From: Methanococcoides sp.
GTDB lineage: Archaea > Halobacteriota > Methanosarcinia > Methanosarcinales > Methanosarcinaceae
Direction: 5' to 3'
Length of the DNA stretch: 64,000 bases
Assembly (NCBI GenBank): GCA_021108185.1
Contig: JAIORJ010000182.1
Span: 62,001 to 126,000 of the forward strand
Shown: piece after piece, positions 1 through 64,000 of the stretch
Position numbering within the stretch: the stretch's first letter is position 1
How the letters are laid out: each line of letters opens with the position of its first letter
The notes under the pieces: generated by a model
Seen by the model: the letters and a program-made list of their open reading frames with translations, nothing else
Database searches by the model: none
Told to the model about the DNA's origin: nothing
Made by a program: the position numbers and the translations under genes

Positions 1-115
1 TTATTCAAAGTGTCAGAACTCCCCCCATATATCCAGGTAAGACAATTTATAGTTAACACTGAGATAAGAAAATACATAAATGTGATGTATATTTAGACAG
101 TCTGTGATTGACACA

Positions 116-643
116 TCATTCAATACCAATCTTATAGGCAGCATTCAGAATACGGCGTTTAAAGATAACCTCAAGCACACCATTATTGAAAGTCGCTTTT
201 GCAGACTCCGGATACACAGGCACTGACAAGTCAAACGTCCTAACATATGACCAATCGCCACGGGATGCAGAAATATGCAGAGTCATTTCTTTTGCACTCA
301 GTTTGATATCCTCTTTTTCCACACAAGGAAGCTCTGCCATGAAATGGACGTTATCATCAGTTTCAATAATGTCCACCAGAGGTTCCGATTCAGAGATACC
401 CATGCATGAGCCCTCAGGAAGATCATCCAGACCTTCATTTGGACCAGAGCTTAACTCATGCACAACAGGCTCTTCGCCAGAGCGATGCGTTATAGAAAAA
501 CCATAGACCTTTGGCTTTCCCGAAAACTCCCCCAGATCGGCCTCGATATCATCCAGGATATTTTCGATCATGTCAGTAACATCTTCAAATGACTCATTTT
601 CAAAGAATTCATCGAAAAACCGTTTTCTTTTCTTTTCATCCAT
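116..643 (-). CDS. Hsp20/alpha-crystallin family small heat shock protein
   Basis: Probable ATP-independent chaperone that holds unfolding proteins in the cytoplasm. The N-terminal half is acidic and rich in Phe/Glu. The C-terminal half reads as an alpha-crystallin-like beta sandwich, with pattern FMAELPCVEKEDIKL, a later FNNGVLEVIFKR strand and a short C-terminal tail with an I-x-I-like end. The frame is open to 691, but the ATG at 643 (MDEKKRKRFF) is preceded by GGAG about 9 nt upstream, so I chose it (175 aa). The weak conservation of the early part resembles the GvpH-like branch of Hsp20, but no gas vesicle genes are seen here. The family is fairly certain, the specific role is not. Confidence 0.75.
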   Translation of the reverse strand: MDEKKRKRFFDEFFENESFEDVTDMIENILDDIEADLGEFSGKPKVYGFSITHRSGEEPVVHELSSGPNEGLDDLPEGSCMGISESEPLVDIIETDDNVHFMAELPCVEKEDIKLSAKEMTLHISASRGDWSYVRTFDLSVPVYPESAKATFNNGVLEVIFKRRILNAAYKIGIE

Positions 644-734
644 ATTGGCCATCTCCATATTATTATAAATGATACCACAGGTTCCAATCAAATAATATAT
701 GCGTTTCCGATCACAAATTGCATAATTAAAGCAA

Positions 735-986
735 TTATAAGTGATCAGTATCCAATACGTTCTTTAGATGAGGAGCAGATGATTCAGAGTTGGAAGACTG
801 ATCATTGGACAGATCCCCGGACCCCAACAAACCCAAAGATTCAGCGACTGCATTTTCCGGCAACTCAGCATCGATCCGATCAACAATACAACTCATTTTT
901 GATGACAGGACCATCAATTCCAAATGAAGTTGTTTTGTCTTTTCCACCATTTCCTTATAATGATCGAGAACGGTCTTATCAGCCAT
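735..986 (-). CDS. small helical protein of unknown function
   Basis: An 83-residue protein I do not recognise. The first 40 residues (VLDHYKEMVEKTKQLHLEL and onward) look like an amphipathic helix with heptad-like spacing; the rest is Ser/Asn-rich and probably disordered. The start ATG is preceded by a GGTGGTGG-type ribosome binding site, which supports a real gene. It lies upstream of the Hsp20 gene on the same strand with a 91-nt gap, so the two may be co-transcribed. No Cys, membrane segment or catalytic motif is visible. Confidence 0.5.
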   Translation of the reverse strand: MADKTVLDHYKEMVEKTKQLHLELMVLSSKMSCIVDRIDAELPENAVAESLGLLGSGDLSNDQSSNSESSAPHLKNVLDTDHL

Positions 987-1199
987 ATTTCCACCACCAC
1001 CTGAATATTACATGCATCAACCTGTACCACACAGGAAGAAACAAAAATAAAAAATATTCAGACAAAACTTAACAGTAGGAAATATGTGATTGCTAACATT
1101 TATACTTTTGCAGCTTGACAAAAAAGACAATTAGCAGACATAAAAACCAAAAAGAAAGATAGAGGAACATCCATTACAGATGCTCATTAATTATTCTAA

Positions 1200-1709
1200 T
1201 TATTCTTTACGGCGCATGAAAATTAATGACAGTCCAAGAATTGCTGCGATTGGAAGTGCAACTGTTGGGAATTCTGGAATTTCTACATCTTCCCCAGGGC
1301 AGTAGTGAGAAATAACAACATTTGCATTATCATTCATTGCTCCAGTAAATGTCAGAGTCGCCTCCAGATTATCAAAATCATAATAATCGGTGTAGAAATG
1401 TACTGCACTTCCTGGTATCGGTAGATTATCTGGGGTCGCGGTCTCTACTGTTACTCCAGACACATTTATAGTGAGCACGTAGTCAGTAGCTGGGTAGAAT
1501 TTGTTGTGCCCTGTGGCAATCCAATGGATTCCCGGGGTTCCCGGGGCCCCAAATTTAGGATCAGTGCAATCCACATTCGTGGGTTCTGTGCCCTGCCCCG
1601 TCCACTCCACAGGCAAAACAACCGTAGGAGGTGCAGGAGCTGCTACTGCAGTTCCTATACTCACCAGTATGCTGATTGCAACAATCATTGCCAATAACTT
1701 TTTGTTCAT
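1200..1709 (-). CDS. secreted protein with PEF-CTERM sorting signal
   Basis: Surface or exported protein of 169 aa. It begins with a signal peptide (MNKKLLAMIVAISILVSIG, cleavage near AAPAPP) and ends with a PEF motif, a hydrophobic segment and a basic RRKE tail. That is the tripartite PEF-CTERM pattern processed by an archaeosortase in Methanosarcinaceae. The middle part has no recognised enzyme motif; it is rich in Thr, Pro and Asp as in cell-surface proteins. The start at 1709 is chosen because AAGGTGGTAAA directly precedes that ATG; the frame is open 27 nt further. The protein is probably cleaved and attached to a lipid-like anchor on the envelope (known for the class, inferred here). Function unknown. 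Confidence 0.75.
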   Translation of the reverse strand: MNKKLLAMIVAISILVSIGTAVAAPAPPTVVLPVEWTGQGTEPTNVDCTDPKFGAPGTPGIHWIATGHNKFYPATDYVLTINVSGVTVETATPDNLPIPGSAVHFYTDYYDFDNLEATLTFTGAMNDNANVVISHYCPGEDVEIPEFPTVALPIAAILGLSLIFMRRKE

Positions 1710-1871
1710 TTTACCACCTTTACTATTTTTAACCACTTTTTCGATATTAATGTATTTTCTTAATAATAGTAAATAAGCTTATTGTAAAAAGTGAGACAGT
1801 CGTAATATACATATAATGAGGAAATGAGCATGATGTCGCTAACTATATATACAACCCATCCAGTGATAAAA

Positions 1872-2230
1872 ACGAGAGAGGAAGGACGATCGCCGGGTCT
1901 TTGACCTGAGGAAAGTCTCCCCATCATCCAGATACACGAACACCTGTGAAGGGTGTCGGGTGAGAACCCGGGCTCTGGCACAGAAACGATACCACACCAT
2001 ACCAATGCTATGATACTGAAAGGTTGAGGTCGTATGGAACGTGGATGGAACGGCGAAACCTCGTGGATGCAAGTTGGAGTAGGGATCAAGCAGGTTTCTG
2101 GACTGCCCCGAATTTATTAACGCGTAGCCGAATATCGTCAATGCAAGTGTCCGTAAGGACCATTCCCGAATCAGCCCTGCTGACGGGAAACTTTGCATCA
2201 ACAGAAGGGAGCTTACTCTCCTCACTCACA
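1872..2230 (+). ncRNA. rnpB: RNase P RNA
   Basis: Catalytic RNA of RNase P, which removes 5' leaders of pre-tRNAs. Conserved blocks in order: GAGGAAAGTC near 1908 (CR I), CACAGAAACGATACC near 1979 (CR II/III region), a GGAGTAGGGATCAAGCAGG stretch near 2075 (CR IV-like), and ACAGAAGGGAGCTTAC near 2201 (CR V), with a G/A-rich 5' edge able to pair with the CTCTCCTCACTC 3' edge. A TATA-like CTATATATAC at 1842-1851 would place the transcription start near 1872. All open frames crossing this region are shadows of the RNA. Ends are approximate to about 10 nt. Confidence 0.87.
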
Positions 2231-2264
2231 ACTAACTTATTTTAAACGAACAGTATACTTATTT

Positions 2265-2891
2265 TCATTCATTTTGAGAGAACTTTTGCAACGTGTCTGC
2301 TACGAACACTTCATCTACTTTCGTATTGTAGCAACCATCATTGAGCATGGGGATACCGTATGTAACGATTCCCGTGCCGGCCAGTGAACGCATGCCCTTG
2401 TTTATTTCATAATCACAGGCAATGACAAGCACACCATCCGCACGTATATCCTTAAGGATGTTCTTCACAAAGGATGAGCCGGTCACGATATAAAATTCAT
2501 AACCATACTTTTCTGCATCCCCTTTCAGTTGGTTGAACACACATTTCCCACAAGATTTACACTGTATCCCATATTTTGTAGCATATGCAGGACAATCCAA
2601 TGAACGCATGCAGTGCGGAACGAATAACAAGCGTTTTTCAGTCCCGGCAAAATCAGACAGATTTGCTGCATTTTTCAAAGAGACCATCCATTTGTCCAGT
2701 ATCCGCGGGTCTGAAAATTTACAAAATAGATACTTAAGGGGTAAATAAAAGAAATCAAGCACATTCGCAAAGAAACCGGAAAGCCACACGTGACGCGTAA
2801 GGCTCACACGACTCACAAAAAGAGCAAGTGCGGATATCAGAACAGAGATGATCACAAAAGCCAGAAGGACCTTCCCAATAAGATTATACAT
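2265..2891 (-). CDS. DUF116 family membrane-anchored Cys-rich protein (copy 2)
   Basis: About 208 aa: an N-terminal hydrophobic helix (IGKVLLAFVIISVLISALALFV) followed by a cytoplasmic domain. The Cys motif CMRSLDCPAY...CKSCGKC, near residues 90-115, is typical of DUF116 proteins and probably binds metal or an Fe-S centre. A second conserved part has a VTGSSFVKNILKD segment and ends with a DGCYNTKVDEV motif. The reading begins at ATG 2891 or GTG 2894; GGAG lies about 9 nt upstream. It overlaps the end of the upstream paralogue, so the two are translationally coupled. The biochemical role of the family is not established. Confidence 0.75.
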   Translation of the reverse strand: MYNLIGKVLLAFVIISVLISALALFVSRVSLTRHVWLSGFFANVLDFFYLPLKYLFCKFSDPRILDKWMVSLKNAANLSDFAGTEKRLLFVPHCMRSLDCPAYATKYGIQCKSCGKCVFNQLKGDAEKYGYEFYIVTGSSFVKNILKDIRADGVLVIACDYEINKGMRSLAGTGIVTYGIPMLNDGCYNTKVDEVFVADTLQKFSQNE

Positions 2892-3519
2892 CACACATCT
2901 CCATCTTGCTTATCACTTCAGCCACATCCACAGTCGTATTAAAACAACCATCCTTTAAAAGACAAACACCCTGCACAGGAATGAAAGACATTTCCTCCAT
3001 GGCCTCAGCAAGTTCATTGTAGCAGGCCACGCCGATACATGAAGCGGGTTTGTAGGTCTTGAAGATCTTCTTGACAAAACTTCCCCCGGGGATCACAAAT
3101 ACCTTGAAGCCATATTTGCCAGCCGCTTCGCATATGGTACCGATATCACAAAGCCCACATGTCCTACATTCATAACCCAGTACCGGATCACATCTTGCCC
3201 TGCAACTTGCATTACGCATACACTGAGGCAGGAATATGGCACGAGGACCTTCCCTTTTGAGAAAATCATCAAGCATTACCGCATTACGCACTTCCACAAG
3301 GATCTCATCAACAAGGGATCCCCTTATAGAGAACACACTGCAAACCCATTTTGACGGCGAATAGAACAGATATAACATGAATAGGACAAAGCTCGGAAAT
3401 ATGAACTTCCTTTTCTTGAAACTATAGAACCCCATAGAAAGTGCTGCAAGAATACCCAAAAAAGTAATTAGCAACACATATACGAATATTCTTCCTAAGA
3501 ACTCATAGGGAATTTCCAT
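2884..3519 (-). CDS. DUF116 family membrane-anchored Cys-rich protein (copy 1)
   Basis: Paralogue of the following gene, 211 aa. Two hydrophobic segments near residues 10-30 and 38-55 anchor it. The Cys block CMRNASCRARCDPVLGYECRTCGLC is followed by the conserved VIPGGSFVKKIFK and DGCFNTTVDV motifs. It has one extra Cys compared with its neighbour, so the metal site may differ. It lies 86 nt downstream of hdrD on the same strand, which makes co-expression with heterodisulfide reductase possible. Assignment to DUF116 is confident; function is unknown. Confidence 0.75.
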   Translation of the reverse strand: MEIPYEFLGRIFVYVLLITFLGILAALSMGFYSFKKRKFIFPSFVLFMLYLFYSPSKWVCSVFSIRGSLVDEILVEVRNAVMLDDFLKREGPRAIFLPQCMRNASCRARCDPVLGYECRTCGLCDIGTICEAAGKYGFKVFVIPGGSFVKKIFKTYKPASCIGVACYNELAEAMEEMSFIPVQGVCLLKDGCFNTTVDVAEVISKMEMCDV

Positions 3520-3605
3520 GAGCCAGAAAGAGAGAGAACATTATTTAAAACTAACTGTAAAAGCAATTCAAAAATAAAGAATAAAAAAAGATGGAAAGGT
3601 AGAGA

Positions 3606-4853
3606 TCAGCCCTCTACACAATCATCAAGTCTGATTCCAAGTGCTTCTGCTGTGAGAACAATAATATCCTCAACAACAAGCTCTTTAGCACCAACGGAAT
3701 CCCTACCATCGGAAAGGTTTCTCTTACAGAATGGGCAAGCGCTTGAAAGGATATCCGGGCTCTTTGCAAGAGCATCCTGCACACGAGTTTCAGCGATCTT
3801 AAGTGCAAGGTCAGGAAGACCAGCTTTTACACCACCGCCAGCTCCACAGCAGCGCTGATGTGCTTTGATCCTGTCCATTTCCTTAAGGTTGAGACCTGGA
3901 ATGGCATTAATGACACTCCTTGGTGGCTCGAACACACCTACGTGACGTCCAAGGTGGCATGGGTCGTGATATGTGACAGTAAGGTTGTCGAATGGTTTTT
4001 CCCACTGCAACTTACCTTCCTTGATAAGTCCCTCAAGGAACTCTGTGATGTGCATGACCTTGAAAGGAAGTTCTTCACCGAGTAATCTTGGCCAGTCAAC
4101 AAGTGACGCTCTGAAACATCCTGCACATGCGTAGACAACTGTCTTTGCACCCTTTGCAACCATCCCATCAACATTCTGTCTTGCAGCTTTTCTTGCAATG
4201 TCCTCGATCTCGTACTGACCGGTCCTCACAAGTGCGGAACAGCAACATACCTCATCCTCACCGAGCATAGCGAACTCAATACCAAGCTTGTTGAGCACAC
4301 GTGCTGTTGCGAATGCAAGTTTTGTCTGTTTCAGTTCTGCAGTACAGCCACCGAAGTAAACGATATCAGCTTTATCAGCGATCTTGACATCATCAGGGAT
4401 CCAGTTAAGCCTGTTCTTGGGATCTTCCATGTATGGGTTCTTGTACTCGCCAATGAGCTTGACGAACATACCCTGCTTACCGTATGGACCGTTTCCACGC
4501 TTGACAAGATTTGAACGCATGGATTCCCATAGCTCAACAGTGTTGATAGCCATTTCACAAACAGTTGCACACATTGCACAGGTAGTACAGCCATATACAT
4601 CGTTCTTGAATTCTTCGATCTCTTCCTCAGGAATTGCTTTTGGACCGAAAAGTCTTGCACGAAGACCGTATGACTTGTTCATGTATTTACTCCACCTAAG
4701 GATCTTGTCCCTTGGTGCGAGTCCTGCAGGCTTGCCGGCAGCGTCATATGTTGGACACCATTCGACACATTCACCACAGCGTACACATGCGTCAAGCTCC
4801 ATGAGCTGGACAGCTGTAAAGTTGTTAACGGTAATTGAAGGTTCGCCTTTCAT
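3606..4853 (-). CDS. hdrD: CoB-CoM heterodisulfide reductase subunit D
   Basis: Catalytic subunit of the membrane-bound heterodisulfide reductase. It reduces CoM-S-S-CoB, formed by MCR, with electrons from methanophenazine by way of the HdrE haem. The 415-aa protein shows two ferredoxin-type 4Fe-4S motifs at its N-terminus (C23-x2-C-x2-C-x3-C33 and C89-x2-C-x2-C-x3-C99). Two CCG-type domains follow (VCCCSALVR with a later [12 protein letters not shown] with a later CPFC), which hold the noncubane clusters of the active site. Length is normal. It is 2 nt from hdrE and forms an hdrED operon. This subunit type is diagnostic of methanogens with cytochromes. Confidence 0.97.
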
Positions 4854-4855
4854 AA

Positions 4856-5659
4856 TTATTCGCCTCCCTTGTTAGCCATAAGAGTAAGTGGACCTACGAT
4901 CATGTGCATGTACTTACTGAATGGGATATATGCGATACAGAATAGCAATGAGATCACAACGTGGAACAGTGATGCAGGTGGTGCAAGTTCGGAATGCATC
5001 CCCAGACCCCAGAAGGTACCGTTCCTGATACCATCAGCAATAAACCCTGTAACTACAATGATAGTAAGACCGATAAGAAGACCTGAATCGAAAGCAATGG
5101 TACTGTTACGAGCCCTTGCAACAAAGAGTCTCCTGTAGATAGCAATAATGATACCGACCAACAGAATATAACTGAATATATCATTAGGCAAGCTGAGCAT
5201 TTCCCTGAAAACCGCAGGATCAAGGACGTGAACACCTGCAAGGTAGATGAGTTCCACAACGAACATTCCAATTGACATTATACATAATGCGATCCAGCCT
5301 CCGAAGATAGCAAGGTGCATTAACCATCTACCAGGACTGCGCCTTAGAGCACGCCTCTGGAAAGCAGCATCGATCAATGTTGCAATGATGCCCTGGCCAT
5401 GTCCATGACCTTTTGCACTCATCTGATAAGCCAGGGTTTTAGGGAAGGTAAAGATGCTTCCATTGGAAGGTGCAAGACCATACCCTTCAGAACCTAAACT
5501 CCATTTTTTAAGATTTATGTACATACCGATCATGAAGATCGCTATAGCGATTGTGGCCATGATCATGACCGCTGCGAATGTTATCCTCATAGATTCGGTA
5601 AGCATTCCGAAACTGTTTGTGACATCCGCAGAAAGCCCACTATAATATTCCATACTCAT
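4856..5659 (-). CDS. hdrE: CoB-CoM heterodisulfide reductase subunit E (b-type cytochrome)
   Basis: Membrane haem b subunit that takes electrons from reduced methanophenazine and hands them to HdrD. The 267-aa protein has about five hydrophobic helices, near residues 28-50, 108-130, 155-172, 188-205 and 232-250, with His residues (for example in the MHLAIFGGW and SLFHVVISL segments) that can act as haem ligands, as in the nitrate reductase gamma-like family. The ATG at 5659 has AGGAGGA 6 nt upstream. It is the first gene of the hdrED operon. Confidence 0.95.
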
Positions 5660-6020
5660 AAATTATCCTCCTGATATTGCCAAGATGTGACACTATTATA
5701 TCTTTCTAAAAATTATCGTGATATTAAATATGATTTGTGTATTGGTAGAACCAATTATATTTAAAGATTTTCATAAACAGAACTTCATCAAAAGTAAGAA
5801 AACGCATCAAAGCAAACACTTCAACAAATCTTTTGTAATAAGGTTCAATTTAAAATAGTTAGTGTAAAAATATCACATACGCATCACAGTCACACAGATT
5901 TTAAAAGGATAGCAGTCAGAGACAAGAAACCCTTAGGATCATATTCAGCGAAAGCATCATTCCAGAAATATTATCATTCCAGAAATATTAGCTCTCCATT
6001 AACACATAAAGAAAAACATA
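5660..6020. promoter_or_regulatory. hdrED promoter region and spacer
   Basis: A 361-bp AT-rich spacer. For hdrE (minus strand) a TATA-like ATTTAATAT lies at 5721-5731, which would start transcription near 5697 and give a leader of about 40 nt carrying AGGAGGA at 5666-5672. Near the other end, a 17-bp unit ATCATTCCAGAAATATT is repeated in tandem at 5956-5972 and 5973-5989, just beyond the stop of the next gene. I see no ORF or convincing RNA in the rest. Confidence 0.5.
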
Positions 6021-6683
6021 TCACATGATCTGGACGTCGCTCTTAAAAACCTCTAAACCGATGTCATCGATAAGTCTGCCCAGACGATATTTTTTAGCAG
6101 AGCTCATATAGAATTCAATGATCCTTCCGATCATTTCAAGGACTTCGGACTCATCCAGCCCTTCAGCGACCACATCGCCAATGCGTGGCCTTATTCCTGC
6201 ATTACCCCCTGCCATCAAAGTAAATCCCCTCGGAGTACCCATTACACCTATATCCCTCACCGCAGGTTCAGAACAGGAATTCATACAACCGCTCACCGCC
6301 ATCTTGAACTTGGAAGGCAATTGCATACCATGATAGCGTTCATCGAGTACCAAACCTAAAGAGATGGCATCCTGTTGTGCCCGTTTACAATTATCGATCC
6401 CAGGACACACCTTTATGCTTCGCACACACTTACCGATAGAAGCCGCAGGGTCCATGCCAAGCTCAGACCACGCATCATCAAGATCACTTTCCATTAATCC
6501 GATAATAGCTATACGTTGTGCAGAAGTGAATTTAAGAGTAGCATTGTATTTTTTTGCAACATCCACAACACGCTGCAATCCATCAACACTAATAATACCT
6601 GCCGGAGTCTGTGGGACAATGGCATAGGTTTCCCTATCCCGCTGCAGAATAGCTTTTTTATCAAGTATGTCCGATGCCATCAT
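6021..6683 (-). CDS. small sulfite reductase-like siroheme/4Fe-4S protein (Dsr-LP type)
   Basis: A 220-aa member of the nitrite/sulfite reductase superfamily. It has an N-terminal ferredoxin-like half (TPAGIISVDGLQRVVDVAKKY, then FTSAQRIAIIGL). The 4Fe-4S/siroheme signature follows: VCPGIDNCKRAQQ, then SGCMNSCSEP, i.e. C-x5-C and C-x3-C. It lacks the separate ferredoxin insert and second half of full-length dissimilatory enzymes, so it matches the short archaeal Dsr-like proteins found widely in methanogens. Substrate is unknown: sulfite, nitrite or a biosynthetic siroheme role are possible. The start is MMASDIL or the next Met. A rubrerythrin-like gene lies 41 nt upstream on the same strand. 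Confidence 0.8.
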   Translation of the reverse strand: MMASDILDKKAILQRDRETYAIVPQTPAGIISVDGLQRVVDVAKKYNATLKFTSAQRIAIIGLMESDLDDAWSELGMDPAASIGKCVRSIKVCPGIDNCKRAQQDAISLGLVLDERYHGMQLPSKFKMAVSGCMNSCSEPAVRDIGVMGTPRGFTLMAGGNAGIRPRIGDVVAEGLDESEVLEMIGRIIEFYMSSAKKYRLGRLIDDIGLEVFKSDVQIM

Positions 6684-6724
6684 CCCACTTCCAATATATG
6701 CACGTTATGTCACAAGTATGGAAT

Positions 6725-7099
6725 TCATTTAATTTTCTTGAGAAGCCCTGCAAGACCTGATTTATGCCTTGCCTCATCAAGGGATGCCTTTGCAAAGAAC
6801 AATGCAGCAGCTTCGTTACCTTCCTCATGAGCGATCTTTGCAGCCTCTGCCTTCTCACCCTCTGCCATTGTCTCACCCTCGAGCATCATTTCAATATTCT
6901 CGACAGTTGTGTCCTTTACAAGACCCAGGAGCTCAGCAACCTCTGCAGCATGCCATGCTTCATCCATTGCGATCTGGCGGAAGTAAAGAGCAGCTTCAAA
7001 ATGACCTTCGCGCTCTGCTTGCCTGGACATTGCAAAGTACCATCCAACTTCAGTAGTCTCACCTTTAAAAGTAGCTTTCAGAATATCTTGTAAACTCAT
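6725..7099 (-). CDS. rubrerythrin-like ferritin-fold diiron protein
   Basis: A 124-aa four-helix protein. Two repeated helix pairs carry Glu and E-x2-H motifs (KGETTEVGWYFAM with MDEAWHAAE; EEGNEAAALFF with LDEARHKSG), the ligand pattern of a diiron rubrerythrin/erythrin domain. There is no rubredoxin domain, so it is the short sulerythrin-like form. It probably reduces peroxide or stores iron. The ATG at 7099 has GGAGG about 8 nt upstream. It is followed by the sulfite-reductase-like gene on the same strand. Confidence 0.8.
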   Translation of the reverse strand: MSLQDILKATFKGETTEVGWYFAMSRQAEREGHFEAALYFRQIAMDEAWHAAEVAELLGLVKDTTVENIEMMLEGETMAEGEKAEAAKIAHEEGNEAAALFFAKASLDEARHKSGLAGLLKKIK

Positions 7100-7319
7100 T
7101 TAATGTGCCTCCTAAATCAAATTTGCAATAACAAAATGATCAGGATTACTAATAATGTTTATGGAATACTGAACAGAACTGCAATTAAATGACAGTTTGT
7201 GCATAGAAATACCTCCCACCAGAATTCCATTCTTATTAAAAATGACCTGTACCGATATTGGATACCCCTGGTACGTAGTTGCGCAAAATATACATGTATT
7301 GGAGATATTCAGAGATTGG

Positions 7320-8015
7320 ATGACATTAGATCTGAAAATAATCCTTGTAGAGCCTTTATACCAGGGAAATGTAGGATCGGTTGCAAGAGCCATGAAGAAC
7401 TTCGGGTTCTATGACCTGACACTCGTAAACCCCTGCGAACTGAAAATGGAAGCAAGAGCACTTGCCTCCCATGCATACGATGTCCTTGATGGAGCAAAGA
7501 TAGTTGATACCATCGAAGAGGCCCTTGAAGGAAGTGATATAGTTATTGCAACCACTGGCATCACAGGACTGAAAGTCGATGAACACATACGTATGCCCCC
7601 ATATACCCCAAGGGAGCTAAAGGAAAAGTTCAGCGGAACGAATGGAACTGTTGCAGTCCTTTTTGGAAGGGAAGACAACGGATTCACTAACGAGGAACTT
7701 AAACTCAGCGATGTGATAGTAAGCATACCGACATCCGAAACCTATCCGATAATGAACCTTTCACATGCTGTCACCATCATACTTTATGAAATGAGCCAGA
7801 TAACAGCAGGTGAGAACAGTCTTGCAGAGGGATTCGACCTGAGATTGTTATATGAGCATATCGACGAGGTCCTTGATGACATCGAGTACCCTGCACACAA
7901 AAAAGAAAAGACTAACCTGATGTTTAAAAGAATATTCGGAAGGGCGCAGCTCATGCCAAGGGAAGTGCAGACATTAAGAGGATTTCTTGGAAAGGTCCAG
8001 AACCATATCAAATGA
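7320..8015 (+). CDS. trmJ: TrmJ-type tRNA 2'-O-methyltransferase (SPOUT family)
   Basis: SAM-dependent RNA 2'-O-ribose methylase of the TrmH/TrmJ SPOUT family; archaeal TrmJ methylates position 32 of tRNA. It begins LKIILVEPLYQGNVGSVARAMKNFG, the motif 1 region with its N-x-G-x2-A-R-A core. It continues with VAVLFGREDNGFTNEEL (motif 2) and SIPTSETYPIMNLSHAVTIILYE (motif 3, trefoil-knot SAM site), then a C-terminal helical extension. The frame is open 41 codons upstream, but family similarity begins at ATG 7320 (231 aa). It is divergent from the rubrerythrin-like gene. Confidence 0.85.
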   Translation: MTLDLKIILVEPLYQGNVGSVARAMKNFGFYDLTLVNPCELKMEARALASHAYDVLDGAKIVDTIEEALEGSDIVIATTGITGLKVDEHIRMPPYTPRELKEKFSGTNGTVAVLFGREDNGFTNEELKLSDVIVSIPTSETYPIMNLSHAVTIILYEMSQITAGENSLAEGFDLRLLYEHIDEVLDDIEYPAHKKEKTNLMFKRIFGRAQLMPREVQTLRGFLGKVQNHIK

Positions 8016-8083
8016 ACAGGACCATGCAAGATAGCATTCTAAAAGTATTGACTCGAAATATTGATATGTACATAGTGTATTCT

Positions 8084-8107
8084 GGTATCTCCGATACCTG
8101 AGGTATC
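8084..8107. promoter_or_regulatory. palindromic hexamer triplet upstream of mcm
   Basis: GGTATC, GATACC and GGTATC follow one another, separated by TCC and TGA, so the central GATACC can pair with either neighbour (two overlapping 15-bp inverted repeats). The array ends 25 nt before the mcm start, next to TATA-like ATATAATAAT. It could be an operator or an mRNA leader hairpin with alternative pairings. Confidence 0.45.
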
Positions 8108-8132
8108 ATTTCAATATAATAATGTGGATTAC

Positions 8133-10223
8133 ATGAGTGAAATAAAATGGGATGAAAAGTTCAGGGATTTTCTTAAGCGCTATTACTGGGATGAAATACT
8201 CCTGCTGGCAAATGAGTATCCTGAGCTCAGAAGTATTGTTGTTGATTTCCCCGACCTCGAGCAATTCGATGCAGACCTTGCATACGAGCTACTTGAGCAC
8301 CCGGATGACGTAATACCCTATGCTGAACAGGCATTAAGGGAAATAGACATACCTATCGAGAAGGATCTCGATGATGCTCATGTCCAGTTCATAAACGTTC
8401 CGAATCGTGTGGCTATCAGAGAACTTCGAAGCAAACATCTTCTAAAATTCATATCCATCGAAGGTATGATACGCAAAGCTACCGAGGTAAGGCCAAAGAT
8501 AACAAATGCAGCATTTATGTGCATGAGGTGTGAAAACGCCAGTTTTGAGCCACAGGATGGCCCTAAGTTCGTGGAACCTACAGATTGTGAAAATGAATCC
8601 TGTGGCAAGAAAGGGCCATTCAAGCTTCTGATAGACCAATCGACATTCCTGGATGCCCAAAAGCTCCAGGTACAGGAGTCCCCGGAAAGCCTGAAAGGTG
8701 GCAGTCAGCCCCAAAGTCTGGATGTCGATGCAGAGGACGACCTGGCAGGACTTGTTAAACCGGGTGACCGTCTTGTCATCAATGGTGTCCTTCGCTCCCA
8801 CCAGAGAACTTTGAGAGAAGGAAAATCGACATTTTACGACCTTGTCCTCCATGCCAATTCCATCGAATATGTAGATCAGGAATTTGATGAGCTCGACATA
8901 TCAGCGGAAGATGAAGAACGCATCGTTGAGATGGGAAATGACCCTGAGATATATAAGATGATCAGAGGCTCCATCGCACCTTCCATCTACGGATATGAAG
9001 ACATAAAGGAAGCACTCAGCTTACAGCTGTTCTCAGCAGTACCTAAGATGCTACCCGATGGGTCAAGGGTCAGAGGTGATATACACATATTGCTTGTAGG
9101 TGACCCGGGCATAGCAAAAAGTCAGTTGCTCAGATACATGGTGAAGATATCACCCCGTGGTGTTTTTGCATCCGGTAAAAGTGCATCTTCCAGTGGTCTT
9201 ACCGCTGCAGCTGTCAAAGATGACCTTGGGGACGGACGCTGGACACTGGAAGCCGGTGCGCTTGTCATGGCGGACATGGGTCTTGCCGCAATTGACGAAA
9301 TGGACAAGATGACCAAGGAAGATAAAAGTGCCCTGCACGAAGCCATGGAACAGCAGACCATCAGTGTGGCAAAGGCAGGCATACTTGCGACATTGAAATC
9401 AAGATGTGCATTACTCGGTGCAGCCAATCCGAAATATGGAAGGTTCGATAAATACGAAGGCCTTGCAGAACAGATCAATATGCCTCCGGCCCTTATCTCA
9501 AGATTCGATCTTATTTTCATACTCCTGGACGTACCTGACCGAACCAAGGATAGTAATATAGCACACCACATACTGAAATCCCAGTATGCAGGTGAGCTCA
9601 ACGAACAAAGGCAGAGGGTCCCACACTCAACAGTTACAAAGGAAGAAGTGGACTCCCATATGACGGTCATCATGCCCATCATTCAAAACGACTTGCTGAG
9701 AAAATACGTTGCGTACGCAAGGAGAAGGATCTTCCCTATAATGGAAGATGATGCCCGAGACCATATCATTAATTACTATCTTGACCTGCGCAAACAGGGA
9801 GAAGGCAAAGATTCACCGGTACCAGTCACTGCAAGACAACTGGAAGCCCTTGTAAGACTTGCTGAAGCAAGCGCACGCATACGTTTAAGCAATGTAGTAA
9901 CTATTGATGATGCGAAAAGGACCACACGAATATCCATGGCATGTATGCGCCAGGTCGGAGTAGATCCCGACACCGGAGCTTTCGACGTGGATGTAATTGC
10001 ATCCGGAACCAGCAAGAGTCAGCGTGACAAGATACATCATATCAAAGACATAATCAAACGTGTCGGCGACAGGCACGCAGGTGGAAAAGCACCCCTTGAA
10101 GAGGTATATTCAGAAGCTGAGACCGAAGAAATAAGTAGGGAAAGAGCTGAAGAGCTTATATCTAAGATGAAAAAGCAGGGAGATCTGTTAGCTCCCGATA
10201 GCAAGCACATAAAATTAGTATAA
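8133..10223 (+). CDS. mcm: MCM replicative DNA helicase
   Basis: Hexameric 3'-5' helicase that unwinds DNA at the replication fork. The 696-aa chain has the N-terminal oligomerisation domain, a zinc site (CMRC then C...C over about 35 residues), an OB fold with hairpin, and the AAA+ core. The core shows Walker A GDPGIAKSQ near residue 323, Walker B AIDEMDKM, the MCM box GAANPKYGRFD and arginine finger SRFDLIF. The C-terminal winged-helix tail is present. No intein interrupts the Walker A or Walker B regions. Start: GTG at 8124 or ATG at 8133 (MSEIKWDEKF); I prefer the latter because GTGG precedes it. The downstream gene begins after 12 nt. Confidence 0.96.
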   Translation: MSEIKWDEKFRDFLKRYYWDEILLLANEYPELRSIVVDFPDLEQFDADLAYELLEHPDDVIPYAEQALREIDIPIEKDLDDAHVQFINVPNRVAIRELRSKHLLKFISIEGMIRKATEVRPKITNAAFMCMRCENASFEPQDGPKFVEPTDCENESCGKKGPFKLLIDQSTFLDAQKLQVQESPESLKGGSQPQSLDVDAEDDLAGLVKPGDRLVINGVLRSHQRTLREGKSTFYDLVLHANSIEYVDQEFDELDISAEDEERIVEMGNDPEIYKMIRGSIAPSIYGYEDIKEALSLQLFSAVPKMLPDGSRVRGDIHILLVGDPGIAKSQLLRYMVKISPRGVFASGKSASSSGLTAAAVKDDLGDGRWTLEAGALVMADMGLAAIDEMDKMTKEDKSALHEAMEQQTISVAKAGILATLKSRCALLGAANPKYGRFDKYEGLAEQINMPPALISRFDLIFILLDVPDRTKDSNIAHHILKSQYAGELNEQRQRVPHSTVTKEEVDSHMTVIMPIIQNDLLRKYVAYARRRIFPIMEDDARDHIINYYLDLRKQGEGKDSPVPVTARQLEALVRLAEASARIRLSNVVTIDDAKRTTRISMACMRQVGVDPDTGAFDVDVIASGTSKSQRDKIHHIKDIIKRVGDRHAGGKAPLEEVYSEAETEEISRERAEELISKMKKQGDLLAPDSKHIKLV

Positions 10224-10235
10224 TAAGGCGAAGAT

Positions 10236-10526
10236 ATGTACCTGAAAATACACAGATCCACGAATCAAATCCTCGTCGCTGTTTGCGATAAAGAACTGAT
10301 CGGAAAGAAGCTGACCAAAGGTGAAATTGTGATAGATATCTCGGAAGGTTTCTACAAAGGAGAGATAGCATCCGAAGAGACCATCATACAAGCGATAAAG
10401 AACGCTCCGAGTGCAAACATATTTGGAACACGTTCAGTTCAATGCGCCATTGATTCGGGTGCCATTGATCCGGAATGCGTCATATACATAGACGGCATAC
10501 CACATGCCCAGATATACAGATTATGA
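10236..10526 (+). CDS. DUF424 family protein
   Basis: A 96-aa conserved archaeal protein with the DUF424 pattern: N-terminal MYLKIHRSTNQILVAVCDKELIGK, a KGEIVIDISEGFYKG strand pair, and the C-terminal N-x-FG-x-RSV-x2-AI-x-SGAI block. It is cytoplasmic and has no known reaction. It sits immediately after mcm and before two coiled-coil genes, so a role linked to replication or translation is a contextual guess only. Confidence 0.8.
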   Translation: MYLKIHRSTNQILVAVCDKELIGKKLTKGEIVIDISEGFYKGEIASEETIIQAIKNAPSANIFGTRSVQCAIDSGAIDPECVIYIDGIPHAQIYRL

Positions 10527-10557
10527 ATTTTACATTTATCAAAATATTGGTGTAAAT

Positions 10558-11217
10558 ATGAGTGAAAGTAATATGAGTAATGAAACTTCCATTCTTGACA
10601 AAGATGAGCTTATCAAAAGCGTGATAGCAAAGCACAAGCGTCTTCTGGAAGAATACAACAGAGAGTTCAGCGAGCTCGATGGAAGATCAAAGGTACTGAA
10701 AGAACAGATAGAATCCTCAAAGCAGAAAAAGGAAGATACCCTGACCCGCATTGAGGTTCTGAAAGAGAAACGTCAACAACTCTACCATCAGGCAGAGAAC
10801 GTTCTTGGGAACATGTTCACTGACATCGATGACAAACTGCTTGATAACAAGCTGATGCATGCTGCAAATGACGGATTTACCAAGGTCAGGCGCCTCATCA
10901 GTATCAATGAAGAAAAGCAGGTAGTTGATGAACTATTGACCAAGCTGGATGGTATGAGTACACATGAAACCGTCCAGAGCTCCATTCAACAGATAAAAGC
11001 AAAGGTCAATGGTGCTATCGAAGCCAGCAATGAGCTTGCAGGGACCATTGGCATTAAAGCCCTTGACGAAAACTTCCATAAAGCAACTGAGGAACTTAAA
11101 ACGATCTCACCACGCCACGGATGGCTTGAGAACAGAATAAAGAGCCATAATGAAGCCCTTGAGCACTGGGGAAAGAATCCTGCCACTGAAGAGAACACGC
11201 CGGAGGCTGACGCATGA
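10558..11217 (+). CDS. coiled-coil protein (first of pair)
   Basis: About 219 aa, almost wholly helical and charged. A long coiled coil runs over residues 15-85 (LLEEYNREFSELDGRSKVLKEQ and onward), followed by a helical domain and a second helix near the end. It resembles archaeal coiled-coil proteins of the COG1340 group, sometimes wrongly named phosphoserine phosphatase; no phosphatase motif is present. The start at ATG 10558 is chosen because GGTG lies about 6 nt upstream and the earlier frame overlaps DUF424. The stop overlaps the next start as ATGA, indicating translational coupling. Confidence 0.75.
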   Translation: MSESNMSNETSILDKDELIKSVIAKHKRLLEEYNREFSELDGRSKVLKEQIESSKQKKEDTLTRIEVLKEKRQQLYHQAENVLGNMFTDIDDKLLDNKLMHAANDGFTKVRRLISINEEKQVVDELLTKLDGMSTHETVQSSIQQIKAKVNGAIEASNELAGTIGIKALDENFHKATEELKTISPRHGWLENRIKSHNEALEHWGKNPATEENTPEADA

Positions 11218-12137
11218 CCACAACAGATGTATCAACCATGAGTGAAAAGGACCTGAAGAACACCGTTAACGATTACAGGACGAAGATCACACAGAACGAA
11301 CGTACCCTGAAAGGTGTTTTTAGAGATCTGAAGCTGCATCGCACAAATATCGATGAGCTGAAAGAGAAAAGGGACAAGCTTAACGCGCAAGTAAAGGAAC
11401 TTGCAACAAAGGCACGCGAAGAGAAGAAACTTCGTGATATCGCTAATGAGAAGATCTCAGAAATAAAGGGCACAAGAGATGAGATCCGCAGTGAAAAGGA
11501 CAAGGTCACCGGCAGTATCACCGAGCTTAAAACAAAGCGTGATGAATACAACAAGCAGTCTCGTGGAAGTGTTGAATCTCTGTCAAAGGCATATGCTGCT
11601 GAACTTGATAAGTTCTTAAATGCAGACATTCCCCTCAAACATGAGATTGATATTTTCGAGAAACTTTCCGACCTTGGAGAGAGGATCGGTGCTGCAAGTC
11701 AGGCTGATGAGCTACATAGCAAGATCGTGGAAACATACAGATCATCAGAGTCGATCTACAAAGCCGATGGGACTGTTGGAAAGGATGTAAAGGGACTTGC
11801 AGAAGAGTCACAGAAACACCATCTTTCAATGCTTGCATCCTACAAGAAGATCGATGAACTTCGAAAAGAAGCAGACCTCTATCATGCTCAGATCAAAGAG
11901 ACCTATGATGTAGTCTCACCCATAAGGGAAAAGATCGATCCACTGAAGGCAAAGATATCAGAGCTCAGAGATGAACTCAGCACATATCTTGACAAGCTCA
12001 ATGAGATCCAACTTGAACATGATGAGAAGAAACTGGATGAGAAACACATTGTTGCAAAAGAGAAGTTTGAAAAGACAGGAAGAATGAGTCTTGAAGACCT
12101 TAGATTATTGATGGAGAAAGGAGATCTTAAGCTTTAA
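11214..12137 (+). CDS. coiled-coil protein, COG1340-like (second of pair)
   Basis: A 307-aa protein with two long coiled-coil stretches (about residues 12-120 and 205-285) rich in Lys/Glu/Arg heptads, flanking a shorter helical domain. This is the arrangement of an SMC-like arm without ATPase motifs. It is coupled to the previous gene by an ATGA overlap and shares its architecture, suggesting a heteromeric rod. A T-rich tract after the stop (12151-12175) probably ends the mcm-DUF424-coiled-coil operon. Function unknown. Confidence 0.75.
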   Translation: MTTTDVSTMSEKDLKNTVNDYRTKITQNERTLKGVFRDLKLHRTNIDELKEKRDKLNAQVKELATKAREEKKLRDIANEKISEIKGTRDEIRSEKDKVTGSITELKTKRDEYNKQSRGSVESLSKAYAAELDKFLNADIPLKHEIDIFEKLSDLGERIGAASQADELHSKIVETYRSSESIYKADGTVGKDVKGLAEESQKHHLSMLASYKKIDELRKEADLYHAQIKETYDVVSPIREKIDPLKAKISELRDELSTYLDKLNEIQLEHDEKKLDEKHIVAKEKFEKTGRMSLEDLRLLMEKGDLKL

Positions 12138-12349
12138 GCTTATTATCTCATTTTTTATTTTTTATTTTACGTTGTTATTTGATCATTGATTATTTTTACG
12201 TTCATTCATCATTACAAGGACCTATTTTCAGCATACATCCAGTTAGACCCTAGTCAGATCGATAGAGAGAACTATAGACATAGTCAATCCGTCATCACCA
12301 TTTCCGACATTGTCAAACTACTTTTTAAATAATGCCTGTTAAATTCCAA

Positions 12350-12913
12350 TTAATAGTTCCAGGAGAAACGTTTGAAAATTACAAAGCAAGCCATACTCAA
12401 AACAGCCATAACAAAACTGAATCCTGGAACGTTCTCTGCCGTACTATTATTTTCAACGGGAATATTCGGAACGTTCGGGGAACTGTCCGGATCCTCATAC
12501 ACAGGCGCAGCTAATGAAGGATCAAGATACTGATATACCGGAATAAATGTGATCAATTCACCGTCAGGCCCATAGTAAATGGCATCCAGAGTAATGTTCA
12601 ATATCTCTTTAGAATTATGTGAGTAGATAAAAACAGAACCTTCGCTCAGGATCTCATCTTTGAGAGCAACACCATCAAGTGAAAGTTCCACCCAAACATT
12701 GCCATCATCACTAACATCCTTGACCACAAAGAGATATCCCTGACTGAACTGCCATTCACCCTTGGTTTCAATGAAAATACCCTTGCCATCAATAAGTCGG
12801 ATGCGGACATCATCATTTGCAGCCGATACAGGGAAGACACAAATGAAAAATATTAAAAATAGCAAAAGGATGGAAAGTAAAGGTCTTAACTCTCTTTTAT
12901 CCACGCGCCACAC
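12350..12913 (-). CDS. S-layer-domain surface protein with PGF-CTERM-like tail
   Basis: Exported protein of about 187 aa. It has an N-terminal signal segment (LLSILLLFLIFFICVFPVSAA). One copy of the S-layer-related beta domain of Methanosarcinaceae follows (WQFSQGYLFVVKDVSDDGNVWVEL, a D-E-x-L-S-E-G strand, YYGPDGELITFIPVYQYLDPS). A short Asn/Pro linker leads to PGFSFVMAVLSMACFVIFKRF, which resembles the PGF-CTERM anchor. Full S-layer proteins carry two such domains and are much longer, so this is a mini version. The start is GTG 12913 or GTG 12904. It is 3 nt after birA, so probably co-transcribed. Confidence 0.65.
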   Translation of the reverse strand: MWRVDKRELRPLLSILLLFLIFFICVFPVSAANDDVRIRLIDGKGIFIETKGEWQFSQGYLFVVKDVSDDGNVWVELSLDGVALKDEILSEGSVFIYSHNSKEILNITLDAIYYGPDGELITFIPVYQYLDPSLAAPVYEDPDSSPNVPNIPVENNSTAENVPGFSFVMAVLSMACFVIFKRFSWNY

Positions 12914-12916
12914 CCA

Positions 12917-13882
12917 TTATCTATGAATGCAACTTCCGGCAACGATCTCTTCCAAACCTTCTGCAGTTTCCACAAGAAGAGTACCATTTTCAGTGATACC
13001 TACTGCTTTTCCGCTTATCATCCTTTGCGGCGTCACCACATCCACATCCCGGCCTATAGTTGAAGACAGGGATCTCCACTCTTCAAGAATTGAATCGAAA
13101 CCTAATGTCTTAGATCTTACATACTCATCTTCAAGTGCCCTCAACAATGCCTGAACAAAAGCGATCCTATCCAGCTCTTCACCTTTTATCTCACTAAGAC
13201 TTGTTGAACTCGACCGGATATCTTCCGAAAGGTCTTCTATGGACACATTGACATTGATACCCATACCAATGACAACAAAATTGATCTGATCGGTTTCCGC
13301 ATCCATTTCTGTCAGAATTCCACAGACCTTCTTATCCCCGACCAAAACATCATTTGGCCATTTAAGAGATGCCTCAATACCAAATTCACGAATTGCCCTT
13401 GCAACGGCAACCCCGGCCATGAGAGTAAAACGTGGTGCATATGCTGGAACCACATTCGGTTTAAGGATAACGGACATCCAGACACCGCCTCTTGGAGATA
13501 CCCAATGTCCACCTTTGCGACCACGACCGCTGTCCTGCATTTCAGCAATTACAACAGAACCTTCATCTGACAGTGGCCCCATTTTCTTTGCGATATCATT
13601 GGTTGAATCAACCTCATCGAAATATCGAATATCAACCCCAATGATACTCGTGTCAAGACCATCCATTATCTCCGACGGATAAAGTTTGTCGGGTGCTGAG
13701 ACCAGAACATGACCGGAACCAGGCGAGGATTTGATGACATAGCCTTCCCCACCAAGTGCTTTAATATATTTCCAGACCATCGTTCTGGAAATACCAAGTC
13801 TTTGCCCAAGTTCTTCACCGGAAATTGGATCAGTTCCTGCATTTTTCAAAGCTCTGATTATATCCATTTTCTTGTCAGTCAA
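12917..13882 (-). CDS. birA: biotin-[acetyl-CoA-carboxylase] ligase with N-terminal HTH
   Basis: Attaches biotin to the carrier lysine of PycB using ATP. The 321-aa protein has an N-terminal winged helix-turn-helix (residues 5-55, GEELGQRLGISRTMVWKYIKAL). The ligase core follows, with the nucleotide/biotin loop GRGRKGGHW at 119-127 and LKWPNDVLVGDKKVCGIL. An SH3-like C-terminal domain carries GKAVGITENGTLLVET. The HTH suggests it may also act as a biotin-responsive repressor like bacterial BirA (inference). It lies 49 nt downstream of pycA in the same direction. Confidence 0.95.
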   Translation of the reverse strand: MTDKKMDIIRALKNAGTDPISGEELGQRLGISRTMVWKYIKALGGEGYVIKSSPGSGHVLVSAPDKLYPSEIMDGLDTSIIGVDIRYFDEVDSTNDIAKKMGPLSDEGSVVIAEMQDSGRGRKGGHWVSPRGGVWMSVILKPNVVPAYAPRFTLMAGVAVARAIREFGIEASLKWPNDVLVGDKKVCGILTEMDAETDQINFVVIGMGINVNVSIEDLSEDIRSSSTSLSEIKGEELDRIAFVQALLRALEDEYVRSKTLGFDSILEEWRSLSSTIGRDVDVVTPQRMISGKAVGITENGTLLVETAEGLEEIVAGSCIHR

Positions 13883-13931
13883 GTAATAACCCCCAAATTC
13901 AAATGATAATAGAACAATATATCAACAGACC

Positions 13932-15428
13932 TTATTTAGTCTGTTGACAGTTTGACTGCTGTTTTGCAGCATTTACATAAGCACTGACTGCCGCGGTAGC
14001 AGCTGCTGTCTTACGTGAATTATTACCAAGTACAGATGCAAGAGTGGAACCTTTTTCCTTTTCATGCTCCACGACTTCCTTTACTGCCTCAAGGATATTA
14101 TGGTCATCGATGAAATGAGTGGTCAGGTCCCCACGTACGAACGCCTCATTGGAAAGGACAGCCTCATGGAATGGAATATTGGTAGTTACACCAATAATGA
14201 CAAACTCATAAAGTGCTCTCTTCATCCTGGCGATAGCCTCTTCACGAGTTTCACCCCAGGTACAAAGTTTTGCAACCATCGAATCATAGAAAGGAGGTAT
14301 GACATAGCCCATATAAACACCACTGTCTATACGTACACCCGGACCACCTGGTGAGCGGTACCTGGTGATCTTACCCGGAGAAGGTGCAAAATCATTGAGA
14401 GGGTCTTCGGCATTGATACGACACTCGAATGCATGACCTGTTATCTTAATATCTTCCTGCTTGAAAGGAAGTTCTTTTCCACATGCAATAAGCAACTGCT
14501 GCTTCGCAAGATCGATACCTGTAACAAGTTCAGTGATACAATGCTCCACTTGAAGACGTGTATTGACCTCGAGGAAATAGAAATCGCCCTTGGAATAAAG
14601 GAACTCCACAGTACCTGCATTCTCATAACCTATGGACTTTGCTGCTGTGACAGCAGCCTCACCCATTTTCTTACGCAGCTCTGGACTCATCACCGGAGAT
14701 GGCGCTTCTTCCATGAGCTTCTGATGCCTGCGCTGTATAGAGCATTCCCTGTCCGACACATAAACGGTATTGCCATAGCTATCTGCAAGTATCTGGAACT
14801 CGATGTGACGAGGTTCCTCCACATACTTCTCAATGAACACAGTAGGATCACCAAAAGCAGATTGTGCTACCGATTGGATAGACTCCAGAGAAGACTTGAA
14901 CTCGTCCTTTGAATAGACGACCTTCATACCGATACCACCGCCACCTGCAGATGCTTTTATCATCACAGGATAACCAATGGAATCAGCCATCTCGAGGGCT
15001 TCATCCACATCTTCAATCGCCTTGTCGTATCCCGGGACCACCGGAACACCAGCTTCGATCATAAGTTTTCTTGCAGCGATCTTGCTGCCCATCTTCTCGA
15101 TGGCCTCACTGGAAGGACCAATGAACACGATCCCAGCAGCCTTACACTTCTTTGCGAAAACCGGATTCTCTGAAAGGAAACCATACCCTGGATGGATCCC
15201 TTCCGCACCCGACTCTTTTGCCACTTCGATTATCTTGTCCATGTTCAGATAACTCTGGCTTGAAGGTGAAGGACCGATATGATATGCTTCATCTGCATAT
15301 TTTGGAAAAAGGGCATTCTTGTCAGCATCCGAATATACAGCAACTGTGGAAACATCAAGTTCCCTGCATGCACGCATTATACGGATAGCGATCTCACCCC
15401 TGTTTGCTATAAGGACTTTCTTGAACAT
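13932..15428 (-). CDS. pycA: pyruvate carboxylase subunit A (biotin carboxylase)
   Basis: ATP-dependent biotin carboxylase of the two-subunit archaeal pyruvate carboxylase, which makes oxaloacetate for biosynthesis. The 498 residues show the N-terminal [20 protein letters not shown]-grasp loop [12 protein letters not shown], the catalytic [17 protein letters not shown] and [23 protein letters not shown] blocks, and the C-terminal CRINAEDP. The Ala/Lys-rich end is a short extension. It lies 14 nt after pycB in a pycB-pycA-birA operon. Confidence 0.96.
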
Positions 15429-15442
15429 GATAAGAACTCCTG

Positions 15443-17158
15443 TTAGTTAATAGCCATCAGTACTTCGCCCGTACCGACCAGATCCCCTTCGGAAACGAAG
15501 ATCTCCTTTACCACACCGTCATGGGAAGCATGGATGGCATTCTCCATCTTCATGGCTTCGATCACACAGACCTTGTCCCCTTGTCCAACAGTATCCCCGA
15601 CACTTACGCTCATGGAAAGGACCATTCCCTGCATGTGACTTGTAACCGCACCCTCACATTCAACAGTCTTTGAAGACTTCTCGGCAACAGTGACAGAACC
15701 TCCGGAAGGCTCTACTTTGACCTCGAATACCTCGCCCTCGATCTCGACCCTATAATCCGTTGGTATGACCACATTCACCGGTGCAACGCCGGTCGCTGCC
15801 TTTACTGCAACAAGTTCTTCCTCAACAGCCTCACCAAGCAGGAACTTAGGTGCAATTGCAGGATACAGGATATATGTGAGGACATCCTCCTCCTTCTTCA
15901 CAAGACCCATCTCTTCAGCTTCTTTTTTAAGGGACTCATACTCAGGTTTGAGAAGGTCGGCAGGACGAACTGTGATAGGCACCTCATCACCAATTATCTT
16001 CGCGATCATTTCGGAACTGATAGGTGCAGGTGACCTTCCATAGAAACCACGTACATAATCCTTGACCTCTTTTGGAACTACCTTGTAACGCTCACCCAGA
16101 AGCACATTCAACACAGCCTGTGTACCTACGATCTGGCTGGTCGGGGTAACAAGCGGAGGATAACCAAGCTCCTCACGTACTTTTGGCATTTCCTCCAGAA
16201 CCGCCTCATATTTATCAAGGGCATTCTGCTCCTTAAGCTGTGAAACAAGATTGGAAAGCATACCACCAGGTATCTGATACAACAATACGTTAGCATCGAC
16301 CTGCTCAGAGATAGGGTCAAGGATGCCACGGAACTCTTCCTTAAGGTCCTTGAAATATTTTGAAGCTGCTGTAAATTTCCCAAGATCAAGCCCTGTGTCA
16401 TATTTTGTTCTCTGGAGAGCAGCAACAATAGATTCAGTAGGTGGTTGGGATGTTCCCCCTGCCAGGGGAGAAAGCGCTGTATCGAGAATATCGACACCTG
16501 CCTTACATGCAGCCAGGTAACTCATGGATGCCATTCCTGATGTACAATGGCAGTGGAGTGCCACAGGAAGTCCTACCTCTTTCTTGAGTGAAGTTATAAG
16601 CTCATATGCCTCGTGTGGTGCGAGAAGACCTGCCATGTCCTTGATACAGATAGAATCACAATCAAGTTCAGCAAGCTCATTTGCAAACTCGACATATTTT
16701 TCCACTGTATGTACCGGACTTATTGTATAACTGATAGTGCCCTGTACATGAGCACCGACATTCTTTGCAACTGAGATAGCTTTCTCCATGTTGCGTATAT
16801 CATTAACAGCATCGAATATCCTGAAGATATCAATGCCGTTCTCATGGGCTTTGGTAACGAATTTTTCCACAACGTCATCAGAATAATGACGATAGCCCAC
16901 AAGGTTCTGACCCCTAAGTAGCATCTGTGCAGGAGTTTTCTCCATGCGACTCTTAAGCTCCCGGAGCCGCTCCCATGGGTCTTCATTCAGATAACGGATA
17001 CAGGTATCGAATGTTGCACCACCCCACATTTCAAGGGAATAGTAGCCAACCTCATCAAGTTTGTCGATGATCGGCAGCATGTTACGGGTTCGCATACGTG
17101 TTGCGAGAAGGGATTGGTGAGCATCCCTCAGAATAGTTTCCGTTATTTTTACTGTCAT
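15443..17158 (-). CDS. pycB: pyruvate carboxylase subunit B (carboxyltransferase plus biotin carrier)
   Basis: Transfers CO2 from carboxybiotin to pyruvate. The 571-aa chain contains a TIM-barrel carboxyltransferase with the start motif [16 protein letters not shown], a metal-binding HCHCTSGM block, the PYC/OADA domain, and a C-terminal biotin carrier domain whose EAMKMEN sequence places biotinyl-Lys at about residue 537. GAGGT precedes the ATG. The spacer to 17410 holds a TATA-like TTTATAAA near 17270, giving a leader of roughly 85 nt. It is the first gene of the operon. Confidence 0.96.
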
Positions 17159-17410
17159 TATTTGTACCTCATAATTATCAATTCAGACCCAGCTTGGATC
17201 AATAAGTTTTTCATAAGCCGAAATTGAACTTAATTGAACATATACTTTTATGTAGTTTCTGGTAAGCATTTATAAACAAAACGTAATAAATACTATTATT
17301 ACAATAATATAATATGAAAGTTAACTATGGCAGCAACGTCTCAAAACCCTAACCAAAATGAAAAAATAGAAAAATAGAGAAGAATTAAAATATGCATTTC
17401 AATGCGATAT

Positions 17411-17878
17411 TTATATAACTCCGATCGAACCTAAAAGTTTCAAGAAACCTCCACCGACAGAGAGAATAATACTCTTCATAGTGCTTGCTGCCTCTATCTT
17501 GATCTCGTCATTATTGTATGCATCATTGAAATCTGAGACAACATCGTCAGATTCCAAGAGGCCACTCACGACATCTTCATTGGTAGTTATGATAAGGGCT
17601 GGTTCAAAACCAGGATTTGAAGCATTCACTTTTTCAAAAATCGTAACCTCCATATCTACATTAGTTACTGCTTTTATGGCAAGTTTGCTTGCATCGTTCA
17701 TATCGATTAGCAAAAGCATTTCTTCATTTCCTATAACATATTTAACACTTGAAGGAACCTGATCAACGTTCTGATTAAAATCATTCACAACAAGGTCCAG
17801 ATCATCAAAAAGATCTGCAGATGCAGGAATTGAAAGCATTGAAATAATCAACAGAATTGTTAGTATACCCAATTTCAT
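17411..17878 (-). CDS. exported protein of unknown function
   Basis: A 155-aa secreted protein with a clear signal peptide ([21 protein letters not shown]). The body has alternating beta/alpha character, and [20 protein letters not shown] followed by NDEIKIEA resembles the end of SCP2-like sterol-carrier folds, though this is only a weak visual likeness. It ends with a hydrophobic helix ([19 protein letters not shown]) that may hold it at the membrane. The start is ATG 17878: GAGGTG lies 5 nt before it and the frame is open only three codons further. Divergent from the PolD large-subunit gene. Confidence 0.6.
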
Positions 17879-18022
17879 ATTATACACCTCATTAAAATAA
17901 ATGTTACTAACTTATCATATAATGAAACAAATATAAAAGCGTACGGTTTAATTTCAATAGACATCAACATCTTTTTAATTTCACACCCTATAATCACTGA
18001 CAAGAAGGGAGAACAACCTAAT

Positions 18023-21000
18023 ATGGCAGAAATAGTTGCAAGCGATGAAATGCATGAGTACTTCAACACCCTTGAAGGCACACTAAAGAACGAAATCGAT
18101 ATTGTAAATGATGCCCGGTCCAGAGGCAAAGATCCAAAACCACATGTAGAGATACCTCTTGCAAAGGACCTTGCAGACCGTGTGGAAAACCTCATCGGCG
18201 TTAAAGGAGTTGCCGAACTCATCCGAAAGCTTGAAGAAACCAGATCAAGGGAAGAAGCTGCACTGGCACTTGGAAGAGAGGTCGCCCAGGGAAAGGTAGG
18301 AGAGTTCGACTCGAAATCAGAAGCCATCGAAGCTGCCATACGCGTATCTGTTGCAATGCTTACAGAAGGGGTTGTAGCAGCTCCCATAGAAGGGATCGAC
18401 CGTGCAAGTATAGGAAGGAACGATGATGGTTCTGAATATGTGAGCATATTCTATGCAGGCCCGATACGCAGTGCCGGAGGTACAGCACAGGCATTATCGG
18501 TCCTTGTTGGAGATTATGTGCGCAGAGGCGTTGGTATCGACAGGTACAAACCTCGTAAAGAAGAAGTTGAGCGTTACATCGAAGAGATCATGCTCTACAA
18601 ACGGGTTGCAAGTCTCCAGTACACCCCTTCTGAGGAAGAGATACGCCTTATTGTAGAGAACTGTCCAATCTGTATTGATGGAGAACCCACCGAAGCAGCA
18701 GAAGTAGAAGGACACCGCAACCTTGAGAGAATTAACACTAACCGAGTACGTGGCGGAATGGCATTGGTACTTGCCGAAGGTCTGGCACTGAAGGCCCCGA
18801 AGATACAAAAGCATGTGAAAAATCTGAAGATCGATGGATGGGAATGGCTCGAGCAACTAATCTCCGGTGTAAAAAGTTCATCCGAGAGTGGTGAAGATGA
18901 AGAGACGGATGGGAAACCGAAGATAAAACCAAAGGACAAGTATATGCGGGACCTCATTGCAGGAAGACCTGTTTTTTCCCATCCATCAAGACCCGGCGGG
19001 TTCAGACTTCGATACGGACGATCACGCAATACCTCATTCGCAGCTGCAGGCATAAGTCCTGCCGGAATGATAGTGATGGATGATTTCATCGCACCCGGAA
19101 CACAGCTAAAGGTGGAACGCCCTGGAAAGGCCGCAGGCATGGCCCCGGTAGATTCCATTGAAGGACCCACTGTGCGCCTTAACAACGGCGATGTTATCAG
19201 AATAGACACCATCGAGGAAGCATACGCCCTTCGTTCCGAAGTAGAAGAAATAATTGATATCGGTGAGATACTAATCAACTACGGTGATTTCCTTGAGAAT
19301 AACCACCCCCTTATACCTTCCCCATATTGCTTTGAGTGGTGGATACAAGAATACAGGAAAGCCGCCCCAGATGCAGAAACTGATGAAACGGAACTGAAAG
19401 ACCCGACACAAGAGGTTGCATTGGACCTGTGCAAGGAACTGAACATACCACTGCACCCGAAATTCACATACCTTTGGCATGACATTGACAATTCCCAGTA
19501 CACAGCACTTGCGGACCTTATTTCGGAAGATGGTCTGCTTGAAGCGGACGGGTCATTTCTCAAGTTGCCACTACAAAGAACAATTGATACAGGAATGAAG
19601 AAGGTACTCGAAGACCTCCTTGTACAACACAAGGTAGAGGATCCAACAATAATTATAGAAGAGCCACTTCCACTTATCCATTCACTCGGACTCGATGAGG
19701 AGCTATCGAAAGGATGGGATTCACTCGGACATGAAGAGCTGCTCGAGAACATCAATGAGATAGCCGGGTTTGTAGTCAGACCCCGCGCCCCAACCAGAAT
19801 TGGTGCCAGAATGGGGCGACCGGAAAAATCAGACAAACGAAAAATGACACCGGCACCACATGCGCTTTTCCCCATTGCAGAGGCAGGCGGGATGACCAGA
19901 AAGCTCGAGAATGCAGCAAATTTCAAAGTCAACACGACTTCAAAGGCAGGCACTATCCCGGTAGAGATCGGAAATAGGACCTGCCCTGCATGTGGAGTGG
20001 AAGGTTTTGAGTTCAGATGTGACTGTGGAGAATACACGTTACCTAAATTGTTCTGCCCAAGATGTGGTATTTCGGTCAACAAGGTAAAATGTCCGAAATG
20101 CGACTCCAAGACCACCTGTACCAGCATGCGTAAGATCGATTTCAAAAGCATTTACCAGAAAGCCTTTGAGAATATAGGAGAAAGGGATAACCTCGATTCT
20201 TTCAAAGGTGTCAAGAAGATGATGTCAAAGCATATGACTCCGGAGCCTCTTGAGAAAGGTATTCTCCGAGCCAAGCATGATCTGTTCACATTCAAAGATG
20301 GCACTGTACGATATGATATGTCGGACATCCCCCTTACCCACATACGACCATCAGAGATAGGTGTCAGTTGTGAAAGGATGATAGAACTTGGTTATTTGAA
20401 AGACATCTATGGCAAATCCCTAATCGATAGTGAGCAGGTACTTTGCCTCAAGGTACAGGACCTGGTGATCTCATATGATGCTGCCGACTATATTTTGAGA
20501 ATCACACAGTATATTGATGATCTGCTCGTGAAATATTATAAGGTCGCCCCATACTACAATGCAAAACACATAGACGATATTGTTGGCGTGCTTCTTATGG
20601 GACTTGCACCCCACACATCCGCAGGTGTTCTTGGAAGACTTCTCGGATTCACCACTGCTTCAGTGGGTTATGCACATCCATACTTCCATGCAGCAAAAAG
20701 GAGAAACTGTGACGGGGATGAGGACTGCGTGATGCTTCTTATGGATGGGCTCCTTAATTTTTCCCGTGATTACCTCCCCGACAGGAGGGGAGGACAGATG
20801 GATGCACCGCTTGTTCTGACCACCCGCCTCGATCCAAGCGAGGTCGATAAGGAAGCACACAATATAGATATGTGTGCATCCTACTCGCTGGAATTCTATG
20901 AAGCGACCCAGAACTTCGCAAATCCAAAGGACTTTGAAGACACCATGGACCTTGTGAGTCGCAGATTGGGTACGACACTGCAATATGAGGACTTCATGTT

Positions 21001-21460
21001 CACCCACGACACATCCAATATTGCTGCCGGACCGCTCAAAAGTGCATACAAGACCCTTGGCACCATGGTGGAGAAAATGGACGCACAGCTTGAGCTTGCT
21101 AAGAAGATACGTGCTGTGGATGCGCCCGATGTTGCGGAAAGGGTATTGAAATCACATTTCCTGCCGGATATGTTCGGTAACCTGAGGGCATTTTCAAGAC
21201 AGGGGACCAGATGTGTCAAATGTGCTGCCAAGTTCCGCAGGCCACCCCTTACAGGAAGTTGTCCGAAATGCGGCGGGCGTGTGATACTGACCGTACACGA
21301 AGGAGCTGTTAAGAAATACCTGCAGGTTTCCATAAAAGTAGCGGAAGAGTATAATGTTTCCAGCTATACAAAACAACGTATCGAACTGATAGGTTATGAT
21401 ATGAAATCCCTTTTCGAAAATGATAAGTCAAAACAGATGGGACTTTCTGATTTCATGTGA
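18023..21460 (+). CDS. polD2: DNA polymerase D large subunit (DP2)
   Basis: Catalytic subunit of the euryarchaeal replicative polymerase PolD; it needs the small exonuclease subunit DP1, which is not in this window. At 1145 aa it has normal length. Visible are the N-terminal [22 protein letters not shown] block, [19 protein letters not shown], two zinc-ribbon groups near residues 655-700 (CPAC...CDC, CPRC...CPKC), and the catalytic Asp segment [11 protein letters not shown] near residue 896. A C-terminal zinc ribbon (CVKC...CPKC) is followed by a tail with a PIP-like QMGLSDFM end that would bind the PCNA clamp. No intein is present at the NCDGDED site, where some euryarchaea carry one. Confidence 0.96.
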
Positions 21461-21621
21461 GGCAGGAAGATCTGGGATACTAAAAGATATGGGGCGATAT
21501 GGAGCGATACATGCCGTCCAACATGTTGCAATATATTGTGAATTGCACTATATTGTAACGTTAATATGTAGCAAGACGCCCATATCGTTAAGTGTCCTAT
21601 AAATTACTGTAAAATTTTCAT

Positions 21622-22851
21622 TTATACAGGCATACCGATCGCATTGATGTGTTCGACAAGTTCTTTGAAATTCTCAAATTCAATTTCAAGAACCTCTTTT
21701 TCAGTCATGCCGATCGACATCTCACCATCAACGGTCAAGGATTCAGGACCACGCCTTACCATCCTATCGATACCATCGGCAGAAAGTACAGCCTTTGCTT
21801 CGGGATCGTGAACAAAGGCACGCCCTGGGATCAGCACTGTTTCTGTGACTTCGGAAAGATCGAGACCATTGAGGTCATCAATGGTTATCAGACAGCCAAC
21901 GTCCTTGTTAAGTCCGATTACATTAACAGTGCCCCCAAGCTTGTCAAATATTTCGGACAGCCTGCCTGCAGCGACCTTACTTGTAAGGATCGTGGCCTTT
22001 TTTCGGACCTCAGGAAGTTGTGCCAGCAGGTCATCATGCAGACGTATGGCGAAAGGAGAACCTATAAGAGGATCTTCCAGAGGTGTGCCCGTTATCCTTA
22101 GATCGTGCTTGGATGCGGCTTCGCGAACCATTTGAGTGAACTCATCCACAGATTGGGTCTTGATGTTGTCCATTATTGGTGCGTTCTCGAGAATAAGGCC
22201 TTCTTCCCTTGAATTTGCAAAACGCATCAGAATAGCACCTGTGGCACCCATCTCTTCAAGGTCACTCAATGTATTTTCAAGTACGGCACCATCGTTGATG
22301 CCCGGTATTACTACGATAGCAGCATAAACCTCACAATTTGCACAGAACTCACGAAGCACGGCCAATGATATCTCTGGCTCAGGGTCGTTCATGTACTTTC
22401 CACGGATCACAGGATCGGTGGCAAATACTGTAAATGAGACTTCAGTTACGCCGTTCTCGATAAAGAATGCGGCATCGTCTTCAGAGGTGAATCCTTTTCC
22501 ACTTGTGTATCCAAGATGGATGGGTTTGCGGAACTGTGAGAGGAAATGTACCAGTTCCTTAAGCTCAGGATAACAGCTGACATCACCACCGCCACTTATT
22601 GTGATCTTGTCAAGCTCACCACTGCTAAAATGGATAGCTTGTGAGACATCACCCATGACATATTGAGCAGGTTTGAAACCAGAGTAAAGCTCTTTTACAC
22701 CACGTGTACAATAGTCACATCCCTTTGAAAAAGGGAAACAATGTTTACAACCAAACGCAGGTACATCTTTCACTTTTTTGAAATAGCAATAACTGCAAAA
22801 CCCACGGCAATCCACACCAGGGTTACCTCCAACATCCGCTACAATTTCCAT
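21622..22851 (-). CDS. mmp10: Mmp10, methyl-coenzyme M reductase arginine methyltransferase
   Basis: Radical SAM, cobalamin-dependent enzyme that installs the 5-methyl group on the active-site arginine of McrA. The 409-aa protein begins [15 protein letters not shown], then has the unusual cluster motif C-x3-C-x2-C (CRGFCSYC) and a second Cys group ([15 protein letters not shown]). A TIM-barrel core with [16 protein letters not shown] and a C-terminal part with a cobalamin-fold character ([18 protein letters not shown]) follow. These features match methanogenesis marker 10. It is divergent from the mcr operon, next to its substrate. A TATA-like element sits near 22940-22955 on its strand. Confidence 0.92.
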
Positions 22852-23273
22852 ATCGATCGGAGATACCTTAAGTTATGTGATACAAAACGTTTGTGGTGTA
22901 AAAGCGGGTAAGGCACATTGAGATTATTATAACCTAATAAATTAAAATATACAGTGCCGAAATACACATTTGTTAATACAAATCGTTCAAAACGTATGTA
23001 TTTTGTATGCGTATTTGCAGGCAAATATTCAGACCCATAAAGATCCCCATTAGAATTTGCCATTATTTATCATGAACTGTGTGTACCCCAATAATCCAAA
23101 TGCAAAAGCTTAAACGTAAAAACAGCATTTCAAATTTGAATTGACTAGAAGGGACTACAATTGGAAATATAAAAAACACATTAATGGTAATCGAAGAGAA
23201 GTTCCGAGCCATTAGTTCAATTATGTGATTTCCAAGAAGAGTTCCTGTAATAAAATATAGGAGGAAACTATAC
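22852..23273. promoter_or_regulatory. mmp10/mcr divergent control region
   Basis: A 422-bp AT-rich spacer. The mcr promoter is most likely AATATAAAA at 23166-23174, with transcription starting near 23198 and a leader of about 75 nt carrying AGGAGG at 23259-23264. Three palindromes lie upstream: ATTTGT-TAAT-ACAAAT at 22968-22983, ATTTGC-AG-GCAAAT at 23013-23026, and TTCAAATTTGAA at 23129-23140. The last ends about 25 nt before the TATA element and is the best operator candidate. No ORF is supported here. Confidence 0.6.
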
Positions 23274-24578
23274 GTGTCTGACAAAATAGACATATATGAC
23301 GACAGAGGTACACTGTTGGAAAGCGATGTAGATATAAACGACCTCGCTCCAACAACTAATGCAGCAATCGGAAAGATCATCAAAGACACAAAGAGAACTG
23401 TTGCTATCAATCTTGCAGGTATCGAGAAAGGTCTCGCAACCGGCAAGTATGGTGGTAAAGGACGTCAGATTCTCGGACGCAGTCTTGAATATGATATCGT
23501 AGGGAACGCAGATGCTATCGCAGAGTCTGTTGCAAACCTTGTAAAGGTAAGCAATGATGACGACACAGTAGTAAAAGTAATCGGCGGCGGAAAACAACTT
23601 CTTGTGCAGGTCCCAAGCGCAAGAACAGACGCTGGTGCTGACTTCGTTTCAGGAAGCACAGTAAGTGGCGCAGCTGTTGTAGAGACCATCATTAATACGT
23701 TCAACACCGACATGTTCGATGCACCACTCGTAAAGGGCGCTGTCTGGGGTAGCTACCCACAGACCATGGACATGAGCGGCGGTAACGTTGCATCAATTCT
23801 CAGCATACCACAGCAGAATGAAGGTCTCGGTTTCTCCTTGAGGAACATCATGACCAACCACGTCGCTGCTATCACAGGCAGAAAGGCAATGAACGCTGCT
23901 GCACTCTCCTCGATCTACGAGCAGGCAGGTATGTTCGAGATGGGTAACGCAGTAGGTTCATTCAAGAGACACCAGTTACTCGGATTCGCATACCAGGGTC
24001 TTAACGCTAACAACGTTGTCTACGACATTGTCAAAGAGAACGCTAAGAGCGGTACAATTGGTACAGTTATCGATACAGTTGTCGAGAAAGCACTCGACCT
24101 CGGCGTCATCGAAGTTGACCACGTAGCACCATCCGGATACAAGTTCTACAAAGCAAATGACGTTTCCATGTGGAACGCATGCACAGCAGCTGGTCAGCTC
24201 GCAGCTACACTCGTAAACTGTGGAGCAGGCAGAGCAGCACAGAACGTGTCATCAACCATCCTGTACTTCAACGATATAATAGAGAAGGAAACAGGTCTTC
24301 CTGGCTGTGACATGGGTAGAGCACAGGGTACTGGAGTCGGATTCTCTTTCTTCAGCCACTCAATCTACGGCGGTGGAGGTCCAGGTATCTTCAACGGTAA
24401 CCACGTTGTAACAAGACACTCCAGAGGATTCGCAATTCCTTGTGTATCCGCTGCATGTTCAATTGACGCAGGTACTCAGATGATAACTATCGAAAAGACA
24501 TCTGCACTTGTCGGAAATGTGTTCGGTTCAATCGAAGAATTCAGAGAGCCAATCAAAGCAGTTGCAGGGGCGCTCTAA
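23274..24578 (+). CDS. mcrB: methyl-coenzyme M reductase subunit beta
   Basis: Beta subunit of the alpha2beta2gamma2 enzyme that releases methane from methyl-CoM and CoB. The 434-aa sequence has the family hallmarks: N-terminal DKIDIYDDRGTLLE, MDMSGGNVASILSIPQQNEGLGFSLRNIM, and GVGFSFFSHSIYGGGGPGIFNGNHVVTRHSRGFAIPC near the F430/CoB cavity. It starts with GTG at 23274, with AGGAGG about 9 nt upstream. First gene of mcrBDCGA; strong codon bias suits very high expression. Confidence 0.98.
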   Translation: MSDKIDIYDDRGTLLESDVDINDLAPTTNAAIGKIIKDTKRTVAINLAGIEKGLATGKYGGKGRQILGRSLEYDIVGNADAIAESVANLVKVSNDDDTVVKVIGGGKQLLVQVPSARTDAGADFVSGSTVSGAAVVETIINTFNTDMFDAPLVKGAVWGSYPQTMDMSGGNVASILSIPQQNEGLGFSLRNIMTNHVAAITGRKAMNAAALSSIYEQAGMFEMGNAVGSFKRHQLLGFAYQGLNANNVVYDIVKENAKSGTIGTVIDTVVEKALDLGVIEVDHVAPSGYKFYKANDVSMWNACTAAGQLAATLVNCGAGRAAQNVSSTILYFNDIIEKETGLPGCDMGRAQGTGVGFSFFSHSIYGGGGPGIFNGNHVVTRHSRGFAIPCVSAACSIDAGTQMITIEKTSALVGNVFGSIEEFREPIKAVAGAL

Positions 24579-24614
24579 TACAAGTGTTCTAACAGATCTC
24601 AAAGGTAATACATA

Positions 24615-25103
24615 ATGGTCGAACCTGTCACAAATTTAGAAGATCTCATTCAGATCGAGATATGTCCAGCACGGTTTCTGAGTCCAGAGACCGCAGAGAG
24701 ACTACTCAATGAACTGAGCAACATCGAAGGCATTACACGGGCATTCGTACATGGCCCGAGGTTACCAAAGACCGTACCATACGGACCGGCAACCGGACAC
24801 GATGTTGATCATAAGTTCAGTAAAAATATCAAGATCGGTGAAACGGAAATGGACCTTGCTGTAATTGTTGGCCGCATAAGGCTGGAGATCCTTAACGAAG
24901 AAGTCAGAGAGAACATCAGAGAAGTGTGCGAGCGAACACTACCGATGGGCTATGAGTTCCGGGAAGGACTTTTCATACAAAAGAGGCAAACCGTTTCAGA
25001 CTTTGCAAAACGCGGACCTAATGCTGACCTAACTACTTTAGGGCTAGCAGATCCGAAAGGAAAGGTCGGAAATCGTGTCTGTATGTTAAATCCAGCGGAG
25101 TGA
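24615..25103 (+). CDS. mcrD: methyl-coenzyme M reductase operon protein D
   Basis: A 162-aa accessory protein of MCR, not part of the final enzyme; it associates with the apo-enzyme in assembly or cofactor F430 loading. It shows the conserved IEICPARFLSPETAERLLNEL start, VHGPRLPKTVPYGPATG, and the C-terminal FIQKRQTVSDFAKRG. Its stop overlaps the start of mcrC (GTGA). Codon use is less biased than in mcrB, G and A, in keeping with a lower need. Confidence 0.95.
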   Translation: MVEPVTNLEDLIQIEICPARFLSPETAERLLNELSNIEGITRAFVHGPRLPKTVPYGPATGHDVDHKFSKNIKIGETEMDLAVIVGRIRLEILNEEVRENIREVCERTLPMGYEFREGLFIQKRQTVSDFAKRGPNADLTTLGLADPKGKVGNRVCMLNPAE

Positions 25104-25711
25104 TCGATCTGTTCGACCGGGAAACACAAGTTGTAGATTGCAGGCATGGAATGGGCCTTGGCCGAGGTGGAGGACTCGCACAGCGCGGTACACTCTCCGA
25201 GACAGGACGCCCCGATGTCATCGCAGTTGCAATGAGCCCAGGAAGACGACATATCACAAAGCCGATATGTGAACTCACATACGGCATGCGCAGGGAGGAG
25301 ATACAGGTCAGCGTACTGGTACTGAATTCTGGATCCGGCATTCCTGATACTCCTATGAGATCAGGTTCATTCGGGATAACACCTGAAGAGATCGCCCAGA
25401 TATCCAGGCATAAATTGGCCGTCATCCATACCGGAAACATACGGGATCACGTGGTTAAGAAAGTAAGGGAAATTCTAAAGGAAGCAGATACCCCGGCAAT
25501 AGTCGTCTGTCAAGCAAATATTGATTTTGAGGACCTTGCAAGGGTAGGTATAAAGACCAAGATTGTAAAGCCAAAAAGTAGCGAGATCCAGACGAAAGGT
25601 AAAGTCATGGATATCGTAACAGGCGTCACAAGAGGTGAATCCTGTTCAAGGGATAAACTAAACGAACTTGTGAAGGCCGTTAAAACTACAATGAGATCGA
25701 TCGATAATTAA
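25100..25711 (+). CDS. mcrC: methyl-coenzyme M reductase operon protein C
   Basis: A 203-aa accessory protein found in the MCR activation complex that prepares the Ni(I) enzyme. It contains the family signature CRHGMGLGRGGGLAQRGTLSE and VAMSPGRRHITKPICELTYGMR, then VLNSGSGIPDTPMRSGSFGI. It starts with a GTG that overlaps the mcrD stop by 4 nt, so translation is coupled. mcrG begins 13 nt downstream. Confidence 0.94.
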   Translation: MIDLFDRETQVVDCRHGMGLGRGGGLAQRGTLSETGRPDVIAVAMSPGRRHITKPICELTYGMRREEIQVSVLVLNSGSGIPDTPMRSGSFGITPEEIAQISRHKLAVIHTGNIRDHVVKKVREILKEADTPAIVVCQANIDFEDLARVGIKTKIVKPKSSEIQTKGKVMDIVTGVTRGESCSRDKLNELVKAVKTTMRSIDN

Positions 25712-25724
25712 GGAGTGTTATAAC

Positions 25725-26471
25725 ATGGCATACGAAGCACAGTATTATCCAGGTGCAACATCCGTTGCAGAGAACAGAAGGAAGCACATGTCTGGTAAGG
25801 TCGAGAAACTCAGGGAAGTCTCTGATGATGACTTGACCTTAGTACTCGGACACCGTGCACCAGGTAGCGATTACCCAAGCACACACCCTCCACTCGCTGA
25901 GATGGGTGAGCCAGAATGTTCAATCAGAGAGATGGTAGAACCAACACCAGGCGCAAAAGCTGGTGACAGGGTAAGGTACGTTCAGTTCGTTGACTCAATG
26001 TACAACGCACCATCAACCCCATACTTCAGGACCTACGCAGCAGCTATCAACTTCAGAGGTGTCGACCCAGGTACACTTTCCGGTCGTCAGGTCGTAGAAG
26101 CTCGTGAAAGAGACATGGAAGAGGTTGCAAAGTTCCAGCTCGAGACAGAAATGAGCTGCCCAGCACTTGCAAGTCTTCGTGGCGCAACAGTGCACGGTCA
26201 CTCACTCCGTCTCCCAGAAGACGGTATCATGTTCGATATGCTCGACAGATGCCGCCTTGAGAACGGCGTAGTAATTATGCACAAGGACCAGGTCGGAAGA
26301 GCTATCGACAAAAAGGTCGACTTCGGAAAACCAATGTCCGAGGAAGAAGCTGCAAAGCGAACCACAATCTACCGTGTGGATAATGTTGCATTCAGAGATG
26401 ACGCAGAAGTTATCGAATGGGTCCACACAATATTTGAGAAGAGAACCGCATACGGATTCAAGCCAGAGTAA
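25725..26471 (+). CDS. mcrG: methyl-coenzyme M reductase subunit gamma
   Basis: Gamma subunit of MCR, 248 aa. Conserved stretches include AQYYPGATSVAENRRKHM, LGHRAPGSDYPSTHPPLAEMGEP and TPYFRTYAAAINFRGVDPGTLSGRQ (each quoted in part). A strong AGGAGTGTTATAAC leader precedes the ATG. It sits between mcrC and mcrA in the usual order. High-expression codon use produces long spurious antisense frames opposite this gene. Confidence 0.98.
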   Translation: MAYEAQYYPGATSVAENRRKHMSGKVEKLREVSDDDLTLVLGHRAPGSDYPSTHPPLAEMGEPECSIREMVEPTPGAKAGDRVRYVQFVDSMYNAPSTPYFRTYAAAINFRGVDPGTLSGRQVVEARERDMEEVAKFQLETEMSCPALASLRGATVHGHSLRLPEDGIMFDMLDRCRLENGVVIMHKDQVGRAIDKKVDFGKPMSEEEAAKRTTIYRVDNVAFRDDAEVIEWVHTIFEKRTAYGFKPE

Positions 26472-26486
26472 ATTGAGGTGAGATAA

Positions 26487-28205
<1,719 letters not shown>

Positions 28206-28220
28206 TTTCAACAACCTAAA

Positions 28221-28250
28221 AGGCAGGCATTTGCCTGCTTTTTTCTTCTT
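28221..28250 (+). terminator. mcr operon terminator
   Basis: GCAGGC at 28223-28228 pairs with GCCTGC at 28233-28238 around a four-base loop, followed directly by a run of T residues (28239-28250, with two C interruptions). It begins 16 nt after the mcrA stop and reads as the end of the mcrBDCGA transcript. Confidence 0.75.
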
Positions 28251-28457
28251 TTTTTATTTTTAGGGAAATTTTACCTGTAAATTATCATTTTGAATAGCGG
28301 AAGCTTTTCTCCTGAATACCATCAAACTGTAAAAATCCCTGAATAAATCGTTAATTATATCAGTAAAGTAATCATCATCCAAAGCATTCAAACAGCATTG
28401 GATAAATGCAATTCTTTAATATTCGAACATCATAATTCACACAAGGGTGATCACTTC

Positions 28458-29807
28458 ATGGCCACAGACATAGAACAAAAGGTAATGGAAGCAAAAATGG
28501 CATCCATCGTACTTGCAAGTGTAGACACTCAGACAAAGGATAACGCTCTGGAAGCTATGGCAAAAGCACTTGATGCCAATCGTAACAAGATACTGGAAGC
28601 GAACAAAGCTGATCTTGAAGAAGCTGAAAGGATGAAAACCGAAGGCAAGCTTTCACAGGCACTTGTCGATCGCTTGAAAGTGACCGACCCCAAAATCGAT
28701 GGAATGATCGGTGGTATACGGGATGTTATAAAGCTGGAAGACCCATCCGGCAGGACAATAAAGACCCTTGAACTCGATAAAGGACTTGATCTCTATCAGG
28801 TCAGCTCCCCGATCGGCCTCATTGGAGTTATTTTTGAATCCAGACCCGATGTGGTACCACAGGTCATGTCCCTTTGCCTTAAAAGTGGTAATGCAACAGT
28901 GTTCAAAGGTGGAAGTGAAGCACTGAACTCGAACCGTATCATATTCAATATACTTGTAGAAGCTCTGGAAAGCACCCAGGGAATACCAAAAGGTGCATTC
29001 CAGCTAATGGAAACAAGAGAAGAAGTAATGGACATTCTTGCTCTTGACGAATACATCGACCTTCTTATCCCACGTGGCTCTAACGACTTCGTGAAGTTCA
29101 TACAGGACAATACCAAGATATCAGTATTGGGACATGCAGATGGTATCTGCCATGTATATGTTGATACTGACGCTGACCTGAACAAAGCCTATGATGTCTG
29201 TTTTGACTCAAAGGTACAATATCCTGCAGTATGTAACGCAATGGAAACCCTGCTCATAAACAGGGAGATAGCCGAAGATTTCCTGCCCGAGATGATAAAA
29301 AGATATGAGGAAGCAGGAGTTGAGCTTCGTTTTGATGAAGGATCATACACCATAGCAGAAGAACTTGGCAGCGCGAACATTGCAAAAGCAACCGAAGATG
29401 ACTGGAAGACCGAATACAACGACTTCATCCTCTCTATCAAGCTCGTGGATTCAATTGAAGAGGCTATTGAACACATCAACAAGTATGGTTCACACCATAC
29501 AGATGCGATCATCACCGAGAACAAAACAAAGAGAAAACAGTTCATAGCCCTTATCGATTCATCCAGTGTAATGGTGAACGCATCCACAAGATTCGCAGAC
29601 GGATTCCGTTATGGAAAAGGAGCAGAGGTCGGGATCAGCACCAACAAGATACACGCCCGCGGTCCTGTAGGAATGGAAGGACTTGTAATTTACAAATATG
29701 TGCTTCTCGGAAATGGTGACAAGGTCGCAACCTATGCAGGAGACACTCCAAGACCATTTACACACAAAGAACTTGACAGCAAGCTCTCCGACATTATCAA
29801 CGAATGA
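28458..29807 (+). CDS. proA: glutamate-5-semialdehyde dehydrogenase (gamma-glutamyl phosphate reductase)
   Basis: NADPH-dependent reduction of gamma-glutamyl phosphate to glutamate semialdehyde, second step of proline synthesis. The aldehyde-dehydrogenase-fold protein has SPIGLIGVIFESRPDVVPQVM, KGGSEALNSNR, IPRGSNDFVKFIQ, and the catalytic Cys in KVQYPAVCNAMETLL. The frame is open from 28398, but ATG 28458 (MATDIEQK, 449 aa) has GGGTGATC upstream and fits the family start. It is followed after 26 nt by proB. Confidence 0.95.
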   Translation: MATDIEQKVMEAKMASIVLASVDTQTKDNALEAMAKALDANRNKILEANKADLEEAERMKTEGKLSQALVDRLKVTDPKIDGMIGGIRDVIKLEDPSGRTIKTLELDKGLDLYQVSSPIGLIGVIFESRPDVVPQVMSLCLKSGNATVFKGGSEALNSNRIIFNILVEALESTQGIPKGAFQLMETREEVMDILALDEYIDLLIPRGSNDFVKFIQDNTKISVLGHADGICHVYVDTDADLNKAYDVCFDSKVQYPAVCNAMETLLINREIAEDFLPEMIKRYEEAGVELRFDEGSYTIAEELGSANIAKATEDDWKTEYNDFILSIKLVDSIEEAIEHINKYGSHHTDAIITENKTKRKQFIALIDSSSVMVNASTRFADGFRYGKGAEVGISTNKIHARGPVGMEGLVIYKYVLLGNGDKVATYAGDTPRPFTHKELDSKLSDIINE

Positions 29808-29833
29808 TGATAAAAAGCATGTGAGGTAGCACT

Positions 29834-30961
29834 TTGACCAATAGAAAAGAGATATTAGGTGATGCCGAAAAGATCGTTATTAAGATAGGCACGACCTCCA
29901 TAAGCAGGGAAGATGGCAGTCTTAATAACGAGTTCATGGATACGATAGCATCACAGGTATCTGAGCTGCATAGAGCCGGAAAACAGATAATACTGGTAAG
30001 TTCCGGTTCCATAGGAATAGGTATCGAAATACTCGATCTTGGATGTCGCCCGAAAGAGATACCCGTACGCCAGGCTGCCGCTGCTGTGGGGCAGGGAGTC
30101 CTCATGCAGCACTGGACAGAAGCATTCCAAAAATATGGTTTGAATGTAGCACAGATCCTGCTAACATACGATTCATTCACCAACCGCCTGACCTACCTCA
30201 ACCTCAGGAACAGTATTTCCACTCTTTTGAGCTATGGGGTCATCCCCATAATCAACGAGAACGATCCCATCTGCGTACATGAGATAGAAGCAACCCTTGG
30301 GGATAACGATAAACTTTCAGCGATGGTCGCCAGCAAGATGGAAGCAGACCTGTTAATACTCTTTACAGATATCGATGGCCTTTATGACAAGAATCCAAAA
30401 AGGCACGATGATGCAGTTCTGCTTAGGACCGTTGAAGAGATAACCCCCACCATCGAAAGCTATGGCGGAAACCCGACCAGCATGAAAGGTGTCGGAGGCA
30501 TGAGGACAAAGATAGAGGCCGCCAAGATCTGCAATATGTCAGGCTGCTACATGGTTATCGCAAACAGCAATGTCAATAAAGGTATCCGAAAAATACTGGA
30601 TGGCGAAGAGATAGGAACCCTGTTCCTCACCAATCAGTTCGTACTCAAGAATCGCATACGTTGGATAATCCTTGCCAGATCATCGGGAACCATCGTAGTA
30701 GATGACGGTGCAAAGGAAGCATTGACAAAGAGAATGAGTCTACTTCCCTCAGGAGTTCTCGATATTGCGGGTACTTTTGACCGAGGTGACATTGTAAAAC
30801 TTGAATGTGACGGTTTTGTTTTCGGTAAAGGGATAACGGATTACACATCCGAAGAACTGAAAGCTATCAAAGGAAAACAGACCAACGAGATAGCAGATAT
30901 ACTCGGATACAAGAACTATGATCATGTGGTTCAAAAAGACAATATTGGCCTGTTCAAATGA
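29834..30961 (+). CDS. proB: glutamate 5-kinase
   Basis: Phosphorylates glutamate, first step of proline synthesis. The 375-aa protein has the amino-acid-kinase domain (IVIKIGTTSI, ILVSSGSIGIG, VIPIINENDPICV, LGDNDKLSAMVASKM, LLILFTDIDGLYDKNP) and a C-terminal PUA domain from about residue 285. It begins with TTG at 29834; GAGGT lies 6 nt upstream and no ATG is available in that position. It forms a proA-proB pair. No proC is visible here. Confidence 0.94.
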   Translation: MTNRKEILGDAEKIVIKIGTTSISREDGSLNNEFMDTIASQVSELHRAGKQIILVSSGSIGIGIEILDLGCRPKEIPVRQAAAAVGQGVLMQHWTEAFQKYGLNVAQILLTYDSFTNRLTYLNLRNSISTLLSYGVIPIINENDPICVHEIEATLGDNDKLSAMVASKMEADLLILFTDIDGLYDKNPKRHDDAVLLRTVEEITPTIESYGGNPTSMKGVGGMRTKIEAAKICNMSGCYMVIANSNVNKGIRKILDGEEIGTLFLTNQFVLKNRIRWIILARSSGTIVVDDGAKEALTKRMSLLPSGVLDIAGTFDRGDIVKLECDGFVFGKGITDYTSEELKAIKGKQTNEIADILGYKNYDHVVQKDNIGLFK

Positions 30962-31088
30962 ACGTTCGTCTTAAATAAACATGCATTGTTTCAACAACAA
31001 TAATGTCAGGTAATTGAACGACCATAACCTTATTATAATTTTTATTTTATTGTAAGCACCCATAGAGACAAAAACCAAAGGTGCAGTA

Positions 31089-32606
31089 ATGAAAATAGGG
31101 GAAAACGATAATCGCATTGAGAAGAAGCCAAAGATATTGATAGCGGAAGCTGACGAAAGGGAAGCAGAAGCATTGATCTCGCACTTACCCCCAAATTATG
31201 ACATCATAAGGGCCGTAAATGGAAGTGAAGCGGTCATGATCACAAAAGAGCAACTTCCCGACCTTGTACTTTTGAACAGCAACTTACCCGAAATAGATGG
31301 CCATGAAGTATGCAGAATTCTCAAAGGAGAAGAAAGCAACAATATTTTACCGGTCATTATGATAACTTCTATAATGGACGATGACGAAAAAACAAAAGCC
31401 ATCGAATCGAAAGCTGATGATCTTCTCGTAAGGCCATTGGACGTCCTTGAACTTACAACAAGAGTACGATCCCTGCTCCGCATGAAGGGACTTCACGGAC
31501 AACTCATCAAAGAAAGAGATCAGGCACAAAAATACGTAGATGTTGCCGGTTCGATCATCGGAGTTATAGGCAAGGACCTGAAGGTCACACTTGTAAACCA
31601 GAAAGCATGTGATGTTCTCGGATATCCTAAAGATGAGATCATCGGAAAGAACTGGTTCGATGCATTCCTTCCAGCATATATCAGAGAAAGGATAAAAGAA
31701 GGATATATGGGAGTTCTTGAAGGCGAACTGGTACCACCGGAATATTCAGAAAAGCCCATTATCACCAAAACAAATGAGGAGAGACTGATATTCTGGCATG
31801 ATGTCGTTCTAAGGGATGAGGAAAACAATATAGTCGGCACCATCAGTTCTGGTGATGATATAACCGAAAGGAAGATCGCAGAAAAGGCAATGGAAGAAGC
31901 AAATCGGGAATTAGAGCTTCTTGACACCATAAAGGACCAGTTCCTCACGAACCTGAACCATGAACTTAGAACGCCCCTCATTTCAATAAAAGGATTTACC
32001 GAACTTATGTTGAAAGAAGATATGGGGCCTATAAATGATGCTCAGAAAAATGCCATTGATGCTGTTCTAAGAAATTCAGACCGATTAAGGAACTTGGTGG
32101 AATCATTACTCTATGTAAGCGGAGAACACACAAAGAACATAAGATACAATATGGTTCCGCTTTGCCCCACGGCCATCATCGAAGAGATAATTGAAGACCT
32201 TAGCGTTGCAATAAAGAAAAAAGGACTTACTATCGAAACAGATATCCAAGAGGACTTGCCCATTATACAGGGAGATACAGACCGTCTCAAAAGGATGATA
32301 AACCACCTTCTGGACAATGCGATCAAATTCACCCCCGAAGGTGGAAAGATAACAGTTTCTGCACTCAGTGACAGTGAATCGATAATTGTAACTATTGAAG
32401 ATACAGGAATTGGCATCCCTAAAGAACTTCTATCGAACATCTTCAGCCGATTTTATCAGGTAGACGGCTCCACAAGAAGAAAGTATGGAGGAACCGGAGT
32501 GGGACTGCACATATGTAAAAAGATAATTGAAGCCCACAATGGTTTAATATCCGTATCAAGCAAGATCGAGGAAGGCACTATTTTAAGAGTGAAACTGCCA
32601 ATCTGA
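31089..32606 (+). CDS. receiver-PAS-histidine kinase hybrid with degenerate receiver
   Basis: Cytoplasmic signalling protein, 505 aa, without membrane segments. Residues 15-135 form a CheY-like receiver, about 140-265 a PAS domain (FWHDVVLRDEENNIVGTISSGDDITERK), 280-345 a HisKA dimerisation domain with the phospho-His in LNHELRTP (H291), and 385-505 a HATPase_c domain (N box LLDNAIKF, G1 DTGIGIP, G2 GGTGVGLHI). In the receiver the phosphoacceptor Asp is Asn63 (LLNSNLPEIDG), the acidic pair is Glu-Ala, and the conserved Lys is Arg115, so it probably cannot be phosphorylated. No partner regulator is adjacent. Confidence 0.9.
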   Translation: MKIGENDNRIEKKPKILIAEADEREAEALISHLPPNYDIIRAVNGSEAVMITKEQLPDLVLLNSNLPEIDGHEVCRILKGEESNNILPVIMITSIMDDDEKTKAIESKADDLLVRPLDVLELTTRVRSLLRMKGLHGQLIKERDQAQKYVDVAGSIIGVIGKDLKVTLVNQKACDVLGYPKDEIIGKNWFDAFLPAYIRERIKEGYMGVLEGELVPPEYSEKPIITKTNEERLIFWHDVVLRDEENNIVGTISSGDDITERKIAEKAMEEANRELELLDTIKDQFLTNLNHELRTPLISIKGFTELMLKEDMGPINDAQKNAIDAVLRNSDRLRNLVESLLYVSGEHTKNIRYNMVPLCPTAIIEEIIEDLSVAIKKKGLTIETDIQEDLPIIQGDTDRLKRMINHLLDNAIKFTPEGGKITVSALSDSESIIVTIEDTGIGIPKELLSNIFSRFYQVDGSTRRKYGGTGVGLHICKKIIEAHNGLISVSSKIEEGTILRVKLPI

Positions 32607-32693
32607 ATCGACAGTTCATCCTTTGAATTAATAATAGAATAGCAATGCATTGCCTGCAAACATTATAAATATAATCGGGTCGGACTGATTCTG

Positions 32694-33731
32694 ATGAAAA
32701 AGGAAAGAACAGTAAAGTTGGCCCTGGCCCTCCTCAGCATCATTATTCTTGCAGCTGTATTGAGTTATGCATTATTACCTTATATCAATGCATTTCTGGC
32801 AGCATTTATCCTATATGTTATATTCAAACCAGTCTACTGTTTACTGACAGAACGTATTAAACTGAAAAAAAATGTATCCGCCATCTTGGTAATGATACTT
32901 TCAATGATACTGGTAGTATTACCCCTATACTACGTGTTCACCCTGATAATAGGGGAAATAGAAGTAGTAATAAACAGCATTACCACAAATATCAGTTATG
33001 TGGATATCACGAATAATTTTGATATCATGAAGAATATTGGCTACATAAATGAAATTGCACCTGACATCGATATTCAGGGCAAGATAGTCAGCCTCGTATC
33101 CACCATAGGTTCATACCTTAGCAAGTATCTCATAGGAGCAGTACAGAATATTAGCGGGCTTCTAATATCAGGCACCATCATGTTTTTCTTGCTATATTAT
33201 CTGTTCACATCCACCAATACTGATGTTAGTAAACAACTACAGGACATCATACCCTTTAGTAAAAGGAATACAAATAAACTTCTGACCGAGATGAAAAATA
33301 TCATCCAGTCCACACTCATTGCCACACTTTTGATAGCCGTTCTTCAAGGGACGATCATAGGGATCACATTCTATGCTGTTGGTATAAGCGGAGTAGCCCT
33401 CTGGGCAGCTGTCACCACAGTACTGTCATTCCTACCAGTCGTAGGAGCCCCTCTTGTCTGGGTGCCAGCAGTCCTGTTCAAGCTCGTGACACAGGATTAT
33501 GTTGCAGCCTTAGTGATCCTTATAGCAGGAATTGCCCTCAGCAACATTGACAATGTGTTAAGACCCTACATACAGAAAAAAGTAGGTGCAATGCATCCAT
33601 TTGTATCATTGCTTGGCATCTTTGTCGGTATCTACCTCTTCGGACTAGTAGGCATCGTTGTGGGACCACTGCTAATATCAGCATTCCTATTGTTACTGAA
33701 AATGTTCAATGAAGAATATGTTCAGGATTGA
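32694..33731 (+). CDS. AI-2E/PerM family transport protein
   Basis: A 345-aa membrane protein of the AI-2E transporter (formerly DUF20) family: two N-terminal helix pairs (residues 8-35 and 60-85), a soluble segment (about 90-140), and five or more helices toward the end with the family motif PLVWVPAVLFKL and GALHPFVSLLGIFVG-like VGAMHPFVSLLGIFVG. The substrate cannot be deduced; members include Na+/H+ antiporters and putative signal exporters. It stands alone, 87 nt after the sensor kinase gene, so a functional link is only possible. Confidence 0.85.
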   Translation: MKKERTVKLALALLSIIILAAVLSYALLPYINAFLAAFILYVIFKPVYCLLTERIKLKKNVSAILVMILSMILVVLPLYYVFTLIIGEIEVVINSITTNISYVDITNNFDIMKNIGYINEIAPDIDIQGKIVSLVSTIGSYLSKYLIGAVQNISGLLISGTIMFFLLYYLFTSTNTDVSKQLQDIIPFSKRNTNKLLTEMKNIIQSTLIATLLIAVLQGTIIGITFYAVGISGVALWAAVTTVLSFLPVVGAPLVWVPAVLFKLVTQDYVAALVILIAGIALSNIDNVLRPYIQKKVGAMHPFVSLLGIFVGIYLFGLVGIVVGPLLISAFLLLLKMFNEEYVQD

Positions 33732-33748
33732 AACAGAAAAATTAAATG

Positions 33749-34420
33749 TTAGGCTTTACCTAAAGCCTTTTTAGCTTTTTTGATCCTTCCAACAACTACC
33801 TGTTTCAAAACATGTGATACCGGTGTTCTTTTCCCACCCGGTCTGACCTTACCGTTACGTATGGCCTCAAGCGCCGACTCAAGCGTCCTATCCGTAGCAT
33901 CGATATCAGTATATGAACAGCCAACCATCTTCGCCTCATGTGAATCACTTCCCCCAACCTGTGGAAACCCTAAACATCCTGTGACCTTCCTGGCCTTGTT
34001 ATTGGCAAATCCAGTCACACATCTGGAATTCAATACTTCCACTGCATCAGCATCCAACCCATCCACATAACCAATTCCATGCGAGGTTACCTTAAAAGGA
34101 TGAGGGATTATCACAACAGCACCAAGTTCCCTTGCACGTTCAATAGTTTCCTCAGGGGTCATGCCTGATTCAATGTCCCCTTTCGGGTCAAGCACAAGGA
34201 TATGACCCTTAGAAGAAGTTACCTCTATACCAGGAATAACAATTATATCAGAATTAGTCTCCTTTGCCAGACGAGAACAAACAAGACCCCCCTCACGGGT
34301 ATCATGGTCGCAGATCGCCACACCATCAAGACCGTTAATTTTCGCATATTCAAGAATAGAAGCAGGATCGGAATTACTGTCCTTTGAAAAACAGGAATGC
34401 ACGTGAAGATCAAAACGCAT
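33749..34420 (-). CDS. PHP domain metal-dependent phosphoesterase
   Basis: A 223-aa PHP-fold protein. Metal-binding motifs are visible: DLHVHSCFSKDS (motif I), AICDHDTREGG (motif II), VIPGIEVTS, VIIPHPF (motif III) and GGSDSHEAKMVGC (motif IV). It belongs with the small phosphoesterases that hydrolyse phosphomonoesters or nucleotide phosphates; substrate unknown. The C-terminus is basic (KRTPVSHVLKQ then KKAKKALGKA). It starts at ATG 34420; TTTATAAG at 34441-34450 on its strand predicts an almost leaderless message. Confidence 0.88.
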   Translation of the reverse strand: MRFDLHVHSCFSKDSNSDPASILEYAKINGLDGVAICDHDTREGGLVCSRLAKETNSDIIVIPGIEVTSSKGHILVLDPKGDIESGMTPEETIERARELGAVVIIPHPFKVTSHGIGYVDGLDADAVEVLNSRCVTGFANNKARKVTGCLGFPQVGGSDSHEAKMVGCSYTDIDATDRTLESALEAIRNGKVRPGGKRTPVSHVLKQVVVGRIKKAKKALGKA

Positions 34421-34469
34421 GTATAGAAGGCTGTTCTCTAAACTTATAAACTTTTTGAAGAAAAGAAAG

Positions 34470-34543
34470 CGAACGGGACTAAGGATTCAATTAAATCATA
34501 GTTTGTGGTGGTACTTTGGGGGTTTGGAGGAAAACCCGTTCGC
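34470..34543. ncRNA. candidate small structured RNA between the PHP and hflX genes
   Basis: A perfect 9-bp inverted repeat, GCGAACGGG at 34470-34478 and CCCGTTCGC at 34535-34543, encloses 56 nt. Inside are GATTCAATTAAATC, which can form a short hairpin, and a G-rich segment with GGGTTT/AAACCC pairing. A TATA-like CTTATAAAC at 34442-34450 lies about 25 nt before the left end on the plus strand, and TTATATTATAAG near 34561-34572 lies the same distance from the right end on the minus strand. Either strand could therefore be transcribed exactly from the stem. Not a tRNA; no family recognised. Confidence 0.4.
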
Positions 34544-34602
34544 ATTTGATAGAACGATCTCTTATAATATAAACGTTTCGTGTGAACACGAACGAATTGT
34601 AA

Positions 34603-35865
34603 TTATCCCATAAACCCATGATCATCAATATTAAATTTACTGACTTTTTGTAATATCTCTTCCCGGGCCTCGATATCCAGAACGATCTGTTCGCCGTAAT
34701 CGATGCTATGGACTATACCTTCATCATAAAGCCATGACACCATAGAAAGACTCTCTTCGGACATATCCAAAGCGATCCGGGAACGATCCCAATGAGGCAG
34801 ATTCTCATAGATCTTATCTACAAGCGCTTCAAAACCGTCACCCGAACTTGCAGAGATGAGTACAGGATGAGGTGCAAGATAACTTATCGCATCAACTTTC
34901 CTTTTGAGATCATCAGGATCTACCATATCGACCTTATTCAGAACAGTAACTATTTCCACACCTTCGATACGCTTCCAGAAAATGTCATGACTTACCACAA
35001 GCTTTTGCCTTATTACCTCTACAGGATCACTCATATCCACCACAAGGAGGATAACGTCCGCAAGAAATATCTCATCAAGGGTGGACCGAAATGCATCGAC
35101 CATCCAATGAGGAAGGTCCTCAATAAAACCAACTGTATCAGTAAGAAGCACACGCCTCTGATTTATTGAAAGGGAACGTGTAGTAGGGGACAATGTCGTG
35201 AAAAGCATGTCTTCAACTTCAGTCCCTTCCTTCACAAGCGACTGGAAAAGAGTGCTTTTGCCTGCATTCGTATAACCTGCCAGAGCAACGAGGGAAAAAC
35301 CCCTTTCATGTCTGAAAGAGCGAAGGGACTCACTGCTCTTACAAGAACTATGAAGTTCGTTCCTTATCCTGACTATCCTTTTCTTAACGTCCTGCTCGTA
35401 GGAATCCTCATAGCCGCCCAGACCCATAAACCCAGGACGTTCGTCCTTTTTAAGCAAAGAAACTATGGATTTTGCTTTTGGCAACTCATACTGCAACCTT
35501 GCAAGTTCCACCTGTAATTTTGCACGCCTTGTGGTAGCCCTTGAGGCAAATATCTCAAGGATCAGATTGAACCTGTCAATTACCTCACATTTGCAGGTCT
35601 CAGAGATATTATAGATCTGCGTAGTTGACAATTGGTGATTAAAAATAACTTTTTCAGCACTTGATACCTCCACAAACACCGCCAGCTCATCGACCTTCCC
35701 CCTGCCTACCTGATACTTGCGGTCAGGATAACGCGTCTGTGTCAGCACACCCACTACACTGTAATGTGCAGCTCTTGCCAATTCCTTAAGTTCGGCAAGC
35801 TTTCTCTCATTTGCACCATGATCAGCACCAGGCTCATTTCTCTGTACAAGGATTACTTTTTTCAT
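34603..35865 (-). CDS. hflX: GTPase HflX
   Basis: Ribosome-associated GTPase, 420 aa. The N-terminal HflX domain (about 1-185) has RKYQVGRGKVDELA and the Gly-rich GFMGLGGYEDSYEQDVKKRI. The G domain follows with G1 GYTNAGKST at 197-205, G3 DTVGFIEDLPHWMVDAF, G4 LNKVD and a short C-terminal domain. It acts in ribosome rescue or subunit splitting in studied organisms; the archaeal role is less clear. It stands alone on the minus strand. A perfect hairpin TTCGTGT-GA-ACACGAA lies 11 nt beyond its stop at 34577-34592. Confidence 0.94.
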   Translation of the reverse strand: MKKVILVQRNEPGADHGANERKLAELKELARAAHYSVVGVLTQTRYPDRKYQVGRGKVDELAVFVEVSSAEKVIFNHQLSTTQIYNISETCKCEVIDRFNLILEIFASRATTRRAKLQVELARLQYELPKAKSIVSLLKKDERPGFMGLGGYEDSYEQDVKKRIVRIRNELHSSCKSSESLRSFRHERGFSLVALAGYTNAGKSTLFQSLVKEGTEVEDMLFTTLSPTTRSLSINQRRVLLTDTVGFIEDLPHWMVDAFRSTLDEIFLADVILLVVDMSDPVEVIRQKLVVSHDIFWKRIEGVEIVTVLNKVDMVDPDDLKRKVDAISYLAPHPVLISASSGDGFEALVDKIYENLPHWDRSRIALDMSEESLSMVSWLYDEGIVHSIDYGEQIVLDIEAREEILQKVSKFNIDDHGFMG

Positions 35866-35902
35866 GATCGACCTTTTACTATTTTCAGACTGACATTCAA
35901 AA

Positions 35903-36295
35903 TCACTTGATATCGAGCTCTTTCATAAGAAGTTTTCTGGAACTTAAGGAAATATGATGTGCAAACTCTATCGCCAGCCTTTCACTCAAGGATTCCTGAT
36001 ATTTGACATCCCGAGAGAACATTTTCTTAGACATCCATTCAGGCCTATTATATAGATCGCCCTTCTCAACAATAATCGATCCAGGGAAATCGATCTCTGA
36101 AACAGTTACCTCGATAATACTTACGATATCGAGTACAGCAGGGGGATTATGACTTAAAAATGGTTTAATGGCGATCTGTGAAATTGATTCGATGTGACTG
36201 GCAGAAACCTCCAGAGCAACCGCAGCACAAACCATATAATATCCATCTTTTATCTTATGTCTTCCAGAGATATCGACCGCTATAATAGAGAACAT
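35903..36295 (-). CDS. DUF2209-like conserved archaeal protein
   Basis: About 130 aa. It opens with FSIIAVDISGRHKIKDGYYMVCAAVALEV, reminiscent of an RNase-H-like first strand with an Asp (AVDISG). A middle part with GSIIVEKGDLYNRPEWM follows, then a helical end with SLSERLAIEFAHHISLSSRKLL. The layout fits DUF2209, a family restricted to methanogens and relatives, with moderate confidence. The start is taken at ATG 36295 rather than GTG 36307. It lies 37 nt upstream of hflX. Function unknown. Confidence 0.65.
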   Translation of the reverse strand: MFSIIAVDISGRHKIKDGYYMVCAAVALEVSASHIESISQIAIKPFLSHNPPAVLDIVSIIEVTVSEIDFPGSIIVEKGDLYNRPEWMSKKMFSRDVKYQESLSERLAIEFAHHISLSSRKLLMKELDIK

Positions 36296-36340
36296 TCTGA
36301 CACTCACAATTTATTCAATATAATAAGTTTTGATCAAATC

Positions 36341-36390
36341 AATTCCATTCAATTCCATTCAATTCTATTTAATTCTATTTAATTTCAATT
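36341..36390. repeat. five tandem decamers
   Basis: Five 10-bp units in register: AATTCCATTC twice, AATTCTATTT twice and the diverged AATTTCAATT. They are flanked by TTGATCAAATC and TTTGATCGAT. They lie upstream of the TATA-like TTATTATATTG of the DUF2209 gene (minus strand). The 10-bp period matches one helical turn and could bend DNA or phase protein binding. Confidence 0.7.
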
Positions 36391-36470
36391 TGATCGATAC
36401 CAACCTACCCATAACTATTGTTTTAAGGATATATTACCCCTTTGAGAGCAAATGTGCTGTTGCCAAGACA

Positions 36471-37490
36471 TTATTTCATGAGATCCTTCAGGTATTCCGC
36501 ATCCTTGAGTATCTTAAAGCTAACAAAACCACCCACTATCAAGTTCAGGTAAAGAGTGAAAGCACGCCATGCCACTACAACAATACCTATCAGATAAACA
36601 GGTACGAATAAAGAGAATAGTGATGTTGCACCAAGTTCGGCTATCCCGCTTGAACCGGGAGTTATAGGTAGCACAAGTAAGATCATGAGAAGCACCTGTG
36701 CAGCAAAAGAAATAACAATAGCAGGTGGCTGGTTCAATCCCATGAGTATAACAGGGACCATTGCAAATTCAACTATCCAGAAAAGGATAGTATAGACACT
36801 TCCAAAGAATAGCCCTTTACGACCTTTTGTAACAAAGAAGGCCATGCTGCTATGAAAATCATCAATGACCATATCCAACTTATCTGTGAGCCTTTCAAGC
36901 CGGGAACTGTCCGCCTTCCCCGTAATTACAGCAACACGATGGATCAAATAATTAAATGCTTTCTTTGTATGATGGGGATGCCAGACCGCATATATCACTA
37001 TCAGGAAGGTAAGGGACAGTAACAATTCACCTATCACTACCAGAGTGTTCAGCCCGGAGATCGAGATCACACCACGAAACAAATGCAGTGCTATCGGAGC
37101 AGAGACCAGTATCAGTACACCATCAAGCAATCTTTCTCCAAGGACTACAGCTGTTGCAGACCCCACAGGCACATTTTCCCGACCGAGCAGATGTACCCTC
37201 AATGGCTCACCGCCAATAGATGAAGGCGTAACCGATGCAAGGAAAGTACTGGAGGTCACGATCTCAACGGCTCTGGTAATAGAAACATCGAACCCAAGGA
37301 ATTTACACATTGACCTTGTACGCAAGCCCCACAGGAGATAGGACAACAAGTGCAGGCATAATGCAAGTAAAAGGAACTCCGGCCTTATATTGCGAATACT
37401 TTCCAGAGTTTGAGGATCCAACGTGTAGAACATGACAGCAATAATAGATATAGTGCTAATAAAAAGAGAAATAATTAACCATTTTTTCAT
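36471..37490 (-). CDS. flippase-like / lysylphosphatidylglycerol synthase TM-domain protein (UPF0104)
   Basis: A 339-aa integral membrane protein with about eight helices, of the family that includes the membrane part of MprF and archaeal AglD-like tails. Recognisable are LSYLLWGLRTRSMCKFLG, SSTFLASVTPSSIGGEPLRV and LVLPITPGSSGIAELGATSLF. Members move or modify lipid-linked substrates. The start is ATG 37490 (MKKWLIIS); TTG 37499 is possible. It is divergent from the PAP2-glycosyltransferase-kinase genes, so a shared role in polyprenyl-lipid or glycolipid handling is plausible. Confidence 0.85.
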   Translation of the reverse strand: MKKWLIISLFISTISIIAVMFYTLDPQTLESIRNIRPEFLLLALCLHLLSYLLWGLRTRSMCKFLGFDVSITRAVEIVTSSTFLASVTPSSIGGEPLRVHLLGRENVPVGSATAVVLGERLLDGVLILVSAPIALHLFRGVISISGLNTLVVIGELLLSLTFLIVIYAVWHPHHTKKAFNYLIHRVAVITGKADSSRLERLTDKLDMVIDDFHSSMAFFVTKGRKGLFFGSVYTILFWIVEFAMVPVILMGLNQPPAIVISFAAQVLLMILLVLPITPGSSGIAELGATSLFSLFVPVYLIGIVVVAWRAFTLYLNLIVGGFVSFKILKDAEYLKDLMK

Positions 37491-37580
37491 ATTGTTCAAG
37501 TTCGATCATCCCCACAATTATGGATCAGCTTAACACAAAACTATTATTCCATATATTAGTAGTCCCATATAAGGAATTTG

Positions 37581-37626
37581 TTTCGATATATCGACTGGTG
37601 TTTCGATATTCGAAATATATAAATAC
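37581..37626. promoter_or_regulatory. operator-like palindromes overlapping the PAP2 promoter
   Basis: Two copies of TTTCGATAT begin 20 bp apart (37581 and 37601). The second forms the perfect palindrome TTTCGA-TAT-TCGAAA at 37601-37615 and the first extends into TTTCGATATATCGA. TATA-like AAATATATAAATAC follows at 37613-37626 on the plus strand, so a bound factor would cover the promoter. The site lies between divergent genes. Confidence 0.5.
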
Positions 37627-37707
37627 AATACGTGCGAATACTGGCCAACTAAAAAGGATGTTTAAATAATAAAATATCTGTTTTGCCATAATTTCTGAGG
37701 AATGTCA

Positions 37708-38529
37708 ATGGATTCCAAAAATGAAGAGAACAGCATCCCCGATAGAACTGTTAGACAGAAATGGCAGGAAATGTTGTATCATCGGGCTTATGACCACTCA
37801 TTGATATCGAACTATCAACCATACGCACTTGCCGCTACTATCGTATTCGAACTTATGACCTTACAGATCGACATAGAACAGTATATCGGACTTAATCCAT
37901 CCCTGAACTATGCAGACGTTATGGTGATGATAGAGGGCAACGCCGTCACATACATACAGGCTTTTGCAACCCCCTGGCTTACGTATTTTTCAGCTTTTAT
38001 CTACCTGATAGGGTTTTCAGTTCTATTGATGGGAACATTCCTCATATTCGTATACAAAAAGGATGCAAAAGGCATTCAGGAATTCTCCATAGCGTTCACA
38101 CTTATCTACCTGGTAGCATATCCGTTCCACATATTGTTCCCGGTATCTGTCACGAGCAACACCCTTCCGAACATGGCCCCTTTGCTTTACGGACTAGACC
38201 CTTCAATAGTTAAGATCGTGCACATATGTGACCCGACACTTGACAACTGTTTCCCCAGCCTACATGCTGCACTCTCCCTTATGGCAATGTTCATTATTCT
38301 GACGAGGACAGAGAATTTAGGATTGAAAACATTAGCGGTCTTTACGACCATAAGCGTCCAATTCACCATACTTTATCTTGGCATCCACTGGATAACAGAT
38401 CTGATAGGAGGCATGATGCTGGCATTCACAAGTTATTATGTTGCAACAAGGTATCGGGAACTTATTGTCACAAGATCCGGAAAATTGATCGCTGGAAGAT
38501 ACGAAAATGAGGAGAGTAAACGATCATGA
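37708..38529 (+). CDS. PAP2-family membrane phosphatase
   Basis: A 273-aa membrane protein with about six helices and the C-terminal PAP2 catalytic motifs: FPSLHAALSLM (motif 2, His) and GIHWITDLIGG (motif 3, His/Asp). It probably removes phosphate from an isoprenoid or lipid phosphate, or acts as an Aur1/Ipt1-like transferase. ATG 37708 is preferred to ATG 37702 because GAGG at 37697-37700 is properly spaced only from it. The stop overlaps the next gene by ATGA. Confidence 0.85.
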   Translation: MDSKNEENSIPDRTVRQKWQEMLYHRAYDHSLISNYQPYALAATIVFELMTLQIDIEQYIGLNPSLNYADVMVMIEGNAVTYIQAFATPWLTYFSAFIYLIGFSVLLMGTFLIFVYKKDAKGIQEFSIAFTLIYLVAYPFHILFPVSVTSNTLPNMAPLLYGLDPSIVKIVHICDPTLDNCFPSLHAALSLMAMFIILTRTENLGLKTLAVFTTISVQFTILYLGIHWITDLIGGMMLAFTSYYVATRYRELIVTRSGKLIAGRYENEESKRS

Positions 38530-39365
38530 AGATAATGCTTTTTGTCTGCGGAGAAGGACTGGGACACACCAGCCGATGCATATCCCTTGCACAACAAATG
38601 AAAGCTTCCGGTCATGAAGTGCTCATGGGAGCATATGGATATTCAAAGGACCTTATTGAAACAAAAGGACTCCGAACGGCAGAAATGGTCCCTGAGATAC
38701 AACTGGTCGGAAATTCAGGGTGTCTCGATCTTAAAAGCTCGGTGATAGCGACCATTAAAAGTGGACAATTTCTGGGAATAGGAAAAGTACACCGAATTTT
38801 AAAGGATTTCGACCCGGACATTGTGGTTTCTGACAGTTACTACACAGGCATCTTTTCGGCATGGATGAGAAAAAAACCGGTATATCTGATGGTCAACCAA
38901 TCCAACATGGAAGAGTTCTTCATGGGAAAAAGCATCTTCATGAGATCCCTTGGAAAAATAACAAAGACGTTTTACAGCAGGGTATTCAGGAAAGTAGATG
39001 GAATTATCATTCCGGACTTTCCAATGCCGAATACCATTTGCAAGTATAATCTTGATTTTGAAGAAAGAGTTCTCGATTCTGTATTCTATAGTGGACCACT
39101 TGTTGTGAAGAAGTACAAGGAAGTACATGAAGCGGAGCTTACGAGACCACACGTACTGTCGACAATCGGAGGATTCGGATACAGGGAGCCATTATTCCAC
39201 AAGGTTATCGAAACTGCCAGACTTGACCGAAATATCAGTTATACGCTCTTATCCGGACCAAGTATCAATCCCGATAAATTTACAGATCTGCCGGAAAACG
39301 TCACGATAATGAAATTCATCGATGATCAGTTCCCATTGTCATCGTACCTGGAGGGCATAGTATGA
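38526..39365 (+). CDS. MJ1255-type glycosyltransferase, N-terminal part (frame broken)
   Basis: First 279 residues of a GT-B fold glycosyltransferase of the MJ1255/VC2487 family. It starts MKIMLFVCGEGLGHTSRCISLAQQM, the N-terminal nucleotide-sugar fold, with VVSDSYYTGIFSAWMRKKP and HVLSTIGGFGYREPLF. The open frame ends at TGA 39363-39365 after FPLSSYLEGIV, where related proteins continue with roughly ten residues and then the donor-binding GGH motif. That motif is encoded in the next frame. The missing segment suggests a short deletion that also shifted the frame. It is coupled to PAP2 by an ATGA overlap. Confidence 0.75.
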   Translation: MKIMLFVCGEGLGHTSRCISLAQQMKASGHEVLMGAYGYSKDLIETKGLRTAEMVPEIQLVGNSGCLDLKSSVIATIKSGQFLGIGKVHRILKDFDPDIVVSDSYYTGIFSAWMRKKPVYLMVNQSNMEEFFMGKSIFMRSLGKITKTFYSRVFRKVDGIIIPDFPMPNTICKYNLDFEERVLDSVFYSGPLVVKKYKEVHEAELTRPHVLSTIGGFGYREPLFHKVIETARLDRNISYTLLSGPSINPDKFTDLPENVTIMKFIDDQFPLSSYLEGIV

Positions 39366-39658
39366 TGATGGAAGCATTATCTTTTGGTGTGCCCATTTTA
39401 TCATTTCCTGATATGGGACACAGTGAACAGGAGAACAATGCAACATCCCTTGAAGAGGAAGGATGCGGAAAACGCCTTGATTATTCCATATCTCCCGAAA
39501 AGCTTCTTGACCATATCCATCAGTTAATAGAGGATGATGCTTACAAAGAAAAGGCACAGTATTTACGCAGTCTTTCCCATGCACTTAATGGACCTGAAGC
39601 CATTACAGAAATGATAGGATCAAAGCATATGGAACAGGGTTCACAAAGGATATCATAA
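39362..39658 (+). CDS. MJ1255-type glycosyltransferase, C-terminal part (frame broken)
   Basis: A 98-aa fragment that completes the preceding gene: MMMEALSFGVPILSFPDMGHSEQENNA is the conserved nucleotide-sugar binding end. Read upstream in this frame, the sequence gives IVPGGHS just before the first Met, so the GGH motif is intact but out of frame with the N-terminal part. The GGAGGG that encodes those glycines happens to lie 6 nt before the ATG, and ATGA joins stop and start, so separate translation of both parts is possible. It may be a broken gene, a sequencing error, or a working two-piece enzyme. Confidence 0.7.
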   Translation: MMMEALSFGVPILSFPDMGHSEQENNATSLEEEGCGKRLDYSISPEKLLDHIHQLIEDDAYKEKAQYLRSLSHALNGPEAITEMIGSKHMEQGSQRIS

Positions 39659-39725
39659 GTCTATTTTGATATTTTTGAGTGGAAAAATTGGGATAAAACA
39701 AAAATAGCAGTTTGAGGGACAATAA

Positions 39726-40325
39726 ATGCAATCAAATAACCAAAGATCTGTTATTTTAAAAGAATTCTTCAGAAAAAGTGTGCATATTGTATCAGTAGCT
39801 ATTGTTCTTATCTATTATTACATGGGAAAAGAATTCACACTTGATTTTTTGACACTGGTCCTTTGCTGTATCTTACTAATAGATTATTTTCGGGTAGAAA
39901 AAGAATTGAAGATCCCGATAGTTTGGAAACTTTATAGATCAAAGGAAAAGGACAAACTGAGTGGAACTGCATATTTTTTGATTGGGAGTATTATCGCCAT
40001 AAGTGTTTTCTCAAAAGAAGTTGCAGCTGCAGCAATACTAATGACGACTTTTGGTGATAGTGCAGCAGCCTTGGTAGGAATACGTTACGGCAAGCGGTGG
40101 ATAAAAGGCCTTCCGGATAGGGCATGGGAAGGTGTGTTCTCTGAATTCTTTGTGAACCTGGTCATTGGTTATTTATTCCTTTCAAATTGGATAGTGGCTT
40201 TAACAATGGCTTTGGTAGCTACAATAGTTGAAACTTTGATATACAAATTAGATGATAATCTAATTATACCACTATTTTCAGGTCTTGCTGGTCATCTTGC
40301 TTTAATAGCATATTCTTCATTATGA
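39726..40325 (+). CDS. dolichol/polyprenol kinase-like membrane protein
   Basis: A 199-aa protein with about six helices of the CTP-dependent diacylglycerol/dolichol kinase (SEC59/DGK1) superfamily: RKSVHIVSVAIVLIYYY, KEKDKLSGTAYFLIGS, and the conserved MTTFGDSAAALVGIRYG followed by KGLPDRAWEGVFSEFFVNL. It would phosphorylate a polyprenol or similar lipid with CTP. GAGG precedes ATG 39726. With PAP2 and the glycosyltransferase upstream it suggests a lipid-carrier phosphate cycle (inference). Confidence 0.85.
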   Translation: MQSNNQRSVILKEFFRKSVHIVSVAIVLIYYYMGKEFTLDFLTLVLCCILLIDYFRVEKELKIPIVWKLYRSKEKDKLSGTAYFLIGSIIAISVFSKEVAAAAILMTTFGDSAAALVGIRYGKRWIKGLPDRAWEGVFSEFFVNLVIGYLFLSNWIVALTMALVATIVETLIYKLDDNLIIPLFSGLAGHLALIAYSSL

Positions 40326-40472
40326 CGAAATCAATGTATGACCTAAAATACAATTGAATAAAGTCATTTATTTAATATCAAAGCATATGAACCAAAGATC
40401 ACAAAAGAGATTATAAGTATTACAACATATTAGACCAAGCTTTTACATTCCATGTTTTCAGTGGTGTATTGA

Positions 40473-40805
40473 ATGATGATCCCAGAACCGATCGAGAATG
40501 AAGTAAAGTTGCTTGGAGGCACAGAAGGTATCGCCCTTAGAATAGCGAGCGAGGATAAACTTGCGGAACAAAGCGCTATACATCATGCACTATCTTCGAC
40601 CATACGATTGAAAATACTTAGCCTCGTTCTTGTGCAGCCTCTTTGTGTCTGCCTCATCAAAGAGATAATGAAGATGTCAGATTCCAAATTGTCATACCAC
40701 CTTTCGACCCTTGTGGACAGCGGACTCATTAGAAGAGAAAAGAAAGGGAACTGGATAATCTACCACCCTACCGAAAAAGCGGAAAAGTATAAGGTGGAAG
40801 TATAA
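40473..40805 (+). CDS. ArsR-type winged-helix regulator
   Basis: A 110-aa helix-turn-helix protein: HHALSSTIRLKILSLVLVQPLCVCLIKEIMKMSDSKLSYHLSTLVDSGLI is the ArsR fold (quoted parts: RLKILSLVL, SDSKLSYHLSTLVDSGL). The CVC pair in helix 3 is where metal-sensing ArsR/SmtB members bind As(III), Sb(III) or similar ligands. It starts at ATG 40473 or 40476, after GTGGTG. It stands alone; no efflux pump or arsenical gene is adjacent, so the target is unknown. Confidence 0.85.
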   Translation: MMIPEPIENEVKLLGGTEGIALRIASEDKLAEQSAIHHALSSTIRLKILSLVLVQPLCVCLIKEIMKMSDSKLSYHLSTLVDSGLIRREKKGNWIIYHPTEKAEKYKVEV

Positions 40806-40993
40806 GGAAGATATGAAATTAAAATATGAAATAGAACTATGAGGTCAAGCCATAGGCTCGATTTCCTTTTTTACATTGGGTATCCCGTATTTTTTGATCA
40901 ATAAGTAGAATTTTGATCACAGATATTAGAACAGCAATTCGAATAGGCTGTGCCATAACAAAACCTAAGAAGTAGATGATGGATAAGCTGAAT

Positions 40994-41067
40994 GGGCCTA
41001 ACCGGATTTGAACCGGTGATCGCCCGGTTATGAGCCGGGCGCTCTAACCTGACTAAGCTATAGGCCC
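40994..41067 (-). tRNA. tRNA with CAT anticodon (Met elongator or Ile2)
   Basis: 74 nt. Acceptor GGGCCTA pairs fully with TAGGCCC. The D arm is GCTTAGTCAGGTTAGAGC, the anticodon stem CCCGG/CCGGG with loop CTCATAA, and the T arm ACCGG-TTCAAAT-CCGGT. The CAT anticodon could read AUG or, if C34 is modified to agmatidine, AUA. The body resembles archaeal tRNA-Ile, which favours Ile2, but sequence alone does not decide. No encoded CCA. It follows tRNA-Asn on the same strand. Confidence 0.9.
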
Positions 41068-41090
41068 GCGCAAAAAAGATACGAATGAGC

Positions 41091-41162
41091 GCCGCCAACA
41101 GGGCTCGAACCTGTGACATTCTGGTTAACAGCCAGACACTCTACCAACTGAGTTATGGCGGC
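41091..41162 (-). tRNA. tRNA-Asn (GTT)
   Basis: 72 nt. Acceptor GCCGCCA pairs with TGGCGGC, the D arm is ACTCAGTTGGTAGAGT, the anticodon stem CTGGC/ACCAG holds loop TGTTAA with anticodon GTT, and the T arm is CAGGTTCGAGCCCTG. No CCA is encoded. TATA-like GGTTTAAATCC at 41207-41217 lies upstream on the minus strand and probably drives this tRNA and the CAT tRNA 23 nt downstream as one transcript. Confidence 0.93.
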
Positions 41163-41297
41163 ACTTGATGGCGCTTCAACGCACGATTCCTCATAATGCA
41201 CTTATCGGATTTAAACCTTTTGTTTGAGAGCGTCAAATGGACTGCAACAGGCTTGAATTTTGCCCAAATATGCGGCAAATAAATGGAAAAGGTAGTT

Positions 41298-42323
41298 TCA
41301 AGCTCCACAATATTCGCCATATATGAATATAGGTGCCCCACAATTGCGGCATTTATGCTCCGGAGTAAGATTATTATCCCGCACATCGAAGACACCCCGC
41401 ACAATGACAGGCTCACCACAGGAGGGGCAGAAGGTATTCTCATACTCATGACCGAACACATTGCCAATATAGACATATTTCAATCCCGCCTCCAATGCGA
41501 TTCGGTGTGCCGTCTCGAGGGTCTCAACGGGAGTTGGAGGAAGATCTTTCATTTTATAGTGTGGCTGGAACCTTGTGAAATGAACAGGCGTATCCTCACC
41601 CAGGTTCTCAAACACCCATTCGGACAGCTCACGCAACTCATCCTCAGAATCATTCAACGTGGGAATGACAAGGTTTACTACCTCAACGTGCATCCCAAGT
41701 TCCCTCGCAAGTTTTGCAGACTCCAGAACAGGTGCGAGCCGGGCACCCACAACTTCCTTATAGAATTTTTCTGAAAAGGCCTTGATATCCACCCTGAAAG
41801 CATCAAGATAAGGCGATATGTGTTCCAATGCCTCAGGTGTGATGTAACCGTTGGTCACATAGACCGTATCCAGCCCAGCCTCTTTTGCAAGCTTTGCAGA
41901 ATCATAGGTATATTCATACCATATAGTAGGCTCATTATAAGTCCATGCTATCGACCTACATCCCGTAGCAACAGCCCGATCTATGGCCTGTTCGGGAGTT
42001 ATTTCAATTGAATTTGCCTCATCAAGACCTACCTGTGAAATTGTCCAGTTCTGACAGTGTTTGCACCTGAAATTGCATCCGATGGTCCCCAAAGAATAAA
42101 CGGATGAGCCTGGATTAAAATGGAACAGTGGTTTTTTTTCGATCGGATCGACAGCTTCACTGGAAACCGTAGCATAGATCAAAGAATAAAGAGTACCATC
42201 ACGATTCTCACGCACCCCACAAATACCGGTCTTGCCCTTAGATATCCTGCAACGATGATTGCACAGGCTACACCGTACTTTCCCGTCTTCCAGCTTTTCA
42301 TAGAACATTGCTTCTTTTATCAT
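41298..42323 (-). CDS. amrS: AmmeMemoRadiSam system radical SAM enzyme AmrS
   Basis: Radical SAM protein of the PFL-activase type, 341 aa. An N-terminal Cys-rich segment (CSLCNHRCRISKGKTGICGVR) precedes the radical SAM motif C-x3-C-x2-C in GCNFRCKHCQNW. AWTYNEPTIWYEYT, HFTRFQPHYKM and a C-terminal zinc-ribbon-like part (CPSCGEP...CRNCGAP) follow. The family co-occurs with MEMO and AMMECR1 proteins; a MEMO gene lies 6 kb away (47778-48572). The reaction is unknown. The start is ATG 42323, with GGGG 6 nt upstream; TTG 42335 is possible. Confidence 0.9.
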   Translation of the reverse strand: MIKEAMFYEKLEDGKVRCSLCNHRCRISKGKTGICGVRENRDGTLYSLIYATVSSEAVDPIEKKPLFHFNPGSSVYSLGTIGCNFRCKHCQNWTISQVGLDEANSIEITPEQAIDRAVATGCRSIAWTYNEPTIWYEYTYDSAKLAKEAGLDTVYVTNGYITPEALEHISPYLDAFRVDIKAFSEKFYKEVVGARLAPVLESAKLARELGMHVEVVNLVIPTLNDSEDELRELSEWVFENLGEDTPVHFTRFQPHYKMKDLPPTPVETLETAHRIALEAGLKYVYIGNVFGHEYENTFCPSCGEPVIVRGVFDVRDNNLTPEHKCRNCGAPIFIYGEYCGA

Positions 42324-42479
42324 CTCATTCCCCAAGACTACATTAGAGTTGATGGTTGAAAAAGATTATTGAAGAGTTTGACCTCATCCTCAACGGCATC
42401 CATACTGAATAAAATAGAACTAATGAAACAATAGCTTAGAGATACGATAAATATATCCAATAAAATTTGCCTTAACAAA

Positions 42480-42526
42480 TAAAAAAGATAATAAAAATAA
42501 GACGGTCCCCTTGAGCTAAAGGGGAC
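42480..42526 (-). terminator. terminator of the isoprenoid operon
   Basis: On the minus strand GTCCCCTT pairs with AAGGGGAC (plus 42505-42526, loop of six) directly after the idsA stop, followed by a T-rich run (plus-strand A tracts at 42480-42500). It marks the end of the long minus-strand transcription unit. Confidence 0.75.
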
Positions 42527-42543
42527 ACTAACCTTCGATCAGA

Positions 42544-43512
42544 TCAATAATTTCGGGTTACCATATAATCTGCAACAGCGAGAAGAATGTTCTTTGCTTC
42601 GGAATCACCAAGGACATCAAGCATTTTCTTACCCCTCTCAAGTGTTTCTGTGGAAAGGTCCTGTGCATATTTTATTGAACCCGAGCCTTCGAGAATAGAA
42701 ACCGCTTCATCGATCTGTTCCGGAGAAACTGAACCGCCCTTGCCGAATATATCCAGTTCGACACCATGGTTGAGTGCATGGATAGCTATCAGAGTCCTCT
42801 TTCCTTCAATGAGATCACTACCTCTGACCTTGCCGAGGATATCTTCAGGAGTTACCATATCGATGACATCATCCTGTATCTGGAAACTGATCCCAACAAG
42901 ACGACCGAACTCATACATAGCATCAGCAACCTCATCGGAAGCTCCTCCCAGAAGTGCACCTACTTTAGCTGCTGCACCGTAAAGCACCGAGGTCTTCTTT
43001 TCGACCATTTCAAGATACTCTTCTTCTGAAACTGTATCGCGTTTCTCAAAATCGATATCCATCCACTGACCTTCGCATATCTCGGTGCAGGTCTTGGAAA
43101 GAAGTGCAACACATTTCAGAATGCTTCCAGGATCTTTTTCCATTACGGAGAGGATCTCAAAAGCTTTTGAATAAAGAGTATCTCCTGCAAGGATCGCGCC
43201 TTCGCTTCCCCACTTTACATGGACAGCAGGCATTCCGCGTCTTACATCGTCATTGTCCATGATATCATCATGAACAAGGGTGAAATTGTGGACCAGTTCC
43301 AGTGCAACGGCTGCCGGAATAACTGACATAGGGTCACCGCCGACAGCTTCCGTGGAAAGCATAAGGACCGCTGGGCGAAGACGTTTACCACCTGCATCCG
43401 GTAAATATCTCGAAGCTTTATAGAGCTCTTCCGGATGTGAGATCGGAAGTAATTCTTCTATACCTTTATCAACATATACACTTCGTTTTTTTAGCTCATC
43501 CATAAGATCCAT
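42544..43512 (-). CDS. idsA: polyprenyl (geranylgeranyl) diphosphate synthase
   Basis: Condenses isopentenyl diphosphate with allylic diphosphates to C15/C20 chains for archaeal lipids. The 322-aa protein shows the first Asp-rich motif VHDDIMDNDDVRRG and the second FQIQDDVIDMV, plus GGKRLRPAVLML and KTSVLYGAAAKVGALLGG. The residues before the first motif, which set chain length, suggest a short-chain farnesyl/geranylgeranyl enzyme. ATG 43512 follows GGTG. It is 28 nt downstream of the RNase J gene. Confidence 0.93.
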   Translation of the reverse strand: MDLMDELKKRSVYVDKGIEELLPISHPEELYKASRYLPDAGGKRLRPAVLMLSTEAVGGDPMSVIPAAVALELVHNFTLVHDDIMDNDDVRRGMPAVHVKWGSEGAILAGDTLYSKAFEILSVMEKDPGSILKCVALLSKTCTEICEGQWMDIDFEKRDTVSEEEYLEMVEKKTSVLYGAAAKVGALLGGASDEVADAMYEFGRLVGISFQIQDDVIDMVTPEDILGKVRGSDLIEGKRTLIAIHALNHGVELDIFGKGGSVSPEQIDEAVSILEGSGSIKYAQDLSTETLERGKKMLDVLGDSEAKNILLAVADYMVTRNY

Positions 43513-43540
43513 ATGATCACACCCGATTTAATTTAAATAA

Positions 43541-44884
43541 TCATTCTTCAATATACAGTTCTTCACCATTTCTAAGCATGTGGACCGTATCACCAAGGAT
43601 ATAGCCTGCATCTTCCGCCATTTCAATATAAGCACTGTGCATACCGATGTGTCCGTGTGCAGGGATCACATGTTCAGGATTGATCATCCTCAGAAGTTCC
43701 CAGTGGTCTTCACGGTAAGCGTGACCTGAAACGTGCACATCATCATAGATACGGGCACCCTTCATCTTAAGCTTGGTCTCGAGTGCATAGCGGTTTGCTT
43801 GCGTCATAGGGCTTGGTATAATATTTGCAGAGAATATTATACGGTCACCGGATTCAACTTCAAATGGTGTGTCACCACTTGCAACACGTGAAAGGATAGC
43901 ACCTGGTTCTCCCTGATGGCCTGTAACGATAGGCAAGTATTTTTCTTTGCCTTCTGACATGATCTTCTTGAAAGCCCGGTCGATGTCCTTACGTTTACCA
44001 TATATCTCAACATTTTTCGGGAAATCGATATATCCCATGTTCTTTGCAGTTACCACATATTTGTCCATGGAACGTCCCATGAGTACAGGGATACGGCCCA
44101 TCTCTCCTGCAACCTGAATGATAGAGTTGATACGTGCAATGTGAGATGCAAATGTAGTGACGACCATACCGACATCGGATTCCTCGGTACCCAGGAGTAC
44201 ATCGCGCACCATATCATGAGCGATCTTTTCTGATGGGGTCTTACCTTTGCGGTCTGCATTGGTACTCTCCACGATCATGCATATGACACCTTCCTTTCCA
44301 AGCTCCCTGAGCCTTTCAAAGTCAGGTGCCTCACCAAGTGTTGGTGTGCGGTCAAGCTTGAAATCGCATGCGTAAAGAACAGCACCTACAGGTGTATGTA
44401 CTGCAACGAACACCGCATCGATGATACTGTGCTGTACACGGATAAGTTCAATGGAAACATCATCATTTATCTGATAGGTGCCACCAGCCTCTATCGGAAT
44501 GATCTTGTTCTTGACACCGAACTTACGTTCGGATTCTATCTGCTGTTTTATAAGGGCTGCTGTATAAGGCGTACCGATGATAGGAGCAGTGTATCTGTGA
44601 GCAAGTTTTGGTATTGCACCGATGTGGTCAAGGTGACCATGTGTACAAACAATAGCAGCAACGTTGCCGTTTACCTGCTTCATGATCGTGTCGTCAGGTA
44701 TTGCACCCATTTCTATAAGCTCAAGGGAATGCATCTTATCAATTTCTACATCCTCATGGATCTGGACCCTATCTAATCTCAGGCCCATATCAACGATAAT
44801 GATGTCTTCGTCAACTCTTATAGCAGTCATATTACGACCCATTTCGTTATAGCCGCCTACTGCTATGATTCCAATATCTGTCAT
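43541..44884 (-). CDS. rnj: ribonuclease J (beta-CASP metallo-beta-lactamase)
   Basis: Archaeal RNase J, a 5'-3' exoribonuclease and possible endonuclease. The 447-aa protein has the metallo-beta-lactamase motifs VCTHGHLDHIGAIPK (motif 2, HxHxDH), a VADFKLD-like ACDFKLD motif, and the beta-CASP region with EGEKYLPIVTGHQGEPGAILSR and SGHAYREDHWELLRMINPEHVIPAHGH. GGAGG lies 7 nt before the ATG. It sits between fni and idsA, an arrangement that is common in euryarchaea. Confidence 0.93.
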   Translation of the reverse strand: MTDIGIIAVGGYNEMGRNMTAIRVDEDIIIVDMGLRLDRVQIHEDVEIDKMHSLELIEMGAIPDDTIMKQVNGNVAAIVCTHGHLDHIGAIPKLAHRYTAPIIGTPYTAALIKQQIESERKFGVKNKIIPIEAGGTYQINDDVSIELIRVQHSIIDAVFVAVHTPVGAVLYACDFKLDRTPTLGEAPDFERLRELGKEGVICMIVESTNADRKGKTPSEKIAHDMVRDVLLGTEESDVGMVVTTFASHIARINSIIQVAGEMGRIPVLMGRSMDKYVVTAKNMGYIDFPKNVEIYGKRKDIDRAFKKIMSEGKEKYLPIVTGHQGEPGAILSRVASGDTPFEVESGDRIIFSANIIPSPMTQANRYALETKLKMKGARIYDDVHVSGHAYREDHWELLRMINPEHVIPAHGHIGMHSAYIEMAEDAGYILGDTVHMLRNGEELYIEE

Positions 44885-44980
44885 ATAATTCCTCCAATTT
44901 ATCTGTATTTTCTAATTCAATGATAACTTTTGGTCATCTTGACCAAAAAATGACTGTGAATTTCGGCTTTAGTAAACCTA

Positions 44981-46078
44981 TCAAAGGTCAGACCTTATGT
45001 CAAGGTCCTTTGGATCAAAACCACGCTGTGTGATGTATTCTTTTGTCCATCCGGTTACAGTGACATTTGAACTTGTACGAAGCTCATTGATATTACCACA
45101 TCCGCAAAGGAACATTGCGACCCTCAGTTCATTGAGCATCTTTGACAGGCTTGAGACAACCTCATCCGCTCCAATGAGCGCTGGCCCCACAAAAGGAAGG
45201 GCTGCACTTGCAGCATACGCACCAAGAGAAAGGGATTTTGCAATATCGAGACCTGTTCGCACACCACCCGTTGCCACCACGGGAACAAAGCTTCGGCATT
45301 CGAGAACACTGGAAACAGTAGGTATACCGAAGTCCCAGTAGAGATTGCCCAGATCCTCGGAAATTACATCGCCGCTATCATGTGCCCTATATACTTCCAC
45401 ACCTGACCAGCTTGTACCTCCGACACCACCCACATCAATTGCACTTACACCTGCTTCTTTCAACAATGCTGCATCTTCTTTTGAGATACCAGCACCAGTC
45501 TCCTTCGCGATAATCGGGACATTGAGAGAACAGACCTCTTCGATCATTTCGAGTACACCTGTAGCGTCTCGATCACCTTCAGGCTGTATCGCCTCCTGAA
45601 GGAAATTCAAATGTACTGCCAGAGCATCCGCATCCAGCATATCAATGAGCTTCTCCATTGCTTCGATACCATATTCCTTAATCTGGGCTGCACCTACATT
45701 TCCATAAACGAATGCATTTGGTGCTTTATCACGGACCACACTGAAAGAACTTTCCTGTTCAGGGTCCTCGATCGCAGCCCTTTGACTTCCCACACCGATC
45801 CCGACACCCAATTCCTCAGCAGCTTCCGCAAGAGCGGCATTTACCGGAGTTGTGTCTGGATGCCCACCTGTAATAGATGCTATAAGGAATGGAGCCTTCA
45901 ATGATTTGCCTAAAAATTCGGTGGACAGATCGATCTCATCCATATGTATCTGTGGCAATGCCTTGTGAATAAGCATAACATCATCGAATCCGGATGTTAC
46001 GTTCTTGGCTTCCACTGGACGTTTTGCACAATGTTCAAGGTGCTCGATCTTTCTCTTGGATGTACTCAAATCTATCAA
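44981..46078 (-). CDS. fni: type 2 isopentenyl-diphosphate delta-isomerase
   Basis: FMN- and NADPH-dependent isomerase that converts IPP into DMAPP. The 365-aa TIM-barrel protein shows SKRKIEHLEHCAKRPVEAKN, FLIASITGGHPDTTPVNAALAEAAE, GVGSQRAAIEDPEQ, HLNFLQEAIQPEGDRD, KETGAGISKEDA and DVGGVGGTSWSGVE. It starts with TTG at 46078; no ATG is placed suitably. It lies 16 nt after the isopentenyl phosphate kinase gene. Confidence 0.93.
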   Translation of the reverse strand: MIDLSTSKRKIEHLEHCAKRPVEAKNVTSGFDDVMLIHKALPQIHMDEIDLSTEFLGKSLKAPFLIASITGGHPDTTPVNAALAEAAEELGVGIGVGSQRAAIEDPEQESSFSVVRDKAPNAFVYGNVGAAQIKEYGIEAMEKLIDMLDADALAVHLNFLQEAIQPEGDRDATGVLEMIEEVCSLNVPIIAKETGAGISKEDAALLKEAGVSAIDVGGVGGTSWSGVEVYRAHDSGDVISEDLGNLYWDFGIPTVSSVLECRSFVPVVATGGVRTGLDIAKSLSLGAYAASAALPFVGPALIGADEVVSSLSKMLNELRVAMFLCGCGNINELRTSSNVTVTGWTKEYITQRGFDPKDLDIRSDL

Positions 46079-46094
46079 ACCTGTTAATGTATTA

Positions 46095-46848
46095 TTATGA
46101 ATCTTTTATTGCAGTACCGATGTTCTCACCATTTAGAAAACTCGACACGCTTCCCACTACGGTTGCATTGAATATATAGGAGGTTATACTTGATGTTTTG
46201 CCAAGTTCCAGCATTTCAAGCACTTTTCCAAGCATTCCACCGGTCACATCAGTTCCAGCCGAACCACCGATATACGCCTTTACCTCATCGAAATTCTCTG
46301 CAGTGATCACAGGGATCGTCTCACCTTTATCATCGAACACACCATCTGCGGCACTCCCAACTCCAATTCTGGAAGCCTGTAACTGGGTTGCAAGATAGGG
46401 TATCACCTGATCACCGGAGATGATGGATACGCCTTTTACCTCATCCATTACAACATCACCGTGCAATACCGGAACAAGCCCTTTCTCAAGCATCAACCTG
46501 ATACTTCCGAGATACATGTCCGAGATGCGACCGTTCTTTGCGACCGTACAACACATTGGATGTACTGATATCGCATTCACACCTTCATCATTGAGAATTC
46601 CAACTACGATACGGTTCAATGCTTTTACTGCATTGTGAGTGACAACAGCCCCTTCCGCATGGAAGCCTTCCGTAAGGGCATATCGTTTTGCTTGGGGGTG
46701 ACCGTAAGAACCTGCACCATGCACAATGATAAGTTTACCTTCAAAACCAGATATTTCACGTGCTATCCGGATTATCTCTTCTTCCCAGCTTATCGGTAAT
46801 GACGCTGCCGCCTATCTTCAATATCGTAATCCCGTTATTTGAGTTCAC
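46095..46848 (-). pseudogene. ipk: isopentenyl phosphate kinase with apparent 2-nt frameshift
   Basis: Kinase of the archaeal alternative mevalonate pathway, making IPP from isopentenyl phosphate. A GTG at 46848 overlaps the mevalonate kinase stop (GTGA) and begins NSNNGITILKIGGSVITDK, the nucleotide-binding start of the family. At plus 46788-46792 the frame breaks. WEEEIIRIAREISGFEGKLIIVHGAGSYG continues one frame over and runs to the stop as an intact C-terminal 209-aa part (from 46724) with GSAGTDVTGGM. The sequence reads AAG-CTGG where AAG-AGC-TGG is expected, i.e. two bases short. The enzyme should be essential, so a sequencing error is as likely as true loss. Confidence 0.8.
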
Positions 46849-47756
46849 TGGCATTCCACCTTGACACCTACATCTGTCGCATTGGTCACAACAACTTCCC
46901 CGCCAGCCATACTGATCGCCTCTGCCACCGAATCTACATTCTCACGCGGAGATATAGCGACCATACAACCACCGCCACCTGCACCGGTTATCTTTGAACC
47001 ATACGCACCATTTTCACGTGCAGCGTAGATAAGGGAACACAGTTCAGCACAACTTACACCAATAGCATCAAGCAGACCCTGATCGATATTCATAAGTTCG
47101 CCAACAGAAACATAGTCCCCATCGTTCACAAGATCTTCACCAATAACAGACAGCTTTCCAATGGATGATAATACAGGTCCCACAACATCAGGGAACCTAT
47201 TATTAAGATCAGCCACATTACCCACGAGTTCTTTTGTGGATGAGAATATATTTGTGTTACCTATAAGGATCCCACAATCAATAAGCTCAAGTTTTTTACG
47301 CTGTGGTATCAGAACCACGCCACCCATGGTACATACATACGTATCTGTGGAACTTGCTGCACCCTGTATCTTCTGCTCGACCTCATGCCCCATCTTTGCG
47401 ATATCATCCAGTTCAAGTCCGAGGTCCAGCAAAGTATCCATTGCCTTGATCGTAGCCACAGTAACTGCTGCAGAAGAACCTAGCCCGGAGCCTACCGGAA
47501 TATCAGAACTTATGCGCAGGTCCACCCCATCAAATGATGAGATCTCCTGAAAGCGTTCGAGGACAGCTGAAACATAAGGATGGACTTCAAAATCGAGACC
47601 CGTGGTCCCAAGGGATGAACTTATGGTGATCGTGTCCGCAGGAGATACGGTAACTCTGGTACGAATATCCACTGCACAACAAATGGCAGGCTCTCCATAG
47701 ACCACTGCGTGTTCACCGAACAGATATACTTTACCAGGTGCAGAACAGGTGATCAT
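46845..47756 (-). CDS. mvk: mevalonate kinase
   Basis: GHMP kinase that phosphorylates mevalonate. The 303-aa protein has SAPGKVYLFGEHAVVYGEPAICCAV (start motif), the ATP loop SSDIPVGSGLGSSAAVTVAT and the C-terminal GSKITGAGGGGCMVAI. GGAGA lies 8 nt before ATG 47756. Its stop overlaps the GTG of the next kinase gene. It lies 21 nt after the MEMO gene. Confidence 0.94.
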   Translation of the reverse strand: MITCSAPGKVYLFGEHAVVYGEPAICCAVDIRTRVTVSPADTITISSSLGTTGLDFEVHPYVSAVLERFQEISSFDGVDLRISSDIPVGSGLGSSAAVTVATIKAMDTLLDLGLELDDIAKMGHEVEQKIQGAASSTDTYVCTMGGVVLIPQRKKLELIDCGILIGNTNIFSSTKELVGNVADLNNRFPDVVGPVLSSIGKLSVIGEDLVNDGDYVSVGELMNIDQGLLDAIGVSCAELCSLIYAARENGAYGSKITGAGGGGCMVAISPRENVDSVAEAISMAGGEVVVTNATDVGVKVECQ

Positions 47757-47777
47757 GATAATGTCTCCTTTAGATGA

Positions 47778-48572
47778 TCATTTTACAATGATGGCAGCAT
47801 ACCCTACAACCATCGGATCCCCAGTAACATCCCCACTGGTACCATATTTGACCAGCTCGGTGTTCTTAGCACCACATTCCTTTGCAGCTGTCAACATTGC
47901 TGTTATTGGACCGTATCCGCAAGCTGTGATGTCTTTCTCGTACTTTCTCCGATAAATTTCAGGTACGTCCATATCAAGAATGGCATCAATAAGATAATTG
48001 TCAGACTTTTCAGCTTTTTCCTGAAGTACATAATGTGAAAGATCACTTGATGCAATGAATACGACCTTTTTACCCGATTCCTTTACAGCACGAGATACTT
48101 CCAGACCTACCTCGACAGCAGTATCTTCATCCTGCATCCCCATGCAAATTGGCAGGACCTTAAAATCGCTTCCGAATCGGTATTGTAGGAAAGGTATCTG
48201 CACTTCCACAGAATGCTCATATCGGTGGGCAACTTCATCCATATCGATAATGGACCCTGCAAGCAGTTTGCCCAGTTCCCTATCAGTCTCGACATCTCCG
48301 AAAGGTGTATTCCAGACATCCTGGGACATTGCGACCGGAGAACCATATCCTGTATGGTTTGGTCCAAATATCACGTATGTGTCTGCTTTCGGAAGCCTTG
48401 CAAAAGCATGTGCTGCAACCGGACCGGAATAGACATAACCTGCATGTGGAACCACTGCACCTATCACGTCTTCAGACTTTATCTCAAGACCATGAAAGCA
48501 TTTCACGATTTCTTTACGCAGTGCCTTTGTGCTCAGCGGATAGAACTGCCCTGCAACTGTTGGTTGTCTCAT
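47778..48572 (-). CDS. MEMO1 family protein (AmmeMemoRadiSam protein B)
   Basis: A 264-aa member of the MEMO family, related to class III extradiol dioxygenases, with metal-site residues in VVPHAGYVYSGPVAAHAF, IFGPNHTGYGSPVAMS, AHRYEHSVEVQIPFLQ and SSDLSHYV. Archaeal role is not established. It pairs by family with AmrS at 41298. It lies between rpsB and mvk, an order known from many euryarchaea. GGGGGAA precedes the ATG. Confidence 0.92.
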   Translation of the reverse strand: MRQPTVAGQFYPLSTKALRKEIVKCFHGLEIKSEDVIGAVVPHAGYVYSGPVAAHAFARLPKADTYVIFGPNHTGYGSPVAMSQDVWNTPFGDVETDRELGKLLAGSIIDMDEVAHRYEHSVEVQIPFLQYRFGSDFKVLPICMGMQDEDTAVEVGLEVSRAVKESGKKVVFIASSDLSHYVLQEKAEKSDNYLIDAILDMDVPEIYRRKYEKDITACGYGPITAMLTAAKECGAKNTELVKYGTSGDVTGDPMVVGYAAIIVK

Positions 48573-48644
48573 ACTACTGTTCCCCCTGTTACAAACGGGA
48601 TATATTATGTATGAGTGAGGTTAGGAAAAATGAGAACAGGTCAA

Positions 48645-49298
48645 TTAAAGACCTGTTTCAAATTCACTTGCTTCATAGTTGAAAGGAATATCCCTTTCGT
48701 TTGCGATCTCTCTTGCCAGAAGCCAATATACGAGGGAAAGTGCTTTTCTACCCTTGTTGTTGGTTGGAATAACAAGATCTACATTGGAGGTCATGTTGTT
48801 AGTGTCACAAAGTGCAACAACAGGAATACCTACATTTACAGCTTCCCTGATGACCTGTGCATCTCCTGCAGGATCGGTCACAATTACTACATCTGGCTCA
48901 AAGAAACCTTCCTGGACAGGGTTTGTAAGACTGCCTGGAATGAACCTACCGACCTTTGAAACTGCTCCAACTGACTTTGAGAACATAGTTGCTGGATACT
49001 GACCATACTGACGTGCGGATACGACAAGTATTCTGGATGGGTCATACTTTGAAAGGAAATGTGCAATAGATCTGATCCTGTCATCAGTTGACTGTATGTC
49101 GAGTACGTAAAGTCCATCTGTCCTTACACGGTAAACGAACTTCATCATGTTCTGTGTCTTCTGCTGGGTACCAATGTGTACACCTGCTGCCAGATACTCA
49201 TCTATAGGGACAAGTGATGTGGACTCTGTGGACTCTGTGTTCTCTGCTGCTGCGCTTGTTTCAGCTGTAATCTCAATATTTTGATCCGTATTTTCCAT
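48645..49298 (-). CDS. rpsB: 30S ribosomal protein S2 (uS2)
   Basis: 217-aa uS2 of the small subunit, archaeal type, with an acidic Thr/Glu-rich N-terminal extension of about 25 residues before [20 protein letters not shown]. Conserved parts include [47 protein letters not shown] and a [18 protein letters not shown] end. GAGGTGAATTT precedes the ATG. It follows rpoK by 13 nt; the enolase gene that often lies between them in euryarchaea is absent. Confidence 0.95.
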
Positions 49299-49311
49299 AA
49301 ATTCACCTCAG

Positions 49312-49491
49312 TTATCGTAAATTTCTCTTGACTGTAATAGGTATAACGCCTTTCTCAAATTCAAGTGTAGCTAGATATAATGCGTCAGTGCTATCGTCTT
49401 CGACCAATATGGGTGCTTCCATTGCAATCTGAAGTGATCTTGCCCCTATGATCCTTGCACGTTCATACCTAGTGTATTTCTCATTGCTCAA
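49312..49491 (-). CDS. rpoK: DNA-directed RNA polymerase subunit K (Rpo6)
   Basis: 59-aa omega/Rpb6-like subunit that stabilises the polymerase assembly. It reads [20 protein letters not shown] near the start and [12 protein letters not shown] in the middle, and ends [12 protein letters not shown], the complete family pattern. It begins with TTG at 49491; GGTGAT lies 4-5 nt upstream and no in-frame ATG is available. A TATA-like run near 49549-49565 on the minus strand suggests that rpoK-rpsB has its own promoter. Confidence 0.93.
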
Positions 49492-49631
49492 TTAATCACC
49501 CTTATTAAAAAATCATTAATGAAATATTTTGAACAAACATAGTCAGACGATATTATATATTAACAAATAATCAAATCCAGAAACAGTATTCATTTGGTTT
49601 CGTTCTGACTTATTAAATATATGAAAGTGTT

Positions 49632-49794
49632 ATTCGGAATCCCTCCGAATGTGGTTATCGATCTTAGTGAAGGCTGATATTATCAGTTAGCCCAAAATGG
49701 GCCAATGGAACCGCTGAGATCGGTCCTCAGGTGCCGGTTTATTTCGCACAGATTCCAATAAAGGGCTGTGGCCCGAACACCAAAAGGTGCTCGG
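49632..49794. ncRNA. candidate structured RNA: seven consecutive hairpins between rpoK and rpoN
   Basis: Hairpins in order on the plus strand: ATTCGGA/TCCGAAT (49632-49650), CTGAT/ATCAG (49674-49686), TTAGCCCA/TGGGCCAA (49687-49705), AACCG-CTGAG/CTCAG-CGGTT (49709-49739), TTTATT/AATAAA (49738-49762), GGGC/GCCC (49763-49774), and CCGAACACC/GGTGCTCGG (49773-49794, nine pairs, AAAA loop). They stand almost end to end, unlike a simple terminator. The strand is not settled: it could be the 3' region of the rpoN transcript (minus) or a plus-strand RNA driven by TTAAATAT near 49612. Not a tRNA, SRP RNA or RNase P RNA. Confidence 0.4.
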
Positions 49795-49811
49795 AGTACC
49801 TTGCAACCCAT

Positions 49812-50000
49812 TTACTGATATGGAGCCATTGTGTCCACAAGCTCGACATGAGCAAGGAACATTCTCCTGCAACAGTACCTAACGAACTTCAGGTCATCGA
49901 GTACTGTAGCAGGGTCTTCTCCTTCACCTGTACGACGTTTGTACTCTTCCCAGCCTTCCGCAATAACCTTTCCACATGTGAAACAGCGAACTGGAATCAT
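49812..50000 (-). CDS. rpoN: DNA-directed RNA polymerase subunit N (Rpo10)
   Basis: 62-aa zinc-binding Rpb10 homologue. It begins [23 protein letters not shown], with the C-x2-C half of the zinc site, and has the CC pair in [25 protein letters not shown] precedes ATG 50000. It lies 14 nt after rpsI. The 320-bp stretch beyond it to rpoK contains only the hairpin series and the rpoK promoter. Confidence 0.95.
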
Positions 50001-50014
50001 TGTAACTACCCGCC

Positions 50015-50419
50015 TTACCTGTAAGATTTCTGATATTTAGCACGTGCACCTGGTCCACCGAACTTCTTGGTCTCTTTCTTCCTGGCATCGTTTACCAGAA
50101 GATTCCTGTCGTATGCCATGAAAGCATCTCTGAGGTCGGTGTCGTTGGTCCACTCTACAATTCCTCTTGCGATAGCAGTTCTGATCGCATTTGCCTGGCC
50201 CATGATTCCGCCACCACTGACCTTTACATCAATGTCAAGGCCAGAAACAGCTTCGCTTGCCAGCATTAGAGGTTCGATGATCTTAAGTTTTGCGAACATA
50301 GGTTCGTAGATCTCAACAGGTTTCTTGTTGATCCTAGCTTTACCTGTTCCTGCAGAAACTGTTGCTCGTGCAATTGCAGTTTTGTTTTTACCGGACGTAT
50401 TAACAACTTTAGTAGCCAT
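50015..50419 (-). CDS. rpsI: 30S ribosomal protein S9 (uS9)
   Basis: 134-aa uS9: [27 protein letters not shown] at the start, [26 protein letters not shown], and the basic C-terminal [17 protein letters not shown] that reaches the P-site tRNA. GGGAG precedes the ATG. It lies 13 nt after rplM. Confidence 0.96.
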
Positions 50420-50432
50420 GAATAAATCTCCC

Positions 50433-50852
50433 TTAGAATTTAGAACCTAACTTGTGGCTTACTTCGCCAATGGTCACATACTTGTTAGAACTAAGACGCG
50501 TCATTTCTGCGTTTTCGACACTAACAAATTCTGCATCCTGGTATTCATAAGGAATACCTACATACACCTTCAGGCGACCCATTGCGTCTTTGCCCCTTGC
50601 TCGTTTGTAAGGAAGCATACCCCTGACGGTCCTCTTGAGGATCCTGTCTGGTCTTCTAGGGAAGTAAGGACCGAATTCACGTGTGCCCATATTTCGAATA
50701 ATGTCATATTCCTCAAAGGTAGTTACCTTTGAACCGGAGATCACTGCCTGCTCTGCATTCACAATGGAGACTTCTTCTCCTGAAAGCAACATCTTTGCAA
50801 CGTTACTTGCGAGCCTGCCCATAATCAAACCATTTGCATCGATTACTGTCAT
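50433..50852 (-). CDS. rplM: 50S ribosomal protein L13 (uL13)
   Basis: 139-aa uL13 of archaeal type: [42 protein letters not shown] and [22 protein letters not shown] 50852 is chosen because GAGGTG lies 6 nt upstream; the GTG at 50861 is part of that site. The upstream rpl18e stop is about 10 nt away. Confidence 0.96.
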
Positions 50853-50862
50853 TTGAAACACC

Positions 50863-51243
50863 TCATTGCATGATCCTTATGCCAGAACCTGCTGGATTCT
50901 CTTCCAGAATCTGTTCAATGGTCATGCACTTTCCACCAGCATTTGTGATCTTGTCAACAGCAGTTGTACTGAATGTAAGTGCTGCGACAGTTACAGCGTG
51001 ACCAAGCGCACCTGCACCCAATACCTTTCCAGGTATAAGTACGAGGTCATTCTCGGCTGCATGCCTGTTGATCTTGCTCAGATTTACCTCAGCATAGATC
51101 CTGCTAGGTTTCTCGAGCCTCATCGCCATATCCCTCCAGATCGGTGCATCATTCTCACGTGCAGTATCCTTAAGCACAGAGATTAATGCAGGAATCCTTG
51201 GATTGGTTTTCCTTGTAATTTTCATTTGTGTTTTTTTACTCAT
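50863..51243 (-). CDS. rpl18e: 50S ribosomal protein L18e (eL18)
   Basis: 126-aa eL18: [62 protein letters not shown] (quoted in parts) and the GTGIRIMQ-like SGIRIMQ end. GGAGG lies 8 nt before ATG 51243. It starts the rpl18e-rplM-rpsI-rpoN cluster. The 131-bp gap before it holds a TATA-like TTTAATTA near 51335 on the minus strand, the likely promoter. Confidence 0.95.
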
Positions 51244-51374
51244 AATGCCCCTCCGCAAGTTTTCTTACTCACGCAGTAATGCGTTCGAACATTTGAACAC
51301 TTTCCAGTCGATAATTAACTGGAGTTGCCATAATTAAATTAATAGTACATAAAGATTGTGCGGACCCTAACCCC

Positions 51375-51842
51375 TCAGACAGACATCCCTGAAACCCTAC
51401 CATAGACATCATCGAACAGCGGCCCCACATCACAACCCAGTTCATGCGCCACCAGCAAAGCTGCAACCTCTGCATCCAGAAGACCATCCAACGACTCTTG
51501 CTTCTGATTGATACGTGAAACGACCTCTCTCTTGTCAATCCCACTATTTGAAACAATAATGTCCATTATCATTTCAATGGTCCCCTTCTCACGGAAAAGA
51601 TCAGGAGAAGGTTTGAAGCCCGCAGGAATGTCAAGAGAAGATGCATCCAGGTTCAAGACAAGTTCGCCTTCATCGAACTTCAAAATACCCGACATAATAC
51701 CCTGGTCCCTCACCTTTGAAGCTTGGGCCGGAGACATCCATTTAAGATCGAAGGACAACGAAAACTCGAAGTCCTTTATCGAAAGAGAAGAAGTAGCATT
51801 CTTCTTAAAAGGCGATGCTACCACAAGAGAAAGTTCGTCCAT
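51375..51842 (-). CDS. DUF2240 family protein
   Basis: 155-aa conserved archaeal protein, matching DUF2240: VVASPFKKNATSSLSIKDFEFSLSFDLKWMSP (parts), GILKFDEGELVLNLDASSLDIPAGFKPSPDLF (parts), and the C-terminal LDAEVAALLVAHELGCDV. Cytoplasmic, no catalytic signature. Its ATG overlaps the stop of the upstream gene by one base (TAATG), so the two are translationally coupled. Function unknown. Confidence 0.8.
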   Translation of the reverse strand: MDELSLVVASPFKKNATSSLSIKDFEFSLSFDLKWMSPAQASKVRDQGIMSGILKFDEGELVLNLDASSLDIPAGFKPSPDLFREKGTIEMIMDIIVSNSGIDKREVVSRINQKQESLDGLLDAEVAALLVAHELGCDVGPLFDDVYGRVSGMSV

Positions 51843-52324
51843 TATGCACCACGTCTAAGCTCATCTATAATAGTATCTGCGACCCGACCGCACTCAGTCC
51901 TTTCCGGACCATCTATATGATTGATCCTCAGAGTAAGTACCTCAGACTCAAGGATGGCACGCACCAAATATGCATCACCCCTGATAGGCACACGATTGTA
52001 CTTCCCATCAAGATAACTATAGGAAAGATTCACCCTGAAATCAATGATTCCCTCCGGTTCAATAGTCTCAAGGACGGAATCCACATTATCATAGTTCAGT
52101 GAGGTAAACTCCATACCATTCATAGCGATCTCAACATGTATTCCCCGCTTTGCCTGAATTCGATGTCCTTTCTTAGTAGTCGATTCGGTCACGAACATAC
52201 CGAACTTACCGTCCATGCCTGCCATTACCTTCACAAAAAAGATCAGGTCTGAATAATAGCGATGCTTCTGTTCAAACTGGACTTCCCTGTGTGGGAAACG
52301 ATGGTATACCCGCTTTCTCATCAT
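51842..52324 (-). CDS. conserved hypothetical protein coupled to DUF2240
   Basis: About 160 aa, not recognised. It is mostly beta with charged loops: FEQKHRYYSDLIFFVKVMAG, FGMFVTESTTKKGHRIQAKRG, IDFRVNLSYSYLDGKYNRVPIRG, and a short C-terminal helix DTIIDELRRGA. No Cys or metal site. The start is ATG 52324 (MMRKRVYHRF), where GGAGG is about 11 nt upstream; the frame is open to 52393. A hairpin GTGGGC/GCCCAC lies at about 52363-52384, in the gap after serA. Coupled to the DUF2240 gene by a TAATG overlap. Confidence 0.6.
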   Translation of the reverse strand: MMRKRVYHRFPHREVQFEQKHRYYSDLIFFVKVMAGMDGKFGMFVTESTTKKGHRIQAKRGIHVEIAMNGMEFTSLNYDNVDSVLETIEPEGIIDFRVNLSYSYLDGKYNRVPIRGDAYLVRAILESEVLTLRINHIDGPERTECGRVADTIIDELRRGA

Positions 52325-52395
52325 ATAGATACATGCCTCCGATCCAAACACGGAATGTATGCGTGGGCGATCACTGCCCACACATGAAAACAATT

Positions 52396-53967
52396 TTAAA
52401 GTGTAACTAATTTTGCATCAAGTATGCCATCGATGGCACGGATCTCATCAAGTATAGTCTCAGAGACCTCATTGTCAACATTAAGAGCCATGATGGTCTT
52501 ACCTCCGACTTCCACACGGCCTACCTGCATACCGGAAATATTTATTTCGTTCTCGCCAAGCACTATGCAGCATGGACCAATGACGTTCGGACGATTGATG
52601 TGATTCGAAACGATCATAAAACCATGAGGAACAAGATCCACATACTGACCATCGATCATAACGATCTTTGGCTCACGACCGACCACTGCACCGGAAACGG
52701 ACTTTGTGTTCGTACCCTGGAAAAGAGTGATCCTAATGGTTGAAGCATGATCTCCGGAAGTTTCGGATTTACTCTCAACTACTTCGACGTTTCTGGACTT
52801 GGCCAATGAAGGAGCGTTCACATAGTTCACAGCAGAACCAACTGCATCCTCAAGAATGCCCTTTAAAGCTGCAACAGTTACAGCCCTTGTATCCTTATCA
52901 GCGATCTCACCATTGTAAGATATCTCGATCTTATCGTAATTAGCATCAAGAAGCTGTGATGCCACACTACCCAACGTCTCAGCAAGCCCAATATAAGGAG
53001 CAAGTGTCGCCATTACTTCCGGCTTTACAGCAGGAATATTGATAGTATTACGTGCAGAGCCACCATTCAGAACAGAAATTACCTCTTCAGCAACAGATAC
53101 TGCAACATTGACCTGTGCCTCTTCTGTTGATGCACCCAAATGAGGCGTTACGATCACATTATCAAGACCAAGGAAAGGACAGTCAAATGGAGGTTCACTG
53201 GTGAATACATCGATAGCAGCACCGGCGATCTTCCCATCCCTTGCAGCATCGGCAAGAGCTTCCTCATTGATAATTCCCCCACGTGCACAATTGATGACCC
53301 TTGCGGAGCTCTTCATCATATCGAACTGTGCTTTATCGAGGATATTACGAGTCTCTTTTATAAGCGGAGTATGAACTGTAATGAAATCTGCCCTCTGAGC
53401 AATATCGTCAACGGTGGTAAGTTCAACGCCCATATCCTTGGCACGGTCTTCAGTAACGAAAGGATCATAGGCCAGAATTGACATTTCAAGACCCTGTGCA
53501 CGTTTTGCCACCTCAGCACCAATACGCCCCAGACCGATTACACCAAGTGTCTTGCCATTGACCTCGACACCCATGAAGTTCTTACGTTCCCATTTCTTAG
53601 CCTTTAAAGAAGCATTCGCCTGAGGGATGTTCCTTGCCATCGACATCATCATAGCGATAGTGTGTTCTGCTGCGGAGAGCATGTTACCCTCAGGAGCATT
53701 AACAACAATAATACCTTTCTCGGTAGCTGCATCCACATCGATATTATCGACACCTACACCAGCCCTACCTATGATCTTAAGATTGTCAGCAGCATCGATG
53801 ACCCTTTTTGTGACCTGTGTACCACTGCGAATGACAAGAGCATCGAAACTACCGATCTTCTCTACAAGCTCGTCCTCAGAAAGACCCGTTGAAACATCAA
53901 CGTCAAAATGCTCACTTAACTTTGAAACTCCTTCCTCTGATAATGAATCGCTTACCAATACTTTCAT
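52396..53967 (-). CDS. serA: D-3-phosphoglycerate dehydrogenase
   Basis: First step of serine synthesis, NAD-dependent oxidation of 3-phosphoglycerate. The 523-aa protein has the catalytic domain with [16 protein letters not shown], the Rossmann motif [16 protein letters not shown], catalytic His in [17 protein letters not shown], an intervening ASB domain, and a C-terminal ACT domain ([22 protein letters not shown]) for feedback by serine. CGGAGAT precedes the ATG. TATA-like ATATTTAAAC lies at 54026-54035 on the minus strand, with a palindrome behind it. Confidence 0.95.
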
Positions 53968-54043
53968 ATTTAGAATCTCCGGATGTGATAATAAAATGTG
54001 ATCTTATGAATAGAACATAAAAAAATGTTTAAATATGTCCATT

Positions 54044-54062
54044 AATGACACGTTTTGTCATT
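54044..54062. promoter_or_regulatory. inverted repeat upstream of the serA promoter
   Basis: AATGACA at 54044-54050 and TGTCATT at 54056-54062 form a perfect 7-bp inverted repeat around CGTTT. It lies about 8 bp upstream of the serA TATA element (minus strand), where an activator or repressor of serine synthesis could bind. The remainder of the 272-bp spacer shows no ORF. Confidence 0.5.
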
Positions 54063-54239
54063 TATCTATCATAAAACACATCCTTCTAAATATAGCTAAC
54101 TATACTTACGTAGCATCAGAAAAGATACATCATAGATACATCAGGACAGCATCACGTCCAAGTGCCGTAAAAAGAAAAAGGGAAAGGACATATGCCCTTC
54201 AGATATTACAATTAAGATATTTCACTGAATATGCAGTCA

Positions 54240-54515
54240 TTACTTAATGTACAATCCACACTTACAAGAACCACGCATCTCCACATCACGAGTCCGAGCA
54301 GGACATGGACAGATGACCTTCTTATCCTTTTCCACATCCCCGGTCCTCTTCTGGCAGAAACAGTACCATTCACCATATTCACGTTTATTATTGCAGATGC
54401 CCTTGACCGCAGTCGTTATGACATCATAATCAGGGTTCAGCCTATAACCAGTGGCCTCTGCATTTTTCTTTGACTTATGATAGAATTCTTCTTCAAGTTC
54501 GCCTTCGAATTTCAT
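54240..54515 (-). CDS. ferredoxin-thioredoxin reductase catalytic-type protein
   Basis: 91-aa protein with the FTR beta-subunit pattern of CxC pairs: an early Cys (GICNN), then CFC, CPC and CKC, which in plants bind a 4Fe-4S cluster next to a redox-active disulfide. It would reduce a thioredoxin-like partner with ferredoxin electrons. The N-terminal part is helical and acidic. GGAAGTGATG precedes ATG 54515. It lies 36 nt after fprA on the same strand. Confidence 0.85.
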   Translation of the reverse strand: MKFEGELEEEFYHKSKKNAEATGYRLNPDYDVITTAVKGICNNKREYGEWYCFCQKRTGDVEKDKKVICPCPARTRDVEMRGSCKCGLYIK

Positions 54516-54551
54516 TCATCATCACTTCCTTGTTTTTAATAAAAATAAATA

Positions 54552-55766
54552 TCAGTTCGACTTCTCCAATGCAAGCTCTGCAAGCCTGCCACCGAGTTCA
54601 CGGCACGCCTTAATATCATCCGCGTATGGCCTGTACTTTACCTGAAGACCCGGCTCAATTATCTCAAGCCCGGCAGACACCATCATTTCCTCAACATGCT
54701 TGACCGCGCCACCGCCCCAGCCAAATGAACCGAAAGCAACAGCGCTTTTGCCCTTAGGACGAAGCCCTTTAAGGTATGTAAGGAAACCGGATATCGTAAA
54801 GAACATGGTACTATGCATGGTCGGAGAACCAACAGCAATGACAGGAGAAGACATGATTTCCCGCAACATCAAGCTCCAATCGTTTTTCCGAAGGTGGAAC
54901 ATCTTGGCTTCAACACCGCATTCAGACACCCCTTCAACGATCTCTTTTGCCATTATCTCAGTACTGTTCCACATACTATCATAGATGACCAGAACCTTTG
55001 GAACAACTTCACCCGTAGCCCATTTAATATAAGCTTCCACCACCCTCATAGGGTCCTTTCGCCATATGACCCCATGAGAAGGCGCGATCATATCAAATTC
55101 AAGCCCAAGTTCCGCGATCTTATCAGCATACTTGAGCACCTTTGAACCAAAAGGAAGGAGGATGTTCGCATAATATATCGCAGCATCTTCCATAGCCCCG
55201 CATTCCACCTCATCCTCGAACCTCACCGAAGTGGCGAGATGTTGCCCAAAAGCATCATTGGAGAACAGAATGCGATCTTCTTTCAGATATGTATGCATGC
55301 TATCCGGCCAATGCAACATCGGAGTCTCGATGAACATAAGCGTGCGTGAACCAATATCAAGTTCATAACCAGTATCCACTATCTCGAAATCCCAGTTGCC
55401 ACATCCCCCGGATTCATAATGCTCATCAAGACCAGCCTTACCCCGCTTAGTACAGAACAACTTCGCACCCTTTGCCAACTCCATGATAGCAGGCAGACCA
55501 CTTGAATGGTCCATCTCCACATGATTACAGATGACATGATCGATCTTTGAAGGATTGACTATCCTGCGGATCTTCTCGATCATCTCAGGTGCAAACTCGG
55601 CCTTCACAGTATCTATAAGGGTGATCTTCTCATCGATTATCAGATAAGCATTGTAAGTACCACCTTTCGGAGTTGCATAGCCATGGAAATCACGCAGGTT
55701 CCAGTCAATAACACCTACCCAGTAGACACCTTTTGCAACTTCGAAAGTATCATTCATAGTGCCCAT
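54552..55766 (-). CDS. fprA: F420H2 oxidase, A-type flavodiiron protein
   Basis: Reduces O2 to water with reduced F420, an oxygen-defence enzyme of methanogens. The 404-aa protein has a metallo-beta-lactamase-like diiron domain (ligands in HVEMDHSSG at about 82-87, LHWPDSMHTY, SNDAFGQHL, APSHGVIW) and a flavodoxin domain from about residue 255 (VLVIYDSMWNSTEIMAKEIVEG, SFGWGGGAVKHVEEM). The start at 55766 is tentative; ATG 55757 (MNDTFEV) is also possible. It follows the ferritin-like gene by 18 nt. Confidence 0.93.
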   Translation of the reverse strand: MGTMNDTFEVAKGVYWVGVIDWNLRDFHGYATPKGGTYNAYLIIDEKITLIDTVKAEFAPEMIEKIRRIVNPSKIDHVICNHVEMDHSSGLPAIMELAKGAKLFCTKRGKAGLDEHYESGGCGNWDFEIVDTGYELDIGSRTLMFIETPMLHWPDSMHTYLKEDRILFSNDAFGQHLATSVRFEDEVECGAMEDAAIYYANILLPFGSKVLKYADKIAELGLEFDMIAPSHGVIWRKDPMRVVEAYIKWATGEVVPKVLVIYDSMWNSTEIMAKEIVEGVSECGVEAKMFHLRKNDWSLMLREIMSSPVIAVGSPTMHSTMFFTISGFLTYLKGLRPKGKSAVAFGSFGWGGGAVKHVEEMMVSAGLEIIEPGLQVKYRPYADDIKACRELGGRLAELALEKSN

Positions 55767-55784
55767 ACCATTGACCCCGTCAAT

Positions 55785-56261
55785 TCAGGTCTGCATCCTA
55801 AACCCTGTGGACACTTCGAGAAATCCATCTATAAGATCATAGTGACCTCTTTCGACCGAAGCAAGCTCCTCGAAAAACTTCTCCTGTTCAGAATTATCGG
55901 CTCTCTTAGAAAGCATTTTGTAAAGATCTTCGGTCTTTCTTTCAAGCCTCATAGCTGCAAGCAGTATACCGACCTCCCCAAGATCATCTCCGACAAACTC
56001 TGAAGTGAAAGCACTCTTAAAATCAGGAGCTTCAGAAGCTTCCTCTAACAGAAGTGTCTTCCCCTCAAGATAATTGATCAGATATTGAGCATGCTTCTTT
56101 TCCTCTTCAGCAAGATAAAGGAATATATCCTTTGAAGCCGGATCAGAAGTCTTCTCTGCAAACTCAAGGTAAAAATCCCTACCCTGGTCCTCAAAAGAGA
56201 TACCAAGTTTTACCGCATCTTCAATAGAATCTATACTCCCCAGATTATAGGATTCATTCAA
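55785..56261 (-). CDS. ferritin-like (rubrerythrin/erythrin) diiron protein
   Basis: 158-aa four-helix-bundle protein with E and E-x2-H pairs: FEDQGRDFYLEFAEK, AEEEKKHAQYLINYLEG, MRLERKTEDLYKML and ASVERGHYDLIDGFLE, consistent with a diiron site. It probably handles iron or peroxide beside FprA. The frame begins with TTG at 56261, but that codon lacks a nearby ribosome site; GGAG lies upstream at a distance that would suit an ATT codon at 56274-56276 instead. So the true start is uncertain by about five residues. It heads the fprA-FTR cluster. Confidence 0.8.
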   Translation of the reverse strand: MNESYNLGSIDSIEDAVKLGISFEDQGRDFYLEFAEKTSDPASKDIFLYLAEEEKKHAQYLINYLEGKTLLLEEASEAPDFKSAFTSEFVGDDLGEVGILLAAMRLERKTEDLYKMLSKRADNSEQEKFFEELASVERGHYDLIDGFLEVSTGFRMQT

Positions 56262-56548
56262 TTTGTCTGAAATAATATCATCTCCATGTATTTTGTCTTA
56301 GTCACAAACAAACGCAATAGCTACATCCCAATTGATTTCGCCATCAATATAGAAGCAAGATACCCTAAAAAATAAACAGCTGTCACAACTTAAAAACCTT
56401 TCTAAAACAAGCAACGACCTAAGAACATACTCTATCCTAATAATTATTATATTAGAAACCTTTTTATTTACTGGTAAACATTAAGACATTGCATAACGAT
56501 TATAGAATATACATAGTCAATCGTTCACTTTAGTTAAGAGGAAGTGTT

Positions 56549-57652
56549 ATGGACAAGATAAAAATCGCAATCGCAGGACTTGGCAACTGTGCCAGTTCAC
56601 TGATCCAGGGCCTTGAGTACTATAAAGACAAAGAGGAAAAAGATGCGATAGGACTTATGCATTGGGAGATAGGTGGGTACAGACCTTTTGACATTGAAGT
56701 AGTCGCAGCATTTGACATTGATGAGAGGAAGGTCGGAAAGGACATATCAGAAGCCATTTTTGCACATCCGAACTGTACGACCGTATTCTGCCCAGATATA
56801 CCAGAGACCGGGGTAAAGGTCACAATGGGAAATATCAAAGACGGCGTGTCCGAACACATGGTGAACTACGAGGATCAGTACAGGTTCATCCCAGCAAAAG
56901 ACACCGAATCTACAAAAGAAGATGTCGTATCCATTCTAAAGGATTCTGGTGCTGAGATACTTTTGAACTTCCTCCCAGTAGGATCTGAAGAAGGAACAAA
57001 GTTCTACGCACAATGCGCACTCGATGCAAATGTAGGATTTGTCAACAACATGCCAGTATTCATTGCGAGCAACCCGGAATGGGGACAAAAGTTCGCAGAC
57101 AAGGGAATTCCAATAATCGGCGATGATATTAAAGCACAGCTTGGTGCAACCATAACACACCGTACACTTGCAGACCTTTTCAATAAAAGGGGAGTTAAAC
57201 TGGAGAGAACATACCAGCTCAACACCGGCGGTAACACTGATTTCCTCAACATGCTCAACCGCGACAGGCTTTCTTCAAAGAAGACCTCAAAGACAGAAGC
57301 TGTCCAGTCAGTACTTTCAGAAAGGCTCGATGATCACAACATCCATGTCGGACCAAGCGATTACGTCCCATGGCAGCAGGACAACAAGCTATGTTTCCTG
57401 AGAATGGAAGGAAAACTCTTCGGAGACGTACCAATGAACATCGAACTTCGTCTTTCAGTCGAAGATTCACCAAACTCCGCAGGAGTTGTCATTGATGCCA
57501 TACGCTGCTGCAAACTTGCACTGGTCAGAGGAGTAGGCGGAATACTCCATTCACCATCCGCATACTTCATGAAACACCCACCTCAGCAGTTCACTGACGA
57601 TGTGGCACACATCATGACAAATGAGTTCATAGAAGGCAAAAGAGATAACTGA
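56549..57652 (+). CDS. ino1: myo-inositol-1-phosphate synthase
   Basis: Converts glucose 6-phosphate to inositol 1-phosphate for archaeal inositol lipids. The 367-aa protein has the NAD-binding start KIAIAGLGNCASSLIQGLEYY, FDIEVVAAFDIDERKVGKD, EILLNFLPVGSEEGTKFYA, GDDIKAQLGATITHR, and QLNTGGNTDFLNMLN with the active-site Lys-containing DYVPWQQDNKLCFLRMEG. It is alone on the plus strand and interrupts the minus-strand redox series. GAGGAAGTGTT precedes the ATG. Confidence 0.94.
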   Translation: MDKIKIAIAGLGNCASSLIQGLEYYKDKEEKDAIGLMHWEIGGYRPFDIEVVAAFDIDERKVGKDISEAIFAHPNCTTVFCPDIPETGVKVTMGNIKDGVSEHMVNYEDQYRFIPAKDTESTKEDVVSILKDSGAEILLNFLPVGSEEGTKFYAQCALDANVGFVNNMPVFIASNPEWGQKFADKGIPIIGDDIKAQLGATITHRTLADLFNKRGVKLERTYQLNTGGNTDFLNMLNRDRLSSKKTSKTEAVQSVLSERLDDHNIHVGPSDYVPWQQDNKLCFLRMEGKLFGDVPMNIELRLSVEDSPNSAGVVIDAIRCCKLALVRGVGGILHSPSAYFMKHPPQQFTDDVAHIMTNEFIEGKRDN

Positions 57653-57712
57653 GCTATTTTAAGATCTATATCTCAGCAGAGGATACAGATTATTTTAAGA
57701 AATAAAGTAATT

Positions 57713-57758
57713 AAATGATGGTTATTCCGGAACTAGCCGGAAACCATCATTTATTTTT
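57713..57758. terminator. bidirectional terminator between ino1 and afpA
   Basis: AAATGATGGT pairs with ACCATCATTT, and inside TTCCGG pairs with CCGGAA around AACTAG, leaving a two-base bulge. T-rich runs flank both strands (TTATTTTT on the plus side). It lies between convergent ino1 and afpA and would end both transcripts. Confidence 0.7.
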
Positions 57759-58293
57759 CCACACCGAGGATCTTGTAAATATCTTCCGGCTTTTCGATGA
57801 GCGTTATATTTTCCATCTGTGAAAGTTTCTCAGAATTGGAAACATCTATTTCACGCATCTTCAACGTCATCTTCTTTCCACTGGGCGCATACGTGTCCAC
57901 AGTTCCACGTTTCTGGTCAACTGCAAGAATATAGATAGGAGTATCACCCTTTGCTGTCTGTGCAACGACATTCGTAACAAGCGTATCGGCGATGCCGTGA
58001 ACGATCTTGGCCACACTGTTAGCCGTTGCAGGTGAAATTATCAAAGCATCGTAATGACCCACCTGAAGAGGACCTGCAATGAAAGGCGAGTTCGGACCCA
58101 CACCGGTCTTGAAATTAGGGAAATCCCTCTGAATATCATCCCAAATACGATACCACTTCATAACGGTCTCACCCTCCTTTGAAAGGAAGACCATGAACTC
58201 AAGATCAGTACGTTCCTGAATATCCTTCATGACCTGATACGTCTCAACGATCTGGTCGCCTGAACCTGTAATACCCCATGCAATACGTTTCAT
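57751..58293 (-). CDS. afpA: archaeoflavoprotein AfpA
   Basis: 180-aa flavoprotein of the UbiX/dihydromethanopterin-reductase-like fold. MKRIAWGITGSGDQIVETYQVMKDI is the FMN-binding start; SPATANSVAKIVHGIADTLVTNVVAQTAKG is the second FMN-contacting part. AfpA proteins accept electrons from ferredoxin; the physiological partner is unclear. ATG 58293 is used because GGGGG lies 8 nt upstream. It begins 15 nt after the rubrerythrin stop, so probably the same transcript. Confidence 0.88.
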   Translation of the reverse strand: MKRIAWGITGSGDQIVETYQVMKDIQERTDLEFMVFLSKEGETVMKWYRIWDDIQRDFPNFKTGVGPNSPFIAGPLQVGHYDALIISPATANSVAKIVHGIADTLVTNVVAQTAKGDTPIYILAVDQKRGTVDTYAPSGKKMTLKMREIDVSNSEKLSQMENITLIEKPEDIYKILGVEK

Positions 58294-58307
58294 ATCATAA
58301 ACCCCCA

Positions 58308-58883
58308 TCAGTAGTTCTCTGCCTTAACTTCGAAATATCCCATCGGATGATCACATGCAGGACATTTATCAGGAGCTGCAGGACCTTCATGAATATAACC
58401 ACAGTTGCGACATCTCCATGCAACAGTACCATCCTTTCTGAATACCATCTCGTGATCCAGATTGGCAGCAAGTTTTAGATAACGTTCTTCATGCCCTTTT
58501 TCTGCAACAGCTATATGCCTGAACACAGAAGCGATCTCCAGTAAACCTTCATTTTCAGCGATCTCGGCAAATTCCGGATACATAGTAGTATATTCGTAAT
58601 TCTCACCAGCAGCCGCAGCTTCAAGATTATCCCTTGTACTTGAGATCACTCCTGCAGGAAAAGAAGCTGTGACCTCAACATCTCCGCCCTCAAGGAACTT
58701 GAAAAGTCTCTTTGCATGTTCCTTCTCATTATCTGCAGTCTCAGCGAAGATAGCAGAGATCTGATGATAACCTGCTTTTCTGGCAACTGAAGCAAAGTAC
58801 GTATACCGATTCCTTGCCTGTGATTCGCCTGCAAAGGCCTTCAATAGATTCTTTTCAGTTTCAGTTCCTTTGATACAACTCAT
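58308..58883 (-). CDS. rbr: rubrerythrin
   Basis: 191-aa peroxide reductase with an N-terminal diiron four-helix domain ([64 protein letters not shown], quoted in parts) and a C-terminal rubredoxin domain ([27 protein letters not shown]) that supplies electrons. ATG 58883 is chosen: GAGGT lies 6 nt upstream, while ATG 58889 touches that site. Confidence 0.95.
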
Positions 58884-58934
58884 TAACATACCTCGTTTTG
58901 TTACATTTCGAAAAACATCATTAATAAATACTGC

Positions 58935-59633
58935 TTAGAATCCAAAAAGTGCCTCTTTCTTGATCTGTTCTTTAGGAATTCCCATATTAAGAAGTAGCTC
59001 TTCAACGGACTTCATCATTGGAGGAGGCCCACAAACATAGACCGTACGTTCCATGATATCAGAGATATAGTCCAATATCATTGGTTCACATATACGCCCA
59101 GTACAACCCAGCCAATCGGAATCTGCGCGTGTCAGCGTATGTACGACCTTCAGATTAGGATGTTTACTGGCCATTTCATCCAGTTCACCCTTGAACGCAA
59201 TATCATCTTCCACTTTATTACTATCAAGGAACGCAATATCTGTACCAGCCTTACTATCGCTGCAATACCTGCATATACTTATCATAGGAGTAATGCCGAT
59301 ACCACCGCTTATGAGGGCGATCTTATCATACTCCCCTTCAAAAGTGAACCTGCCATTGGGACCATTAATAATAAGAACATCACCCGGAACCATTGCATCG
59401 AGTGCATCAGAGTATTCATGCCCGGTAAGTTTTTTAGTGAATTCCAGATGATCTTTTGCAGTAGGACTGCTGGATATCGTGAAGGGTTTACGCTGCATTT
59501 CGCCATTTACGGGAATACTAACAAAGAAATACTGTCCGGCCTTGTACTCAAAACCTTCAGGCCTTTTGAAACGGAAACTTTTCACATCGTGCGTCTGTTC
59601 TATAATTTCAGTGATAGGGGCTTCGAATTCCAC
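58935..59633 (-). CDS. FNR-family FAD/NAD(P) oxidoreductase
   Basis: 232-aa ferredoxin-NADP reductase-like protein. The FAD site is seen in RKPFTISSSP and GPNGRFTFEG, the nicotinamide/pyrophosphate site in ISGGIGITPMISICRYC, and the C-terminal YVCGPPPMMKSVEELLLNMG. It lacks a ferredoxin domain, so a separate carrier is needed. It begins with GTG at 59633, directly after the stop of the flavoprotein gene, with GGAGG 8 nt upstream inside that gene. Tight coupling with the Fe-S flavoprotein suggests they act together. Confidence 0.88.
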   Translation of the reverse strand: MEFEAPITEIIEQTHDVKSFRFKRPEGFEYKAGQYFFVSIPVNGEMQRKPFTISSSPTAKDHLEFTKKLTGHEYSDALDAMVPGDVLIINGPNGRFTFEGEYDKIALISGGIGITPMISICRYCSDSKAGTDIAFLDSNKVEDDIAFKGELDEMASKHPNLKVVHTLTRADSDWLGCTGRICEPMILDYISDIMERTVYVCGPPPMMKSVEELLLNMGIPKEQIKKEALFGF

Positions 59634-60263
59634 TTAAATATCCTCCGATGGTACTTTTTTTAACATTTGGGCTGTCTGAATAAGTCTTCGAACCGTCTTA
59701 CGCATACTTCTTAATCCCTCATCATCCACTTCAATACCCTCTGCACCTTTATCCTGTGACCAGAACGTGCCTCCGAGATTGGAACCGAAGGAACCACCTG
59801 ACACAGGGATCATTTCACTGATGATATAGAAATTATGTATGACCTGTAAAGCCGGTTCCTGCCCGCCCACACGGTCGCCGCCATCGGCCATTCCAGCACC
59901 CACCTTGTTCATAAAGACCTTAGGGTCGCGGGCAACGACTGCACGACACCTATCCATTATGGTCTTGGTCTGTCCACTGACAGTACCCTGATAGACAGGA
60001 GTGCCAATGATCCAGGCATCCGCCCACTCCATTTTATCATAAAGTCCCACAATATCATCCTTGTGGATGCATCCCTGTTTTGTCCTTACGCAATGGTCAC
60101 AGTGGATACAGAATTTCAGATCCTTACCCTTGGCAGAGAAATATTCGATCTCCACACCATATTTCTCCTCAGCATACTTCAAAGCCTCCCTGACCATTCG
60201 ATCAGTGGCTTTTTTTCGAGGGCTGCCAGAGATCCCAAGCAGCTTTATTGCATTATCAGACAT
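59634..60263 (-). CDS. iron-sulfur flavoprotein / flavodoxin-fold FMN protein (Isf-like)
   Basis: 209-aa NADPH-dependent FMN-reductase-fold protein with GISGSPRKKATDRMV (FMN phosphate loop) and a compact Cys motif FCIHCDHCVRTKQGC that matches the 4Fe-4S motif of Methanosarcina Isf. WIIGTPVYQGTVSGQTKTIMDR and GGDRVGGQEPAL follow. Isf takes ferredoxin electrons and may pass them to O2 or H2O2. GGAGG lies before the ATG. It is adjacent to the FNR-like gene and follows the multiheme cytochrome by 15 nt. Confidence 0.85.
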   Translation of the reverse strand: MSDNAIKLLGISGSPRKKATDRMVREALKYAEEKYGVEIEYFSAKGKDLKFCIHCDHCVRTKQGCIHKDDIVGLYDKMEWADAWIIGTPVYQGTVSGQTKTIMDRCRAVVARDPKVFMNKVGAGMADGGDRVGGQEPALQVIHNFYIISEMIPVSGGSFGSNLGGTFWSQDKGAEGIEVDDEGLRSMRKTVRRLIQTAQMLKKVPSEDI

Positions 60264-60278
60264 ATCATACCTCCAATA

Positions 60279-61676
60279 TCATTTTAGGATCCTGCCAACA
60301 CAACCAGCTACGATCAGTGAAAATATAAGCAATATTGCACCAAATCCCGGTGTTGACGCTGAAGGCACTTCAGCCTCCCCGTTGATAGAACCATAGGCTT
60401 CTGCCATATCGATCACGGGAACTTCATAAATACCCTTGCCGAACAGTTCATCAATAATACTCTGAGGTGCGGAGCGGTATAATAGTTTTGCTTCAACGAG
60501 AATGGGGTCCACAGCACCCTCCGGCATAATGAACGAGTGGGATTCGACAGCCGTATCACCCGGAAGGATCCGATTATCTGAAACGATAGACTCAGCTTGC
60601 CATAATTTAGTTGTCACATCTCCATCAACATCGGAAAGGACCGTATGATAGATAGTGCCATCTTCAACATTGCCTTCACCATCAAGCGCTCCAGAACTGT
60701 ATAATAGTACTCCATCTGCATCAGTTACTGAGACAGATACCCACATCTGCCTTATTTCAGAGATCCCCGTAGGCAATTTATGACCAGCACCGGAATTGGT
60801 AACAGAGACTTTGATCGAAACGTCTTCACCGGAAATTGCATCTTCTGGTGCATCCACTTCAAGGGTTGCAGCCTTTTGTAGCCTTTCCACAGCAGCATCA
60901 CCGGCTTTTCCATCAGATAGGAGATCAAGCATAAAGTAGTTCCCACCAACGATCTCATGTACAGGAATATGGTCCCTCTTAGGAGAACTGGAAGCGGATC
61001 TTCCCGGAGCTGCTTCAAAATATGTAATTCCCGGACTCATGTGGCAATCCTGACATACCACGCCTTCTTCAGCATAAGAGCTCTCGGACCAGGAAGTGTA
61101 AGTATCATCAAGAGGCAGACCATTGAAAGGACTGTTCACATTATGGCACATACCGCAATATTCAGCTTCCATATAAAGACCATTGAACTCGGACTCATGG
61201 AATGCCGAAGGTGCATCATCACGCGGGCCCCATTTTACATCACCAGGACTTGAAACGAATCCACCATCACCAATACCTGCACTTTCGGATACGGTGTGAC
61301 AGAAATCACATTGAACACCTTCCGAGGCCACATCACTTATCATAGAGCCATCGATGGGAGGAACTTCACCACTGACGACACCGATGGGAGTGTGGCAGCG
61401 TGAACAGAATTCATCGGTCTGACCATTGGTATCTTCACTTGCAAGCAGGACCTCTTTCTGATATAGAGGATCGGTATAAGCATACGCATGCATACTATCA
61501 TCATGCTGACTACGCAATATAGCATGGCAATTCGCACATTTTGAATTGGTCACGAAATCTTCAGAGCTCAACTCATCAAATCCTGTAGGATCAACGGCTG
61601 AGGCAGTACATGTGACAAACAGGATCGCAGCTACAAACAATAAAAAGGTCAAACCTAAATGAATGGACTTTATAAT
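60279..61676 (-). CDS. exported pentaheme cytochrome c with PGF-CTERM anchor
   Basis: Surface electron-transfer protein. The frame reaches 61718; in that numbering five CxxCH motifs lie at 61-65, 105-109, 137-141, 188-192 and 222-226, followed by a beta-sandwich domain (about 280-440) and a PGF plus hydrophobic C-terminal segment (TPGFGAILLIFSLIVAGCVG). The best signal peptide begins IKSIHLGLTFLLFVAAILFV and ends at CTASA. I set the start at ATT 61676 because GGGGG lies 4 nt before it and no ATG, GTG or TTG is near; TTG 61718 is the alternative. It resembles the multiheme cytochromes that support external electron transfer in Methanosarcina, but it is not proven to be MmcA. Confidence 0.75.
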   Translation of the reverse strand: MIKSIHLGLTFLLFVAAILFVTCTASAVDPTGFDELSSEDFVTNSKCANCHAILRSQHDDSMHAYAYTDPLYQKEVLLASEDTNGQTDEFCSRCHTPIGVVSGEVPPIDGSMISDVASEGVQCDFCHTVSESAGIGDGGFVSSPGDVKWGPRDDAPSAFHESEFNGLYMEAEYCGMCHNVNSPFNGLPLDDTYTSWSESSYAEEGVVCQDCHMSPGITYFEAAPGRSASSSPKRDHIPVHEIVGGNYFMLDLLSDGKAGDAAVERLQKAATLEVDAPEDAISGEDVSIKVSVTNSGAGHKLPTGISEIRQMWVSVSVTDADGVLLYSSGALDGEGNVEDGTIYHTVLSDVDGDVTTKLWQAESIVSDNRILPGDTAVESHSFIMPEGAVDPILVEAKLLYRSAPQSIIDELFGKGIYEVPVIDMAEAYGSINGEAEVPSASTPGFGAILLIFSLIVAGCVGRILK

Positions 61677-61795
61677 AGAACCCCCGAGATCATTTAAAAT
61701 GAATAAACAAGGGAACAAGCCCTAAAAAAGGGGGTCGATGAGAGATTATTCGACCCATGTGGTATTGTACCCTTATTTTCGACCGAATGGTTGAG

Positions 61796-62146
61796 TTATT
61801 TCAACAGTTTTAGCGCATCACGGCATGCTGCCACAGCAGGTGCACCGGATGTTACGGAGATAACTTCCATGGTTTCCATTATCTCCTCTTTTGTGGCACC
61901 ATTCTTCAATGCACTTTTCATCTGTGCCACCGTACAGGATTCACACTGTTTGGAAGCTACAACAGCAAGTGCCATCAATATTTTTACTTTTGCCGGAAGG
62001 GCACCATCTGTAAGGATCTTACGATCACATCGGGTGTACTTCTTTACAAAATGAGGATCCAGTTCATGTAAGGTCTCAAGTATCTGAGGTGTGAACCCCA
62101 TCTTGTCCCCAATATCATCTATTACTTTTCTGCTTTCTTCGCTCAT
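61796..62146 (-). CDS. carboxymuconolactone decarboxylase/AhpD-like protein
   Basis: 116-aa all-helical protein of the CMD/AhpD family. The redox pair CESC in SKQCESCTVAQMKSALKNGATKEEI (quoted in part) is the AhpD-type active site with the nearby His replaced by Gln or other residues, so peroxidase reduction is probable but not certain. ATG 62146 has GGAGTGG 8 nt upstream. The spacer toward the cytochrome (61719-61795) contains a small AAGGG/CCCTT hairpin. Confidence 0.85.
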   Translation of the reverse strand: MSEESRKVIDDIGDKMGFTPQILETLHELDPHFVKKYTRCDRKILTDGALPAKVKILMALAVVASKQCESCTVAQMKSALKNGATKEEIMETMEVISVTSGAPAVAACRDALKLLK

Positions 62147-62198
62147 ATTATACCACTCCATAAGTAATTAATTTATAAATTTATAAGCATCAATGCGA

Positions 62199-62417
62199 TC
62201 AGTCAAAGCCATCAACAATGGTGTTGCTCAGACAGTATTTGCACAGGATCTTTGTAAGGCCGTTGTGCATACGTTTGGTATGTGGTGGCACCCCTGCTGA
62301 GACCGAAAGAAGCAGCTCCTTTGAGTGGTCCACACAAAGCCCTTTTCCACATAATATACAGACAGCTGCAGCTTCAGTGTCTTTGTCCTCTTCCATACAA
62401 TCATAACATTTCATCAT
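62199..62417 (-). CDS. DUF2180 family small zinc-binding protein (copy 2)
   Basis: 72-73 aa, beginning MKCYDCMEEDKDTEAAAVCILCGKGLC, then VPPHTKRMHNGLTKILCKYC. Cys pairs spaced C-x2-C, C-x2-C and C-x2-C with His suggest zinc knuckles. The family is found in methanogens with no known role. GAGGTGG precedes the ATG. It follows its paralogue by 11 nt, a tandem duplication. Confidence 0.8.
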   Translation of the reverse strand: MMKCYDCMEEDKDTEAAAVCILCGKGLCVDHSKELLLSVSAGVPPHTKRMHNGLTKILCKYCLSNTIVDGFD

Positions 62418-62427
62418 GGTATCCACC

Positions 62428-62664
62428 TCACTGGTTCCCTATTAGAGCATCATGGCATGGCGTGCACACTATCTTGAGCATTGGCTGCATGTCCTTAATC
62501 TTACAGGAATCGCCCATACAGCTTAGTTTGATGTCATATTCCCCATCCCATTTCGGGATCTTTTCACGCATTAGATGGTCTTTACAAACGCCTCTGCCAC
62601 ATACTATGCAGATGCCTAAAACATCCGAGTCTTTTCCGTTCTTTGCACATTCATAACATTTCAT
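62428..62664 (-). CDS. DUF2180 family small zinc-binding protein (copy 1)
   Basis: 78 aa: MKCYECAKNGKDSDVLGICIVCGRGVCKDH, a middle part KLSCMGDSCKIKDM, and KIVCTPCHDAL. The Cys spacing matches the next gene, so they are paralogues (about a third of residues identical by eye). ATG 62664 is preferred to the upstream frame because GGGTGATC lies directly before it. It is the first gene of the small 62664-61796 cluster. Confidence 0.8.
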   Translation of the reverse strand: MKCYECAKNGKDSDVLGICIVCGRGVCKDHLMREKIPKWDGEYDIKLSCMGDSCKIKDMQPMLKIVCTPCHDALIGNQ

Positions 62665-63162
62665 TCGATCACCCAACGTATTCTTTCGAAAAGGTGTTTG
62701 TCTGTAAATCGTTTCAACGGACATATGGGACAAGATCCAGAGATCATCAATTTGCACATGCTTCCAGCATCATCTTCGATCACTATTGCTATTGGGAATG
62801 CGCAGTGAGGAATATTTTAAGAGTTGCCTGAAAAATGCATCAGATAACCCTGAATTCCCACTTTATTGAATGATAGCCCCCGGTAGTCCCCTTGAATTCC
62901 ATAGATGAATCCATTACTACTCTTAAAAATAGGTTAGATGTATATTTATGCATATCGGTATTTCAAAAGTGACAGAAGAGCATCGGGATGAGAGAGCGGT
63001 GAAACATACAGGGAAAAAGAGAACATTACACACATATATTAACAGAATACAAGAACCAGAATACAGGCATAACATGGATAATGTTGTCCATTCAGAATAA
63101 ACCAATAAGGTTTTAATATATGCACGTAATCCTGAATAGCATTATTAAATTGGAGGATTTAA
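62665..63162. promoter_or_regulatory. spacer with mer promoter
   Basis: A 498-bp gap. The mer promoter is TTTTAATATAT at 63111-63121, putting transcription near 63143 with a 20-nt leader bearing GGAGG at 63152-63156. Upstream are short palindromic pieces (TGGA/TCCA near 63075-63090). One 50-codon frame (62948-63100) has no good ribosome site. I see no other gene or RNA. Confidence 0.55.

Positions 63163-64000
<838 letters not shown>

Follow-up and report, generated by a model that had tools for sequence, protein, structure and literature searches.

The spacer between rpoN and rpoK in the window (the whole stretch of Methanococcoides DNA analysed here, 64,000 nucleotides long) had been described in an earlier note as an array of seven consecutive hairpins. 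We find that this array is composite, consisting, on the minus strand, of a decaying tRNA-Pro(CGG) gene and a separate conserved hairpin of 24 nt (49632-49655). The hairpin is a lineage-specific RNA motif. The tRNA part is an ordinary one, and its decay left, as relics or by accident, most of the hairpins in the array. Taken as a whole, the reading in which a pseudo-tRNA stands beside a constrained cis-acting hairpin seems to us probable. The motif is apparently new to description: no account of it was found in the open-licence literature, although an earlier one may exist elsewhere, and the main text of a 2010 survey of structured RNAs mentions neither Methanosarcina nor ribosomal protein S2.

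The open reading frames of the window give the minus-strand gene order rpl13, rps9, rpoN, spacer, rpoK, rps2, and the spacer is therefore placed, as had been claimed, inside a ribosomal/RNA polymerase operon. The upstream gene rpoN (RNA polymerase subunit N, 49812-50000) has homologues in 105 of 112 genomes of the family; downstream, rpoK (RNA polymerase subunit K, 49312-49491) is followed after 13 bases by rps2 (ribosomal protein uS2, 48645-49298), both being ORFs with homologues. A DNA search recovered the equivalent spacer in congeners and in other genera, every time between rpoN and rpoK, and the alignment of these spacers resolves two distinct conserved blocks, the tRNA block and the hairpin block. 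Between them in the window lies a trailer (49656-49705) with lineage-specific small hairpins (GCCCAUUUUGGGC; GGCU..AGCC type), whose sequence is not kept from genus to genus. Further downstream, a TATA-type block conserved within Methanococcoides and read from the alignment (TTATTTGTTAATATATAATATC, 49549-49570) could be a putative promoter of rpoK's own; lying downstream of the hairpin, it would argue for hairpin action on read-through RNA.

On the minus strand the hairpin reads ACCAC-AUUCGGA-GGGAU-UCCGAAU, with its arms at 49644-49650 and 49632-49638 and the ACCAY flank at 49651-49655, and the window copy is a perfect 7-bp dyad with a 5-bp spacer. Its consensus is RACCAY, a stem of 7 bp with an optional further closing G-Y pair (7-8 bp), and a loop GGA. 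Within the class, a covariance model matched 103 of 238 genomes, almost always in single copy (best E 2.5e-10). Together with the pattern search it assigns the hairpin to Methanosarcinaceae other than Methanosarcina (Methanococcoides, Methanolobus, Methanohalophilus, Methanomethylovorans, Methanosalsum, and others), to ANME-2 cluster archaea, and to Methanoperedenaceae. In every match examined, across these three families, it lies in the rpoN-rpoK spacer, on the sense strand of these two genes and at a variable distance from rpoK (about 100-196 nt in Methanosarcinaceae). When the exact pattern was scanned against 84,980 species, 66 of the 71 matches fell at the rpoN-rpoK locus and five elsewhere, the latter being about the chance expectation. 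Methanosarcina-like genera (g7, g11) lack the hairpin, as do g2, g5, g9, and g10, and no diverged form rose above chance in them with filters off; the hairpin is therefore dispensable in some lineages. Outside the order, no matches at E 0.001 were obtained in 393 sampled genomes of the phylum. One Methanoperedens MAG (G175; L247/L365) has two copies at a distance of 227 bases, separated by a run of N; this is either a genuine tandem arrangement or a duplication introduced by assembly.

Covariation was assessed for eight pairs in 48 distinct sequences, against 500 shuffles and slid controls. Pairing was maintained in 98.4% of cells, compared with 87.4% in shuffles and at most 60% in the slid controls. 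Four of the eight pairs showed two-sided changes (U-A to C-G, A-U to U-A or G-C, and G-C to A-U), and double-change cells numbered 53 against 18.9 in shuffles, a value reached by none of the 500, although these cells are not independent events. To judge from this alignment, the hairpin is under strong constraint in both sequence and structure. The earlier note had proposed covariation among relatives as a check of its array, and had taken the array as a single 3' regulatory or processing element or as an independent RNA. The hairpin at 49632-49655 passed this check strongly, and its stem (49632-49650) is the only one of the array conserved as such; the remaining block is tRNA-derived, so that one covarying hairpin stands beside a tRNA-Pro(CGG) pseudogene rather than a novel array of RNAs.

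A conserved flank and loop, a covarying stem, and one site per genome in front of rpoK-rps2 together form the pattern of a protein-binding cis element. We hypothesize that the hairpin acts in cis within the polycistronic transcript as a predicted site for an RNA-binding protein, that its ligand would most likely be an operon product acting back on its own genes (uS2 or a subunit of RNA polymerase), or else a processing or stability factor, and that it would thereby set the output of rpoK-rps2 apart from that of the rpl13-rps9-rpoN portion. Feedback control of rpoK-rps2 by a protein-bound cis hairpin is what we infer, tentatively and with somewhat less than even confidence, to be its most likely function. 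More doubtful is the specific version in which the hairpin couples uS2 and RNA polymerase subunit K, an operon protein binding RACCAY-hairpin-GGA and shutting or releasing rpoK-rps2; we think it rather unlikely to hold in this form. If true, Methanosarcinales, the methane-oxidising ANME-2 among them, would control the supply of RNA polymerase subunits at the RNA level in a way of their own. Several points stand against cis control: the hairpin is missing in the Methanosarcina-like and four other genera, its distance to rpoK varies, and the fraction of rpoK mRNA started at the candidate promoter, which lies between the two, would lack the hairpin. Also, the 16S and 23S rRNA of a congener (G005) contain no close sequence match to the hairpin, and hence give no pointer to a ribosomal protein ligand.

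Known leader elements of ribosomal protein genes include the bacterial rpsB leader and, in archaea, the element for L1 autoregulation. Like these, the present hairpin is small, conserved, carried in the transcript 5' of a ribosomal protein gene, and confined to one taxonomic group. Unlike them, it is intercistronic, a good distance upstream of rpoK and rps2, it has no close rRNA look-alike (G005), and its ligand is only proposed. A second comparison comes from Methanococcus maripaludis, where internal termination between rps9 and rpoN uncouples the same operon and a mutant grows worse (PMC10450193); this suggests that it matters to methanogens to set RNA polymerase subunits separately. By analogy, the hairpin may be another device by which this operon keeps the expression of its ribosomal protein and RNA polymerase genes apart, although it is situated between rpoN and rpoK rather than between rps9 and rpoN and has no U-tract. 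An intrinsic terminator was considered and rejected: no GC-rich stem with a U-tract was found, and the hairpin is followed by A-rich sequence. How archaea control ribosomal protein and RNA polymerase genes at the RNA level is poorly known, and a 24-nt covarying element shared by three families that comprise methanogens and methane oxidisers, and easily mutated in cultured relatives, is directly testable.

Ranked close behind feedback control is a role in processing or stability without feedback, either as end protection after tRNA excision or as a nuclease site; this we consider possible, if on the unlikely side. The hairpin lies just downstream of a tRNA that needs to be excised from the transcript in most species, and the operon of M. 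maripaludis, with its uncoupling between rps9 and rpoN, offers a precedent (PMC10450193). However, no U-tract terminator was found, and tRNA and hairpin do not go together: the latter is kept at two loci from which the tRNA is gone (L131 and L148) and is absent from the Methanosarcina-like genera, which bear the tRNA, so that tRNA maturation does not simply account for it.

A perfect 7-bp dyad with a 5-bp spacer, at about one copy per genome and, in Methanococcoides, with A/T-rich promoter-like DNA downstream, might be read as a DNA operator, placed upstream of the rpoK promoter and bound by a transcription factor. The one-sided changes make this improbable, since nearly all of them are G-U on the minus strand, corresponding to A-C on the plus strand, and a DNA dyad predicts no such bias. 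At pair 10-24, for example, the one-sided states were U-G in eight cases and C-A in none, the U-G state having arisen some five times separately as judged by eye, and G15 stood opposite only U or C. These minus-strand wobbles favour an RNA on the sense strand of the operon over either a DNA dyad or a plus-strand RNA. Moreover, the ACCAY flank and the GGA loop are conserved on one side only, and a single site per genome with no further target would be odd for a transcription factor.

The whole spacer folds above chance on both strands, and better on the minus strand. The minus strand, the sense strand of rpl13-rps9-rpoN and rpoK-rps2, folds at -68.6 kcal/mol (z -4.4) and the plus strand at -62.7 kcal/mol (z -3.5), with none of 200 dinucleotide shuffles as good in either case. 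The stems listed in the earlier note are present and above chance, but they do not amount to seven independent hairpins, because several of them compete in the minimum-energy fold of the minus strand. The one singled out as strongest, with nine pairs around AAAA (49773-49794), does have its nine pairs as minus-strand RNA (CCGAGCACC-UUUU-GGUGUUCGG, one of them G-U), whereas on the plus strand its fifth pair is A-C. According to the alignment, it is built from the decayed D-arm and anticodon arm and is missing in intact relatives. Similarly, the absence of a known RNA family holds only for the window sequence itself, for which Rfam at gathering and relaxed thresholds returned nothing real and a single chance match (E 0.32); over most of the block the homologues are a tRNA gene.

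This tRNA block occupies 49706-49810 on the minus strand, its first base one after the rpoN stop codon, and aligns with intact relatives as GGGACCGUAGGGUAGCCUGGACCAUCCUUCGGCGUUCGGG / intron / ACGCCGGUACCUGAGUUCAAAUCUCAGCGGUCCCA. Homology and synteny with intact tRNA-Pro(CGG) genes are thus clear. The cloverleaf is lost: only four of seven acceptor pairs form, the anticodon stem is broken, and the T-arm remnant (49714-49730) retains its stem CUGAG/CUCAG around a loop that now reads GACCGAU instead of UUCAAAU (norm UUCRANY). The former intron of 31 nt (49741-49771) takes its length and position from ARAGORN calls on relatives, i(41,31). By inspection of the alignment its core is still legible, with the UUCG/CGAA helix, 3-nt bulges GGC and AUA, and an inner helix CACAG/CUGUG; the outer helix contains one G-A pair, and at the energy minimum the nine-pair hairpin forms in place of this bulge-helix-bulge. 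ARAGORN called no tRNA at this locus in L001-L004. The window, L002, and L003 share a broken acceptor stem and the T-loop GACCRAU, whereas L004 (genome G005) forms seven of seven acceptor pairs by wobble and has the T-loop UUCACAU, with damage in the D-arm, anticodon arm, and T-loop; it is a half-way stage of decay. The window carries about 29 substitutions over tRNA and trailer, whereas the exons of six congeners are 100% consensus-identical. The assembled part of the window genome (97% complete) yielded no second CGG copy; tRNA-Pro(UGG) and tRNA-Pro(GGG) are kept. On sequence grounds, then, 49706-49810 is a tRNA-Pro(CGG) pseudogene in the Methanococcoides clade of the window.

ARAGORN finds the intact tRNA-Pro(CGG) at the syntenic position in three families of Methanosarcinales, at most of the Methanosarcinaceae loci examined and at all of the ANME-2 and Methanoperedenaceae loci examined. 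It contains either no intron or one of 17-33 nt, with an intron in most Methanosarcinaceae, and as read from sequence the intron is a textbook bulge-helix-bulge with a UUCG/CGAA helix and bulges GGA and CCA. The gene corresponds to the known archaeal form of this tRNA (Rfam RF00005), the window copy sharing its operon place, exon plan, and canonical 37/38 intron position but differing in the broken acceptor stem, T-loop, and anticodon stem. The tRNA was likewise not called, and on inspection was lost or damaged, in the Methanolobus-type genus g4 (L016, L098, L103, L109, L152, and L148), in the Methanomethylovorans-type g3 (L017 and L100), and in Methanosalsum (L131). None of these g4, g3, and Methanosalsum genomes had a recognisable intact CGG copy at another place. 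Two other genomes (G018 and G019) have tRNA-Pro(CGG) at a different genomic place. In the g4 spacer of L016 (G013), the anticodon loop of the tRNA remnant is UUUGGGA, i.e., UGG and not CGG, and the acceptor end is mismatched.

A tRNA-Pro(UGG) would read CCG through U34 wobble, and its retention would make the loss of the CGG tRNA tolerated. No codon shift followed the loss, CCG accounting for 0.17-0.21 of proline codons without the tRNA and 0.18-0.22 with it. Clade-specific losses of tRNA-CNN are known in Archaea, tRNA-CGG being missing in Methanococcales and Methanobacteriales (PMC6000648). The present losses resemble these in that the C34 tRNA is gone and the U34 isoacceptor remains, and differ in being recent, repeated within Methanosarcinaceae, and caught half-way with remnants; the value of the tRNA part lies in this repeated loss of a C34 tRNA with intermediate stages still legible.

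Between the window and G005, the tRNA block differs at 25 of 108 positions, and four-fold-degenerate sites differ on average by 19.7% over 28 genes, so the divergence of the pseudo-tRNA fits neutral decay. An accelerated or selected decay was apparent against local genes and was rejected, as the 28-gene four-fold divergence is about equal; the adjacent genes look closer because the two genomes show unusual similarity over the stretch of about 43.5-49.3 kb. A template-switch origin of the new hairpins was also rejected: candidate templates exist, but the gain was reached by 0.245 and 0.52 of the randomised-mutation nulls. We consider it very unlikely that the pseudo-tRNA part has been exapted as an independent structured RNA of the Methanococcoides clade, with a functional nine-pair hairpin and bulge-helix-bulge core. 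The minus-strand z of -4.4, the retained UUCG/CGAA splice helix with both 3-nt bulges, and two changes in the nine-pair stem of a sister species (L003; A to G and C to U) that still pair by wobble would fit such a role. However, the nine-pair hairpin occurs in only three close sequences, which gives two compatible changes little weight. The divergence of the region is near the neutral rate, and no such structure was kept in L017, L131, and L148, where the tRNA has been lost or partly deleted.

That the conserved element encodes a short leader peptide, M..NH[IS][RQ]RDS[EG], is largely refuted and highly improbable. An in-frame start precedes it at some Methanosarcinaceae and ANME-2 loci, and an ATG before AACCAC is nearly constant in Methanoperedenaceae, but start codons occur at 47 of 89 loci in that frame and at 44 of 89 in the next, none is found in the window or in most Methanosarcinaceae, and a one-base insertion in Methanomethylovorans shifts the frame. 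The Methanoperedenaceae (L207-L212 and L237-L254) have an extra conserved GAACAUG before AACCAY, with the in-frame ATG in nearly all members of one genus. Finally, chance structure without function suits the tRNA-derived part, whose stems are decay products, but as an account of the whole block it has next to no probability, being refuted at 49632-49655 by a covarying, single-copy, syntenic hairpin in three families.

Three minor observations concern the surroundings. In rpoN-rpoK spacers across the family, Methanosarcina-like genera included, a short hairpin followed by (G/A)CUGGU recurs right after the tRNA in many genera and may be a trailer processing signal. Over 43543-49298 of the window, four-fold divergence from G005 is 5-16%, compared with mostly 18-40% in the genes that flank it to either side, a pattern resembling recent homologous exchange among Methanococcoides lineages. 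Genome G000 carries a tRNA-Pyl (CUA) gene (contig C4:63336-63404, L163), as expected for a methylamine-using methanogen.
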